Assembly: GCA_027625915.1 (NCBI GenBank)
Contig: JANTQA010000029.1
Coordinates: forward strand, 1,550,001-1,614,000
Direction: 5' to 3'
Length of the DNA: 64,000 nt
Origin: Anaeramoeba flamelloides
Taxonomy: Eukaryota; Metamonada; Anaeramoebidae
Each line of letters starts with the position of its first letter. Position 1 is the first letter of the stretch. The notes beneath the pieces are model-generated. The model was not told the DNA's origin and did not search any database. It saw only the letters and a program-made list of their open reading frames with translations. Shown in pieces: positions 1-64,000 of this stretch. The translations under genes and the position numbers were made by a program.

Positions 1-53
1 AAAGAAAAAAAAATATAAATTAAAAGGATTTGATGTTTTGTAAAAATAATTGT

Positions 54-334
54 TTATTGTACCAAAGCACTAGCTGTTGATGAAGAGTATTTCCAATTTG
101 GTGGGAGTTGTCTTGTTTTTTTATAGTATCGAGAGATTCGATAAATCTTTGATTCAACAAGGATCAAATGGAATTTGGCATCTTTGTCTTTTCTATTCTT
201 TTCTAAGTGTTTGCGGATTGAGACAGCCTTTTTGATTAAATGGTATAAATCTTCTGGGATTTTTGGTGCGAGTCCTAATAATCCAGAAATGAAAAAAAAA
301 TTTTGTTTTTTTAATTGATTTTTTGTTCAAAATG

Positions 335-367
<33 letters not shown>

Positions 368-618
368 AAAGTAGAAATATTACCATTAGCTTTGAGGATT
401 CTAAGAATTCTATTTGATGTAACTGATTTAACTTGACCAACACCAAAAAGATCTCTCAAGTGAATACCAATTTGAGATGGTGTAAGCCCCTTTTTGGCCA
501 TTTTACAGATTTCTTCAATGACTTGTTTTGGTGTGATTTTTAACCATGAAGGTGGTGTTTTTTTATAAGGTCTGGCAGAGCGCGAGATACCTTTTCCTGA
601 TCCAAACATACGACCCAT
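54..618 (-). CDS. RPS13: 40S ribosomal protein S13 (uS15), two exons
   Basis: This encodes ribosomal protein S13 (uS15 family), which binds 18S rRNA in the small subunit platform. Exon 1 is 384-618 and exon 2 is 54-274. The 109-base GT-AG intron (275-383) carries a long pyrimidine run on the coding strand. The spliced product is 151 residues, exactly the usual family length. It starts [20 protein letters not shown] and continues with the hallmark [10 protein letters not shown] block and a RILK-ANG junction. After the intron it reads [18 protein letters not shown], then [18 protein letters not shown], and ends STASALVQ with a TAA stop. The intron splits a Gly codon after its first base and phase is kept. 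The start is the first Met and matches the conserved MGRM N-terminus. Left downstream sequence is only 53 bases, so the 3' UTR is cut by the window edge. Identification is near certain. Confidence 0.97.
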
Positions 619-1026
619 TTTGAAGAAATTTTTAAATAATTATTAAAAAAATTGTAAAAAAAATGAAAATCCTTTTCAAATTATCGGAAGGTTCTAGCTA
701 AGTTTTGTAATTTCATAATTCCTAAAATTACCCCAAATTAGTTGACTAAATTCCTTTTTTAGATAATTAAAGTTTTTTCATGACCACTACTCCTTTTTTG
801 ACAAGGTTAATCACTCTAATTTTTTATTATTTTTGTATTTATTTTTTAAGGGTAGAATTTGACTCTCAAAATAATAAATATCCATAAACTCCATAATAGA
901 ATATTCTGAGTTTGGCAGTAGTGATTTAAGATTCTAAATTTGTGTTAAAGTCATTTAAAAAATAAAGTAAAAAAACTTTTGATATACAGTGATCAAAATA
1001 AAGTGTGCACAACGACTATAATCCGT
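619..1026. other. AT-rich upstream region of RPS13, no gene seen
   Basis: This stretch lies immediately 5' of RPS13 and presumably holds its promoter. No convincing reading frame is present. Near 983-1015 it contains a sequence (TACAGTGATCAAAATAAAG, followed by TGTGCACAAC) that resembles one terminus of a Tc1/mariner-type element, but I found no matching inverted partner nearby. Confidence 0.5.
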
Positions 1027-1728
1027 CACTACAAGGAAAATTTTTTCAAAAAAAAAATCTCTAAATTTTGTATTTTTGAAATATACTCATATAATAAACC
1101 TTATTATACATAACAATTTTCAATGAGGTTTACAACTTTAATAGATATTAATAGGAATTGAAAAAAAAATGAAATTTTTCAGTAATATTATTTTCATTTT
1201 TAATTGTAAAATTTTTGAATTTTTTTAATTGACTTAGTAGAGAGATAATTTTCAAGTATTTTTTTTAATAGTATAAAAGAAAACATATTTTTCAATTTGA
1301 AAATAGTACAAAATATTTCAATCAAAAGATATTGCTCAATTAAATTGAAAATCTGATTTTTTATCTGTTTTTGGAATATTTTTTATCATTTTATTTGTTT
1401 CCATGTTTGAGTTTTTATATACGTTTCCGGTTTTTTTCTGCAAATTGCTTTAACATATATTCTTTTTTCAATCTTAATGTTCAATCAAAAATTAATTCAT
1501 TTCAACTTTTTCCAATAAAAAAATACCCTGAAAATAGATGTTTTTTTCAAAAGTCGGTATTTTTGAAAAGGGGGGTATTCAGATTTTCAAGAGTTTAATA
1601 GCTATCCTTTTTTTATTACATAAAATTATGATAACTTTGAAAAAATAATTTATAAAAGAAGTATAACTGAAATCCAATTCATAGTTTTGGCTAACTTTAA
1701 TTTTTGTATTTAAATTTTCCTTGTAGTG
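1027..1728. mobile_element. Putative 0.7-kb element with CACTACAAGG termini
   Basis: A perfect 17-base inverted repeat bounds this segment: CACTACAAGGAAAATTT at 1027-1043 and its reverse complement at 1712-1728. The CACTACAAG-type terminus is like that of CACTA/EnSpm DNA transposons. A short terminal repeat enclosing about 700 bases without coding capacity suggests a non-autonomous copy. No clean 3-base target-site duplication is visible (CGT on the left, GTG on the right), which weakens the call. Similar ATAATCCGT/ATTATCCGT strings lie just outside each end. It could be a chance inverted repeat in AT-rich DNA, but its GC-containing termini make that less likely. Confidence 0.45.
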
Positions 1729-3350
1729 GTGTTTCAAAATATTATCCGTGTTTTTTTTTTATTCTTGTACCAAGGCAACATCCAATCTACTACCAAGTAG
1801 TATACCTAAGTTCAAATCAATTTTGAAAGTAAAGATCTGGTTATTTAAAGTAAAATTTAAATTATTCATGTAAATAGTTGAAAATTTTCCATAATATTCT
1901 CAATTTTTTTGAAATTTTTTGTTTTTTTTATGATTAAAATTTTCTTAAAAATTAACTCTATTTTTGAGATAAATTTTGCAATTTGATCCTTCATTTTTAG
2001 AATTTCATTTTAAATAATAGAAATTTAAGAAACCAATACCATATTTTTTTAGGGTTTATTATTTGTTTATTTGATTAGTAAAAGTATTGGTTAACTATAA
2101 CAAAAAAAAAAACACGCTATTTATTTTGAAACACGCATTATATTTTTTTGCACTGGTTATTTTGTGGACAGTATTTTCCTTTATTTCTTTTGCAAATATA
2201 GTTTTCATGGAATTGATTATAATTTGTGCTCTCTATTTATTGACTTGTTCATTTTTAATGATATTACGTAGTTTTATTAGATGAGCTAAGATTCTTGAAA
2301 GACTTGAATATTTCAGAATATTCATTTTCTTGTGAAGATGTCGTATTTTGAATTAGTCATATTCTCACAAAAATTTTCATAAACAACACATTTCATAATC
2401 AAATAAAATTGGATATAGGGAAATATAATTATCTCTTTTAAAAAGTTTGTTTTTTTAACTCGTAATTTATTATTATTTATTAAAAAAACATAATAAAATA
2501 CTATAATAGAATGCTAAGATAAGAAAAAAAAAGGTAAGAAATTTAACATTATCCTAAAGTAGATAAGGAAATTCAATTTATCTTTCTATTGTGGCTATTT
2601 AATTTTAACTTTTAATGAAAGTTTTAGATAATTTTTCAAGAAATATTTTGATAATAAAAAGTAAACAGACACAACCAAAGTAAAAAATGTTATTTTTTAA
2701 TTACTCTTGAAAAATGTTAAACAGTTGGCATAATTTTGACTTGATGATATTTACTCCCTTAAAATTTCTATTAATTTCTAAAAATAAAAAAAATCTTATC
2801 TTTCTTGTATTCTAGTATTTAAATTTGTTTAGTATAATCTATATATACTAAAATAAATTTGAATTTTTAAAAACTTGGTTACTCTTTAGTATTCGACAAG
2901 TTCCCCACTCCAGAATCAAAAAAAATGGACTTAACAATAAATATTATATTTGGTTATTAATAAAAGGATGTGTGTTCTTTTTCCAAGACTTTAAGAAGTA
3001 AATTTTTGTCAAAATTTTAAATTTTATACAGCATACAAATTATCTAAACTGGTTTTCTTTTTTTTTGCGAAAATAAATCACGTCTTTGTTAATTGTTTAA
3101 ATAAATGAAAATTTAAAATTAATTAAAGATATTCATGATTTTCTTTAGAAGCGTCAAGAACCTTTGAGAATAATCGTAATAATCTGGATTTCTGGATTAA
3201 AAAAATTATTTTTTTAAATATGTTAAAAATAAAAATATTTATAATATTATTTCTTAACAATATTCCATAACTTGATTAGCACTAGTGAAGAATAAAAAAT
3301 ATATTGGGATTGTTCAAAAATATTATAAATAAAAGTTTAGGAAATATAAA
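1729..3350. other. AT-rich intergenic region without recognisable genes
   Basis: I see no convincing coding sequence. A 65-codon frame at 2087-2284 predicts a hydrophobic peptide, but it has no recognisable motif. It lies in sequence that recurs near 39690-39900: both contain CTATAACA followed by an A-run and ACAC, and a TCCTTCATTTTTAGAATTTC block, in opposite order. The frame is therefore more likely repeat sequence than a gene. Confidence 0.4.
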
Positions 3351-3354
3351 AATG

Positions 3355-3850
3355 TTTTCAAGTGCCCTAAAATGACGTGTAATACCTATGTTTTTTTAAT
3401 TTAAGAAATAAATAGAAAATTTTTAAATTTTTCCATTTATTTCTTAAATTAAAAAAAAATCTAAAGGTGGTTTCCAGAGTTCAAAAGAATAGAGAAAAAT
3501 CTTTGATTATACTCAATTCTTATAAATTATGTAAAGGATAGATGTGGTTTTCTTGTGTTTTCTGTTTTGTTCTGTTAAGTGTTCTAGGTTTTTTTGAGGT
3601 TTTCTATTTTATTTGTGAAGTGTTCTAGGTTTTTTTTACTTTTTGAAATAAACAGAAAATTTATTAAAATTTTCTGTTTATTTCAAAAAGCAAAAAAACC
3701 TAACAAAAATCTATTGATTTCCCAGTTAAATAGAAAACTAAAACAAACCTAACGAAAATCTATTGATTTTTCAAATAAACAGAAAAATCAAGTAAATCTA
3801 AAGATTTCCTTTACATATATTATAGAAAAATCAAGTAAATCTAAAGATTA
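3355..3850. mobile_element. Foldback repeat, AGTGCC family, copy 1
   Basis: This is a cluster of nested hairpins belonging to a dispersed family. It begins near AAGTGCCCTAAAATGACG. A nearly perfect hairpin at 3391-3459 (arm ATTTAAGAAATAAATAGAAAA) follows, then a block starting TTTCCAGAGTTCAAAAGAAT that matches the block near 9768 in another copy. It continues with repeats of AAGTGTTCTAGGTTTTTTTG, AAATAAACAGAAAA and AACCTAACGAAAATCTAT in both orientations. Related copies are at 5651-5760, 9738-10032 and about 30826-30990. No open reading frame of note is present. Exact outer limits of this copy are approximate. Confidence 0.65.
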
Positions 3851-4290
3851 ATTAGAGTAATTGACATCCTTAAATAACACTTAAAAAAATTCAAATCATT
3901 ATGAAAAGATCTAAATTTTTTTCTCTAAACTTTAATTCATCTTCAATCCCATTTCGAGTTATTTATCGTCATGTAATTCTCTGTTTTTTTATTGAGAGTT
4001 AAATTTGAATACCTTTAATTAAAAAATAGGATCAAAGCAATTATTAATTTTTCAAAACCAATTACGCCCCAAATAAAGACTAAAACTAATTTAACTATTT
4101 TCAAGAAATATTCGCTGTTCTTTTAATGAAATTGAAAAAATATGCTGATTATAATACTCATTAGTTATATTAATAATATCACGTATCGGAATTATAATCA
4201 GCTAATTTTTGAGAAATGAACAAAATTACAAGAGTTATTATTTGAAGCCAGATAGTTAATACTCATAATTAAAATAAAACGCAAAACAAT

Positions 4291-4293
<3 letters not shown>

Positions 4294-4345
<52 letters not shown>
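4294..4345. repeat. (TA)n microsatellite
   Basis: This is an uninterrupted alternating TA run of about 50 bases in otherwise unannotated AT-rich intergenic DNA. Nothing else is recognisable in the surrounding 3.9-5.6 kb. Confidence 0.9.
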
Positions 4346-4348
<3 letters not shown>

Positions 4349-5650
4349 TCCTATTTTATTATGGAAAATAAATAACAAAAAATGTTGAAAATTCTACCAA
4401 TTTTTTCTTAATAATTTTGAAAATTTTTTCACTCATACAGAATTTCCCAAAATCGTCTTTAAAATACCAAACTCAAACAAATTGATCAATTTGATCTAGA
4501 AATTTTTAAATGTTATTTTATTTTTTATTTTTATAGTTTGTTAAAAGCATTCAAATAGGACAAGTCAGTTGATTAAAAGACTCTTTTAATTTTCACTTTT
4601 TGCGAAAATTAGTTTAAGTTGCTATACTTGATCTTCATAAAATTTACGAATTTGATTTTACCTCAACTCTTCTAATTTTAATAATTATAAACTTTTTCAA
4701 CATCATAAAAAGTTATTTTGAATAACAAAAAATAACAATTCACAATTTGAAAATAGCCAAAAAGGAAAGAGTAAGTAAGTGGAAAGAAGTTGATCTAAAA
4801 TATAAGCTAATTAAATCATCTTTGTGATATGTTATTTTTTCTCATTTTTTTAGCCAATCCCAGAAGAAAAAGAAAACTTAATTATTAATAAAAATAATAG
4901 GTTAATTTTTTTCCTTAGTTTCATATTGGAAACATTATAAATTATGATTTCAGAAAATATACTCAAATTAATATATTCGGGGGGTTGTCATGAACTCATG
5001 AATTTTAGAATCCAAAACTCAAATTACAAAAAAAAATTATTTTAAGATAAATAAGATTTTTCTTTTTTTTTTAAATAATATAGTTGTTAAATTGATTTAT
5101 CTTGAACTCATTTTATAATTATCTCTAATAAAAAAAAAAAAAAAAGTTTACCTAACTCTGAAAATTTTATTCATAATTGTACAATGAATTATTGCCAGAC
5201 CTATGTCACATAAATTAAGAAAATAATTTTAGAAATCTCTGAAGGTTTAATAAAATACCTTGAAAAATTGATCTTTCATAAAAAACATTAATACACATCT
5301 AGCAATATAAACAAAAACGAATTAATCTAAAAAAAAATCTTTTTTCACATATTTATGTTGTCTAAAATCCCCTTTATCAAAATATCCATTTTTAATTTTT
5401 GTTTTTTATTTTTTGAACAGAGGAAATTAAAAAAACCTATGCACTTCCCTAATTTCTAAATTTTTGTTTAGAAATTTCAATAAAGAGTCATAAATTTATT
5501 TATCATTAACTAATGATCGAATAAATAACGAGTATTTGTTTCGAATAATATCAAGAATATTATTCTTTAATTGCTTATTGTTTTTGTTTTTTTGGATTAA
5601 TTCTTTAATCCAAATTTTTCCATTTTTTCCAAAGAATGGGCGTCCTTTGG

Positions 5651-5760
5651 TTTTTTTTGATTTAAGAAAGAAACAGAAAATTTATTTAATTTTCTGTTTA
5701 TTTCAAAAATTAAAAAAAAGCTAGACACTCTACGGCACTCTATGGCACTTGACGACACGA
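5651..5760. mobile_element. Foldback repeat, AGTGCC family, copy 2 (short)
   Basis: A hairpin at about 5651-5718 (arm GAAACAGAAAATTTA, with its complement TTTTCTGTTTATTTC) is followed at 5719-5760 by a tandem array. Read on the minus strand that array is about 3.5 ten-base units of the type GTGTCGTCAA / GTGCCATAGA / GTGCCGTAGA. The same array type begins the copies at 9738 and 30826, so this looks like a short copy in reverse orientation. Two small perfect hairpins lie just upstream (TTTGGATTAA at 5591 with its complement, and CCAAAG at 5630). Confidence 0.6.
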
Positions 5761-6304
5761 CTGTTTGTTGATATTATTATTATACCTAATAATTTTTAAA
5801 TATTCTTTACCCTTCCATCCAAAAATATTTATAATTAATTGTTGTATAAAATTATTTTGATTTGCATTTAATAATTTTAAATTTTCTATTGCCCAATTGT
5901 TATTTTGATCTTTTTTTTTTGGGAAATTTTAATTGTTGTGAAATGTGATCAAACCCTAGAATTTCTAATATTTTTTTGAGTTTATTTCCTCTTTTGTAAA
6001 TTGAAATTCTATCTTGATCTATTTTTAGCTTCAGTTTTATAAATTATTCTCGGAGAATGTGTATTTATTTTTAAAAATTTTGTTACTTTTTTCTTGATCC
6101 AAACATCTATAAAAATATCCATTTTTAATTAAAAGTAAATTTATTTATAATAACAGACATAATTCTCAAAATTAATTCTAAAAATTATGCTAACAAGAAT
6201 TAACGAATAAAATAAATATTTTTTTTTATTGAAATAATTTCGGACAAGTGAGTTAATAATTAAAATAAACAAAGAAATTAATTCTAAAAAAATAAAGCCA
6301 TATT

Positions 6305-9300
6305 CTATAGATTGATTGATTCTTCCGAATTTTGTTGACTATGGGAGCCGCAATTGGAAAATAGATCGTCCTTACATATTTCAAGATATTGAGAGTTAGT
6401 CAATTTCCGAGAAATTTTTTTTTGTGTTTGATTACCATAGGCAGATTGTGGAGAAAATGATAATTGTTCAATTATGGAATGTTTAATATCAAGGCTATTA
6501 ATTTGATTGTGTCCAAGCTTTTTCTTCGTATTACTGCTGTTGCTATGAGATTTGGATTGGGTTTTGGATTGTAATTGTAATTTTGATTGTGGTTGCGGTT
6601 GGGTTTGGGTTTGGGTTTGGGTTTGGGTTTGGGAGAGATTAATATTAGGATTGGAATTTTGATCGATTTTTTGATTTTCACTATTAAATAGTCTCTTTCG
6701 AGAGCTTTGTAGTGAATATATGTTCATCAATTTCTTATTGAAATGTTTTTTTGGATTAGAATTATAATCACCCAAAATATTTTTAGATTTTGGGTTTGGT
6801 GTTAAAGATTTGAAAAAATATTTTTGTTTACAATTATTGTTGTTGTTGTTATTATTATTATTATTATTATTTGAAAAAAATTGATAATGGGTAATTAATG
6901 AGTTTTTTCTAAAAAGGAGTGGAAATTGCCTTGGTACTTTATTTCTACTTTTTTCCGACATATCTAAATTAATTAATTTTGGATAATTTTGATTCTCTTT
7001 ATTTACTAAATTTACAAATGTATTGTTAATATTCCTTTGTTGGTTGTTATCTTTAACTTTATATTTGTGTTTATGATTAATTTTACAATCTAAAAATTTG
7101 GAATTTTCATTTTTCTCATTTTTATTAAATTTATTGAAAACATTTTTTGAATCTAGCTCGAATTCTAAATCAGATTGATCAGATTCATTTGATTCGTCAG
7201 ATTCATTGGATTCATTGGATTCATTAGAAAAAGATCTAAAACGAGACAATGATTTTGATTTTGATTGCAAATTAAAATCATCTTCTGATTCGAATCCTGA
7301 TTCTTCTTCATATTCGATTTTTTCTTCATATTCAATTCCTTCTTCTTCATATTTTGTTTCGATTTTCTTTATTTTAAGATTATTTTTATTTACATTACTT
7401 TCATTTGGTAAACAGTTTATTTTTTTACCATTTTTTAAATCAACTAATAAAGATTCAAGATTTGTTGAAGGATGAATTCGATCATTTTCAGAAAGAAGAT
7501 CTTTATAATCAGTTTCTTCTTCTTCTATTTCCTTTTCTTTCTTTTTTTCTATTATTTCTTCTTTTTTTAGTTTCTTATTTTCTTCTTGATCTTCATTTTT
7601 ATTTTTTATTTGTTTATTATTTTTCTTTTTATTAAAAACAATTTTTTTTTTGTTAATTTTTTTACAAATATTTGTTTCGTTCTTGTTTCTTTTTTTTATT
7701 TGTATATTAATTTTTTTTTTTTTTTTCTTCTTCTTTTTTAAAGAATTTGATGGGTTTTTTAATTTTCTTTTTTCTTTTTCTTTTCCTTTTCCTTTTCCTT
7801 TTCCTTTTCCTTTTTCTTTTCCTTTTTCTGTTCCTTTTTCTTTTCCTTTTTCTGTTCCTTTTTCTTTTCCTTTTCCTTTTCCTTTGAATATTGCTATTGG
7901 TTTTTCTTTAATATTTGTTGTTTGTATCTGATTTTTTCTTTTTTTTCGAGTTTTAAGTCTTTTCTTTTTATAATTTTTAATTGAAGTGTTAAATCTTAAT
8001 TTAATTTTTTTTTTTTGTGGCGTATATAAAATTGAAGATGTTTTGGTGGTTTTATTCTTTCGATTTTTTCTAGTTTTTGTTTTTTTCTTCTTTTTTTTCT
8101 TGTTTTTTTTTGAATGAGATAATTTTTTTGAATTTTTTTTTAATTCTTCTGGGAATCTTTTTTTTAATGTTGTATTCCATCTGTTTTTAATTACATTATC
8201 TGGTCTTCCAGGTAAAGCTTTTTTAATTTTTGACCATTGGTTCCCAAATATTTTATGCTGTGCTATTAATATACTGTCTTCTTCTTCTCTCCATAGACCA
8301 TGATCAATAGATGGATCTAATTGATTTTTCCATCTATTTAAAAAAATCATTAACACATATACACATATAATTATAAATTTTAAATATTGAATTAATTAAT
8401 ATTATTTTTTAAATTTCTCTTTATTATTTTTTATTATTTTTCTATACAAAAAATCAAAAAAGACTTGAAAGAAATAATTTCTTTTTTTTTTTATTTTATA
8501 TCTTGGAATCATTAGGATTATTGAAATTATTTATCAAATAATTCGACTATGATTTTTTTTTTTTTTATTATATACAGTTATATTCAAATTAAAAATATTT
8601 TATTTTTTCCAAAGTTCAATAATGTTGTGCTACCTTTTAAGAAATCTCTAAAATTTTAATTTTTATCTTGATTGTGTGAAGATCTTTGTGTTTTTTCTTT
8701 GAATTTTGATTAAACACGATTTGGGTAATTGAAATAAAATGTTTCATTTATTAATTGGAAAATGGCAGTATCTTACAAAGTATATATAAGATAAGTGTTT
8801 AAGATAAGGTAAATATAAGGTGGTGGATTTTAAAGATTTTTTCAAATTTGATTAAAATGTAAATTTTTTTTTTTTTATACTTTTTTCCTTTTCCAAATTT
8901 CCCTTCTTGGGTTTCTTGGGTTTCTTGGGTTCCTTTGGTTCCTTTGGTTCCTCCTCTTTTTGTTTTTTTGGGTGTTTGGGGCAGGTAAAAGGAAAAAAAT
9001 CATTATAAGAATTGGTTGATTTGGTCATGACTAACCTAAACAAGCCTGTCCATGATCAGATCTTCAACGAATTGAACTGTACTTATGCAACTGAAGAAAA
9101 CTGAATCCAACGAATGCGATCTGAAACCAACCACGGTGAACGGAATTGAAATTTCTGTACTATTTGTCGAGTCGTTACTTGGACTAGGTTTTTGCTGTCA
9201 AGTCGGTATCTTTGACTGGGATTTTGGGAAAACAAGATTTGGGAAACTTTCCAAAAAAAAAAAAATAAAATAAAATAAAAAAAAATAGCAAACAAACAAA

Positions 9301-12300
9301 CTAAAAGAAAATTTCAAAAAACAAAATCTTATTCTTAAAACCTTAGCACTTTATAGATTCAACCCATCTATAAATTTATAATTTAAAACTTAATAAAGTA
9401 ACAGATTTCATTTGATCTATAGTTGTTCAAATATTTAGAACTCTTTATTAAAACAAATTATTATGGTGTTCAATAAATTTTCGTCATAAAAAAAAACAAC
9501 CACCAACCCATTCAACACTTGGGGTACAAAAAAAAACTTTTCTTTTTTATTTTTTTAATCTCTTTTATTTCTTCTCTTTCTTTCATTTCTTTCTTTTCTT
9601 TCTTTTTTTCATGTCTTTTATTTAAAAATAAAGTTTTTCTTTTCATTTTTTAAAAGAAAAGCTATTCTATAAGATTTACCCTTATTTATATTATAGTTAG
9701 AATAAAAAACTATAAATAAAATTTTAGTGTTTCAGTAAGTGCCGTAGGGTGCCGTAGAGTGCCTAGCTTTTCCAGAATTGAATAGAATGGAGAAAAATCA
9801 CAGATTTAACTTAATTATTTTCAATTCTGGAAAAGCTAACGGCGGTTTTTTTTAATTTTTCAAATGAACAGAAATAAAAAACCTAACTGTACCTTTCTTG
9901 AGTTTTTCTGTTTTATTTGTTAAGTGTTCTAGGTTTTTTTGAGGTTTTCCAAATAAATAGAAAACTCAAAAAAACCTAACGAAAATCTATAGATTTTACA
10001 AATAAACAGAAAACTCAAGAAAATCTAACGGCATACATGAGGTAATTTTGTTGAGTCGCCTCTCTTTTATAATAAAAAATAAATAAAAAATGTAAATTTA
10101 TTTCATTGTGATTTTAATGACATTTATAAATTCACTATCTATCAAGACCTAGCTTCATTGTGTTGGTACTATTTTTTTTTTTTTTCGGTTTCGGCTTGTT
10201 TGAAACTTTATAATAATAAAACTTTTTAAATTAAAAATTATAACATAATAAGTCTAATCCCACCAGCAGATAAATTCTCGAAATTTTTAATCACATATAA
10301 TATGAATATATAATTAAATTTCGTTTTTTATCAAAGATTGGGATTTGTATATTTGATTATGTGTGGAATTTATGGTTGGACTAGTTCTTTAAGGAATTTA
10401 TTAATATGATTTGACAAATGGAAATTAGTTTTTTTTTTTTTTTATTTATTTACTTCTCTATTTATGAATCTTATGACATTTTTTTTTTGAAGAATATCAT
10501 CTTTAAAATTTTATATTCGTTTATTGAGTGGTTTTCTCATTTTGACTTTTGGAATAAATATCTTTAAATTGTGTAAGAAGTCAGACCATTTCTTTTTAAC
10601 TTTAATGTTATTTACACTTTTATTTGTGTTTCTAATCGTGTAATAGGTTGAAATTAATGTTATTTATTATAAGACTTATACTTGGTATTTCAAGCTGTAG
10701 TAAGTATTGAAAAGAAAGTCGTTTCCTACTTTTCAAAACATTTTTTTTTTAAATTACTATTTTGATTTTTCTTTTTTAAACAATTAAAATTTTCAGATTT
10801 TTATAGAATATAACAAAATAAACTGGATATTTAACTAGATAAAATTTGAATAAAGTTTAAAAGCAATTATAAAAAAAAAAATGTTTCAAAAATTGAGTTA
10901 TTTTTGTTTTTGGAACCTCAATACATTTCAAATCTATTTTTTAATATAATAGATTTTTCAGTGAGATTTAAAATTAATTTTTGATTTTTTCTTATTATAG
11001 TCATTTTAAAAAAGTGAAAACTTATTTTTTTTATGAGAATTTCAGAATTTAAAATATTTTTAAAGTTTTCTATTTTAATAAAATGAGGACTTTTTTTAAA
11101 ATAAAGTGCTTTCCTCCACACCTTAACCTCTGCCACCACATTTAAAGGTTGAGTATTCACTTTTTTAAAACAGAAAACTTTAAAAAAGTTTTCACTTTTT
11201 TATTTTTTATACTTTTTACCTTTTCCAAATTTCCCTTCTTAAGTTGCTTGGGCTCTATGTTCCTTCTCTTTTTGTTTTTTTAGGTGTTTGGGAAAGGTAA
11301 AAAGTATAAAAAATCATTATAAGAATTGGTTGACCTGATCATGACTAACCCAACCAAACTTGTTCATGATCAGATCTTCGACGAGGACTTATGCAACTGA
11401 ACTGAATCCAACGAATGCGATCTGAAACCAACCAAAGTGAACAGAATTGAACTTTCCGTACTATCTGTCGAGTCGTTACTTTGACTGGGTTTTTGCTGTC
11501 GAGTCGGTATCTTGTACTGGGATTTTGCGAAAACAAGATTTGGGAAACTTACAAAAAAAAAAAAAAAATAAAATAAAAAAAAAAATAATACAAAAAAAAA
11601 AAATAAAAAAGCAAAGCAACTGAAAAGAAAATTTCGAAAACCAAATCTTATTCTTAAAAACCAGAGCTTTTTAGATTCAACCCATCTATATAGTTCTAAA
11701 TCAAAATTTAATAAACAGCCTTTTTCATTTGATCTATAGTTGTTCAAATATTTAGAACTCTTTATTAAAACAACCTATGGTGGCGATCCAAAAAAAAAAA
11801 CGACATAAAAGGAAACAACCACCAGCCCATTCAACACTTGGGGCACAAAAAAAACTTTTCACTAAAGTTTTTAATGTTTTTCTATAATTTTTTGACTCTT
11901 TCATTTCTTGCTTTTCTTTCTCTTTTTCTTGTCTTTTTTCCGAAATAATTTATTCTTTTCATTTTTTAAAGAAAAGATATCCTTTGAGCTGTAATCCTGC
12001 TTACATTACAGTTAGGATAAAAAAACCCTAAATACAATTTTAGAGTTTCAGGCAAATAGGAGGTAATTTTGTTGAATCACCTCTGCTCAACAATAAAAAA
12101 AAAAAAAAAGTTTTCACTTTTTTAAAATTGTAAACTGAATAAAAGTTTTAAAAAAGTATCACTTTTTTAAAACGACTGTATTTTTAATTTTAACTAATAT
12201 TTTAATATTAAGTCTCAAATCGTTTAATAATTTAAAATTTATTTTTATTATTTTTAGTTGTTAGATCCTTAATTTTGAAAGTTAAATCGATTGTTTAATT

Positions 12301-14070
12301 TAATGCTATTTGATAAAAAATTGATTTTTCAGAGATATTTTGGAAGAAATTTTTGATAATTTTAAATTATATCTTTTTCAGAATTGGTTTTTCCATTAAT
12401 AAGAACAGAGTTTAAAAAAAAATTGCTTTCGAATGATTTATGAATAAACCATAAAAGTATTGGTTCTGAAAGTTATAAATTTTATGAGATGAATAGCTAA
12501 AAAAAAATGAATTTTTTCGTATTTTTTGGTTTGCTGGAGGAGTGTTCTAATTTGATGTTCTTTGGGGTGGTGAAAGGCAATACATTGGTATGTAAAGCTG
12601 ATTTAAAAGTCGGCAAATTAAAGGAAAGACAAAAAAAAAAAGAAAATACTGAAATTTTATGGAATTTTTGGTTTTTTCAGGAAAATTAAAAAAAAACATT
12701 TATTGCTACAACAACTTTTCGAAATTCTTGAAAAAAAACAAAGTTAAATTAAATCAGTTTTTTTTACCTCTTGCTCCACTTACTTTCCACTTTATATTCA
12801 ACAAAGCATTTTCATTTTGTTTATTAACAAAAAAAATATTTATGCAAAAATTCCCAAAAAATAAAAATTGATCTGTTTAACAATTGATAATAAATTAATT
12901 GTACTCATTTTTAGCTACAATTCTATTTTTTGTCAAGTTTTATTACCTATTTACAAATTATTTATGAAAATGTTGTGAAAACAAGAGTAAAAAAATAAAA
13001 AGTTATATTGCTTTAAACACTTTATTAAATCCGAACAAGTAGTCTAGAAATTTTGTTGACGTTAAAATCACAAATAAATTCTTTTTGTGAAATTATTATT
13101 CTGTTTTTGTGACTAGTTTTTGAAAAGGAAATCTCAAAAGCTACACAGGTGTAAATAAGGAATGTTGTAAAAAATAGGGTTTTTTACAATTTTAGGGATA
13201 AATAAAGAGTTCCCTGTATTTATCCAAATTTTGGTAATAGTAAATATAATATCTGATTATCTTAATAGACTAATAACAATTTTCATCAAAAAATCGTTTG
13301 GCAAACAACAATCTTTCAAATTTAAAAATAAAATCATTTTTCAAACAAAGTATTGGTATTTGCCAAACGATTTTATATTGAAAATCCCTTTGAGATCAAA
13401 AATCAAAACGGACGTTTTGTTTACTATAAATAAAATTTGGACAAATACATGGAACTCTTTATTTATCCCTAAAATTGTAAAAACTCTATTTTTTACAACA
13501 CTCCTTATTTACACTTGTGCCAAGGTAAACTTCGAATTTGGATTTGTGAAAATGTTTGACCCCAAATAAACAAATTTTTCGAAAAAACCCTTAAATCATA
13601 AATTTCAACAAGAACTCTTGGCTAAACATTCTTTTAAGTCATAAATATGTTGTTGGTTATAAAAGTAATCTGACTAAAAACATAAAATTCGGATAATCCT
13701 GAAAGTTTACAATTAAAATTTACATAATTACAATTAAAATAATCTACATTAAGGATCAGAATGAAATTGAATCAGAAATTCAATAAATTATTTTTAAATT
13801 CTTGACTGAAGTTTGGTTCGTTCAAAAAAAACAGGCTGAATATTCTAGAAAATATAAAAGGAAAAAAAAAAAAAATAAAAAAAAATAAAAATTCAACAAC
13901 TAACCTTTCTCTGCATTGTTTGGCTGTTCTTCCAGGGACTAAGAGGGATACTTGAGGCCATGACTGGCCATGGGTTTTTACTCCTTGTTTGAGAAATTGA
14001 TCTTCTTCTTTCGACCAAGATCCTTTTTTTAATTTTGGATCCAAAACCTTGAAGGGGTAAAAACAAACAC

Positions 14071-14101
<31 letters not shown>

Positions 14102-15623
14102 ATTTTTAAGGGGTGTAAATATATGCTTAAAAAAAGAAAAAGAAAATCTTGTCGGCAAAAAAAAGAAAAAATTCCAAATCAAAGTATCTCAAAATAAAAA
14201 AGAAAAAAAGAAGAAAGTTTAAAACAAAAAATACCTTTTTCCATCTATGCAAACATTGCGTCGAACTTTTATTTGGGAACAGATCTGCAACTAAATCCCA
14301 GTCTTTACCGCCAAAGTGTTTTACTGCTTTTGCAAGAATACCATCCTTTTGAGGTGTAAAAAAGGTAAATACAAAATTGAAATAAGGAGATAAAAAAGGG
14401 AATAAATGAGTAAAGAAAAATTCAACGAATTTCATCAAATTAAGAAATTTTTTGATAGTGTTTGTCAATAAAAAAACCCAGTCAGTGCCCCAAATGCATG
14501 GGAGCGAAGAAAATTAAAAATACAAGAAGGTAATCCTTTTTTAACATCAAAATATTTAATTCAATAAATAAATTTTTTGTTTTCAAAGGATTTGTAAGGT
14601 TACAAAGAGAAGAAAAGAATTAAAATGGAGGGGGGGTGTTGGAGAAAAATACAACAGTTTAACTTTTTGAGAAAAGAAAAAAAAAAAAGAAAGCCTCAAA
14701 AAGAGCTTTTCAAGAAAGGATTTTAAAAAAAAAGGAACAAAAAACAAAAATTTTAAAATAAAAAGAAGAGACAGAAAGTGTTTATTTTTCAAAAACAAAC
14801 ACACTTGAATTTTTGAAAAGAAAAATATCCCAGATGGTTTATTTAGTTCAAACAAAAAAAAAAAAAACAAATCAAAAAAAAATTGGGATTAAAAAAAAAC
14901 ACCAATAATAAATGAAATAAGAATTTCATGAATGAATTGAAGATTAAAAAAAGAGATTTTGGATGTACAGAAAGAAGGGTATGCAAGGATAAGATTTCTC
15001 GTGAAAAAAGAAAAAGAGTCAAAGGAGAATGATAAAAATGAATAAAAAACATAAAAAAAAAAGAAACTAAAATAAAAAATCTTTATGTTAATAGTGTGCT
15101 GAGTTTAAATTACCAATAAACAAAAGAAAGTGGGTTAAATAATAAAACTTACTTCTTTTTGAGACCATATTGATGTTTTGATATGCTTCACGGTTGCTAA
15201 ATCCGGCACTTCTTTAATTTTGTTGAGTAATTGTTTGATCTTTTTTTTTCGATCACTAATTAAGAAGAAATTATCAAAAAAAAAAAAAAATTTAGAATCA
15301 GAACGGGGATGGTACATTTTATAGTTAAACGATTACATTTTTTTTAAAAAAATAGAAAAAGAATATAGGAACAATGGAGAATTAATTTATCACAAAAACA
15401 AGGAACTTCTTTGCTGTTTTGGGACCAGAAAGGAGTCTTGGTTTAGTTTTCCAGAAAAGAAAAAAGAAAAATTCAAGCAGAAAAGTACTAAAAAAAATCA
15501 AAAAAAAAAAAAACAATTTTAATGCTAAAAGAACAAAAAAAGAAGGTTCAGAAAGGAAGAGTGTGTAGTTTAAAGAAGAAAAAGATATAAGAATTGAAAA
15601 TTGTGCACTTACGAAGAGGACAT
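6305..15623 (-). CDS. Three-repeat (R1R2R3) Myb transcription factor with a 5.6-kb intron
   Basis: This is a c-Myb/MYB3R-type DNA-binding protein, predicted nuclear, of 798 residues. Exons are 15613-15623, 15153-15255, 14235-14345, 13905-14047 and 6305-8333, with introns of 357, 807, 187 and 5571 bases. The 11-base first coding exon (ATGTCCTCTTC) gives M-S-S-S and splices in phase. Three Myb repeats follow with all nine tryptophans at residues 35/54/73, 86/105/124 and 137/156/175. Every intra-repeat spacing is 19 and both inter-repeat steps are 13. W124 lies just past the giant intron, whose junction splits an Arg codon (AG|A). Recognition-helix motifs include KQCRERW in R2 and DNVIKNRW in R3. 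The remaining 600 residues are low complexity: Lys/Glu-rich blocks, a GKGKEKG tract, an Asn run, a Gln-rich stretch and acidic Ser patches. It ends with TAG. The intron phases and tryptophan periodicity make the model strong. Confidence 0.9.
8867..10086 (+). mobile_element. Retroposon copy 1 (poly-A-type, about 920 bases plus a 295-base insertion)
   Basis: This copy matches the one at 11203-12103 along its whole length, starting at the same 5' sequence (TTTTATACTTTTT, then CCTTTTCCAAATTTCCC). It ends in a degenerate A-rich tail. The target-site duplication AAAATGTAAATTT occurs at 8854-8866 and 10087-10099. That pattern fits LINE-type or SINE-type retroposition. Conserved internal blocks include GAATCCAACGAATGCGATC, an imperfect tandem of about 31 bases built on GTCGAGTCG, and TTCAACACTTGGGG. 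I see no reverse transcriptase or clear Pol III boxes, so it is a non-autonomous retroposon or a retrocopied RNA. It is interrupted at 9738-10032 by a foldback element. Confidence 0.8.
9738..10032. mobile_element. Foldback repeat, AGTGCC family, inserted in retroposon copy 1
   Basis: This 295-base insertion is flanked by TA on both sides (9736-9737 and 10033-10034). It is absent from the otherwise collinear sister retroposon at about 12041-12065, which supplies the empty site. The left end is an array of 10-base units (GTGCCGTAGG, GTGCCGTAGA, GTGCC). The right end read inward is TGCCGTTAGATT, giving a short TGCCGT inverted terminus. Inside are a hairpin with CTTTTCCAGAATTGAAT arms, and repeats of AAATAAACAGAAAA and AACCTAACGAAAATCTAT. 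It has no coding capacity. Confidence 0.8.
11203..12103 (+). mobile_element. Retroposon copy 2 (poly-A-type, 0.9 kb, apparently full length)
   Basis: The element ends in CAATA followed by a run of about 15 A. It is flanked by a 21-base target-site duplication with core AGTTTTCACTTTTTTA, at 11182-11202 and 12104-12124. The first 110 bases contain a stem: ATACTTTTTACCTTTTCC at 11209 pairs with GGGAAAGGTAAAAAGTAT ending at about 11308. A second small palindrome, TGATCATGA/TCATGATCA, lies near 11335-11372. Copies 1 and 2 share most positions by eye, with several base changes and small indels. The insertion target was itself an AT-rich inverted repeat (TTCACTTTTTTAAAAC around 11154, complement around 12140). 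A related fragment occurs at about 53205-53400. Confidence 0.85.
13142..13527. mobile_element. Palindromic Tc1/mariner-like MITE (386 bases)
   Basis: Left and right arms are nearly perfect inverted copies for more than 80 bases. The left starts TACACAGGTGTAAATAAGGA and the right, read inward, starts TACCTTGGCACAAGTGTAAATAAGGA. Both continue through TTGTAAAAAATAG, TACAATTTTAGGGATAAATA and AAGAGTTCC. An inner pair built on AAAATCGTTTGGCAAA (13289 and its complement at about 13358) extends the symmetry almost to the centre. The TA at each end fits a TA target site. The long reading frame at 13231-13569 is a by-product of the palindrome and not a gene. Confidence 0.8.
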
Positions 15624-18078
15624 TAATCTTTTTTACAAGCTTTAACAAAAAATAAATATTTGGAGATTCAAATAGTAATCTAGAGGATGAACTAAGATTA
15701 GATCAATTTCAGTAACTAGTCACTTCTTTAAAATTACGATCTTGAGTGCAGTATTTATTGTATTTTTACAAATCTTTTATATATTTTTGTGAAATTTTTT
15801 ACCAAAACTAGCTTTGTTACTGATTTTGAAATTTTTTTTAAGGATAAAATTGAAAAAAAGTCCCAAGATGGGATTTTATTTGCGGGGTACACAACAGTAC
15901 CAACACTAGCTTTTTTCAAGCACATATTTTTTTTTTCTTTTTTATAGTCAGCCGAGGCAAGTCTCTAAAAAAAAAAAGTAAATAGTATTTTTAATTTTTT
16001 CTTCAAGCTGATTTGTCTCTTACAGTTATCTCTCGTTCCATTGGTGTGTGTAATTTAGTGTGAACAGTTTGATAAGTAGACAGCACTTTGTCTTTTTTTT
16101 ATTTTTTTTGTTGATGTTTGGAAAATGATGCAACCAAAAAGGAAATTCAAAGTGTGATCGTTTTATTTTTTTTTTTTTATTTTTATTTTTTATTTTATTT
16201 TTATTTTTGTTTCAAAATGGAAGCTTCCAAAACCTCACAAAGCAATTACCAAGAAAAAGTTAATCTAGTATAGGTTAAAATTTTTGCTCATTGGAATTCT
16301 TCATTTAAAGCCAACCCATTTAATATTTCCAGATAGTCAGATTTTTGTAGTTTGTTCGCTTTTGAACAATTGTAACTGATGTTCTCTTGAGAAACAAAAA
16401 AGCTTGCGCTCTGGGATACTGGGTTGTGTGTTGTTTCTTGTTTCTCACTCTTGAACTTTTGGGGTTATTTCGCAAAAGATACATAAAAAAAAGCATTTTT
16501 TATATTCAGGTGCTTTTGAAGAAGTTCCATAAGCAAGTTTTTGCTAGATTTCTTGAAAACTGTTGACACATTATGTAGTTTGTTTTGTTGGCTCTTTAAA
16601 AATGTTTTTGTTACAATTTAGGTCGACGACTCTCTTTGGAACGAACTCGAAAAAAAAACTATCACATTCTATTTTAGTTTTTTACATCAACTTCGGTTAT
16701 GAAACCATTGGCGCCCTCATTTGGGTGAAGTTGTTAATTGGATAACATTAAGTGTTGGGTTTCAAAAATATCAAAAATAACATTTTTTATTTTTTTATGA
16801 TACAACAATAATTTTGTTTGAATAACGAAGCATTGGAATTTCTACACGCCTCAGTAGAGTGATCGATTACAACCAGAATAAAAACAAAAAAATTTGTTTT
16901 CTTTTTTTTTTGTCAAAATCTGTTTTTCAAATTTTAATTCACCCTTAGAACTGGATCAAATAAAATTTGTTTTAAAAATGGGTTTGGTTTGAAAGTAACT
17001 CAATTTTCATTCACAAACACTGTTATGTGTTTGTAAAAATAAAAAATAAAAAAAATTTTTTCCAAAACAAGAGAAAAAGATTTACAACGTATTTACTCGA
17101 AAAAAAAATAAAAAAAAATTTTTTTGTAGATCTCGAAAAATTTAAAATGTTTGTAGATTGCTGAATGTTTGCATTGGCGTTAATGCGAGAAAAGTAGAAA
17201 AGATTTACTTGGAATTGTTCTTCTACGAGAACTAATTGCGATCAATAAAACAAAAGAAAGAAAAAAATCTCAAAAAATGAAAAAGATCATCAACAAAACA
17301 CATTTTCAACCTGTTACTTTATTTAAGAAGAAGTATTGATTTAAAACTGCAAAGAGGAAAGTAATTTATTAGTGAGTGCTCTGAACTTGAGTTAATTTCT
17401 TTGTGTTCTGTTTTTGTTTTTGTTTTTGTTTTGATTTTTGTTGTTGATCTTTTACTTTTTTCAGTAGGCCACACTTTTGGAATGTTTTGTGAATACTACT
17501 TATTTTTAAAAAACACGTTTTTGGTGAGAATTTTATTTGAAAGTCGATCAATTCAAGATATTATTTTTTTTCCTTTTTTTTTTGAATATGTTTTTGTTTC
17601 AAAGTATTTAATTTGTTTGATCAGAATCACACTGTTTATATTTTATAGTAAAAACACTTGGTTATTTAAGTTGTTTGGTTGTGGGTTTTGTATTTTTGTA
17701 AGAAAAAAAGTTAATTGATAAAATACTTGGCAAGAATTGAGGTTTTTTTGTTTTTGTTTGTTGTTTTGAATAGTTTTTGTAGAACGATTGTTTCTTTTAA
17801 TTTTCAACAAATCAAGAAGAGACTTTTTGATAACTTTGGTTTTATGTTGTAGTGGATATAAGAAACACTCTAATTGTTTGCTGATTTTTGTAAAATGTCG
17901 TGACTGGTATTTAAATTATAAATGGGACAAAATTTTCGCTTCCTTTTCGTTATTTTTCTTTTCCTTTACAACCAGAGCCCTCAAAGAAGTCGCACTCGTT
18001 TTGTGGTCTACCTCTATTTGAATCGATAAATAGAAAATGAAGTGAAAATTTTTTCCATTTAGAATTCAAATACCTGTA
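15624..18078. other. Unresolved region upstream of the Myb gene, less AT-biased in patches
   Basis: This 2.4-kb stretch includes the Myb promoter side. Several patches (about 16240-16480, 16560-16760, 17140-17240 and 17940-18020) have more mixed composition than the surrounding DNA. They contain short frames on both strands, for example a minus-strand frame near 18013-17910 reading IEVDHKTSATSLRALVVKEK. None shows a recognisable domain, a consistent splice chain or a conserved motif. It may be a 5' UTR, a non-coding transcript, or a diverged or decayed gene. I assign no function. Confidence 0.4.
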
Positions 18079-18341
18079 TTGAAGATTCTTGACATTTGTC
18101 GACAATTTTGTTTTTCACAATCAGCTTGAAATGATATATATAGTTTGAGCGAAAAGACACACTTCATTTATGATGACTTATTTTTAGTCTTGATTTAAAA
18201 TGGCTGATATTGGCAAAGCAAATGTATTTTTTTATTTTATTTTCCATAAATTTTCTCAAAAAATAAACAAACTTGGTGGGAATCGAACCTAGGCTAGGTG
18301 TTTCCCTAATACAATTACCAACCTGAAAAAATCTACAAAAA
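18079..18341 (-). repeat. tRNA-like (SINE-like) repeat, left outer arm
   Basis: Read on the minus strand this repeat contains an exact Pol III B-box consensus GGTTCGATTCC (18279-18289) within CCTAGGTTCGATTCCCACC, as in a tRNA T arm. AGGTTGGTAATTGTATTAGG lies upstream, in the place of a D-arm-like region. A unique body follows (CAAAGCAAATG, CTTTTCGCTCAAACTATAT, CAAATGTC). The same sequence recurs inverted at 22030-22293. Strong cloverleaf pairing is not evident, so I call it a tRNA-derived repeat and not a functional tRNA gene. Immediately adjacent on the plus strand, GTATCAGCTCAGTGTTTAGG and a GGTTCTA...TAGAACC hairpin at about 18368-18390 also look tRNA-like. Confidence 0.55.
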
Positions 18342-18887
18342 GTAGTATCAGCTCAGTGTTTAGGTTAAGGTTCTATTACACATAGAACCATTTTTAATGT
18401 TATTTATCTTTTAATAACCCTGTTTTTTTAACAAAATAATAAATCTTTATTTTTTTTTTTTTGACTGTGAAACCATAACTGTTTTAGAGTAAAAATCAAA
18501 AAATGTTTTGAAATTTTGAGATTATTTTCAACTATTTTTTTTTGATCTGATACAAGAGTGAAAATGTTTCTATAATGCACCAAACGACACTATTTTTTGT
18601 AGCCTTAATGTTTAAAAATAATTCCTGAAATTTCATACATTCATAAATAAATTAAAATATTTATTCATTTCCTCTCAATTAAAAAAAATGTAATTTTTTA
18701 CCTTGTTATTTAAAATTCTAAAAATGTAAAAATCTTATAAAAAATTTAGAATATTTTCTATATAGACATTTTAAATATGGAAGACACATGGGTGATTGTT
18801 AACAGCCAACCCAAACAAATTAAATAAAAAAATAGATTAAAAAAAAAACGAACATCACAAATTAAAAAAAGCGATTTTCCGTATATA

Positions 18888-19422
18888 TAAACCACATTCT
18901 AAAAAATTGGACACACCCAAAATCAAAAATTGACAAAAATAAAACCAATTTATAATATTTTTTCCAAACTTAATATAGAAAAACATTGGATTTGCCTAGT
19001 ATTACTGTTTTTATAATAAACTATTTTTATTCAAATAAAATAAAAAAAAAATATAAAACAAAAAAAAAAAAATGGTCTGTCCAAAATAATGAAACGAACA
19101 GAATAAAAACTCTATTGATAAATTTGTTGAAATTTCACAAAGAATTGTTGATCTATCCAATGATAAGATAACAACAACAAATTGTATATGATTTTTCAAT
19201 GTTAACTAAACTCAATACTAACCTTCTATCAACCATTGAAAACAATTTCGAGATCTAACAAAACAGATTATATAACTTGAAAAAAGGAAATGAAAACAAA
19301 AAAAATAGGACAAAAATGAAATAATTTGTAAAATCAAAATCCTTTCCAAATTGGATGTAAAGTAGGTATTTTTATTCTTTCAACTGTTTACACTGTATCC
19401 CAAATTTTTAGGAATTTAGTTA
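18888..19422. mobile_element. Non-autonomous TA-flanked DNA transposon, 535-base family, copy 1
   Basis: The left terminus is TAAACCACATTCTAAAAAAT and continues TGGACACACCC. The right terminus read inward is TAACTAAATTCCTAAAAATT. The sequence is homologous along its length to the copy at 58639-59173, sharing TTTTTCCAAACTTAATATA, GTCCAAAATAATGAAACGA and TTATTCTTTCAACTGTTTA. Both copies are about 535 bases, which suggests a defined non-autonomous family of Tc1/mariner type. A minus-free frame at 18986-19171 gives a Lys-rich peptide that might be a worn transposase helix-turn-helix remnant, but I cannot support that firmly. Confidence 0.65.
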
Positions 19423-19424
19423 AG

Positions 19425-19465
<41 letters not shown>

Positions 19466-19474
19466 TTGTTGTTT

Positions 19475-20925
19475 GTTAAAACTAGTCAATATTCTTTTCA
19501 AATATCAATTATTTTTTATAATTAACCTTTAAAGAAGATTAAAAAAATAAGTATTATAAAAAATATTAAATGAAAATTGTTTTTCTATATAAAGTAAAAC
19601 CAGTCAAACAATAAATTTTCTTAAAAATTGAAAAACTCAAATTCTTTGTGTGAACCATAAAAAAACAGCAATGTTTATTTTTATCTTAATTGAAGATCAA
19701 AAAAAATCCCAAGAGAAAAAAAATCATTTTTCAAAGATTATTTCCACTGTTCCATAACAAAATAACACCTTTTTACCAAGTAAATATCGATCTTGCAAAA
19801 AAAAATAATTGCAAATAGATTTCCCAGAAAAGAACAACCAAAAAAAAGTAACAAAAAATGTGAAAAAATGATTTCTATTTGGAAATTTGAAAATATTTCT
19901 TTCTTCTAATATCAATTCAAACTATGTAAAAACATGTAATTTATTCATAATAACTGGATAAATTTGACTGGAAAATGTCTTATATCTAATTGAACCACAA
20001 AACCCCAATTAACTTTAAAATAAAACTTTTAATATCAATTGCTATCGAAATATATAAATAAAAGTCTTTGAAAGAAAAATTTCCGATTAACAACATTATC
20101 GAAACTTATTTAAAATAATAACTAGAAAAAAAATTTTTTTCTTTTGTTCATCTTATTTTATTATTTTTCAATTGAAAATTTAAAAAATTATACCTTTTTT
20201 TTTTTTTTTTTGAAAAGTTTGTCTATAAATCAATAAATTCTTGGTTTTAATCATTTAAACACATCATATTTTACTGAAAAGAAAATTTTTTTTACATATT
20301 TTTCTCCAAAATGACAAAAAATACTTTAATAAAAAATTCATTCATTCAGTAATATATTTTGGAATCATAGAAAAAGTTTTTTTTTTTTATTATTTATTAC
20401 CAAACAATTACAATATCAATATAAACAAGTTTTCAGTCAAATTGTCCCAGTTATTATGAATAAATTACATGTTTTTACATAGTTTGAATTGATATTAGAA
20501 GAAAAAATTGATTTTGAAATTTCCAAATTGAAATCCTTTTTTTCACATTTTTCATATTTTTTTAGATATTTTTTTTAGACAAATAATTCATTTTAAAAAT
20601 TTTTTTATTGCAAGATCGACAGCCACTCGATAAAAATATGTTATTGATAACGTAAAAATTTTTCTAGGGAAAATATTTTGATTTCTATCGAAAATCTATT
20701 TGATCTTAAATAGTAAATAAAAATAAACATTGTTGTTTCACCAAATAAGAAAATAAGAATAATGGGGTTTCAATTTTTGTGAAAATCTATTGATTTAACA
20801 GTTTTCTTCCATACAGATATCAAGTATTCTTCAATACATATTCTTCAAATTATTTCTTCATTTGCTCTTCAAAGGTAATAAGAAAAAATAATTGATATTT
20901 GAAAACAATTTGTCATATTTGACCG
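19475..20925. repeat. Long inverted repeat with about 510-base arms
   Basis: The arms are 19475-19990 and about 20420-20925, with about 430 bases between them. Inverted blocks include TTCTAATATCAATTCAAACT, ATGTAAAAACATGTAATTTA, TTCATAATAACTGG, ATCGATCTTGCAA/TTGCAAGATCGA, GCAATGTTTATTTTTAT and CAAATATCAATTATTTTTT. A third, single copy of one arm lies at about 53440-53942. The arms differ by scattered substitutions and indels, so this is not a recent assembly duplication. There is no coding capacity. It may be a foldback transposon or two head-to-head insertions of one dispersed repeat. Confidence 0.75.
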
Positions 20926-21162
20926 AAACAATTATTTTCTTTATTTGTTTTTAATTTATTGGAAATAATTAAAAATAATGCTTATTTTAATTAAATGCAG
21001 TTTCCGCTTTACTATTTAAATTAAAAAAAAAACATAAAAGTATATTATTTTTAATCTAATTATAACAAAATGTAAAATATAGAAAAAAATTCTAAGGAGT
21101 TATACCAAATAGACATATTATTTATTCTATTTTTTATTTTACTAAAAAACTAAACTATTTTT

Positions 21163-21785
21163 CATAAATTTTGACTCACTTTATAATGTTAATGGGAGTT
21201 ATTTTGAGGGTTTATTCCAGTATTCTTAACAAAAAATATTTTCAAATTTTTGGATCAGAATCATTTTTTCTAATTTTTTAAATTTTTGTTTTTTTAGTTG
21301 TTTTTCTTTTGTTTTTCTTTTTCTTTGTTTTTGAAAAATTTTTTTTTTTCTTTTTTTTTCTTTTATTCTTTTTTTTCTTTTTCTTTTTTTTTCTTTTTGT
21401 TTTTTTTTAAAAAGATCATGTGGAAAATAAAAAAGAGATCTTCGAAAAGACAAATAATCACTAACAAAATTTATACTATGTAAGGTCTTTGAAAATGGAT
21501 TTAATTATTCATCAAAAATATTGTTGTTCAATTTTTTTTTAGTGAAAGTTCAGTAATAAAAAATGGGTAATGCTCATTTCAAAAATTGTGACTCACTTTT
21601 TTTTAGTTTTGGTTTTATTTTTTTTAATTTTGAATATATCAGGCTTTTATAGATTTAGAATGACTTAAAAGTGAATTACAAATCATATTTAGTTATTAAT
21701 TGTTCTTGAATACTAAAGGATATATATTTTTTTTTTCAATTTATTATTTCAGGTGAGTCATAATTTTTGAAAAAGAGTTTATATC
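21163..21785. repeat. Three copies of a TGACTCAC-containing motif and a pyrimidine tract
   Basis: The motif AAAATTTTGACTCACTTT at about 21166, TCAAAAATTGTGACTCACTT at about 21579 and its inverse AGGTGAGTCATAATTTTTGA at about 21752 recur within 620 bases. The last two could be termini of a small element of about 210 bases. Between them, 21280-21410 is an almost pure T/C tract. No gene is supported here. Confidence 0.4.
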
Positions 21786-22029
21786 AAAAAACACACGATA
21801 TCCCTTTTAAGGAGAAGTTATTAGTTTTCTAATCAGTTACCTGATTACATATTAATACATGCCAATAATAAAAATACCAATATAATAATAACCATGTTTA
21901 TATTACCAAATGGAATCTAAAAATATAGGCATTTTTTTCATTTGAATTTTATTCTCAATACGAAATATGAAATTTTTGAAAAAAATCAGGACTGAAGATA
22001 ATTTTTGTTGATTTTTGTAGATTTTTGAA

Positions 22030-22293
22030 ATTTGTAGAATTTTTCAGTGTTGTAATAAAAGTCTAAAAAACCTAGCCCAAGCTCGATCCCCACCAAGTCT
22101 ATTTATTTTTTGAGAAAATTAATCAAAAGTTAAAAATAATATACAGTGTCTTTGCTAATATCAGCGATTTTAATCCAATACTACAAATAAGTCATAATAA
22201 ATGAAGTGCCTCTTTTCGCTCAAACAATATTTATCATTTTCAAGCTGACTGTGAAATAAAAAATTTTCTACAAATGTCGAGAATCTTCAATTA
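22030..22293 (+). repeat. tRNA-like (SINE-like) repeat, right outer arm
   Basis: This is an inverted, diverged copy of 18079-18341, in plus orientation. The B-box position reads AGCTCGATCCC (22080-22090), a weaker match than the left copy. Shared blocks include CACCAAGTCTATTTATTTTT, AATCAGCGAT-type sequence, CTTTTCGCTCAAACAATAT and CAAATGTCGAGAATCTTCAA. Together the two arms enclose 3.7 kb that contains the 535-base transposon and the long inverted repeat. Confidence 0.5.
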
Positions 22294-23079
22294 TCTACAT
22301 TTTTCAAAAATCCCCAAAATAAGTTCAAGATAACAACCAATATTTTTATTGAGTTGGAATTACTTCTTTTAAATATTTAAGAAATCATAGTAAAAAGATA
22401 AATCTGAAATTTCATTATTGTTTTTCTTTTTGAAGAAATTATGTGCATTACCAGTAATATTAGTTAATTAAAAAACAAAAAATATCCGAATATCAAATAC
22501 CACTTTTTTTCAATTAAAAATAATTATTCATCACATTTATAACAGTCTTTAATCAAAATTACATCTTTCTATTTTCCAAATTATATCTTTATCATTTAAA
22601 TTTTAATTTATCTCAAAAAAAAAAAACCAAAAACTGTGAGAAAAAGATTATTATCTTTTCACATACCACCCAATGAGATTATTATTTAATATTTGAAAAT
22701 AACTTATAAATACCAAATTAATTATTTGTTCTATTTTTCAAAAAATGCCAATTGTACTCCCTACACAAAAATGATCACAAAAAATCCAAACCAAATTATT
22801 AAAAATTGAATTATCAAGAATATCAAATCTTTTTTAGTTAATCTGACACCCAACCATCTTACCAACAAACAGATCTTATTTCTAAAAGATCCTGACAATA
22901 TAAATTTAAAAAGAAAAAAAAAAAAAAAAAATTTAATATGCTTTATATTGTAATTATCTCCTTGTTTAATACACTCTACTTTCACAAATGATCTTGAGGC
23001 TTACTAATAGAAAAAAACAATAATAAAAATAAAAACAAAATAAAAATAAAAACGAAAAATAATTGCTACAAGTAAACTG

Positions 23080-23530
23080 CATTTCACTCAAAAAGAGCCA
23101 GTCAAATATTTAAAATTCACTTTTTTTCAAACAAACCTTCAAACTGCAATTGATAAGAAATATATGAAATAATAGACTTCTGATGGAGTCTAATATTCAT
23201 AAAAGAAATAGATAGACAAACTATCAATTTCAAAAAAACAAAAAAAAAAAAACACTTTAAAAAAATTTTTGGTCCCCTTTCATTTGAATATCCCCCCTAC
23301 AAAATTTCTCAATTTCTAGAGAAAAATCAAAATTGTTGACATTAAGATTTTTTAATTTTAAATGTTTTATTTTAAAATTAATTACAAATCCACACTTTTC
23401 TTTATGTTAATTTGGAGTTTAAAACATTTTTTTGTTTTTCAAATTTATTTTTTAAAAAATAAAAAAGAATAAGAAAAGAAGAAAAAAAAAAAAACAAAAA
23501 TCTAAAAACAAAAAAAAAAAAAAAATGGAA
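23080..23530. repeat. Dispersed repeat, also at about 45490-45930
   Basis: The two regions share CATTTCACTCAAAA, a downstream block AAATTTCTCAATTTCT, then TTAAGATTTTT/TTAATTTGGAGTTTAAAAC-type sequence and a terminal AAGAAAAGAAGAAAAAAAA tract, in the same order over about 450 bases. No terminal repeat, tail or coding frame that would classify the family was seen. The function, if any, is unknown. Confidence 0.5.
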
Positions 23531-24089
23531 ACTGAGAAAAAAATATCGGATCTAAAAAATTAAGATTTAAATTGAGAAGAATAATGAATTTAACACATAG
23601 AACATGTTCTATTTCTTCAATAAAACAGGGCCAATTTGGCTGAAAAAGAGTTTACTTTAATGATCAAATATTCCCTACACAGACGATGATGATTATTATT
23701 GTAAACCAAATTGATTGTTTTTGAAAAAACTTTTAAAAGTTAGAACTCTAGGTATTTATCAAAGAATAAAATCTAAAAAGTGATAAAAATATAAAGTTTT
23801 TTCATTTTATCTTTGGTTAAAATTCAATTGTAATTTTGAATTTTGGATTTTGTGATCAAGATTTTTTTCCCAAATAACACGAATAGCTATCCATACCCTT
23901 TAAAACCAACACTTTTTCTAAGAACATTACTTATTTAGAAAATCACCACCTTCTTGTTAAAATTGTCAATATATGTTTCAAAACAAAAATAATTTTTTTA
24001 ATAAATTAACAAAAAATAAAAAACAAAAAAACAAAGATTTTTATTGGTACTTTTATGAAAAAAAAAAAAATTTCATAATATGATTTAAA

Positions 24090-25227
24090 TTATTTCTTTT
24101 TTGAAAAAACTAATTTTTTAAGATTCTTTTCTTCTTTACGCAATTTTTCGATTTTCGATTTCAATTCTTTATTTTGCTTTAGTAATCTTAATTTATTTTG
24201 TTCCTTTTCATAAATCAATTCAGATAAACCCTTTTTTGAATTTTTAGTTATATGCCTCCCAATTCTTTTCCTTCTCGTTTTTAGAGGCAAAAAAGATTTC
24301 ATATAATAATTTTCCCAAAATGTTATTGAACGAGTTGAAATGGAGGGAGTTATTATTTTATCCATCTTTTTGTAATTTGGATTTGTAAAAACATCTCTGT
24401 TTTCATTAATATGTGTCCATAACGAGTAAGTTTTACGATTAATATCATTTTCAATCCTTTCACGATTAGAGTTATAAAAAAATGTGCCAAATCTAAGAGA
24501 AAACAAGTGCTCTAAAATGAAAATTAAAAAGTCTTCATTGAATTGGAAAGCACTAGGGTATTGCCTAAAGATTTGATATACACAATCAATAAATTGCAAA
24601 AATACTGGGGATCTTTGAGTGTCTTTTGAATGTTTATTAAAATGTCCAATCCTTTGATGGAATTTATGCCCATACCCAAGCCATTCTTTAATTATTAATA
24701 TTTCAAACCCCTCGATCGTTCTAAAATATGGGTCTAACATTATTTGACTGAGAGAACAGGTCTATTATGTTATATTATTATTAGATAAACAACCAAATAC
24801 GAACAATCAAATACAAACAATGAAAAACGAATTATAATTTTGATAGGAAAGAATAATTGAGTTAATAGAAAAAAAAAAAAAATAAATAAATGCTTAATAA
24901 TTACTTGAGCAGTACGGTCCCAACCATCACTACAATGGACTAAAACAGATATCGCCTTATTATGCAACGAATCAACTATTTGAATAGATCCTTCTAAAAT
25001 TTTTTGGATATGGAATATCCACATTGTGTCTTCTAGTCCAGATAACCTAGCAAAATGATTAATAAATAGAAATTAGAATTTTTTTTTGAAATATAAAAAA
25101 AAAGAAAAAATTGAGAAATTTAAATATTTCATCGAATAAAAATCACTTATTTTTTAAAATTTAAATAATTCGAAAATTCCTAATCATTTAATAATTTTAA
25201 GGGAATAGACCACTTTGGATTTATACG

Positions 25228-25268
<41 letters not shown>

Positions 25269-28200
25269 CCACAAAAGAAACTTCATCTGATATCAACTAT
25301 TTTCCAATAATTTTAACTTGGTAAAAATTTGAGCTTATAAATCCAAGTTATAAAAGGCGAGGTAATATAATCCCTTTTGAATTCTTTGTTATTATTTTCT
25401 GAACACAAATTAGAATTAAATTAACTTATATACACAATTCATTATTAATTAAAAAAATAACTATTCTAATAACATATTTACAGAACACATTCTCATACAA
25501 TTTATTCAAAAATATTTTTTTTTCAATTCTAATTTGTAATTCTGGAATATTTCTCAATTTGTTTATCAATGGTAGTAATTGTTATTGGTGACCAATAAAA
25601 AGATTATTAAAAATAAAAAATAATTTTCCTAGAAATTTATCATAAAATTTAAAATTTTTTCAAAAATTCTAAAAAAAAATTTTGATCAGTAATAGCATTT
25701 CATAAGAGGAATTCTTCGGTTTCAATTGTAAATCACTTTAATTGAAATCTTTAATATATTGAAATATAGATCAATATTCCTAGAAAAAAAATTTTTTCAA
25801 GATCCGTTTTTTTTTAGAACTCAAGCAACTATCGCTAACACTTCTCTTTATATATCATTTGATAAGAACCCTTTCTTGCTTTTTTTTTCTTTAAAAACAA
25901 TTTCATTTTTTTATTATTTATTGTTTTTTAGAAAATTATTTAAAATAAATTTGCAACTTTGATTCTTAGTTACAAATTAAAATCAAGTTTAAAATAATAG
26001 CAGTAAAATGATAACCCTTCTTATCAATTAACTGAACTGTTTTTGATTTAATATTAAATTCTTTCTCCAAAGTTAACACATTTATTTAACAATATTATTT
26101 TACTTCGAAATAGCAAGGAAAGAAAACAAACAAACGAAAAGAAAAGAAACCAAACACCCCACCATTCATTGAGAAGATTTTGATCAAAGTTAATATTAAT
26201 ATATTATTTATTGTCATTAGAGCTTTTGATGATAACATAAATTATCATGATATTAACAATAAAATCGTGATAATATTAAAAAAATCGCGATTATTTCTAC
26301 TTTATCGTAAAAGATCATAAAATTGCGATAAACACATTATTTAGATAAAATAATTATCGCGAAAAAATGAAAAATTATTTTTTTGAAATCACCTTACAAA
26401 AAAATCTCTTGACTTTTACAAAGCCTTGATTCTTTTACAACATTTTTCCCCTTTAAAAATGTTAGAAAACGTTTGAAAGTATTGTGAATTACCTTCAAGT
26501 GTTTGAAAGTTTTGAAAGACAGGAAACTTTTATAAACGGAATTAGTTTGTTTGTAGTCGAAAAAAAAATTTTTTTCTTTTCATTTTTTTTTTAACAAATA
26601 TAAAATCTCTAACGAATTTTAAGATCATACTAATAATAGCCAACCATTTCAACAATATACTTGAATACAAAATAGATGTTTTTTTTTTAAATGGATTTAT
26701 TACCTACGCAAGTTAAATAACCAAAAAGAATAAAGAGTAATTTTCCTTCTTATAGGTGATCGATCAAACAAAAACCTCTAAGCTCTAGTTGAGTTTTCTA
26801 TCCAATACAAAGATCTAGAGAAGAAGAAGAATAATAAGAAGAAAGCAATTGTACAAAAAATCTTTATAATTGGTGATAATAGGAATATGTTGTGAAAGCT
26901 TTTGAAAAGTTATTCAACCCCTTTTAACTTTCCCTAGAATATTGAAATTGTTTTCACCCAAGAACACATTCTTTAAAGAACGGATGAAATGTTGGTTGTT
27001 TTAGAAGCTTTTTATTCAACAAAATTTAAAACACCACGATTTTAACTGAGAAAATATTTATTTATCTTTAGTTATTATTGCTGTTGATCTTAAAAAGATC
27101 GAATAGATCTGTCAACCAAATATAAAACAAAATACAATGAAAATCCTTGATCTGATCCTTGATTGAATTAAGTATCTTTATTGTTGTTTTTGAAAAGATT
27201 AATTTTTTTTTTCAAGGATCCTTTTTTCGATCAAACAAAATTTCTTTTTAAAAAATATTTCTGAATTAGCACTAAAACACATCAATTATTAAATTGTGAT
27301 TTCTTTTTAATCTTGATATTTTGGATATTTATCACGATTTTGAGACATTTATCACAATTTTTAGACAAATATCGCATTTTTTCATATTCTATCGCAATAT
27401 TATTGATTATCGCGATTTTCTACAAGATCGCGATTTTCAAAACATAATCCAGATTTTTGAAACTTTATCAAGAATTGAAAAAGATATCGTCGAATTTTCT
27501 AATATAAATAAAAAATATATTTTTAAAGTTATTTTATCTTTATTTGAAATTATTTTATTTTTTTTTTGTTGGTATGAATAATTCAAGATTTTTGGGAGGT
27601 TGAGAGATAAATAAATAAATATTCAAATTAAAAGTGTTTTTTTTTGAAAAATTTTTTTGTCTATGAGGCTGTAATATATGTCAATCACGTTTTGTTTTGA
27701 ATTTTACCGATTGTAAAATTGCCCTACCCGTGTAAGTAATACAATTAATGATATTCATATTCATTTTTAAAATGATTCATTCGAAGATTGACTTTTTATG
27801 AATTAACAAAAAAAAAAAAAATTTTTACCATTTTTTTCCATCATCCATAGATTGGTTAACTAATGTTTTTAGCTGAGATAAGCTATCCCTCATAGCATGT
27901 ATATTTTCAATACCTAAGAATTCTAAAGTACAGTTTCCATAATTTGACAAAATTTCAAAACCGCCATGTCTGCCCATATTTGCTAAAGCATTTTTTTTTG
28001 GACGACAATCAAGAATTAATAATTGATCCTTTTCAGTTGTCGCGGATATTTCCTTTAATAATTTTTCATCTTCAACACACCGTGAACGGGTAAGACCAAC
28101 TCTAGGCTGAGAAGAACGAGTGATTGTTGTCAAATTTTTACGATAATAATAGCTTAATACAGGAAGGCGCCCCTTTGATCGAAACTTCGAAATTGCTTGT

Positions 28201-29136
28201 AAATCCTTTAGTGTAATAGTACTTGGCACGGGTAGTTCTCTTGGATAAGTTGGACAGATTTTCCATTTTTCATTTGAATCTGAAATAGTCCATTTAGCAT
28301 TCTCAAACAACCCCTGCCGTTTAAATTCAAAAAACGGATAATATATTTCCCATCCTGAATCAATACACCTGTTATTATTTTTTTTATGCAAAATTGCATA
28401 ACATTTTTTAATTGGAAGGAACGCATATTTTAAAATTTGATTATACATTGTTCTCCTTCTATGTCCCTTTTTTAGAAAATAAAATTTATAATCCCGAAAT
28501 TCTTTCGAAAAAATTTCTAACCCATAAGAAAGTTCACCTATTGTTATGTGTGTTTTTGTTATTTATTGAAATACAATAAATTATTATTGTTATTCATTTA
28601 AATTAAAAAAAATTTTTTTAATACCATTTAATTGCCTTTTAATTAATGAACGAATAAATCATTATTAAAGTTGTTTTAAAAAAGTATGAATCAATTTTGT
28701 TTTTAAGAATTCCTAAAAATAGTTCTCTTGGAGTATGTCATCTATTTTATAGAAACTTTTGAAAATTTTTTCTAAGATTTTTTAAAATAACTTTATTTTA
28801 ATTTAGAATAATAAGTAAAGGTCTAAAAATAATAATAGTAATAATTGGATGAAATTTACCTCGACTTTTTTTACTACCTCCAAATTTTATTATTTTTTGA
28901 ATTGTTCCCAAATATATTTCAACACGTTGTTGATATGATTTTATAAACAATGAAAACTCATATGGATTAAAAAACAACCTATAATTTGTTAACATTAAAA
29001 CACCTGGAATAGGATGGGTGGAATTTTCGTTCATTAAAAACTTTACATTATCTTCTTTATGTATATATATCTCGCCATCTAAAAGCTCAAGCTCATTTTT
29101 AGATTTTTGATCATTATTTTCATTAAAAAATTCGTT
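24090..29136 (-). CDS. Myotubularin-family phosphoinositide 3-phosphatase (active type), 5' end unresolved
   Basis: This encodes a MTM1/MTMR2-like enzyme that removes the 3-phosphate from PI3P and PI(3,5)P2 on endosomal membranes. Exons are 28860-29136, 27829-28537, 24905-25046 and 24090-24761, giving about 599 residues from the first supported acceptor. The first exon carries the PH-GRAM domain (ELELLDGE, GVLMLTNYRLFF). Exon 2 completes it (GGELSYGLEIFSKEFRDYKF) and enters the phosphatase (GWEIYYPFFEFKRQG, SFR-equivalent KFRSKGRLPVLSY, TRSSQPRVGL). Exon 3 has the catalytic CX5R signature HCSDGWDRT, with Cys, Asp and Arg all present, so it should be active. Exon 4 has the SPVFLQFIDCVYQ and NEDFLIFILEHL blocks and a C-terminal coiled coil. 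Introns are 322, 2782 and 143 bases and all keep phase. No Met precedes the GRAM exon in frame, so a short 5' exon upstream of 29138 is missing from the model; 29034 is the first in-frame Met. Confidence 0.9.
25229..25266. repeat. (TAT)n microsatellite
   Basis: About twelve tandem ATT units lie within the large myotubularin intron. Confidence 0.9.
26225..27440. repeat. Inverted clusters of ATCGCGAT-like words
   Basis: At 26255-26355 the sequence reads AAAATCGTGATAAT, AAAATCGCGATTAT, TTATCGTAAAAG, AAATTGCGATAAAC and AATTATCGCGAAAA. At 27325-27440 it reads TTATCACGATTTTGAG, TTATCACAATTTTT, AATATCGCATTTTT, CTATCGCAATATTA, ATTATCGCGATTTTC and AGATCGCGATTTTC. Each cluster is a spaced array of one degenerate 10-12-base word, and CG is otherwise rare here. 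The arrangement suggests subterminal repeats of a DNA transposon of about 1.2 kb, though no transposase is visible. Confidence 0.5.
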
Positions 29137-29138
29137 CT

Positions 29139-32100
29139 ATAAATGGTAAATAAAAAGATATTTTAAGAAAAATTGTTTTTAATATGAAGTAAAAAGAAAA
29201 CAAAATATGAAAAGTAAATTGAAAAGAATGTGAATGAATTTATAAAAATATTAACTATTCTGAGTATGATAAAATCTGATTAATATTTGTTAAAAAACTA
29301 TATATATATATTCTTTAGTGAACCGGATTTATCTAAATTTCATCAAGTTTAAAATAAAAGTTTCAAAATGATATTGATGTACTAATAAATTTATTTATTT
29401 ATTTATCTTTAATCCAGATTTGAATGATAATAAAAAGTCAAAACAGTTCAAAGATAAAGTAGTTAAGTTATTGAATTTTTTTTTGGTATTGGAAAAAAAA
29501 TAATAATTATTCATTTTTACATTTTTTTTAGGGATTTAGATTTTTTTTAAAGAGTTTTTATTTAAATTAGAAATTTTATGACAATAATAGTATTAAAAAC
29601 TCAACACATTCATTTATTAATAATAATAGTCAAATAGCCTTGTAAATTTTATAATAAAAAAAATAAATAAAAAAATATATTACTGAGAAATTTTAATTTT
29701 TTATTTATTTAGACAATATTTCATAAAATATTGTATCAAGAGAAAAATGAAATTCATTTCTTTAGGACAAAAATTAAAAGTTTAATATGAATAATTTTCA
29801 AAAACTTTTATTTAAACAATATAAATCACTTGAAAAAACATAAAAACAAAAAAAAAAAATGTAAAATAATTTCATTTAATACATTGAAATTAAATCAATA
29901 AATTCTTCTTTTAATAGATAAAGTAATCAACCATATATATTTTCAAAAAAAATATAAAATAACTTTTAATTATTATTCAAAGATAATAAAATAATCCTCG
30001 AAACCGAAGAAATTTTTTTTTTTTGGAATTTTGTTGTTGGTAAAAAGTTGAAAAAAGTCTTTAAGAAAATTGATTTTACCAATCTAAATTAATACAGATA
30101 TTGGAAAACAAGTTTTTGATATATGGTCTCTTATTCAATAATATTGTTTATTTTATATCTAGATTTTAAAAAGTCAAAAAATTCAAACTACAGTAATAAT
30201 TTAAAAAAAAAATCAATTATTAATCTGACTCTAACTGTTGGCCAAATAATTTAAATTTAAAAAAATATCTGTTGAAAAAACTGCTTTAAATTTTTCAATG
30301 AAAAAAAATATTATTTTTTTTTCAAATTTAATTTATATTTTATTATTTTTTTAATTATTTAGAATCAAAAATATATATTGATATTGAATATTAATTGATA
30401 GAAAAAATAAATTTTCTATGTGATATCAAAATATCTTTTGTAATGAATAAATTATTTATTATAGTATTTTAGGCCATGCTGTGCTATAAATTGTACCCCC
30501 CCAAAAAAAAAAAAAAAAAAAAAAAAAAATCTAGTAAAGAATGATGTTTTTTAATCATTAAAACTAAGAAGATTTTGATGTTTTGACAAATTTGTCAAAA
30601 AAAAAAAAAAAAAAAGCAAATTTTGACCTAATTTTCGTTGAAAAATAATAAAATCATAGTCAAAGAAAAAATTTTTTCTATATATTTTTTTATTATAGGT
30701 ACTATACAATTTTTAATGATAAAATTTTTCTTTCTAAGATAATTGTTTATAAATTCTATATCTTAGCTTCCACTCATAACAATTCAAATTAAAAATTTTA
30801 TATGGATTTTTGCTCCTCCTGAATTCAGGAGACGTGTCGTCAAGTGTCGTCAAGTGCCTAGGAATTCTTGAGGTTTTCTATTTTATTTAGAAAATCTATT
30901 GACTTTCTAAATAAATAGAAAACTCAAAAAAACCTAACGAAAATCTATCAATTTTCCAAATAAACAGAAAATTCAAGAAAAACCTAATGATAGTGGATAG
31001 TTTCTATTTGGCCATGAAAATGATATTATCATTTTTTATAGATATTTTAATTATTTTTTTTCTTCTCTTTTTTTTAATTTGATATAATTTTCTTTATTTA
31101 CTCCTTTATCTAAATAAATAAATAAATTAAAAAAATTATTTCAAAGGTAATTAGGATATTTGTGGTTCTAAGGGATATATATATCTTTCGCCACAATTTC
31201 TGTATTTTTTATTTTTTTTTAATTGACAGGAATCGACACCAAAAATAATATTGACTCTTGTGCGAAGATTAAAAATTGAATGGGAATTGTTGAGCAAAAA
31301 CTAATAAAGAAAAAAAAAATAATAAACTGGAACATTTTTTGCTTATAGTGAAAAAATAATTAAAAATCTATTAATTTGAAATTGGATGAAGAGTTACTTG
31401 TTGAAATTTGAATTTAACAAGTCTAAAAAAGTTTAGATACTCGGTTTTTTGATCATAATAGATTTATCCAAAATACATTTATTTTGAAAAACAAAAGGCC
31501 TTGAAACACTACATTTTTTCAAAACCTAAGAGGGTATTTTTATTGTTTTTGGAATAATTTTTTGGAAAACTACCATTTCAATTAAAAATTCTAAAGCATA
31601 AAACAGGTTATTTAGTTTAGAGTAAGACTGAAAAACAGGATTTAATTGCTTTTTTTTGAAATAAAATTTCTTTAAGAAATTAAAATATTGAATCGACATC
31701 GGGGATTTGGTACTCATTTTCATTAATGAGATTTACTTTTTGGGATTATTTATTACCAAGTGGGGTTTAAAAATTATAAATACACATCTAAAATAAAAAC
31801 ATTTGTAACTTGAATGATTGATAGTAGTTAGATTTTTTTTATCTTTTTTTGATTGAAGAAAATAACAAAAAAGAGAAATTTATTTTCTCTACTCATAGAA
31901 AGAATAGTTTAATTTCCATTTTAGTTTAAAATTGTTTTGTTGGTGTGTGTTCCACTCGTTACAGAACAAAAGGGGTTGTATTTTTTCAAGAAAAAAATTC
32001 AAATAAAATTTCAATTTTTACAAAAAAAAAAATAAAATGGTTTTCAATATTTGTTCAAATTTCCATGAAAAACAAACGAATTCTCCTTTTTGACTGATCT

Positions 32101-32281
32101 GTAAATTCATTTGATTTTAGTAACTCAAAAATAATAAAACCTTTAAAATATTTTTATTTTTATTTTTAATTTTTAGCGAAAGATTCTGGGGATTTATTGA
32201 ACTAAAATAACGAATCAAAAGTTTCAGTTTAACTATATCTTAGTCAAATTTAGATATTTATATTCATTAAAACAAATTCTT
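29139..32281. other. AT-rich intergenic region upstream of the myotubularin gene
   Basis: The missing first exon of the myotubularin gene should lie near the start of this region, but I could not identify it. Otherwise I see homopolymers, a foldback element at 30826-30990, and one exon-like fragment at 31230-31304 (listed under rejected items). No gene is supported. Confidence 0.4.
30826..30990. mobile_element. Foldback repeat, AGTGCC family, copy 4
   Basis: The left end is an array of 10-base units (GTGTCGTCAA, GTGTCGTCAA, GTGCC). A hairpin follows, formed by TTTTCTATTTTATTTAGAAA and CTAAATAAATAGAAAACTC. It ends with AACCTAACGAAAATCTAT and CAAATAAACAGAAAATTCAA blocks as in the copies at 3355 and 9738. 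A small perfect palindrome (CTCCTGAATTCAGGAG) sits just before it at about 30818. Confidence 0.6.
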
Positions 32282-32599
32282 TTAAAAAAACCCATTATCC
32301 CCGTATATTAAGGCATATATACTTTTCTTACATTCCCACAAAAAATAAATCAATATTTTTTTTTCATTTATGCTTAAAATATGAACACAAAGAAATAATA
32401 GAAATATTGAACATTTTTTATGTGTATTTCCTTCCTCTGAAAATGACAGATTTATATTTCTAAATAAATTAAAAGAATTAAACTTTAGTGAAATAATTTT
32501 AAACCAAGATAGTTTAAAATTATTTTTATTAATTAATAATAATAAAATCTCTGATTTTACGCTTAAATTTTCAAAAAGAGGGTTTAAATATAAGGGCAT
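32282..32599 (-). CDS. Hypothetical 105-residue protein
   Basis: This open frame is longer than expected by chance at this composition, though not by much. It starts MPLYLNPLFENLSVKSEILL, is Leu/Asn/Phe-rich and has a hydrophobic segment (CSIFLLFLCVHIL) in its second half. I recognise no family. A short frame on the opposite strand starts 174 bases away (32773), separated by an (AAT)n run, so a divergent promoter is conceivable. It could equally be an unspliced exon of something larger or a chance frame. Confidence 0.3.
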   Translation of the reverse strand: MPLYLNPLFENLSVKSEILLLLINKNNFKLSWFKIISLKFNSFNLFRNINLSFSEEGNTHKKCSIFLLFLCVHILSINEKKILIYFLWECKKSIYALIYGDNGFF

Positions 32600-32772
32600 T
32601 TTTAGAGTGTAATTTACACTTATTCCACAACAATAATAACCTAGAGTAAAATTTTCACTTCTTTGTTTAATAATAATAATAATAATAATAATACTTGCAG
32701 CTTTTTTGATACAATAACCTTGTAATGATTTTGTAAATAACTATTAAATCAATTTAATCTTTTAGAAATTTA

Positions 32773-32922
32773 ATGTTTTTGCATGATTTTTCAATGGATT
32801 TTGACCCTTTTAAATCACAAGACGAAAGTGATGAGTTTTTAAAAACATATCTGGATTGTTTAATGAATACTTGTCAAAATTTTATTGTTTACATTCTTGT
32901 TCATTCAAGAACTGGAAAATAA
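32773..32922 (+). CDS. Small reading frame (49 residues), possible exon fragment
   Basis: The frame starts MFLHDFSMDFDPFKSQDESD and continues EFLKTYLDCLMNTCQNF. Its composition is less biased than its surroundings and it looks protein-like. The SQDESDEFLKTYLDCL segment faintly resembles the DAQEFL block of ubiquitin-specific proteases, but the match is too short to name it. No flanking exon was found. It may be a decayed gene fragment. Confidence 0.25.
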   Translation: MFLHDFSMDFDPFKSQDESDEFLKTYLDCLMNTCQNFIVYILVHSRTGK

Positions 32923-33772
32923 AATTACCATTTACTTTTTCAAATTTATTATTTTTCTTTTTTGTTTTTTGTTTGTTAACTTTAATTTATTCTATAACAC
33001 ACTTAAAATAGATAGTACAACTAGTAATGCTATGATTTTAAAAAAACAAAAGAAAAGATATTTTTTTAAAAAGTGCATCATTTTTGCCAGAAACGAGATA
33101 TATTCTCTGAAATTTAAAAATGTAGACACCATTTAATAAAAGAAAATACCTTTGAATTTAAAAATAAAGGAATGTGCAAAAAAGAGCCCTAAAAAAACAC
33201 TTTATAATGCGTCGTTTTGAATTGTTGTTTTTCTTTGAAGTTGTTTTCAAAAAGAATTACTTAAAAGTTTTCATATATTTAATGGAAATAGCCAATTGGT
33301 GTTGTTGGCTGTTTTAAAGCTGATTTTGAAAACTTTTTCATCTATCTTTTTACGGATTACCTAAAAAAAAATCATAACATTCTGAATAGTAAACCCCCCT
33401 TGGTGGGTTAATTTTCGAGAATCTTAAAAGAACTACCAAAATTTTCAATTAAAAACAACAAATATAGAAATGATTAAAATACCCGACATGAAAAAAATAC
33501 TGACAAGGTTTTGTAATTGCTAATATTAGAAAAATTGCTGTGTTATTTCAAATATTTTGAATCAAATCCTTTTTATAAATAACCTAATTTTTTTATGAGC
33601 CAAGTAATAAACCCACCTAAAGTTCATTAAAGTGGGGGTACCTATAGAATACTCAAGTAATTGTTTGATAACCTAAGAAGATGTACTTATTTTGAACAAA
33701 AATAGAGTTTTATAGAGGTTTGTTAGAGTTTGGAAAATGATAATTGTTATTCTTGTTTTTTGATTGATTGAA

Positions 33773-34363
33773 TAAGGTATTTCCAAAAAAGTGGGAAAGT
33801 TTTTTGTACATTTTTTAAAAAATCATCTTTGTTAGTGGGAGTATTCATTAATTGACAATCCCAAATTAAGTTTAATATTGATACCAATTGAAGAAATGTC
33901 TATGGTATTTATTTCAAAATATGTTGGATGAAATATTTCCAAAAAATGAAAAAAAAAATAGACACTTTTTTTTTTGGTGAAAACAATGTACGACCAATTG
34001 CAATAAAAAACTGGAAATATGGAAAGGGTGCAAATGATTTTTTAAACAATAAAATGTAGTTATATGCTTTCAATTCTATTTGAAAATTTGTTGAGATTAA
34101 ATAAGTTATGAAAACGATTTTTTCAATAAAAAAGAAAATAATAAACACCAATTGTAACCCCTAAAAAATATCAGATAAAATCGAGATCGGAAAATTGAAT
34201 ATCTTTTATTTATGTAATACAATACTAAGAAAAAAATTGAATTATTATCAAGAACCAATAAATGGTAGTTAATGATTTTGGATGTTTAAATACTTTTTTG
34301 AAGATTAATTTTAAAGATATATTTTAAAATAAATTTTTGCCCCACTTTATTGGAAATAGCTTA
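33773..34363. mobile_element. TA-flanked MITE with GCTATTTCC termini, copy 1 (591 bases)
   Basis: The left terminus is TAAGGTATTTCCAAAAAAGT. The right terminus read inward is TAAGCTATTTCCAATAAAGT, followed by GGGG. Most of the interior matches 52490-52893 in the ARF-GEF intron, sharing GAAATATTTCCAAAAAAT, ATGATTTTTTAAACAATAAA and AAGATATATTTTAAAATAAA-type blocks. There is no transposase; a frame at 33909-34151 is within repeat sequence. CCCACCT/AGGTGGGTT strings at about 33610 and 34413 form a wider inverted pair around the element. Confidence 0.65.
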
Positions 34364-34686
34364 GTGTTTTGAACAAGTGTAATTTCATTAATCATCATTC
34401 TAATAAGTAGGTGGGTTATAATTTGAAAAGTTTGATTCTTAAATAAAAATGATTTTGATTTTAATATTAGAAATTAAACAACAATTTTCCTAATATTAAC
34501 AATTAAAAATCTTTTTCGGTATTATTTTCATGTCTGGTATTTTAATCACGACTATAATAGATCTAGTTAAAATCAATTAATAAACAACGCCAAGCAATTA
34601 TATACCAAAAGGAAATAAAATGGAATTTAGGGCTATGAAACACTATTAAAAAGGAATTGTTTTTCATTTACTTATCTTATTTTGGT

Positions 34687-35527
34687 TCATTTAGTATTAA
34701 CCCAAATGATATCGTAAATAAATAATCTTTTTTTTAAAAAAAATGCTAAAAGAATTCTTTCCAAAATAGTTGGTATATTAAACCATTTTTTGTTTGGTGT
34801 ACATTTTTTATTCAAATTCATAAAACCAGTCTTATGAAATACTTTTTGTTCATCCAACAAAACATTAGTAACAAAATTTTTAAAATTTGTTGAAGAAACA
34901 ACAAATTTATCGAAACGAACAATCTTTTCTTTCTTTTCTTTTTTTTGTGATGAAAATTCTTTTTTCTTTGGTAAAAAAAAAACCCTCCCCAAAAGAATTC
35001 TGTTTTGGAATTTTCTTCATCTTGTAAAGAATAAAAAAAAAACAAAACAAATGGTTAAAAACACATACGCTTATTAATTTTGTTTCTTTTGTTACACTTT
35101 CCATTTCTGAACTTGAGTCTGATTCAGAAAGATCATTTTCGGATGAGCTTTGCAAACCCATTGATATTCCTTCAAGTTGTGCATCAAAAATTTCTTCATC
35201 ACTTAAATTATCCGAGTTGTTTTGATTTTCATTTTTTTCTTTTTCTTTATCTTTATCTTTTTCTTTTTCTTTTTTATGATCTTTTGTTGTTTTGTTGGTA
35301 GTGCTAATTCTGGTTTGTTTTTGGTTTTGGTTCTTTAAATTGTTTTTGGTTTTGTATTTGTTGGTCGTTGTTTTATTTCTTTTTTGTTGTTTTTGGTGTT
35401 CTTCTTGATCAGAATTTAGGTTTGTACTTAGAAGTAAAGGAGAAGTCTTTCTTTGTTTGGTTGTTGGAACTTGTCTTAAATTAATTTTAAAACTTTTAGG
35501 AATTGGAGACTTTTGTCTCTTACTCAT
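34687..35527 (-). CDS. Hypothetical Lys/Asn/Ser-rich protein, two exons
   Basis: Exon 1 is 35069-35527 and exon 2 is 34687-34965. The 103-base intron (GTATGT donor, TTTACCAAAG acceptor) keeps phase 0. The product is about 245 residues from MSKRQKSPIPKSF; a Met four codons upstream (35539) is also possible. The N-terminal half is basic and Gln/Asn/Lys-rich with a KEKDKDKEKEK charged run. An acidic serine stretch (SENDLSESDSSSEMES) follows, and then a basic KKEKKEK patch. The C-terminal 75 residues look folded: IVRFDKFVVSSTNFKNFVTN, VLLDEQKVFHKTGF, WFNIPTILERIL. I do not recognise the family. The composition is that of a nuclear or chromatin-associated protein, which is inference only. An alternative acceptor at ACAAG (about 35021) would give a shorter tail. 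Confidence 0.6.
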
Positions 35528-35539
35528 TTTGTAGAGCAA

Positions 35540-38500
35540 ATTATAATTTTCTGAAAAAAAACAAAAAAATGTTTCTTAAAATTGATCATTAAGACAAGAA
35601 TTGTACTAAATTGAGAAAACATTTTTTTAATTTACAACACTATGTTATGTGAGTTTGTTCAAAATTGAGAAAGAAATTCAAGATCAAAAACCAATAACTC
35701 TGAATTTAAAAGTTTTTACTAGTTAGATTTCAAAAAACTTCCATTTAAGTACAACTTTTATCTCTTGGAAATTGTTGAGTTATTGTATTATTTGACTTTC
35801 ACTTCTTAAAAAGATCTTCCATTCTGAAGAAATTGGACAAAAAAATTGACTATTTCAAAGCTAAAAACTACCTCATAAAAAAAAATTATCAAACAGAACT
35901 TTTAAGGACTATTCTCTATTAAATTTTTTCACCTAAATTTAATAGAGATTAAGAAATTTTTTTTCCAATTACTGAGATTTGAAAACCCTTCTTTGTTTTC
36001 ATATTAAACTTATTTCTAGAAAAGGAATTCTTTTTTAGAAATTGTTGAAAAAAAAAAAACGAATAGATCTTTTAACTGAAAATTTAAAGGGAAGTTTAAA
36101 CTTCTTTCTAGATAACAATTCATTTCTATAAAGTTAATAAATCATTTTATTTATCAAATTTAATTATATATTTATTCAAAAAAAATCTCTTTTACCTTTG
36201 GAAAAAAAAAATAATAAGAGCTGCTGACAACTGAAATCTATTTTTATCATTTATTATTATTGTTTATTCTTCTCATATTTGTATAACTGATATGAAAGAT
36301 TTTTGTTTAAAATTCAGTATTTCAAGTTATTCAACTTTTATAACTTTTCATAAGACGGAGTATCAGTAAATATTACTGATTTTAGATGTTAGAAAATAAA
36401 AAGAAAAAAAGAAAAATAGTGCTCAGTTATAATAAATTAATCAAAATTTACATCAGTTTTACCCTTCATATTTTTTTATTATATTTTTTTAAGATAGAAT
36501 AAATCCATTTTTTGAAAATAATTTTAAAAAATACTTGATTTATTAATTATGAAGATAATATAAAGAAAATTCCACCTACTTAATAAAAAGAATTTGCTGA
36601 ATTGTGAGAATAATATTATCCCGAATGAATTTCCTTAATTATCCAGCAACTTACTGAGATTTTCACATATTCTTAAAATGAAATTGTTGACTCTTACTTC
36701 TTTTGGTTGAGAAAATTCAAATTACAAAATAAACAAAAAAATCAAAAGATCTGATTTCAATATTAAAAATTCAAATAACGAAAATTAAAATTTCAAAAGA
36801 ATTCGCAATTATAAAAAATATAATTTAAAAAAAAAAGAAATCCTTGTTACTTAAATAAAATCTAATTTTTTTAGTTATTGAATTGGTAACAAATTATTTT
36901 CGAAAAGTATATAATCAATATAATTTTATTTAATATTATTTGTGGTTCTTTTCTAACCCTCCAAATTTAACGAAGTGAAATTTTAGAACATTCTAGAGAT
37001 AAAAAGAACTTATTTGAAAATTGAAACAAAATCTTCCATATCTCAAAAAAATCCTAAGAGCCAAAATTCAAAATCAACATAGTTGTTATCAAAATTATAT
37101 TTTATAATCATTGAAATTCTAAATTGGGTGTTAGTTTTTGGTCTTAGTTTCATTCTATGTCCTATTTCTAGATTATTAATGTTTGGAGATCGATGTACAT
37201 CACATACTATTTAGTTTTTCATTTGTATTAGACACTCCATTAAAATATATTTTTTTTCTTATCCATTTTCGAAAAATTTTTTTCACCGTAATGATTCAAG
37301 CCTCAAAAGACTTTTTTTCAAGTGAATTTTCAGTAAAAAGATCTGATCCTTTCTTTCAGTTTGGATTTTTGGATCAAAATAAAAGAGAAATTAATAAAAG
37401 ATTTTAATTTTAAGAAATCCCCCTATAAGTAATTTCTAATATTTTGTATGAAGAAAAAAGTTTGAAACTTTAATTATTTTTTTTTAAAAATACGATAAAA
37501 ATAAATCAAATATTGAATATTTGAAGATCCATAAAAAAGCAATCATTTATTTTATTCATAAATATTTAATTAAATTTCTTGAAATTTAAAAATAATTAAG
37601 TAATATATTTTTCGAATATTGCTGTATAAAGAACCATCTTTTTTAATTTTGATACTCAGCCAAATAAATAATTTTTTATAAGATATATTTACTTTGGTTA
37701 ATATAATTTGTTTAAAATTTTTTTTAATAAATAATATTTAAAACATAATGTTATTATAAATATTTGTACTATTAATAACCGATTTAAATCATTCATATTG
37801 TTTTATTAATAATATTTTGATATAATCAAATAAAATGGCATTTTTTCATCTTTGACATTACATTTTAAACTTTGGAAAAAGTAATTGGGAACTTTAAATT
37901 TTAATCTTTTTGCTTTTATTCTCAGGATTTCTTGGCTGAATATAAATAAATAATTTATTCTAAATTAGTGTTGATAAGGAAATTCTATTTTTTCAAGTTT
38001 AAAATAATTGTTGTATTTATTTTTAAAATAAAAATGATTTTTCAGACTGTGTTATTTAACAACTTAGATATGTGTATGTGTGTGTTTCCAAGTATATTTT
38101 TATCCACTTTACTAACAGATTATAAGATTTCTTTTTTACTTCAAAGAAAATTCTTTTTTTTGTGAAAACAATTGATAATTTGATAAAGTTTGAACACATC
38201 AAAATTGAGAAAAATTGATCATTCTGTTGATAAACAATAAATAATTTTTGTTAATAGCTTTTGTATAAATTCTATAATATGAAAATCAAGGTTTTACATG
38301 ATTTTTAATTTCAAGAAGCTGGTAAAAAAATTTTTGAATTTTCTATTATCTCTACATTATGAAAATTTTATTTGCCAAAAAGTTACTTAAAACTGAATAA
38401 TTATACTTTAAATGATTACCTATTTTATATTAAGGGGCTAGTCTATATTAAATTTTTTTAGATAAATTTAATAGAGATTTAGAATTTTTTTTCCAATTAC

Positions 38501-38677
38501 TTAGATTTGAAATCAAAGTGAAAAACTTATTATTATAGTTATGAAATCTCGCTTAATAACATTCATTAAATTTGGACATTGTTTTTATAGAAATAAAAAA
38601 TTTTTCTATTTTTTTATTTTTTTGAAAGTTCCTTTTTTTCAACTTTTCGCAAAAATACAAAAAAAATAATAAAAAAT
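35540..38677. other. AT-rich intergenic region with short repeats
   Basis: No gene is supported. A 75-base unit (CTATTAAATTTTTTCACCTA at 35918, through CCAATTACTGAGATTTGAAA) recurs at 38446-38515. A longer dispersed repeat at about 36950-37330 matches 46985-47400 (shared GACATAGTTGTT-type, GGAGATCGAT and CATAGTAATGA-type blocks, in the same order). Confidence 0.45.
36950..37330. repeat. Dispersed repeat, also at about 46985-47400
   Basis: Both regions carry CTCTAAATTTAAC or CTCCAAATTTAAC, then a block around AACTTATTTGAAAAT, then CATAGTTGTT with AAAATT, then GGGTGT, GGAGATCGAT and a TTTTC-GTAATGA-TC block, with comparable spacing. Divergence is considerable. No termini or coding sequence are evident. 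Confidence 0.5.
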
Positions 38678-38785
38678 ATGAGCAAGAAAGCAAAACCTTG
38701 TTATGTTTGTGGAAGACGTACAAAAAATAGTTTGAAAAATAAACCTGAAAAGTTTTTTTTGGATCTGTATGAAAAAACAGTTTGA
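38678..38785 (+). CDS. Small CxxC-containing reading frame (35 residues)
   Basis: The frame reads MSKKAKPCYVCGRRTKNSLK and ends EKFFLDLYEKTV before TGA. The CYVCGRR part looks like half of a zinc-binding knuckle, and codon use is less biased than the flanks. A GT just before the stop (ACA|GTTTGA) could be a splice donor, which would make this a first exon. I did not find a following exon with the other zinc ligands. It could be a gene start, a pseudogene fragment or chance. Confidence 0.25.
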   Translation: MSKKAKPCYVCGRRTKNSLKNKPEKFFLDLYEKTV

Positions 38786-39458
38786 TTCAAAAAAAAATAT
38801 ACATTATATGCTTTACCCTTGATAAAGGATTATCTTTCTTTTCTTGTACCATTCTTTTTTTTTTTTCATGAATCTACTTTTTGAGTTTACATTCTTTAGT
38901 TTTTGTTGACTTTGAAGTTTTTTTAAGTGTTCCCAAATTATGATTCCAAAAGTTTTTGTCAGAGTCAAAAAAAAATCAGAGAAAAAAATAAGAACTATTT
39001 TTTAAAAAAGTAATTATTTATAAAACAAATTGAGTTCTTTATAGAGTAAGTTGGATGAACAGAAGTGAAAGAGAAAAAATTCACTAGTTTTAAATTATTT
39101 TTTCGTTTTTAAAAATGAGAATAAATATTATTTTTGAGAAAATAATTAGATCCCAAATTAATCAAAAAATTCTCAACCATTAAAGATATTTTTTTTAAAA
39201 AAATTTTTACAGTCACTTTTTTTGACTGAATTGTAAAATTTTAAAAAAACAAGAACTAAAAGTTCTAACATTGAAAAAACCTGCCTATTTTCAATTTTAA
39301 ACATATTTCAAGATAATGATTCCTTATTTAGTTATTTGTCAAAAAAAAATTAATTGAGATTAGTCCCTTCATAAGCAATTGACTCTAAAATGTTGAGTTT
39401 TTGATTTGAAATTAATATTCACTGATAAAAAAACAAATATTGTTTTCAAATTAATGCA

Positions 39459-39600
39459 TATAGTCAGTTCCACTTTTAAGGCACAAACTTTGAACGAAAT
39501 TTAAGGCTCAAAAAATCTCAAATTAAGGCACAAAATTTTTAATTTTTTTGAGCCTTAAATTTCGTTCAAAGTTTGTGCCTTAAAAGTGGGACTGACTGTA
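39459..39600. mobile_element. Palindromic TA-flanked MITE (142 bases), copy 1
   Basis: The two arms are almost perfectly complementary for about 55 bases. The left runs TATAGTCAGTTCCACTTTTA, AGGCACAAACTTTGAACGAA, ATTTAAGGCTCAAAAA. The right read inward starts TACAGTCAGTCCCACTTTTA and is otherwise the same. A loop of about 35 bases separates them. TA at both ends fits a Tc1/mariner-type target. A diverged second copy is at 59175-59374. Arms this similar imply a fairly recent insertion. Confidence 0.85.
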
Positions 39601-40232
39601 ATTAAAAATAAGATTCTAAAAAAGTAGGATAAAATTATGATATTTATCTCAAAAATAAAACTTTAAGAAATCAGTAATATATTTACTTATGGTTTATTTC
39701 CTATTTCTTTGATTGTTTAATGTAGGTATTTTCTATAACAAAAAAAAAAACACATGCTTATTATCTTGAAATATAGATTAAACCTTTCTGTGTATCATTA
39801 TTGTTACAACATTATTTTTTGATAACAATTTTCTTATTTAATCCTTCATTTTTAGAATTTCTTTTTATTTAATAGAACTCTAAGATAGAAATATCAGTTT
39901 TACTTAATGTTTATTAACCAGGTACCTCTGATCCTTTAATGTGTTCAGCTTCCTTGAAAAAAAAAGAATCACAATTTGAATTTGAAAATCGGGGTTTAGA
40001 CAAGCTTCAATAGGATATTTTTAAAGGGTTTTCATTTTTAATACCAGACCTAGATCTTTACCAAAAATTTAGTAAGAACCTGAAAAGTAAAAGTAACTTT
40101 ATTAAACTTTTTTCTTTCCCTAACACCAAACCAATTTAAGAATTATTTGGCACCTTACTCTCTAAATCAAAATAATCTAACAAACATTTTTTTTAATTTT
40201 ACTTTTTAAAAACCTAATCATAATAATCAAAA

Positions 40233-41369
40233 ATGAATTCTCAAACTGAACAACCACCTGTACAAAATGTGTTATTGAATAGCTTAGCACTCTCCAAATT
40301 GGTTGAAAATACACACAAAAACCTTCCAAAAACAGCATTTGGGATTGTTACTGGATTCCGAAATGATACGACCTATTTGGTTACAAATTTCTTCACACTA
40401 CCAGACTTTAGTCAAAGCTCATATCAAGACGAGGAAGAAGAAGAATTTTTAAAAGATGTTGCTTCATTTCTAAAAGAATCAAATTTTGAATACGAGATCT
40501 TGGGGTGGACGATCAATAGCTCTTTTGGCAACTTTTATAATAAGAGTGTTGTCCAGAAGCACATGAATTGGCAAAAGAAGATCGAAAAACCTATTTTGCT
40601 TGTTTATGATCCTATCATTTCTTTAGTGAGCGAACTCTCAATTAAAGCCTTTTCTATTTCACAGAAATATCTGAATCTCTATAAAAAATCTGGGTTTAAT
40701 AAAAAAATGTACTTTCTCTTCCCTTTTTTTTTTTTTTTTTTTTTTGAAAAAGAAGAACTTACGTTTTTATAATTTTGGTTTCTTTCTTTTTTTTTTTTTT
40801 GTTCAAAAATTTAATTTTTGCTTTTTTTTTTTCTTTTTTTTTTTTTCTTTCTTTTTGTTAAATAATTTTTTTTGTGTTTAATTATTTTTTGTATTCAAAA
40901 CAAATTCAAACCAAATAGTAACTATCATTCAAAACAAAGTATCCATGACGTTTTTTTAAACATTCCAATTAGCTATAATTTAACACTCCTCTCCAAAAAC
41001 TTTCTCAAATCCTTGACACCAAAGGAAATATTTGCCAAAGGAGAAACAAAAAGATCTGTGGACGATTTCATGATCAAGTCCTTTGAAACAATGAGGCAGT
41101 CACTTGACAGTATTGTCATTGGTCAAAACAAAGCTCAAAATTTCATTAACAGAAACATTAAAAAACTCCGATATGAAAACAATAATGAATTGCCAACAAA
41201 AGTTCGAGAAATTGAAAAAATTACCACAAGTTATTCATTAAATTATAAAATACAGTCTATCTTTACGAAAAACAGATTAAAAGAATTATCATCAAATTTG
41301 GAAAACTATTCAAACAGCCCCCTTTTAGATTCCTTTCTTTCACTTTCTCATAAAAGTAATAAGAATTAA
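40233..41369 (+). CDS. EIF3H: Eukaryotic translation initiation factor 3 subunit h (MPN domain), two exons
   Basis: This encodes the h subunit of eIF3, which joins the 43S preinitiation complex in the cytoplasm. Exon 1 is 40233-40693 and exon 2 is 40919-41369. The 225-base intron is T-rich with a GTTTAA donor and AAATAG acceptor, and a Gly codon (GG|T) bridges it. The product is 303 residues, against about 350 in animals. The MPN domain spans about residues 12-150: LNSLALSKLVENTH, TAFGIVTGF, then EILGWTINSSFGNFYNKSVV and PILLVYDPIISLVSELSIKA. The last two align with GWYQSTYYGSF and VVLIYDP...LSLKAY of human eIF3h. There is no JAMM metal-binding HxH motif, as expected for this non-catalytic subunit. 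Exon 2 has the VFLNIPI block (EVPIVI equivalent) and a helical C-terminus. The start is the first Met, 14 codons before the domain. Confidence 0.88.
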
Positions 41370-42695
41370 TCAATTAATAATGATAATAAGGTTAATAGAA
41401 ATTTTATATATTGAATTATATTTAATGAATATAAATTTTAATATTATTATATTTTAGATTAAATGAAAAATATTTCCACCTTCTGGTAAACAATAAAATA
41501 TTATTTTTCATAGCATTTATTTAATTATTTATTTTTTTTTTTTTATATTATTTTTTATGATCATTAGGATTTTTTTAATTTTGTAAATCCGAGAAAATCG
41601 AAGAAAATATACAAAACTTCAAGGGTTATTATAAAATTAGAAAAAAAGAAAAAATACAAAACGATTTATAATTTTAATCAAGAACCATTTTACCTTAAAT
41701 TTCGAACTTTTATAAACAGGCAAAATAAACCCCAATTCAAAATTTTGGAAACACCAATATTCATAAATTTTTGAAAAAAAAATCTTATTTAATCAATTCA
41801 AGAAGAAATATTAAATTAGAACCATTCACTAATTGAAATGTTAACACTTGTTTATAAATTACAATATCAACAAAACAAAAAATAAATAAATATCAATAAA
41901 AATAAATTATCGGTGTGTTAAAATTTTGGAGAGAGAGAGGCTATACAAAAAAATACATTTGTAAATTTGTTTAAATTTCTTTTAGGAATATTGATCGATC
42001 AATAGGTTTAGATACTACCAATTAATTTTAATTGAGTTGTTCTATTTTGAACAATTCAACTTTAACCTAATATGATTCGTTAAAAAATACTGGATCAAAC
42101 GAAATAGGTTGTTAAATTCAAAAAATGAAATGAATTAAGGAAATTAAAAAAAAATTAAAAAAATGATTTTCACATTTTGCAAAAGTCAAAAAATTTCTAG
42201 TTGAACGAAATTGTATTTTTGTGATTCTTTGAACTGTTTGAGATCTGTTAAAAATTTTGAATTTTGGTTTAGAGACACATAGTTTAGGTGAATATCCCTA
42301 CCAAAACATACTTCAAGATTCAAATATTTTGTTATTTATTGAGAATTATATTGGTGTTCACAAGTTGAAAACTCACACTAATTTACAAAAAAAAAAATTG
42401 AGAAATGTTATATTTATGAATATAAACTATGAAAAATTGTATTCTTTAGAATGAAAATTTGTAAATAAAAAAATATAGATTTAAAAAGGTATATAATGTA
42501 ATTTTATTTCTTATTATTTTTTGTGTGTATTCGGGGAGGACGGGGTTTGTGTGTTATTAGATGGTATTGGACCATAGAAGTTATTTTGAATTATTTTTTT
42601 AATTTTGAAATAGAAATAAAATCTCTTCTTCAAAGTTATACCTTTGCCGAGAAATTCAATAATTTAGAATTTTTATGAATAAAGTAAATGAACTA

Positions 42696-42726
<31 letters not shown>

Positions 42727-42780
42727 GGAATTATATCAGATAATAGAGAATCCAAAGATTCCTAAGAATTAACTCGAGAT

Positions 42781-42815
42781 CCCTCCCCCCCCCCCCCCCC
42801 CCACACACACACACC
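42781..42815. repeat. Poly-C followed by (CA)n
   Basis: A run of about 18 C is followed by six CA units. It is a striking strand-biased C tract in a region with very few G/C bases. Its length may be unreliable in the assembly. Confidence 0.9.
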
Positions 42816-43862
42816 TACAATAAAAAAGTAAAATAATTTTTTTTTATAAAAAAATCGTTAAAAATTCATTCTATATTATCTCAATATTGTACAAATTAAA
42901 ATACATATTTTTTTTCAAATTAAAATTTAAAATATTTTTTTAAAAATTACCAAAAAAATTTGTTCTTAGAAAAGAAATTTGTTCGACTATTATTTAAGAA
43001 TATTTATTTTTTGTTACTATTAAATTATATTTTCATATTTTTATTTTTTGATTTTATTGATAACATTTTGAATTTTAATTTTATATATGATTTGAAGATT
43101 ATGATTATATTTTATTTTTTGAAATATTACAATGTAAATATTCAATTCCGATTGAGGAGAAGATAATTTTTAGGAAGGAAAAATTTCGTTTATAATAAAG
43201 AATATTTGAAATCATTTTTATTTTGGTGTTCTGGGATTTTTGAAAATCAGAAACAATCTTCTACTAATGGTAGTGAGACCAAAAAGTATTTGAGAAAATT
43301 TTCAAAATATATAGGTATATCTTACTAACAAATTTTACAAATCCTGGAGTGAGAAAAAAAAGACAAGACTAAGTGATGATAATTCTTTATATAAAAGTTT
43401 AATTTCAAAAATAGAGGTAGATTTTTCATTAGAAATAAACTTGTTTAATTTTTTTTTTTTTTTTTTGAATAATAATATTTTTTACTAAAGTGTTTTGAGA
43501 TAATAACCAATATAGATTAATAAATAAAAATATAGTGTAATTTTTTTATTTTTTAAAAGATAAATGAAAAAAGAAAAAAAAATAATTTAAAAAAGTTTGC
43601 TGTTAATTTTGAAATGTGGCTAATATAAATACATACATATATACATATATACATAAACTATATTTGAAAATCATTGGTCCATTAAAAATCAAATTTTGAA
43701 AAATAAATATTTTTATAAATTGAATTAATCTATTCTAATAAAAAAAAATACAATTTTAATATTCAGTTCTAAACACTAGAAATATTTGTTTTTCATCTAA
43801 AAATAAAATAAAAAAGAGTAAAAAATAATTGGGACATTTATTATGAAATTTAGTTTACATAA

Positions 43863-43865
<3 letters not shown>

Positions 43866-43905
<40 letters not shown>
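43866..43905. repeat. (TA)n microsatellite
   Basis: About 20 TA units precede the 3' end of the acidic gene at 44024-44509. Confidence 0.9.
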
Positions 43906-43907
<2 letters not shown>

Positions 43908-44023
43908 TGTTGGTTTTATTTTATTGCCAGTAGAATTAAAATTTGTAGGTTAGGGGTACCTCTATATTATGGAAATTTTCTCAAATACTGTTTTGTGTTC
44001 TGAACATTAGTATAGATGATTGA

Positions 44024-44509
44024 TCAATATTTTTTATCAAAATTTGAATCATAACCAATATTCCAATATGTAATTGGTTTTTCTTTTGAATGATAAGACA
44101 ACCACTCTTTGTTGGTTTGAAAGTTTTTATCAATCTCTTTCTCTTCTTCACATTGTTTTTCTTGTTTTTTTCTATGCAATAATTGTTTTTCTTTTTCCAA
44201 ATCTATGCTCATTTCTTGTTTTTCATTTTCTTTTTCTTGAACAATCCCTTGTTTTTCTTTTTCAATTTTTTTTGTGTATATACGTAAGGTACCATCCTCA
44301 TCTATAAAAGGCTGTTCAAGTGATTCAAATGCCCCAATGCTGAATATTTCCTCTCTTTCATCAGAAAAAGAATCTTCTAATTCCTGTTGCCATTGAAAGA
44401 TATTATCAAAATCATTGATAAAAAGTTTATCCATATCATCAATGTCAAGGCAAGGCTCTATAGAAAGTAGTCTTGAAGATGTGGTAAATCGATTTTCTTC
44501 TTCAGACAT
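44024..44509 (-). CDS. Hypothetical acidic, coiled-coil protein (161 residues)
   Basis: This is a single uninterrupted frame starting MSEEENRFTTSSRLLSIEPC. The first 75 residues are acidic (DIDDMDKLFINDFDNIF, EELEDSFSDEREE-like). Residues 75-130 are Glu/Lys/Gln-rich and should form a coiled coil (KEKQGIVQEKENEKQ, KEKQLLHRKKQEKQ). The tail is WLSYHSKEKPITYWNIGYDS. It ends with TGA. Length, mixed codon use and the non-repetitive ends make chance unlikely. I recognise no family and see no signal peptide or membrane segment. No splice partner was found. Confidence 0.55.
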   Translation of the reverse strand: MSEEENRFTTSSRLLSIEPCLDIDDMDKLFINDFDNIFQWQQELEDSFSDEREEIFSIGAFESLEQPFIDEDGTLRIYTKKIEKEKQGIVQEKENEKQEMSIDLEKEKQLLHRKKQEKQCEEEKEIDKNFQTNKEWLSYHSKEKPITYWNIGYDSNFDKKY

Positions 44510-45489
44510 ACTTTATAAGTATTTATAAATTAGTAGAATTATTTAAAAGTTTAGGGATAAAGGGTAATAAATGAGAAAAATAAAAAACTAATTGATTTAA
44601 CTTTTAAATCCCTCATTCTGGACAAAAACCACTTGGAATATTTGCGATATCGTTACTTATTATCAGATCATTTTTCTTTCTATTATTAACTATTTAGAAT
44701 GATTCATTGGCTAGCAGAAATATGAAACTTAAATAATTAATTCATGAGAATTGTGAATATAGAGATTATTAATACTATACAGACACCTTGTTTTTTATCT
44801 TTTTTTGAGGGTACTTTGAAAAATACTTTGAACAATTGCTGATCGAATAAAAATTAATTGATTTTTTTTTTTGCTTGACTTGGCAGAATTTTTGAAAACA
44901 ATTAGTGAATCGCTTTTGGACTAAATAGAATAAACTTTGTTTAAAACAAAATTTCAGAGATTTTTGATATCACCCCAAAAACATTTCTAAAACAATTTAT
45001 AAAATGTTCTGACAGATTTCAAAAGACACTATTCTAAAAAGTTTATTAAAAAGGGGGAAGAGTCTAATAAAACGTTACTATTTTATCCCGTGTTATACTC
45101 ATCATTGATCTCTTTTTACAGATACCAAAAAATTTTCCAGTTTATTCCCAAAGATTTTCAGGTTTAGAATATCTGAAATATAGAAAAAAGATTTTCTTGT
45201 ATTGTGTAACTTAATGATAACCAGGTGTAACAATAATATTTACTTTGTTTGATAGAGACCAAAATTGAAATTAATTGTGAATTAAAAATACTTCTATTTT
45301 CAAGTGTGTTTTTTGTAATCTTAAAACTCAAAATTTAGTAAAAAGCAAGAAGTAAAAAAAAAATTACTTAAGGGGTGAGCATCTGCCACATTAAATTCTA
45401 AATTCAATATATGTTATTATAAAATACAAATATTATTCATAAAATCTATTTCAAATGTCTCTAAATTATCAAGGTTTAAATATCGATCA

Positions 45490-45930
45490 AGAAAAATATA
45501 CTCCATTTCACTCAAAAGTGTCCTACCTACACGTTAAAATTGACCTTTTTTCAATTTTCAACCAATATATGGTTGTTTAGAAATTGAAAAAATCATTAAA
45601 TTTGGAGTAGAGTTGATGTTAGTAAAAAAATTAACATCAACAAACTTATAATTTTCGAAAAAATTAAAAGTTTAAAAAAATTTTTCAGCCCCATTGGTTG
45701 GGAAGTCTCTTGTAGAATTTCTCAATTTCTTTGATTAATTAAAATCATAAAGAAGATGGACTTTTAATACTACTGTATAATTTTTAAATAAATTTACTAA
45801 GCTTCGATTTTCTTAAAGTTAATTTGTAGTTTTAAAACTTTTTTTTTTTCAAACAAACTTGATAAAAAAAATAAAGAAGAAAAGAAGAAAAAAAAAAAAA
45901 AAGCAAAAAGAAATGTGAAAAAATGAGATA
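45490..45930. repeat. Dispersed repeat, second copy of the 23080-23530 family
   Basis: It shares CATTTCACTCAAAA, AATTTCTCAATTTCT and the terminal AAGAAAAGAAGAAAAAAAAA tract with the first copy, in the same order. It lies in a 3.1-kb intergenic region (44510-47684) that contains no supported gene. Confidence 0.5.
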
Positions 45931-46984
45931 AAATGTTCAAGTAAATTAGAAAACATGATTTCAATTTTCAAAATATATTTTGCCTTCATTCAGATCCATT
46001 TGAACCCTTTCAAATAATGTAATTCATACCCCACAACTGTTACACTTTGACTGACAAATGATTTATTATTTGTTTCACAATTTTTGTTTTTAGAAAGAAA
46101 TTCAAAAAAAATTTCAAAATGAAAATTTTTTAATTGTAATTCTGATGTAAAAAATTTAATAATTTATTATGCAATAATATTTATATTCGATTTTTTAGAA
46201 ATTATTTGAGCCATGTCGCACTAATATCATTTAGACCCAATTTCAACATACTTTGATTGTAGACGAATCTAGGGCGAAGATAATCCCTTAAATAGAAAAA
46301 ATAAAATTTCAATTAAGATTTTGTTTCAAAAATACTTGGGAACTACTCAAAATAATATCATATAAAAAATGTTATTTGGTATTAAATATAATTTTAAATT
46401 TTTAGTAAGGTATATTTTTGAGGATTCGGCCAAAAAAATCTTTTATTCTTTATATTTAATAGAATTAATTCAGATTTAAAAAAGTCTGATATTTTACACA
46501 AAACAATTAAAAATAAAATAATTAAGGGCCTCTACATTTATCTTTGATTTGTTCCATACCAAAAGGTGACCTGAGACCAATAAAGGTATTGTGAAATAGT
46601 CCTTATTTTGGTTGACAAAATTCATCTAACAAAAAAAAAATTTCATTGGATCATCTTTGATAAAATTCAACAAATAAAAATAAGTTTAAAAGAGTTCTCA
46701 ATTTCAAAAATCAAAACAATAAAAATAAAGTGTAAAAGAAATCTTGATTGATAAAATTACTCAAATAACAAAAAAAGAGTTGAAAAGACGTCCCACAATT
46801 CCAAAATATCAATTATTTTTAAATAGTTAAAAGAGTTTTCAATTTCAAAAAATCTAAATTTAGAAAAAAAAATTCATCTTTTCTGATTTTATATTTCCAA
46901 ATGGTTAAAATTCTTTAATTTAAAACAAATTGCTTTCTTGAAGTTCGCAATCAATTTAACCCGATTTGATCTGATTTTTGGTTA

Positions 46985-47400
46985 TTTTGTAACACTCTAA
47001 ATTTAACCAGAGTAAGTATTTTGTAATATTCTTTTCAAAAAAAATAACTCATTTGAAAAATGGAAAAAAAAAAAAAAAAAAATCTCTTCGAGATCTCAAA
47101 AAGCGCGAAAGACTGACACTATAAAATTGACATAGTTGTTTTCAAAATTGTATATTCTAACCATTCTAATAGTCAAATAGGGTGTCACTCTTTGGCTTTT
47201 TTTCAAAAAATGTCCTCTTTTTTGATAGTTGATTTTTGGAGATCGATCGTGCATCATAGGTTGGTTGGTTTTTGAAATTGTTATTAGGCACTTATAAAAA
47301 TTACTACAAAGTTTTTTTCTGTTTAAGAAAAAAAATTTTCATAGTAATGACTCTACCCTTAAGACAATATTTTTATTACTTTTGAGATATTTTTTTGAAA
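46985..47400. repeat. Dispersed repeat, second copy of the 36950-37330 family
   Basis: The blocks GACATAGTTGTTTTCAAAAT, TAGGGTGTCACT, TTTGGAGATCGATCGTGCAT and CATAGTAATGACTC match the first copy in order and spacing. It sits just downstream of the ARF-GEF 3' end. Confidence 0.5.
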
Positions 47401-47684
47401 ATTAAAAAAAAAACACAAATGAAATCTTAAATTTCTAAAGATAGATCAAAAAAAAAAAAAAAAATCTTTTTTAATCCTTAATTTCAGGATTTTGTATATT
47501 TATTGAACAAAAATAATTTAAAAATAATTTGTAAATAAATATAATAATATTGAATAAATTAAAATTTCAAGAATTAATAATAATTAATATTTGGTAAAAT
47601 TATTATATCAAACTATATATTTAATAAACAAACAAATAACACACATGTGTAAATCCACAAACTAACATGCGTAATATCCTATTG

Positions 47685-50600
47685 TTAAAATATTTCAAAT
47701 AATTGGGAAATTCTCATCATTATTTTAATTAATTGATTTCTAATTTGTTCATTTTCAGAAACAGTCAGCAAAATCATTTTTGGATAAAAAATTGTAATAT
47801 ATTGTTTAAAAATTAAATCATTCCACTTGTATAATGACTGTAGTAAGAATAATACACAAGGATTAAATTCTTTGATTTCAGTAATTTTTGAAACTTGTAT
47901 CAATTTTAATATTTGAGTAGTTTGGAATTGTTTTTTTACTAATATTTTTTCTTTCGAAAAATAAGAATTCAAATTTTGTGAATGCTTATTAAAAATATTC
48001 AGAATAAGTTTAAAAAATTTCTTTTCAATAATAATTAACCTTTTTTTGTCATCTTCACCACCATCATCATTATTCTTATCATCATCGTTATTCTTATCAT
48101 CATCATCGTTATTATTATTAATATTATGGTTATTTATCAAGGAAAATAATATAGATATATATAATTTAATTCCTTGAGTTTGTTGTTTAAATAAATTCGG
48201 CAATTCTGTTGGAACAAATTTATTTACAAATAGTTCAATTCGTAAATTTAGATTATTATTAAAAATTTGAGCAAATTTAAAAGATTTTTTTATAGATTTT
48301 AATGTTTTTAAAATATTATTAAAAGCCAAATGTTGGAAATGCATTTTTAATAATTCTTCAAGTAAATTAAACATTTGTAATTGTATAATACATTGTGTTT
48401 GCATTTTTAAATTTTGATTAATAATTTTTTTAATTCCTTTTTTTTTTTCTTGTTTTTCAATATTATTCATAATCTTTGTAAAAATATTTGATATTAAATC
48501 GCTTACATATTCTCTTTGCTTTATATCTGTTTCATTTTTATTAATAGTTTCCTCATTCCCATTCTTCTTTTCCTTTTCAAATTGTTTAATATCATCAAAT
48601 GTATCATAGTTATCATCATAATTATAATTCATTAATTCTTCTGGTAAATTTGATTTAATAATTGAACAAATGGTTAACCACGAAGTATTTATCATCTCCT
48701 TATTTAATTTAATCTCGGTTAATAATTTTTTTAAGGCATTTAATCCAGAATTTCCTATTTCAATTAATTCATGATTAAAAAGTGTTTTTAATTTGTCTAA
48801 AATGTAATAATAGATATCTGGTATTTTATTAAATACTAACATATAAAAATCTATTAAATGAATTAAAAAATTTTGAAAAGTGCTTGAAAACCATTTTTTT
48901 GATTGTTTTCTTTTGCCGTTAATATCAAAAATTGAAAATTGAGAAAATAAAATATTTTCAAATAAAAATTTTAAAGTTTTTTTTGACATATATTGATAAT
49001 TTTTATTTAGAATTGAAAATAACATTTGTAAAGAAGTTTCTTGTACATGTATTGATCTAGGTTCTTTCATTATTTGCAAAAATGAATTAAAAATTGGGTA
49101 AAAATATTTTTTAGCAATTTTTAAAGTTATTAATTGTAAGTTTTCTCTTTTCTCTTTCTTGTTCTCTTTCACATTTTCCATCACACTTCCCTTTTCGATT
49201 TCATTGTCTTTTTCATTTTCGTTTTCCTTTTCCTTTTCCTTTTCTCTTTTTTTCTCCTTCTCCTTCTCCTTCCCCCCCCCCTTTCCCTTTTCCTTTCCTT
49301 TTCCCTTTCCTTTTCCTTTTTCTTTTTCTTTTTCTTTTTCTGCATAATCATTATCATTTAATAAATTCTTATTATTTTGATTATTATTATTGCTTAATTT
49401 TTTTATTTTTAATTTATTAATTATTTTATTTGAGATAGTTTGCAATAATTCAATACAATAAAAAGAAATTTTTTCATTGTTTAACAAATTTTTACCAAAA
49501 CTTGAAATACAGTTAATAAAAGTTTGATAGTTTTTCATTTTAAAATCAATGATTTCCTTTTCTTCAAAGATTCTTTTTAACAAATCAATTGCGATCATCA
49601 AAATTTCTAAATTTTTTTCTTTGCTAGTAATTAGTAAAAATTGTAAAATAGTTTTCCAACCAGAATTAATGTTTTTACTTGTTAAGGCAATCATCACATC
49701 TACAGATTGGATCGTATATATTTTTGAGTCTGTTGATTTTTGATTTTGTAAGATATAGCAAAATGGTTTTAAAATTGATTGTTGGAATTGATAATTGGAA
49801 AGTTCCTTTTTTTCTAAAAATTTTTTAATAATTTGTCTTAATCCATTAATACATAGCAAGCTGACTTCTGGATCCTTATTACAGGAATTGATTTTTAAAT
49901 GCCTTGATAAAGTGATCCAGATTTGACTCCAAACAATTCGAATTCTCGTTAAATTATAGCAAGCTACTTCGATTAATTTTTGTAATGAGAATAATCTTGG
50001 CTTTGGTTTAAATTGTAATTCCTTTGCGCTGACTTGGCATAAATATTGAATAAACTTTACAATAGAATTATTATTTAATTTTGTTGTATTTAAAAATATT
50101 TTTTCAATCAAAATATTATCAATTTGTTTTGAGACATTTACAGAATTAATAGTTTCAATATTATTTTGATTAATGATTTTAATTTTATTTTTGAAATTAT
50201 TATTATGGCTGCTATTGTTGTTATTTGGATTATTATTATTATTATTTTTTTTATTATTACTATTTGTAATATTTGTATTTTTCTTTTTATTATTTGCATT
50301 GTTATCGTTATTTGTGTTAATAAAAAAATTATTTTTTTTGACCTCCATTTGTTTGTTAGGATTATTATTACTGGAATTATTGGAACTATTTTGATTATTA
50401 TTTTCTTCGTCGTTTGATTTGCCAATTAATTGTAATAAATTTAATTGGGAAATACATTGTAAAATATGTAACCAGCTATTTTGTAAATAATCACCATCTT
50501 GTTGGGCGATTAATAATAAAATTTTTAATGATTCAATGTTTTTCGTTTTCATTTCTCCCGTGTTTGATAATAAAGTGAATTTTGATAAACTCGTGACAAA

Positions 50601-53600
50601 GGCATCTCTTCCTAATTCCATATAAAAAACACTGGCGATTTTGATGGCATATCTAAAGCCAAACAAGCAATATTTGATAATTCTCAAATTATTGGTCTGT
50701 TCTAAAAGTGAAGAAAAGGAAGCTAATAAGGCGTACCATGAAATTTCAAACATTGGCCTTGCATGAGAAACATGAGTTGCGGTATAAAATAAATTCTGGT
50801 TGCCCGATTTCTGTTTATTTTTTTTTAATAATTCTTGAGAATCCAAAATAATATTTTGTGATTCTTGTTTATACATTTCTTGCTTTTGCTTTGGTGTTAA
50901 AAATTCACCAACTCTTTTCATTAATTTCTCTTGATCGGATCTTAGTTTCATTTCAATGGTAACAACGTCATCATATAATTTTGAGAGGAAATCCTGAGAT
51001 AAATTCTGTCCTGAATCTATGCCCCTGTTATTCGATAAAAATTCTTCTTTGGTCATTTTGTGCTTGATTTGGTTGCTGTGTGCGTCTGTGTGCAGCATGA
51101 TAACAGAATATGCCAAGACATATGCTGTATCTGCATTTCTAAAAATATCTGGATTATTGTTACAATATCTATTTGCAAATGATTCCATTATTCTGGAAAT
51201 CTTTTGTGATTCTCCTGGTAGCCTAAACCCAGATAAAAATTTTCTTAGGGCAGAATAAAAATCTAGATCTATTAAATCTAAATTATCAACCCAATGGTGT
51301 AAAACTTGAATATTAAATTCATTTTCATTTCCCAAATATTCTCCAATCATTTCCAAATCTAATGCCTTCGTTGTTTGTAAAAAATTAATTACATCTTGAA
51401 TGGTGTTTTCTATTTTTCCTATTTCAATAAAATACTTAATCCCTTTATTTGGTTTTTTATTGAATAATTCAATTCCCTTTTCAATGTTTTGCTTTACTTT
51501 TTTTTCTTTACTAACTTCTTCAGGTGATTTAAAATATAAATTTTCTTTTACATTGCCATGGAAAGATTTAATTCTTTGTAAATGATGAACAGAATACTTT
51601 TTAATTAAATGGTTTGATTTTTGGTTTGTTTCATTTTTATTTGGCATCAATGGTTGTGCGCTATAAGTTTTTTTTATGTGATTATTTTTTTTTTTTTCAT
51701 TTTCCTTTTCGTTTTCTTTTTCATTTTCCTTTTCGTTTTCATTTTCTTTTTTGTTTTCATTTTCTTTTTTATTTTCCTTTTCTTTTTCTTTTTCATTTTT
51801 TTTGACATTTTCAATTTCGTTTTTTTTTTTTTCTTGATTTTTATTTTTATTATTTTTATTTGAATTTTCATTGGGATTGTTATTTTCTTCCAAACCACCA
51901 CACCAAACCATTAAAGATTTTGTGATTTTAATCAATACCTTTGTTGATAGGTTTTTTAATTTTTGATGATTATGTTGCGAAATCCAATTTTTCATTCTTT
52001 CAGAATATCTTTCTTGTGAAATATGTGATAAGGTATTAACTAATCTTTCAAAAATATTTAATTCGGTAGCTTCAATATCACAATCATAATTAACAAAAAT
52101 ATCAACTACATTCTGTGGCTCACTACAAAGTTTATAAAAAACATTTAGTACACTCATCTTTTGTGGAAATTTTGTATTTTTACTACTTAATAGTTTTAAA
52201 AATATTTTATCTAAAAAAATTCCAATTTCATTCTATAAATTGTTTTATTATAATTTTGGTTTTTTTTTTTAAAAAAAATTAAAATAAATGGTATTTGATT
52301 AAAAAAAGGTGAAAAAAAGAATATATATATATATTCCAAATTATTATTAGTTTTTAAACCAGGGATTTCCAAAAAAATGAGGAATTTTTTTTCTATTAAA
52401 AATAATATTTTCTTTAAAAGTATTTCTTTTCGTAAATCGGTAATATAATCCAATTAAGAGGAATACCAATGCTGATTGGGTTTTGCACTTATTTTGTATA
52501 TTTCAAAATATTTTGTTGAAATATTTCCAAAAAATTATAGAAAAAAAATAAACACTTTTTTTGGAGAAAACGATGCACGTCAAATTTCAATAAAAAAACA
52601 AATATAATGATAATGGTTAAGATAAAAATGATTTTTTAAACAATAAAATTCAGTTATTCTTTTTCTTCTATTCAAAATCCTATCAAGATTAAGCCTCTTC
52701 AGAAAAAAAAAACAATTTTTTCGATCAACAAGAAAAAATAATCATACCAAACTAACAAACAAATTGAAAGATTATTAAGAATCAATAAATAATTGAATAA
52801 TAATTTTGTGTATTTATCATTAGTTTTATTCTCATTGTGTTTAATAAAGATATTTTAAAATAAATTCGCCACGCTTTTTTAGGAAATAGCTTATTGTTCA
52901 ATAAATTGAAATGTAAAAATTATTTTTTTTTTCATTTCCCAGCAATAAAAGTATTTTGAATTTAAATTTTTGGAATCAATAATTTGTTTAAACTAAAACA
53001 AAAATTAAATGACTTCACTTCTAAAATGAAATGAGGAATTAAATAAATTTATTTGTTGAAATACCAAAATATTTTATAATAAATCTACTGATTTTTTTAA
53101 CAGGAATATTAATTATTTCAATATTTTATTTCTTTTCTGTATTATTATTTTTATAATAGGCTTTCATTCTTTTGAAGTTAACTGAATCGGCCTTTTCAAT
53201 TAATATGTCCAGTCGGTACTTGTATTGGGTTAATAGCCCCGTGTTGGTATCGTGTACTAGTATTTTGTGCTAACAAGATTTAGCAAGCTTGCAAAAAAAA
53301 AAAAAAAATTCGAAAGCAAAGAAAATTAAAAAAATAAAAACAAAAGAAAATTGATAAAACCAATTCTTATTCTTTAGAAACAGTACTTTATTAACGATTT
53401 TCCAGTCAAAGTTCGTCAGTTGTAATGAATGAAACGCAGATGTTTAAAGGGGTTGAATCGATATTAGAAGATAAAAATTTTTATTGAAAAATTTCAAAAT
53501 TTGAAATCATTTTTTCACATTTTTCTTTTTTTCAATTTTTTTCAATTTTTTCTTGGAACCTAATTCGTTTTGTCTTTTTTTTTTTTATTGCAAGATCTAT

Positions 53601-56600
53601 AGTCACTTGGTAAAAATAATGATATTCTAATATTCTTGAAACGGTGAAAATTGTTTTAGAAAAAATATATTGATTTCTAGAGGGATTTTCTTTGGATCTT
53701 CAATTGGAAATCAAAATGAACATTGTTGATTTTTTCTTAATATGACTACATAAGAATTTTGAGTTTTTCATTTTTTAAGAAAATATATAGATTGATTAGA
53801 TTTACTCCATACAGATATCAACTATTCTTTTTTGATGTGTATTATTCTACTTGTTTCTTATTTGTTCTTTAAAGGTTATTTATAATAAATAATTGATATT
53901 TGTAAAATTTTTTGTTTTTTTTGATACACTTTGACAGAAACTAAAGTTTATTAAAACAGATCTATAGCGTATTCAAAAGTAATTTAAAGGATTATCGGGT
54001 TTAATCTTCCATTTAAAGGCTTTTTAGCGATGTGAAAGTACTGTTATTATTTTTTTTAGATTAATAACTTTGATTTTTAATCAAATGGAAAACTATTTTT
54101 TTTTTTTCTTCTTTAAATTTAAAAATGTTTTTTTTATTTATTTTTCTTTTAAAGTAAAAGAGTAAGGTTTACTTTGTTCTCTTAGTATAAAATCAATCAA
54201 TTTTATCTAAATTTACGAAATCCTGAAAAAAATAAATAAATTATTATTTTTATTGGGAGAAAGGAATAAGTAAAGAAAAATTTATCAAAAAAAAAAAAAG
54301 AGATGAAGAAAAATAAAAAATACATAAGTGTGGGTTATTGCACATACTAAAAGATACTTTTTGAAAACTCTTTGATCATGATTTTTTTAAAATGGCAATG
54401 CTATTGAGATCTTTTTTAAAAACAAAAAACTATTAGTAATTTTTTTCCGAGTTTTAAGGTGTTAGTAAAGGAATAAGCCTTCAACAGATGTAAATTCGTT
54501 TTAAAAAGGTGTGATAAAAAAACCTTTTGATTGTAGTTCTAAAAGACAAGTCTATTGAAGTTTATCTACTATTTTACAGAAAGTTTTTTTTTTAAATGGT
54601 CAGACTAAATCTATACACTTTTCCAATAATTACAAAATATTTAAGAATTAACAAACTTTTTTTAAAAAATTTTTAATTCTGTTTTTCAAATAATAAAATG
54701 TTGAATCTGTTGATTCTTTTTTTTTTTTTTTTTGCTACTTTGTATTTTTATTTTCGCCATTTGGGAAAAAAAGAGAAAGAGGAAAGAAAAGTTCAACATC
54801 ATTTTTAATTGGAAACATTAATAGAAACCTGAAAACGAAAAATAAGATCAATTAATCAAAGTAAGAATCAATGATTAAAGTAAAAATCAATGATTAAATC
54901 ACAATAACAGTTTTTATAATACGATCTTTTGGTCTGGGCTTTTTTTCCTAGATTTTATCAATTATTAAAAATTTGTCAAAAAATTCGACTATTTTTGATC
55001 TCCAAAACAATTCTTCGGATTTCGATAATCAAGGAGATTCAAATTGTTTTTGTTAGTTTGATTTATATCATATAATGAGTTATTCTTTGGAATTTATTTG
55101 TTTCTTGTTTTAAATAATTATACTTTTCATTTTCAGTTTCTATTAAGGTTTTCAATTAAAAATGGTGTTGAACATTTTTTACGTGTATAACGTTTCCCCA
55201 AATGGTTATTTTAAAAAGAAATTAAAAAAAAGAAAGGGTTAAAATTTTTGGAATAACATTTCTCAAATTGTTACTGTTATAAAATTCTTGAAAAAAAAAA
55301 AAAGTTAAATTGGTTTTATTATTATTGTTTTACTTTAACTTGTTGAATTTCGCCCAACACTTATTATAAATTTAATATATTTTGAATAAACCTGCTTCAA
55401 TAAAGCAGTTTTCCAAAAAGTTTTTAAGATAGTCCGTAAAAACACTTTTGTTTCAGTTTTTGGGTTATTTTGTCATTACTTTTTTTTGTTATTACACTTT
55501 AAATCAAGTGGCCAGCTAAAAATTGAAATTAAAAAAAAAAAAACAAAAAAAAAATAATTACTTTTAAATTTGTTCTATATTTGGAAAATAGTGTATGAAA
55601 TATTAGAAACGAAATACCAAAAACTTGAAAAAATGTTGTAACGCCATTCTTGAGCACAGACAAGCATAAATTATTTTGTATTAGATAAATAAATTTTTTT
55701 GAAGAAGACAATACATTCCCGCTTCTTTGTACAATTAATTTCAATAAAAAAAGATTGATCACTTTAAATTGCAATTGGTTTATTAGATTTTTATTTTTTC
55801 GTGAGCTATGTTCAATAATATCCCTTACCGATCCAAAATATAAAAATAAAAAAATCATACAAATATCTTGTTCTTCAATGGATTGGAATTGCTTAGCGTC
55901 CCCTAAGGCTTTCATTACATCGTCTTCACGAACTGTCATAAAGGTATTTGTATTCGCTTTAATTGAATTTTTTCTTCTTCTTTTTACTTTTTTTGGGATT
56001 TGTTTTTGTATTTCCTTTTTATTGCCCTCGGCATCTTCTAGTTTTGCAAAAGTTTCTGTTTCCGTTTCCGTTTCCGTTTCCGTTTCCATTTCCATTTCCA
56101 TTTCCATTTCAGTTTCACTCATTTTTGGGAATACTTTGTCTTTTTTTATTTGGTTATTCATAGCTTTTTCGATGACAGACTCAATAATTTTATGGGACAA
56201 ATCATGAAGATCTAAATATTTGATATCAAAAAACTCTGAAAATTCGCTGACTAGATCTTCAGAAATGTCTGTTTCTTGTGTTTCTTGATTTTTTTCATTG
56301 CTGAGGCCTGTTGTTTTTTCTACTCTCTCAAGCAAAATATTCACAAATTTGTTTAGATTGTTTCTTATTAACCTGACGATTTCTGTTGTGCTTGTCCAAT
56401 AAAAGATTTCTAAAATTATATTCATTGCCTTTAATAAGATCTTGCCATGTAGCTCATTCCTTTTGTGCACCAAAATCCCAAAGGTGATTTTTAAAACCTG
56501 ATATTGGAAGTTGTATTCTTGGTAATTGCTTAGCATCGAAAAGGTTGAAAAGAGTCTTTCGAAAAAGAGCGAGCCTTTACTTTTAGGTTCCAAACAATTG

Positions 56601-57211
56601 TATTTTAAATACCCTTTGTTAACGAAAAACTAAAGGATTGTTTCATAATAAATAAAAAAAAAAAGGTTTGGTTGTTCAGCCAATTTCAAAGAAGGATGAA
56701 AAAAAAAAAAAAAAAAAAAGTTTTTTTTTGTTGAAATTGTTAAACATGGTCATTTTTGGGGTGCTTTTTTTTTGAAAAATATAATCCCTTACCAAGAGAG
56801 TGGACAGCCCTTCAATTGAAAGATTTCTAAATCTTTGTTTCATTAATTTTAAGCCAATTAAATACGGCTCAAAGAGTAAAATTGTTTGTTGTAAAGTCAA
56901 GCCATTTTGGTTTGTTTTTTTGGACTGTTCTTGCTTTTGGTTTTGCTTTTTAAGTATTTCTAAAAGGAGTTTGAAAGATTAATTTTTTTACAAAAAAAGA
57001 AAAAAACGTGGTTTTTGAGAGTTGAGACATTTATTTAAAAATCAAGGTTATTGAAAGAGTAGAGTGAATTTAAAACTGTTCGGCAAAAATTACCTGTTGA
57101 TCTCAGTGTTTGTGTTTTTAATTCTTTGAAAGACTTTTTGTTCCCACACAATTTCAAAATTGATTCGTTAATTGTTTCAATTTGTTTGAAATTTTTTTTC
57201 AGATTACTCAT
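47685..57211 (-). CDS. BIG-family (ARFGEF1/2, Sec7-type) ARF guanine-nucleotide exchange factor, four exons
   Basis: This large GEF activates ARF GTPases by GDP/GTP exchange at the trans-Golgi or endosomes. Exons are 57094-57211, 56793-56959, 55562-56629 and 47685-52232. Introns are 134, 163 and 3329 bases, all GT-AG and in phase. The product is about 1966 residues, close to the 1800-1850 of animal BIG1/2 plus low-complexity inserts. The DCB domain spans exons 1-3 (FEPYLIGLKLMKQRFRNLSI, KITFGILVHKRNELHGKILL). The HUS domain crosses the giant intron: SVLKNGVTTFFQVF and YRTNLK on one side, NEIGIFLDKIFLKLLSSKN on the other, then the HUS box VNYDCD at about 499-503. The Sec7 domain is about 688-876, with catalytic Glu at about 792 in FRLPGES. 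The remainder is HDS-type helical repeats, interrupted by an Asn-rich insert (about 1062-1140) and a Lys/Glu/Gly tract (about 1414-1466). The start is the first Met of exon 1. Confidence 0.92.
52355..52893. mobile_element. TA-flanked MITE with GCTATTTCC termini, copy 2
   Basis: The right end read inward is TAAGCTATTTCCTAAAAAAG, clearly matching copy 1 at 33773-34363. The left end is less certain (TAAACCAGGGATTTCCAAAA). Internal homology from about 52490 onward is good. Its left end lies only about 120 bases from the exon 4 acceptor. Confidence 0.55.
53205..53400 (+). mobile_element. Fragment of the 0.9-kb retroposon
   Basis: This matches the middle of the copies at 8867 and 11203. It has the GTCGGTACTTGTATTGGGTT and TTGGTATCGTGTACTAG tandem-like pair, then TTGTGCTAACAAGATTTAGC, the A-run and a TTCTTATTCTTTAGAAACAG block. 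The 5' and 3' parts, including the tail, are not recognisable, and substitutions are more frequent than between copies 1 and 2, so this is an older relic. Confidence 0.6.
53440..53942. repeat. Third copy of the 19475-20925 inverted-repeat arm
   Basis: It is collinear with 20425-20925. Shared blocks are GATATTAGAAGA, TTTTTTCACATTTTTC, TTTTTTATTGCAAGATC, ATGAACATTGTTG-type, CATACAGATATCAA and AATAATTGATATTTG, ending in TTTGACAGAAAC (TTTGACCGAAAC in the other copy). No inverted partner is present here, which shows that one arm is a dispersed unit in its own right. Confidence 0.65.
54830..55180. repeat. Dispersed repeat, also at about 61610-61960
   Basis: Shared blocks are TTGTCAAAAAATTCGACTAT versus TTGTTGAAAAAATTTGAATA, GATTTCGATAATCAAGGAGA versus GATTTCGATATATCAAGGAG, then AGTTATTCTTTGGAATT and TTCTATTAAG. 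A small tandem (AAAGTAARAATCAATGATTA, two units) lies at 54858-54898. Confidence 0.5.
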
Positions 57212-58555
57212 GATTCATAATAATCCAAATAAGTACAATATATGAAAACGATAAAAAATGAATTTTTTGGACTTGAAGATTTTAAAAATAGATGGTTAAA
57301 AAATAAAGGTGTTTGAGTTTTAGATTTTAAAAGTTTGTAGTGGTATTATATGTTTTTTTTGAAGGGAATTTGTAATTTAGTCCAAACTAAGACAAAATTG
57401 TATTAAAATTATTTGACTTTACAATTCGGCAAAGTTTTTGAAAACTTATGTTTTAAGGTGTACACTCCCTCATATTTAAAAAAAAGATTATCAAGTATCA
57501 GGTGTGGCTAGGTTGTTATTTTGATTCTACTTTAATCGATCTTTATCTTTTTATGAATTTTAATCAGGGTTGTAAATGAAAATTATTGGTAAAGTTTTTA
57601 TGTTTTTTTCTGAAATTTGAATTCAAGAAGATTTAAAGATAATTGGATTGGTAGATATTTAATCCAAAAATTTTAATTGATTTTTGGATTTTCAATTGAA
57701 ATATTTATTCCCATTTTATTCAATTACAAAAAATAAAATAATATTTTTTAACGGTTCAAGCAAAACCAAACAGAATAAAGAAAATCAATTGCTATTCAAA
57801 TACTCGCATGGCATTTTTTTATAACTTGCCTTGTAACACATTAATCTTGTACTCTTGTTTAATAAATATTTTGTAAAAAAATAAAAATTTACTAATAATT
57901 TACTTTTTGAACAATCATTAAAATTCATATTAAGTCTAAGAACAATTGACGAAAAATTAAAATAACAAGTTGCCACATCTGACATTAGATAATTTTTTGA
58001 ATTTCCGTTTTATAATTTAAGGGATTGAATGAGAGAGAAAATAAATGATATTATTAAGATGGGATTTTTTGTTTTTAAAATTAATACCAAATTATATTTT
58101 GATACTATTAGTCATATTTTAGTACATTATGCCTCTGAGAAGAATTTTCAAAATGAAAAAATTATCATATAATGAAAAAAATAGTTTAAATAATTGTAAT
58201 CAGGATTTAGAAAGGAGACCATCAGTCCAGTATATTATGTGTTTATTGGTATTTTTTTAAATGGGGGATTCAAAAATCCTGTAAACTATGTTCCGGTGTT
58301 TACAGATGATTTTATTTTGATAATAGAAGGGCGAATTTTTGAAATTAACGAAAAAAAAAACAATGATGTATCTAATTATTCAAGAATTGGATATTAAAAA
58401 AAGTAATTTTTTTATTATAAGAGATAAATTCAATTTTTAAAAGTTTTATATTCAAAATTTGATTTTTAATGGGCCAATAATTTTGAAATGGAGTTTATTT
58501 TATCTTTTTTTTTTGGAAAATTTTGATGGAAACAGGAATTGAATTCTAGAAATCA

Positions 58556-58586
<31 letters not shown>

Positions 58587-58638
58587 TCCCCAAAGAATAA
58601 AAAATACAAATAGTCAAAAAATTCAAAGTGTGATTAAA
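57212..58638. other. AT-rich region upstream of the ARF-GEF gene
   Basis: This stretch includes the presumptive ARF-GEF promoter. A 66-codon minus-strand frame at 57785-57985 has no recognisable feature and is not called. A block at about 58400-58490 matches 43660-43790 in inverted orientation, and a (TA)n run lies at 58555-58580. No other feature is supported. Confidence 0.4.
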
Positions 58639-59173
58639 TAAACCCCATTCCAAAAATTTGAAACCCAAAAATCAAAATAGGCAAAAAAATTCAATTTATT
58701 ATATTTTTCCAAACTTAATATAAAAAAACATTTAAGTATTATGGATTAATGTCTTTCAAAGTAATAATTTTCATTAAAATAAAAGAAAAAAAATATATAA
58801 AAAGAAAAAATAAAAACGGGTGTGTCCAAAATAATGAAACGAGAAAACAAAAAATTTATTTGTAAATTTGATGGATGTTCACAAAAAATCGTTGGTCGAT
58901 GAATTGATAATATACCACCTACCAATTGTATAGAGTTTTTCGATTTAAAAAACTAAACACGAACCATTCTATCAAAAATCGGGAAAAAACCAGATCTAAA
59001 AAAAAATAGATTACATTACTCAAAACTTGGAAACGAATACAAAAAAAGAAACAAAGAAGAAAAAAATCAAAATATTTTATTAAATCAGAAATGTTACACA
59101 AATTGAATGTAATCGTAGTATTGTTATTCTTTCAACTGTTTAAACGGTGTCAAATTATTTGGAATTTGGTTTA
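58639..59173. mobile_element. Non-autonomous TA-flanked DNA transposon, 535-base family, copy 2
   Basis: Termini are TAAACCCCATTCCAAAAATT on the left and, read inward, TAAACCAAATTCCAAATAAT on the right, followed by TTGACACCG. It is homologous throughout to 18888-19422, including GGGTGTGTCCAAAATAATGA and TTATTCTTTCAACTGTTTA. The better preserved termini here support the Tc1/mariner-type assignment. The interior is degenerate relative to any transposase. Confidence 0.7.
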
Positions 59174-59174
59174 T

Positions 59175-59374
59175 TAGAGCCAGTTCGATTTTTAAGGTAC
59201 AAACTTCAACATAATGTAAGGTATATAAAATCTTAAATTAAGGCACAAAATTCAAATTCTAGTAAAATCATTTGTGTCAAAAAAATTCTAAAAAATTTGC
59301 TTATATTTGAGTTTATTTTTTAAAATCTTAAAATTCCTTAAAAGTTTATACCTTAAAAGTGAAACTACCTACAA
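59175..59374. mobile_element. TA-flanked palindromic MITE, copy 2 (diverged)
   Basis: The left terminus is TAGAGCCAGTTCGATTTTTA followed by AGGTACAAAC. The right read inward is TGTAGGTAGTTTCACTTTTA followed by AGGTATAAAC. Inner blocks (TTAAATTAAGGCACAAAATT) match copy 1 at 39459-39600. It abuts the 535-base element almost directly. Arms differ at many positions, so it is older than copy 1. Confidence 0.65.
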
Positions 59375-61006
59375 TTTAATTTAATTGGTATTTGTATATT
59401 GTACTGGGGTGAAGAAAAAGATAAACACACTTCAAATTTTAAAAATTTTCATCCATTTTTTAATTAAAATAGCTATTATAAAACAAATCAATATGGAATT
59501 TGTAAACCCCTTATTTCAAATCAAAATCTTCTTTACTTTTTTCCATGGGACTATTAGTTAAATGAAAAAATAGCTAAATATTAATAAATAAGTTAATTCG
59601 ATATTGGCTTCTTAAAAATCTATTATTAAAATTTAGATTCCACAAATAAAAGATCTAATCAGAAAAAGCTCTTTTAAAAAATAATTAAAATTTTAAGATG
59701 AGGATTTTTGATTCAAAGTTTCAATATCCCGTGGTACCCAAAAAAATATTTTTTTGTAATTTTTACAATTTTAAAAGTTATCAAAATGGTAAAATGTACT
59801 TACTTCCTTAAATAACCAAATTTCAACTAAAAAAACAATAAAGTATGAAAAATATTTTACAATTACAAAAAAAAAAATTTATAAATTCGAGTTTTAATGA
59901 ATAAAAAATTCTCAAAATATTGACGAGTTGTATTAAAAAATGATTTGGACTTGGGTATATTTTTGGACACGAAATTGTGGTGTTGTGCTGAAATAAGAAG
60001 AAAAAAATTTTGATTGTATTGGAAAATTTGGTTTTAAACTCTAATCTAAGATACTATACATTAATGAATCACAAAATAATAATTTTTTACGATATATTAC
60101 AAATAAATACAAAGATTTTTATTTTTTTTTATTTCTCTCCTTTCAAATTGGGTTTAATATTTAACCTACATCTTTGAAAAGGATAATTTGTAAACGGGTA
60201 TTAAGGAAAATATCTTTTTTTTTTCTTTTCATTTTATAAAACAAATATCAGAAGATAAGTGGGAACTTTCTTGAAAATTAAATATTCTTATCAGTCTACA
60301 CCTCGTAATTTTTTTGTTGATAAGTAATTATTTATCATCTTTTATTTAAAGGTGAAAAATCTTAAAAAGTTTTTTGATTTAAGAAAAATAATACTAACTT
60401 TGTTATTCTTATTGAAGAAATTCAAATTAATCTCTATTTGTCCTTGTACTTAAAATCAATTTCAGAAATATAAGTATAAAGAAACAGACTCTGCTCTTGT
60501 CGAGATACAAAAATAATTCATAAATGTTTTGATTTAAAATTAATTCATTATGATTTTTTCTTTTAATTTCTTGTTTCAATTTTATTTTATTTTTTTTTTT
60601 TTATTTGATTGGTTTTTCCTAAAAAGATGATCAATATTTTTTATTATTTCCTTAGCTTCAGATTTTATACAAAAAGTGTAAATTTTTTTATATATTGTTA
60701 TTATTAGTATTTTCCAATTAAAAAATAAAAATTTTTAGTTTACTTCCCAAAATATTTTTCTAGTTTAAAAGTTGAAAGAAAATATCATGATCTTTACAAA
60801 ATCTTTTTGAAATATTATTTTTAGACAATAAATTAAACTTCCTTAGTTTAACTCTGAGACAAAATATTTACTCTGCTAATTTAACTATAGCGGTAATGGT
60901 TAATATTCATTTTGGAAATTGAAAAAAATTTTTTCATATATTAATTGGAAAATAATAGTAATATATCTTATGTTATATTGAAGAGTTTAGAAAATGTTCT
61001 GAATCT
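59375..61006. other. AT-rich region, nothing recognised
   Basis: I saw no gene model, RNA gene or repeat with convincing structure here; only homopolymers and short AT-rich words. Confidence 0.4.
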
Positions 61007-61435
61007 TACATTTAAAGTCTTCCCAAGTCTATCATAAAATTTTAAATAAAACACAATTGAGTTTTCTATTCTTATTTTCTATTTTCAAAAAATTCGGAAA
61101 TAAAAGTAATCATTCAAATTTTTGGAAACATCAAAAAAAAATATTTTTGATAATTCTTGAAGCACTTGAAAATGTTGTTCATAAAAAGGTAAATTTTTAA
61201 AGATCAATTAATATTGATATTTTTTTTATTTTGTTTTGGACTTATAATTTTTAAGTTTCATGGGATCTTGAATTTTTTTTTTGATGTTTCTAAATTTTGA
61301 ATAATAGCTCATTTATTATTATTATTTTTTGAATAATAACTCTTATTTCCAAATTTTTTGAAAATGGAAAATAAGAATAGAAAAGTCAATTTGGTTTTAT
61401 TTAAAAGTTTATGGTAGCCTTGGGACGGCTGTGTA
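61007..61435. mobile_element. TA-flanked foldback MITE, CCCAAGGCTAC family (429 bases)
   Basis: Arms of about 160 bases are inverted copies. The left runs TACATTTAAAGTCTTCCCAA, GTCTATCATAAAATTTTAAA, TAAAACACAATTGAGTTTTC. The right read inward starts TACACAGCCGTCCCAAGGCT, followed by ACCATAAACTTTTAAATAAA and ACCAAATTGACTTTTC. The arms continue through TCTATTCTTATTTTC and GAAACATCAAAAAAAAA. TA borders both ends. It has no coding capacity. Confidence 0.8.
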
Positions 61436-61609
61436 TCTTCATATTATGATATATTGGATTCATAGAATGATAATTTTTTTTTTTTATTTTTGAAGGGGGT
61501 GGTAATTGTCTTTTTGATGGTTTTTATTTATTGTAGAACAACAATTTGGTAAAAAGATGAAATGGGAAAAAAGGTTAAGCATTGTATTTAATTGGTAAAG
61601 TTACTTTAT

Positions 61610-61960
61610 AGAACTTGAAAATTCAAAGTAAGATGTGTGAATATAAGAAAAAATAAATAATTAAAGACAAAATGAAGGATTAAACACAATACGAATATTT
61701 TTAATACTATTCCTTTGTCAGGAATTTTCTTTGATTTATCATTAAAAAATTTGTTGAAAAAATTTGAATATTTTTGAGATCTGTAAAAACCACTCAAATG
61801 ATTTCGATATATCAAGGAGATTTTAATTTCTTTTTTGGATTGGTTTAAAATAATATAAAGAATTATTCTTTGAAGTTAATTGGTTGCTTCTTTTAATTGG
61901 TTTTACATTTCGTTTTTGGGTTCTATTAAGTTTACAAAATAAAAACTTTGTTGAACTTTT
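61610..61960. repeat. Dispersed repeat, second copy of the 54830-55180 family
   Basis: It matches the copy in the ARF-GEF intron over about 350 bases in the same orientation, ending around GGTTCTATTAAGTTTACAAA. A 69-codon minus-strand frame inside it (61606-61815) is not considered a gene. Confidence 0.5.
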
Positions 61961-62285
61961 TTTATACCCTTTTTCACTTTTTTTCCAAAATTTTAATATC
62001 TATATTTTCTATTAAATGTCTAAATTTAAGAATTATTTAATTTTTAAGGGTTGATATAATACCATTAGTTTTTTAAATAGGTTAAAATTTATTGTAAAGG
62101 GTTAAATGTTAAGAATAAAGCAAATCTGATATATTGATGAGAGAATTTTGAAGTGGCATAATTTGAGATGTAGAATTTAAAGGGGGTCTAGGAAAGACAC
62201 ATACATCAAAACTGATTGTAACAAAATTTTTGAATTATTGAACTTGAGGGATAACTCAAATACTTTTGGTTTTTAAAAAAATAAA

Positions 62286-62400
62286 TACAGCTGTTCCAAG
62301 GTTACCGTGAATTTTTATATGAATCAAATTTTGATGCTGATATAGATTTTTCAAAAGTTGGATATTGAAAAAATTTCACTGTAGCCTTGGAAAGACTGTA
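62286..62400. mobile_element. Short MITE, CCCAAGGCTAC family (115 bases)
   Basis: The left terminus is TACAGCTGTTCCAAGGTTAC followed by CGTGAA. The right read inward is TACAGTCTTTCCAAGGCTAC followed by AGTGAA. TA occurs at both ends. The termini match the right end of the 61007-61435 element, so this is a shorter member of the same family. Confidence 0.7.
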
Positions 62401-62445
62401 TAGTTTTTTATTACATACATTCCAAGAATGAATGTTTAGAAATAC

Positions 62446-62975
62446 TACAGTGGTGTAAATAACCCATGTTGACAACCTTTAATCCATTACGAAAATTTAA
62501 CTCGTGTTTTTTTTTCAGAATTGGGTATTGGAAGACCAGAATTCACTTATAGATTCTTGGTTCAGATCCAAATTGACTTTAGAGGTTAGATCTTTGAATA
62601 ATCGAAATGGCACAATAATATTAAATGATTTTGTTTCAAAAATTTCATAATATTTACAAAATTTTGAGATTAAATGATTTTTTTATAAAAATTGAAAAAA
62701 TGATTTTTTTATAAAAATTGAAAAAATGATTTTTTTATAAAAATTGAAAAAATGAAATTTTGCTCATTTTTTTGTCAAAAAATTACATTTTAATCTTTCT
62801 ATATCTTCATAATTCTTTTTTAAAATTTATTTAAACAACCCAATTTCTTGTTTATATACTGTTGTCATACCATTGGTTTGTTTCTTTTATTTCTAGAGTC
62901 ATCCAATATTTTTTACATGGGTTAAATTTTAGTAATGGGTTAAAATAAAAAACACGGGTTATTTACACCACAGTA
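62446..62975. mobile_element. TA-flanked MITE with CAGTGGTGTAAATAACCC termini (530 bases)
   Basis: The left terminus is TACAGTGGTGTAAATAACCC. The right read inward is TACTGTGGTGTAAATAACCC. The inverted match continues for about 60 bases (CGTGTT, CCATTAC, AAAATTTAAC). The GTGTAAATAA core is shared with the MITE at 13142-13527, which suggests one broad superfamily. A 26-base tandem lies inside. There is no transposase. Confidence 0.8.
62675..62752. repeat. 26-base tandem repeat, three units
   Basis: The unit TGATTTTTTTATAAAAATTG plus six A starts at 62675, 62701 and 62727 with almost no variation. It sits inside the 62446-62975 MITE. Confidence 0.85.
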
Positions 62976-64000
62976 ATTAGTTGATTTTTTTGTTTTAATT
63001 CTCAAAAAAATTCTTTCTTTTTGGGAATTTGGTTAATTGGAGTTATAAGGTACCCCAAAATATACCTACACAGTTCATAAAAAAGAATCAACCAAATAAA
63101 AACTATTATAATTTTTAATTTATTTCTCCAAAAGATTTCTGAGATTATAAAAAAAAACTAGTCAAACAAAATCAAAAGTTTTTCCCATTTATTATTAAAA
63201 TAACAGAATTGAGAATTGGTTTTGAGAACTGTCCCCGTTTTCCAACCCTTGGAATTTATTAATTCATTATATGTTTACTTTATGATTTTTTTTTTGTTCA
63301 ACTAAATCTTGTGAATTCAAGTTAGTATTATTTATTCTTTGGTTAATTTTGATTATTTTTTTCAAATAAGCAAGAGAAAATTTTTTTAATTTTTTTTTAT
63401 TTTCAATTTATTTTTCTTAATTGAAATCCCGAAAATTTTCGAAATTATATATAATTTTGAAATTCAGAACTTGTTGATTTCAAATGTTTCTGTTCAATTT
63501 GGTTTATTCATAGACAAATAATCCTAACTTTTTGATAATTTAATTTTTTTGTTTAGAGATCGAAAAAAATTCCTTTATTTTTTAAAGTACTTGACTCTTA
63601 CTTTTTAAAACAATTTGGGTGAAAAAAAAACCTTTTTTCAATTATCTCACACAAAAAATTACGAAATCAAGATTATACATTAGAGATCAGACTCTCAAGA
63701 ACTTTCTTGATAAGATAAAATTTTTTTTTTATTATTTATTTACTTTATAGAACAAAGATTTCAACTGCAAAATTAAAGTTTTTATGAGATGGTTGAAAGT
63801 TGTTCTTAATTGAATTCTGAGGGTATCAAAAACCTTAAATCATTAAAAAAAATCCTTCTATTTTAACAAGTTTTTGAAAACAAAAGTATGTTCTATAACC
63901 AATGGTTTTGTGTTTTATTAATTTTCCAAGGATTAATTATGTTTTCAAAATATTGTTAAAATACTTTTTGTTTAACGGATTTCTCTTTGTGTTGTGTTAA

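Follow-up and report, generated by a model that had tools for sequence, protein, structure and literature searches.

A hairpin-headed, SINE-like retroposon family of Anaeramoeba flamelloides, probably mobilized by a LINE whose 3′ end it resembles

Two retroposon copies in a Myb-gene intron

The window analyzed here, a 64,000-nucleotide stretch of the Anaeramoeba flamelloides genome, contains an R1R2R3-Myb gene on the minus strand, in which the exons for repeats R2 (13772-14188) and R3 (6305-8395) are separated by an intron of approximately 5.6 kb. By eye, the exons can be joined to read ..CRE-R-W-KNQL, GTTAGT serving as donor and TAG as acceptor. This single intron holds, antisense to the gene, two copies of a repeated element (A and B, Table 1) that have the same 5′ start and finish in A-rich tails. 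Two such copies in one intron had been proposed in a preliminary description and are borne out by the sequence, the alignment of the copies and the Myb exon join. Alignment blocks between the copies are mostly 72-89% identical, and an array of fold-back modules, about 300 bases in length, is present in copy A and absent from copy B; these modules are dispersed elsewhere in the genome, also near LINE-Y copies. Each copy has its own target-site duplication, and re-reading yielded the same 13 and 21 bp from which two independent insertions had been deduced. The last A of the 5′ duplication of copy B (11202) may instead be the first base of the element. Copy B is 95-98% identical to the 39 other places scored; the identity of copy A to other genomic copies is 77-83% in the main alignment rows and 69% in one further row.

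Table 1. Coordinates of the intron, the two element copies and their parts within the window
Feature	Position	Strand	Basis or remark
Myb-gene intron with copies A and B	8334..13904	-	boundaries by eye, to 1-2 bases
Copy A (1.22 kb), of the older subfamily	8867..10086	+	sequence, alignment, genomic copies
Copy A target-site duplication, 5′ side, AAAATGTAAATTT, 13 bp	8854..8866	+	sequence read
Copy A target-site duplication, 3′ side, AAAATGTAAATTT, 13 bp	10087..10099	+	sequence read
Copy A 5′ end, hairpin decayed	8870..9003	+	folding, z -0.2
Fold-back module array, copy A only, without counterpart in B	about 9737..10030	+	alignment, folding
3′ hairpin GAGGT...GCCTC, copy A	10039..10062	+	sequence, folding
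Copy B, young subfamily member	11203..12103	+	sequence, genome search
Copy B target-site duplication, 5′ side, AAAAAAGTTTTCACTTTTTTA, 21 bp	11182..11202	+	sequence read
Copy B target-site duplication, 3′ side, AAAAAAGTTTTCACTTTTTTA, 21 bp	12104..12124	+	sequence read
5′-terminal hairpin, copy B, 29 bp	11202..11314; arms 11202-11230 and 11286-11314	+	folding, genomic copies
Internal A-rich tract, copy B	11553..11612	+	counterpart in copy A at about 9253-9288
LINE-Z-like 3′ tail, copy B	12028..12093 (scored alignment 12028-12068)	+	local alignment, LINE-Z ends
3′ hairpin GAGGT...ACCTC, copy B	12060..12083	+	common to LINE-Z and LINE-Y by compensatory change

A genomic family with common ends, tails and duplications

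The genome-wide check for common ends, tails and duplications that had been set beforehand turned out in favor of a retroposon family. At up to two mismatches, the 3′ end of the element occurs at 720 genomic places and the 5′ end at 491, with no matches for either control. From 68 loci, 38 of which had been selected for similarity to copy A or B, we compiled 54 copies in which both end motifs and enough flanking sequence were found, removing duplicates; this sample omits copies with strongly changed ends, among them copy A of the window. An A-rich tail follows the 3′ hairpin in all 54. Target-site duplications were scored in 44 (the other 10 lacking one by the score used) versus 18 of 270 mismatched-pair controls, upholding the view of a poly-A retroposon with true target-site duplications. 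Exact duplications of at least 10 bp, present in 40 of the 54 copies, measure 10-28 bp (median 17), the longest being A-rich; 29 of these 40 have TTTT at their end and 19 have AAAA at their start. The length between end motifs is 0.85-0.90 kb in 42 copies and 0.94-1.59 kb in 12, so the size of 0.9 kb first given applies to the young subfamily but not to the older type, to which the 1.2-kb copy A belongs.

The 5′ end is retained in 23 of 30 sampled copies, and 5′-truncated copies with duplications also occur (L060 and L059, matched over 155 and 50 nt, and L043, whose duplication is shorter), as expected from target-primed reverse transcription. The family hence combines the features of target-primed retroposons: duplications of variable length, an A-rich 3′ tail always at the same end, and 5′ truncation with the 3′ end kept. 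The exact 24-base 3′ motif was present in no contig of the viral and prokaryote collections searched, from which records of this same genome may be missing.

The hairpin head and the LINE-Z-like tail

The 5′-terminal hairpin of copy B has a minimum free energy of -36.5 kcal/mol (z -8.7), which none of 200 shuffles equaled. At least 15 of its outer 19 pairs are kept in 51 of the 54 genomic copies examined, copy B included; the 5′ stem suggested earlier is therefore real, longer in copy B than had been stated, and decayed in copy A. Outer-arm pairing is perfect (GGTAAAAAGTATAAAAAAT) in 30 of the 42 short, young-type copies and in none of the 12 longer ones, half of which (6/12) carry GGTAAAAGGAAT, two mismatches off perfect pairing.

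A Pol III or known-RNA origin of this head was considered and dropped. ARAGORN detected no tRNA in the window and no Rfam family reached its gathering score there, in agreement with the earlier remark that no clear Pol III promoter is visible. The tRNA, 5S and 7SL families gave no match even at E<=5, and no match to the HDV ribozyme family was listed for the region at either threshold. Twelve weak Rfam matches appeared at E<=5, eight of them to microRNA families and nine inside the fold-back array of copy A, the best (E 0.0029, 31 bits) falling far under its gathering score of 83. T-runs of five or more are numerous inside the element. Judged by ARAGORN, Rfam and these internal T-runs, the family departs from strict SINEs in that no tRNA-, 5S- or 7SL-derived head with a Pol III promoter is apparent, and its 54 sampled copies, all 0.85 kb or more between end motifs, exceed the SINE length limit of about 0.6 kb. 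The head is long and apparently non-Pol-III.

No protein product is apparent for the family either. The only frame of at least 120 aa overlapping copy A or B lies on the minus strand (11370-11774, 134 aa). The longest frame in each of the 42 short copies spans 85-156 aa and is on the minus strand in 41, as compared with a median of 63 and a maximum of 134 in dinucleotide-block, rather than exact dinucleotide-preserving, shuffles. Since the copies are related and frame length varies between them, we would not read these frames as a hidden protein gene.

At its other extremity, the element resembles LINE-Z, an abundant LINE group, in the ORF end and 3′ UTR, the likeness being modest by sequence alone. 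Local alignment of a LINE-Z end with copy B selects the 3′ end of copy B itself (41 bases). For both LINE-Z ends tried, 1 of 1000 shuffles of copy B did as well or better, and when the LINE ends themselves were shuffled the numbers were 5 and 2 of 1000. GCA AAT AGG AGG TAA (12052-12066, copy B) shares its reading phase with the end of the LINE-Z ORF, GIRANKRD followed by stop. For the LINE-Y end, the alignment did not exceed chance expectation (as good in 65 and 61 of 1000 shuffles), and LINE-X was rejected as source because its end shows no similarity to the element beyond shuffles (1000 and 999 of 1000 as good). The LINE-Z C-terminal segment has at least 151 matches, 150 of 9476 first-look candidates having been scored, and each of 14 additional LINE-Z ends retrieved reads GGAATTCGGGYMMAYAAGAGG..CTCCTC.. 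before an A-rich end. No full-length LINE-Z copy was seen; a relative at C43 carries, upstream of the reverse transcriptase (RT), a reading frame with GDFN and IDYF motifs that we take to be endonuclease-like. A 46-aa query from L053 gave no confident family. The tail pattern of the element was met at five places, each at two mismatches. Two of these were read and discarded as tail-donor LINEs, one (L078) being the 3′ end of an element that showed no head over the sequence inspected and the other (L080) a decayed element without open frame.

A five-pair 3′ hairpin is common to element, LINE-Z and LINE-Y ends. Over 33 distinct ends (18 of 30 element-type rows, 11 of 12 LINE-Z-type rows, L084 and three LINE-Y ends, chosen by hand and with pairs placed by eye), 96.4% of cells are paired, both sides are changed in 22 cells and covariation is 0.462 versus 0.171 in shuffles, none of these values being reached in 500 shuffles; two of the five measures are weak, namely pairs with both-side change (21/500 as high) and further pair types (139/500). 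In a tail-exchange subfamily, the 3′ half of the hairpin and the tail are replaced by those of LINE-Z. Its junction, GGTAATTTTGTTGAANACTCCTCC, occurs at 12 places, 9 of them exact (control 0), and, the junction being identical, the exact places are not independent events. Each of the three inspected (L027, C13 and C26) has the element 5′ end and a LINE-Z end, and the copies on C13 and C26 have clean, separate duplications and were inserted as units. The exchange could alternatively have originated by DNA recombination. Modest alignment, hairpin covariation and tail exchange thus all point to a 3′ end in common with a LINE of the same genome, and provide good though not experimental support for LINE-Z as the probable source of mobility. 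That source, unknown to the preliminary description, is now largely resolved; of the LINE with the same 3′ end that it sought, we found one whose end resembles and exchanges with that of the element, but none with the exact element tail.

Proposed mechanism, alternatives and known systems

We consider it likely that copies A and B belong to a non-autonomous, SINE-like retroposon family copied via the LINE-Z protein by target-primed reverse transcription. Transcription, probably by Pol II, would yield an element RNA that starts at the 5′-terminal hairpin and ends in a tail related to the LINE-Z 3′ end (final ORF codons, stop codon, the small hairpin and an end of AATAA type). The LINE-Z protein, comprising endonuclease and reverse transcriptase, would bind the tail hairpin in trans and nick the target at a T-run, with which the A-tail would pair before the element is copied. 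The second nick would come some 17 bp off, behind a further T-run. An element beginning with ATTTTTT would give a cDNA ending in ...AAAAAAT, on which top-strand TTTT could prime, and such priming would favor full-length insertion. We put forward, with considerable doubt, that the 5′ hairpin is the working part behind the success of the young subfamily, setting the RNA start, protecting the RNA and, together with the ATTTTTT start, letting the cut target strand prime the second strand; if so, insertions would be mostly full-length and the hairpin would constitute a new kind of retroposon head in place of a Pol III promoter.

At one locus (L069), a single insertion with one 17-bp duplication joins both element ends, the 5′ one with its hairpin, to an RT frame of 649 aa, and two others (L071 and L072) have a related make-up, as though the family were an internally deleted LINE of NARTc/RIME or SIDE type, a single LINE giving both ends and losing its coding middle. 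The RT segment of L069, however, has a 17-bp direct repeat on both flanks and an end like the LINE-X 3′ terminus, and its homology to LINE-X copies (L070, L073 and L074) breaks off no more than a few to about thirty bases from these repeats, so that a LINE-X copy, 5′-truncated and nested, appears to have inserted into the element and to have been carried along with it afterwards. A rough check by eye revealed no other pair of RT and element end on one strand among the matches listed (the first 100 of 720 and 100 of 491 element ends, and 150 RVT_1 matches), and we deem an internally deleted LINE improbable. Slightly more credence, though still little, can be given to a relaxed, L1-like LINE that copies the element through its A-tail alone, the 3′ hairpin being incidental. 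A-runs do end all 54 copies, and LINE-X likewise ends in CAATAAA and a short A-run, with a target-site duplication in L074, but the tail seems to matter, given that the 3′ hairpin covaries between element and LINE ends and that LINE-Z-tailed copies have spread. The long inverted repeat at one end of the element and the fold-back modules of copy A might also evoke a DNA transposon or fold-back element, with the 5′ inverted repeat as its terminal repeat. Yet both hairpin arms lie within 113 bases of the same end, with the A-tail at the other, duplication length is variable, and 5′-truncated copies exist; neither terminal inverted repeats at both ends nor a fixed-length duplication was found, and we give this reading hardly any weight.

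The family appears to be new, its kind already known. The limited literature searched yielded no account of Anaeramoeba transposable elements or retrotransposons, nor of metamonad SINEs or LINEs. With this family, an abundant LINE/SINE-like pair is recorded from a eukaryote for which we found no description of mobile elements. Its tail-exchanged subfamily offers a natural test of 3′-hairpin choice by the LINE, and its hairpin-headed, apparently non-Pol-III, mostly 5′-complete design bears on second-strand synthesis and full-length insertion in LINE-driven retroposition. Among known systems, the SVA elements of hominoids are likewise composite, non-coding, kilobase-sized and LINE-dependent, with an internal repeat array, but are made of unrelated modules and have no LINE-derived hairpin tail of this kind.

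The remaining comparisons draw on the available excerpts of the papers cited. The Entamoeba elements EhLSINE1/ehapt2, EhLSINE2 and EdSINE1 are listed there with an unknown head and a LINE partner assigned by 3′ end, the partners being R4-1_ED and EhLINE/EhRLE (PMC3747384), and a further paper reports a chimeric SINE as well as one SINE lying inside another (PMC2657916). They too are non-autonomous, paired with a LINE by 3′ end and hosted by an amoeboid protist (for the present host, a guess), whereas the LINE here, as far as descriptions can be compared, has an AP-type endonuclease-like segment. Stringent LINE/SINE pairs, as in zebrafish L2 and the plant and algal L1 clade, have in common a 3′ stem-loop with variable stem, and SART1, stringent with poly(A), indicates that poly(A) is compatible with stringent recognition (PMC4176376, PMC3747384); the present pair has such a common stem-loop as well, known here from sequence. 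NARTc, RIME and SIDER of trypanosomatids are non-autonomous LINE relatives with a functional, structured 5′ end (PMC4035085), and resemble our family in their non-autonomy and structured 5′ end, but in them the 5′ Pr77 also belongs to the LINE and may act as an HDV-like ribozyme, whereas no HDV match was listed here. In passerine SINEs, one of which carries a new tRNA head, attributed to template switching (PMC5729268), a LINE-mobilized retroposon has also been renewed by chimerism, the head having been changed there and the tail here.

Two antisense copies in a Myb intron and their relatives

The window (G000:C29:1550001-1614000) belongs to a genome of 254 Mb in 76 contigs and contains fragments of eukaryotic genes for ribosomal S13, Myb, myotubularin, JAB and Sec7/BIG (10 of 16 reading frames searched). 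Proteins rich in glutamate/lysine and in asparagine would fit Anaeramoeba. The two element copies, previously described as sharing one intron and carrying distinct target duplications, are indeed both antisense within one Myb intron, which has GT-AG ends and measures about 5.57 kb, and their duplications are separate. Copies A and B align in blocks, mostly at 72-89% identity; what sets them apart is an array of fold-back modules in A, some 300 bases long. An internal A-rich tract divides the element into two halves, recalling dimeric SINEs.

Features discussed (positions without a locus label refer to the window; L numbers are loci elsewhere in the genome, and LINE-X, -Y and -Z are our labels for three LINE groups)
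Feature	Location or members	Strand	Remarks
R1R2R3-type Myb gene	6305-14513	minus	5.6-kb intron between R2 and R3
Copy A (older type)	8867-10086		13-bp target-site duplication
Copy B (young type)	11203-12103		21-bp target-site duplication
Internal A-rich tract	9253-9288 (A); 11553-11612 (B)
Fold-back array modules	9737-10030; L075, L076, L077, L080
Element chimera with nested LINE-X fragment	L069:1788-5167		649-aa open RT frame
LINE-X	L070, L073, L074		RT in L070 and L074
LINE-Y	L075-L077		3' end a hairpin, then CAATAATAAAA or CAATAAAA
LINE-Z	L053 and 14 further ends		3' end GGAATTCGGGYMMAYAAGAGG.., CCTC arm, A-rich tail

At up to two mismatches, the 3' motif of the element occurs at 369+351 genomic places and the 5' motif at 262+229, with no occurrence of either reversed-pattern control. 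When the exact 3'-motif places are taken in coordinate order, a 5' end lies within 1500 bases of 23 of the first 30; at L064, one of the other seven, the DNA stretch stops early. Of 2870 candidates for copy B the best 40 were scored, B itself among them, and the other 39 are 95-98% identical to it. In 37 of these the match begins at query position 1 or 2 and reaches 900 or 901; the remaining two begin at position 54 with a rearranged 5' end. For copy A the best 40 of 7045 candidates were scored; its main relatives show 77-83% identity, and one more long row shows 69%. Pairwise identity among 42 short copies (0.85-0.90 kb between end motifs) has a median of 97.6% (range 91.9-99.9%), which suggests a recent burst.

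The 5' hairpin and the mode of insertion

The element starts with ATTTTTTATACTTTTTACC, the entire complement of which recurs in copy B 94 bases on, start to start. The 5' stem that the preliminary description had placed against a complement about 80 bases later is present in B, extended to 29 bp (z -8.7). At least 15 of the outer 19 stem pairs are kept in 51 of 54 two-ended copies (the exceptions being L039, L045 and L063), with a median z of about -7 under a rough control; in copy A, outside this set, the hairpin is likewise decayed. An exact GGTAAAAAGTATAAAAAAT forms the second arm in 30 of the 42 short copies and in none of the 12 longer ones (0.94-1.59 kb); GGTAAAAGGAAT, two mismatches off, is present in 6 of the 12 longer and 3 of the 42 short copies (L019, L047, L068), the remainder being variants of one or the other. 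Because GGTAAAAGGAAT is found in more diverged copies, we infer that this mismatched state is older than the perfect arm.

Duplications scoring at least 11 flank 44 of the 54 copies, against 18 of 270 pairings of flanks across different copies; the other ten have none at this score. Forty of the 54 have an exact duplication of at least 10 bp (10-28 bp long, with a median of 17), ending in TTTT in 29 and starting with AAAA in 19, where leading A's may be tail and trailing T's may be element. Two further loci match only the last 155 (L060) or 50 (L059) bases of the element, each with a duplication. Given the duplications of two-ended copies and these short 3'-only copies, the insertion pattern is what target-primed reverse transcription yields.

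A LINE-Z-like 3' end

RVT_1 has at least 150 matches in this genome, and LINE 3' ends were read for three groups. The element ends in TTTCAGGCAAATAGGAGGTAATTTTGTTGAATCACCTCTGCTCAACAATAA plus A. In local alignment a LINE-Z end falls on copy B's own 3' end over 41 bases. With either of two LINE-Z ends, 1 in 1000 shuffles of copy B did equally well, and shuffles of the LINE ends were as good or better in 5 and 2 of 1000. By the same procedure LINE-Y ends did not exceed chance against copy B (65 and 61 of 1000 shuffles), and LINE-X ends, of TTAACCCTTAGCAATAAA-type sequence, gave no stand-out match (1000 and 999 of 1000). The element's GCA AAT AGG AGG TAA is in phase with the ORF end of L053, ..RANKRD*. 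LINE-Z is the likely driver of the element.

At L027 the element continues up to ..TTTTGTTGAAT and is followed by ACTCCTCCCTTAAATTACAATAA, in which one subfamily of LINE-Z (L085-L088, L093) terminates; this end sequence is present at 179 places at up to two mismatches (control 0). The junction itself occurs at 12 places, nine of them exact (control 0). Both junction copies that were fetched have clean duplications (AAAAATATTTTAACTTTTT on contig C13, AAAAATTGATTTTTT on C26); that of L027 is A/T-only and weak, and the 54-copy scan found none there. The junction copies are most simply read as one exchange that then spread, which suggests that a LINE-Z tail is functional for this element.

A five-pair 3' stem, positioned by eye, was evaluated on 33 distinct ends: 18 of 30 element-type ends, 11 of 12 LINE-Z-type ends (L041 omitted) plus L084, and three LINE-Y ends. 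It is 96.4% paired and has 22 cells with change on both sides, each reached in 0 of 500 shuffles; covariation is 0.462 against 0.171 +- 0.028 when shuffled (0 of 500), and at most 0.256 in slid versions. Weaker measures were matched more often, in 21 of 500 shuffles for change on both sides in four of five pairs and in 139 of 500 for further pair types.

LINE-Y and LINE-Z (L075, L053, L081-L094) apparently possess next to no 3' UTR, with the hairpin overlapping the last ORF codons or coming straight after them; frames were read in L075 and L053, and the other ends judged by likeness. The stop codon of L075 lies inside the hairpin. Fold-back modules (GTGCCGTAGAGTGCC.. CTTTTCCAGAATTC.. palindrome ..CCTAACGGC) are dispersed, within older element copies and also near LINE-Y copies; at L076 such an array has a tail of LINE-Z type at its end, which gives it the look of a second retroposon driven by LINE-Z.

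A captured LINE-X fragment and the place of the family

The endonuclease match in LINE-X passes the cut-off in L074 and falls short of it in L070. LINE-X frames are long; that of L070 has 1189 aa and matches RT strongly and endonuclease weakly, and L074 is 5'-truncated with duplication AACCCTAATTTATT. L069 is a single insertion with a 17-bp duplication and both element ends, the interior of which holds the LINE-X 3' half with its RT frame between 17-bp direct repeats. L069 was considered as an autonomous parent of the element and rejected in view of its direct repeats and its LINE-X terminus. L071 and L072 are otherwise rearranged and have shorter or less clear duplications of their own; since they share the LINE-X junction of L069 at other sites, the nested LINE fragment was transported to new sites by the element.

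The interest of this element lies in its 5' hairpin head and in its naturally occurring tail exchange. Strict SINE criteria exclude it, as it has no recognisable Pol III head and is too long; it represents a new family of a known kind, the LINE-dependent SINE-like retroposons.
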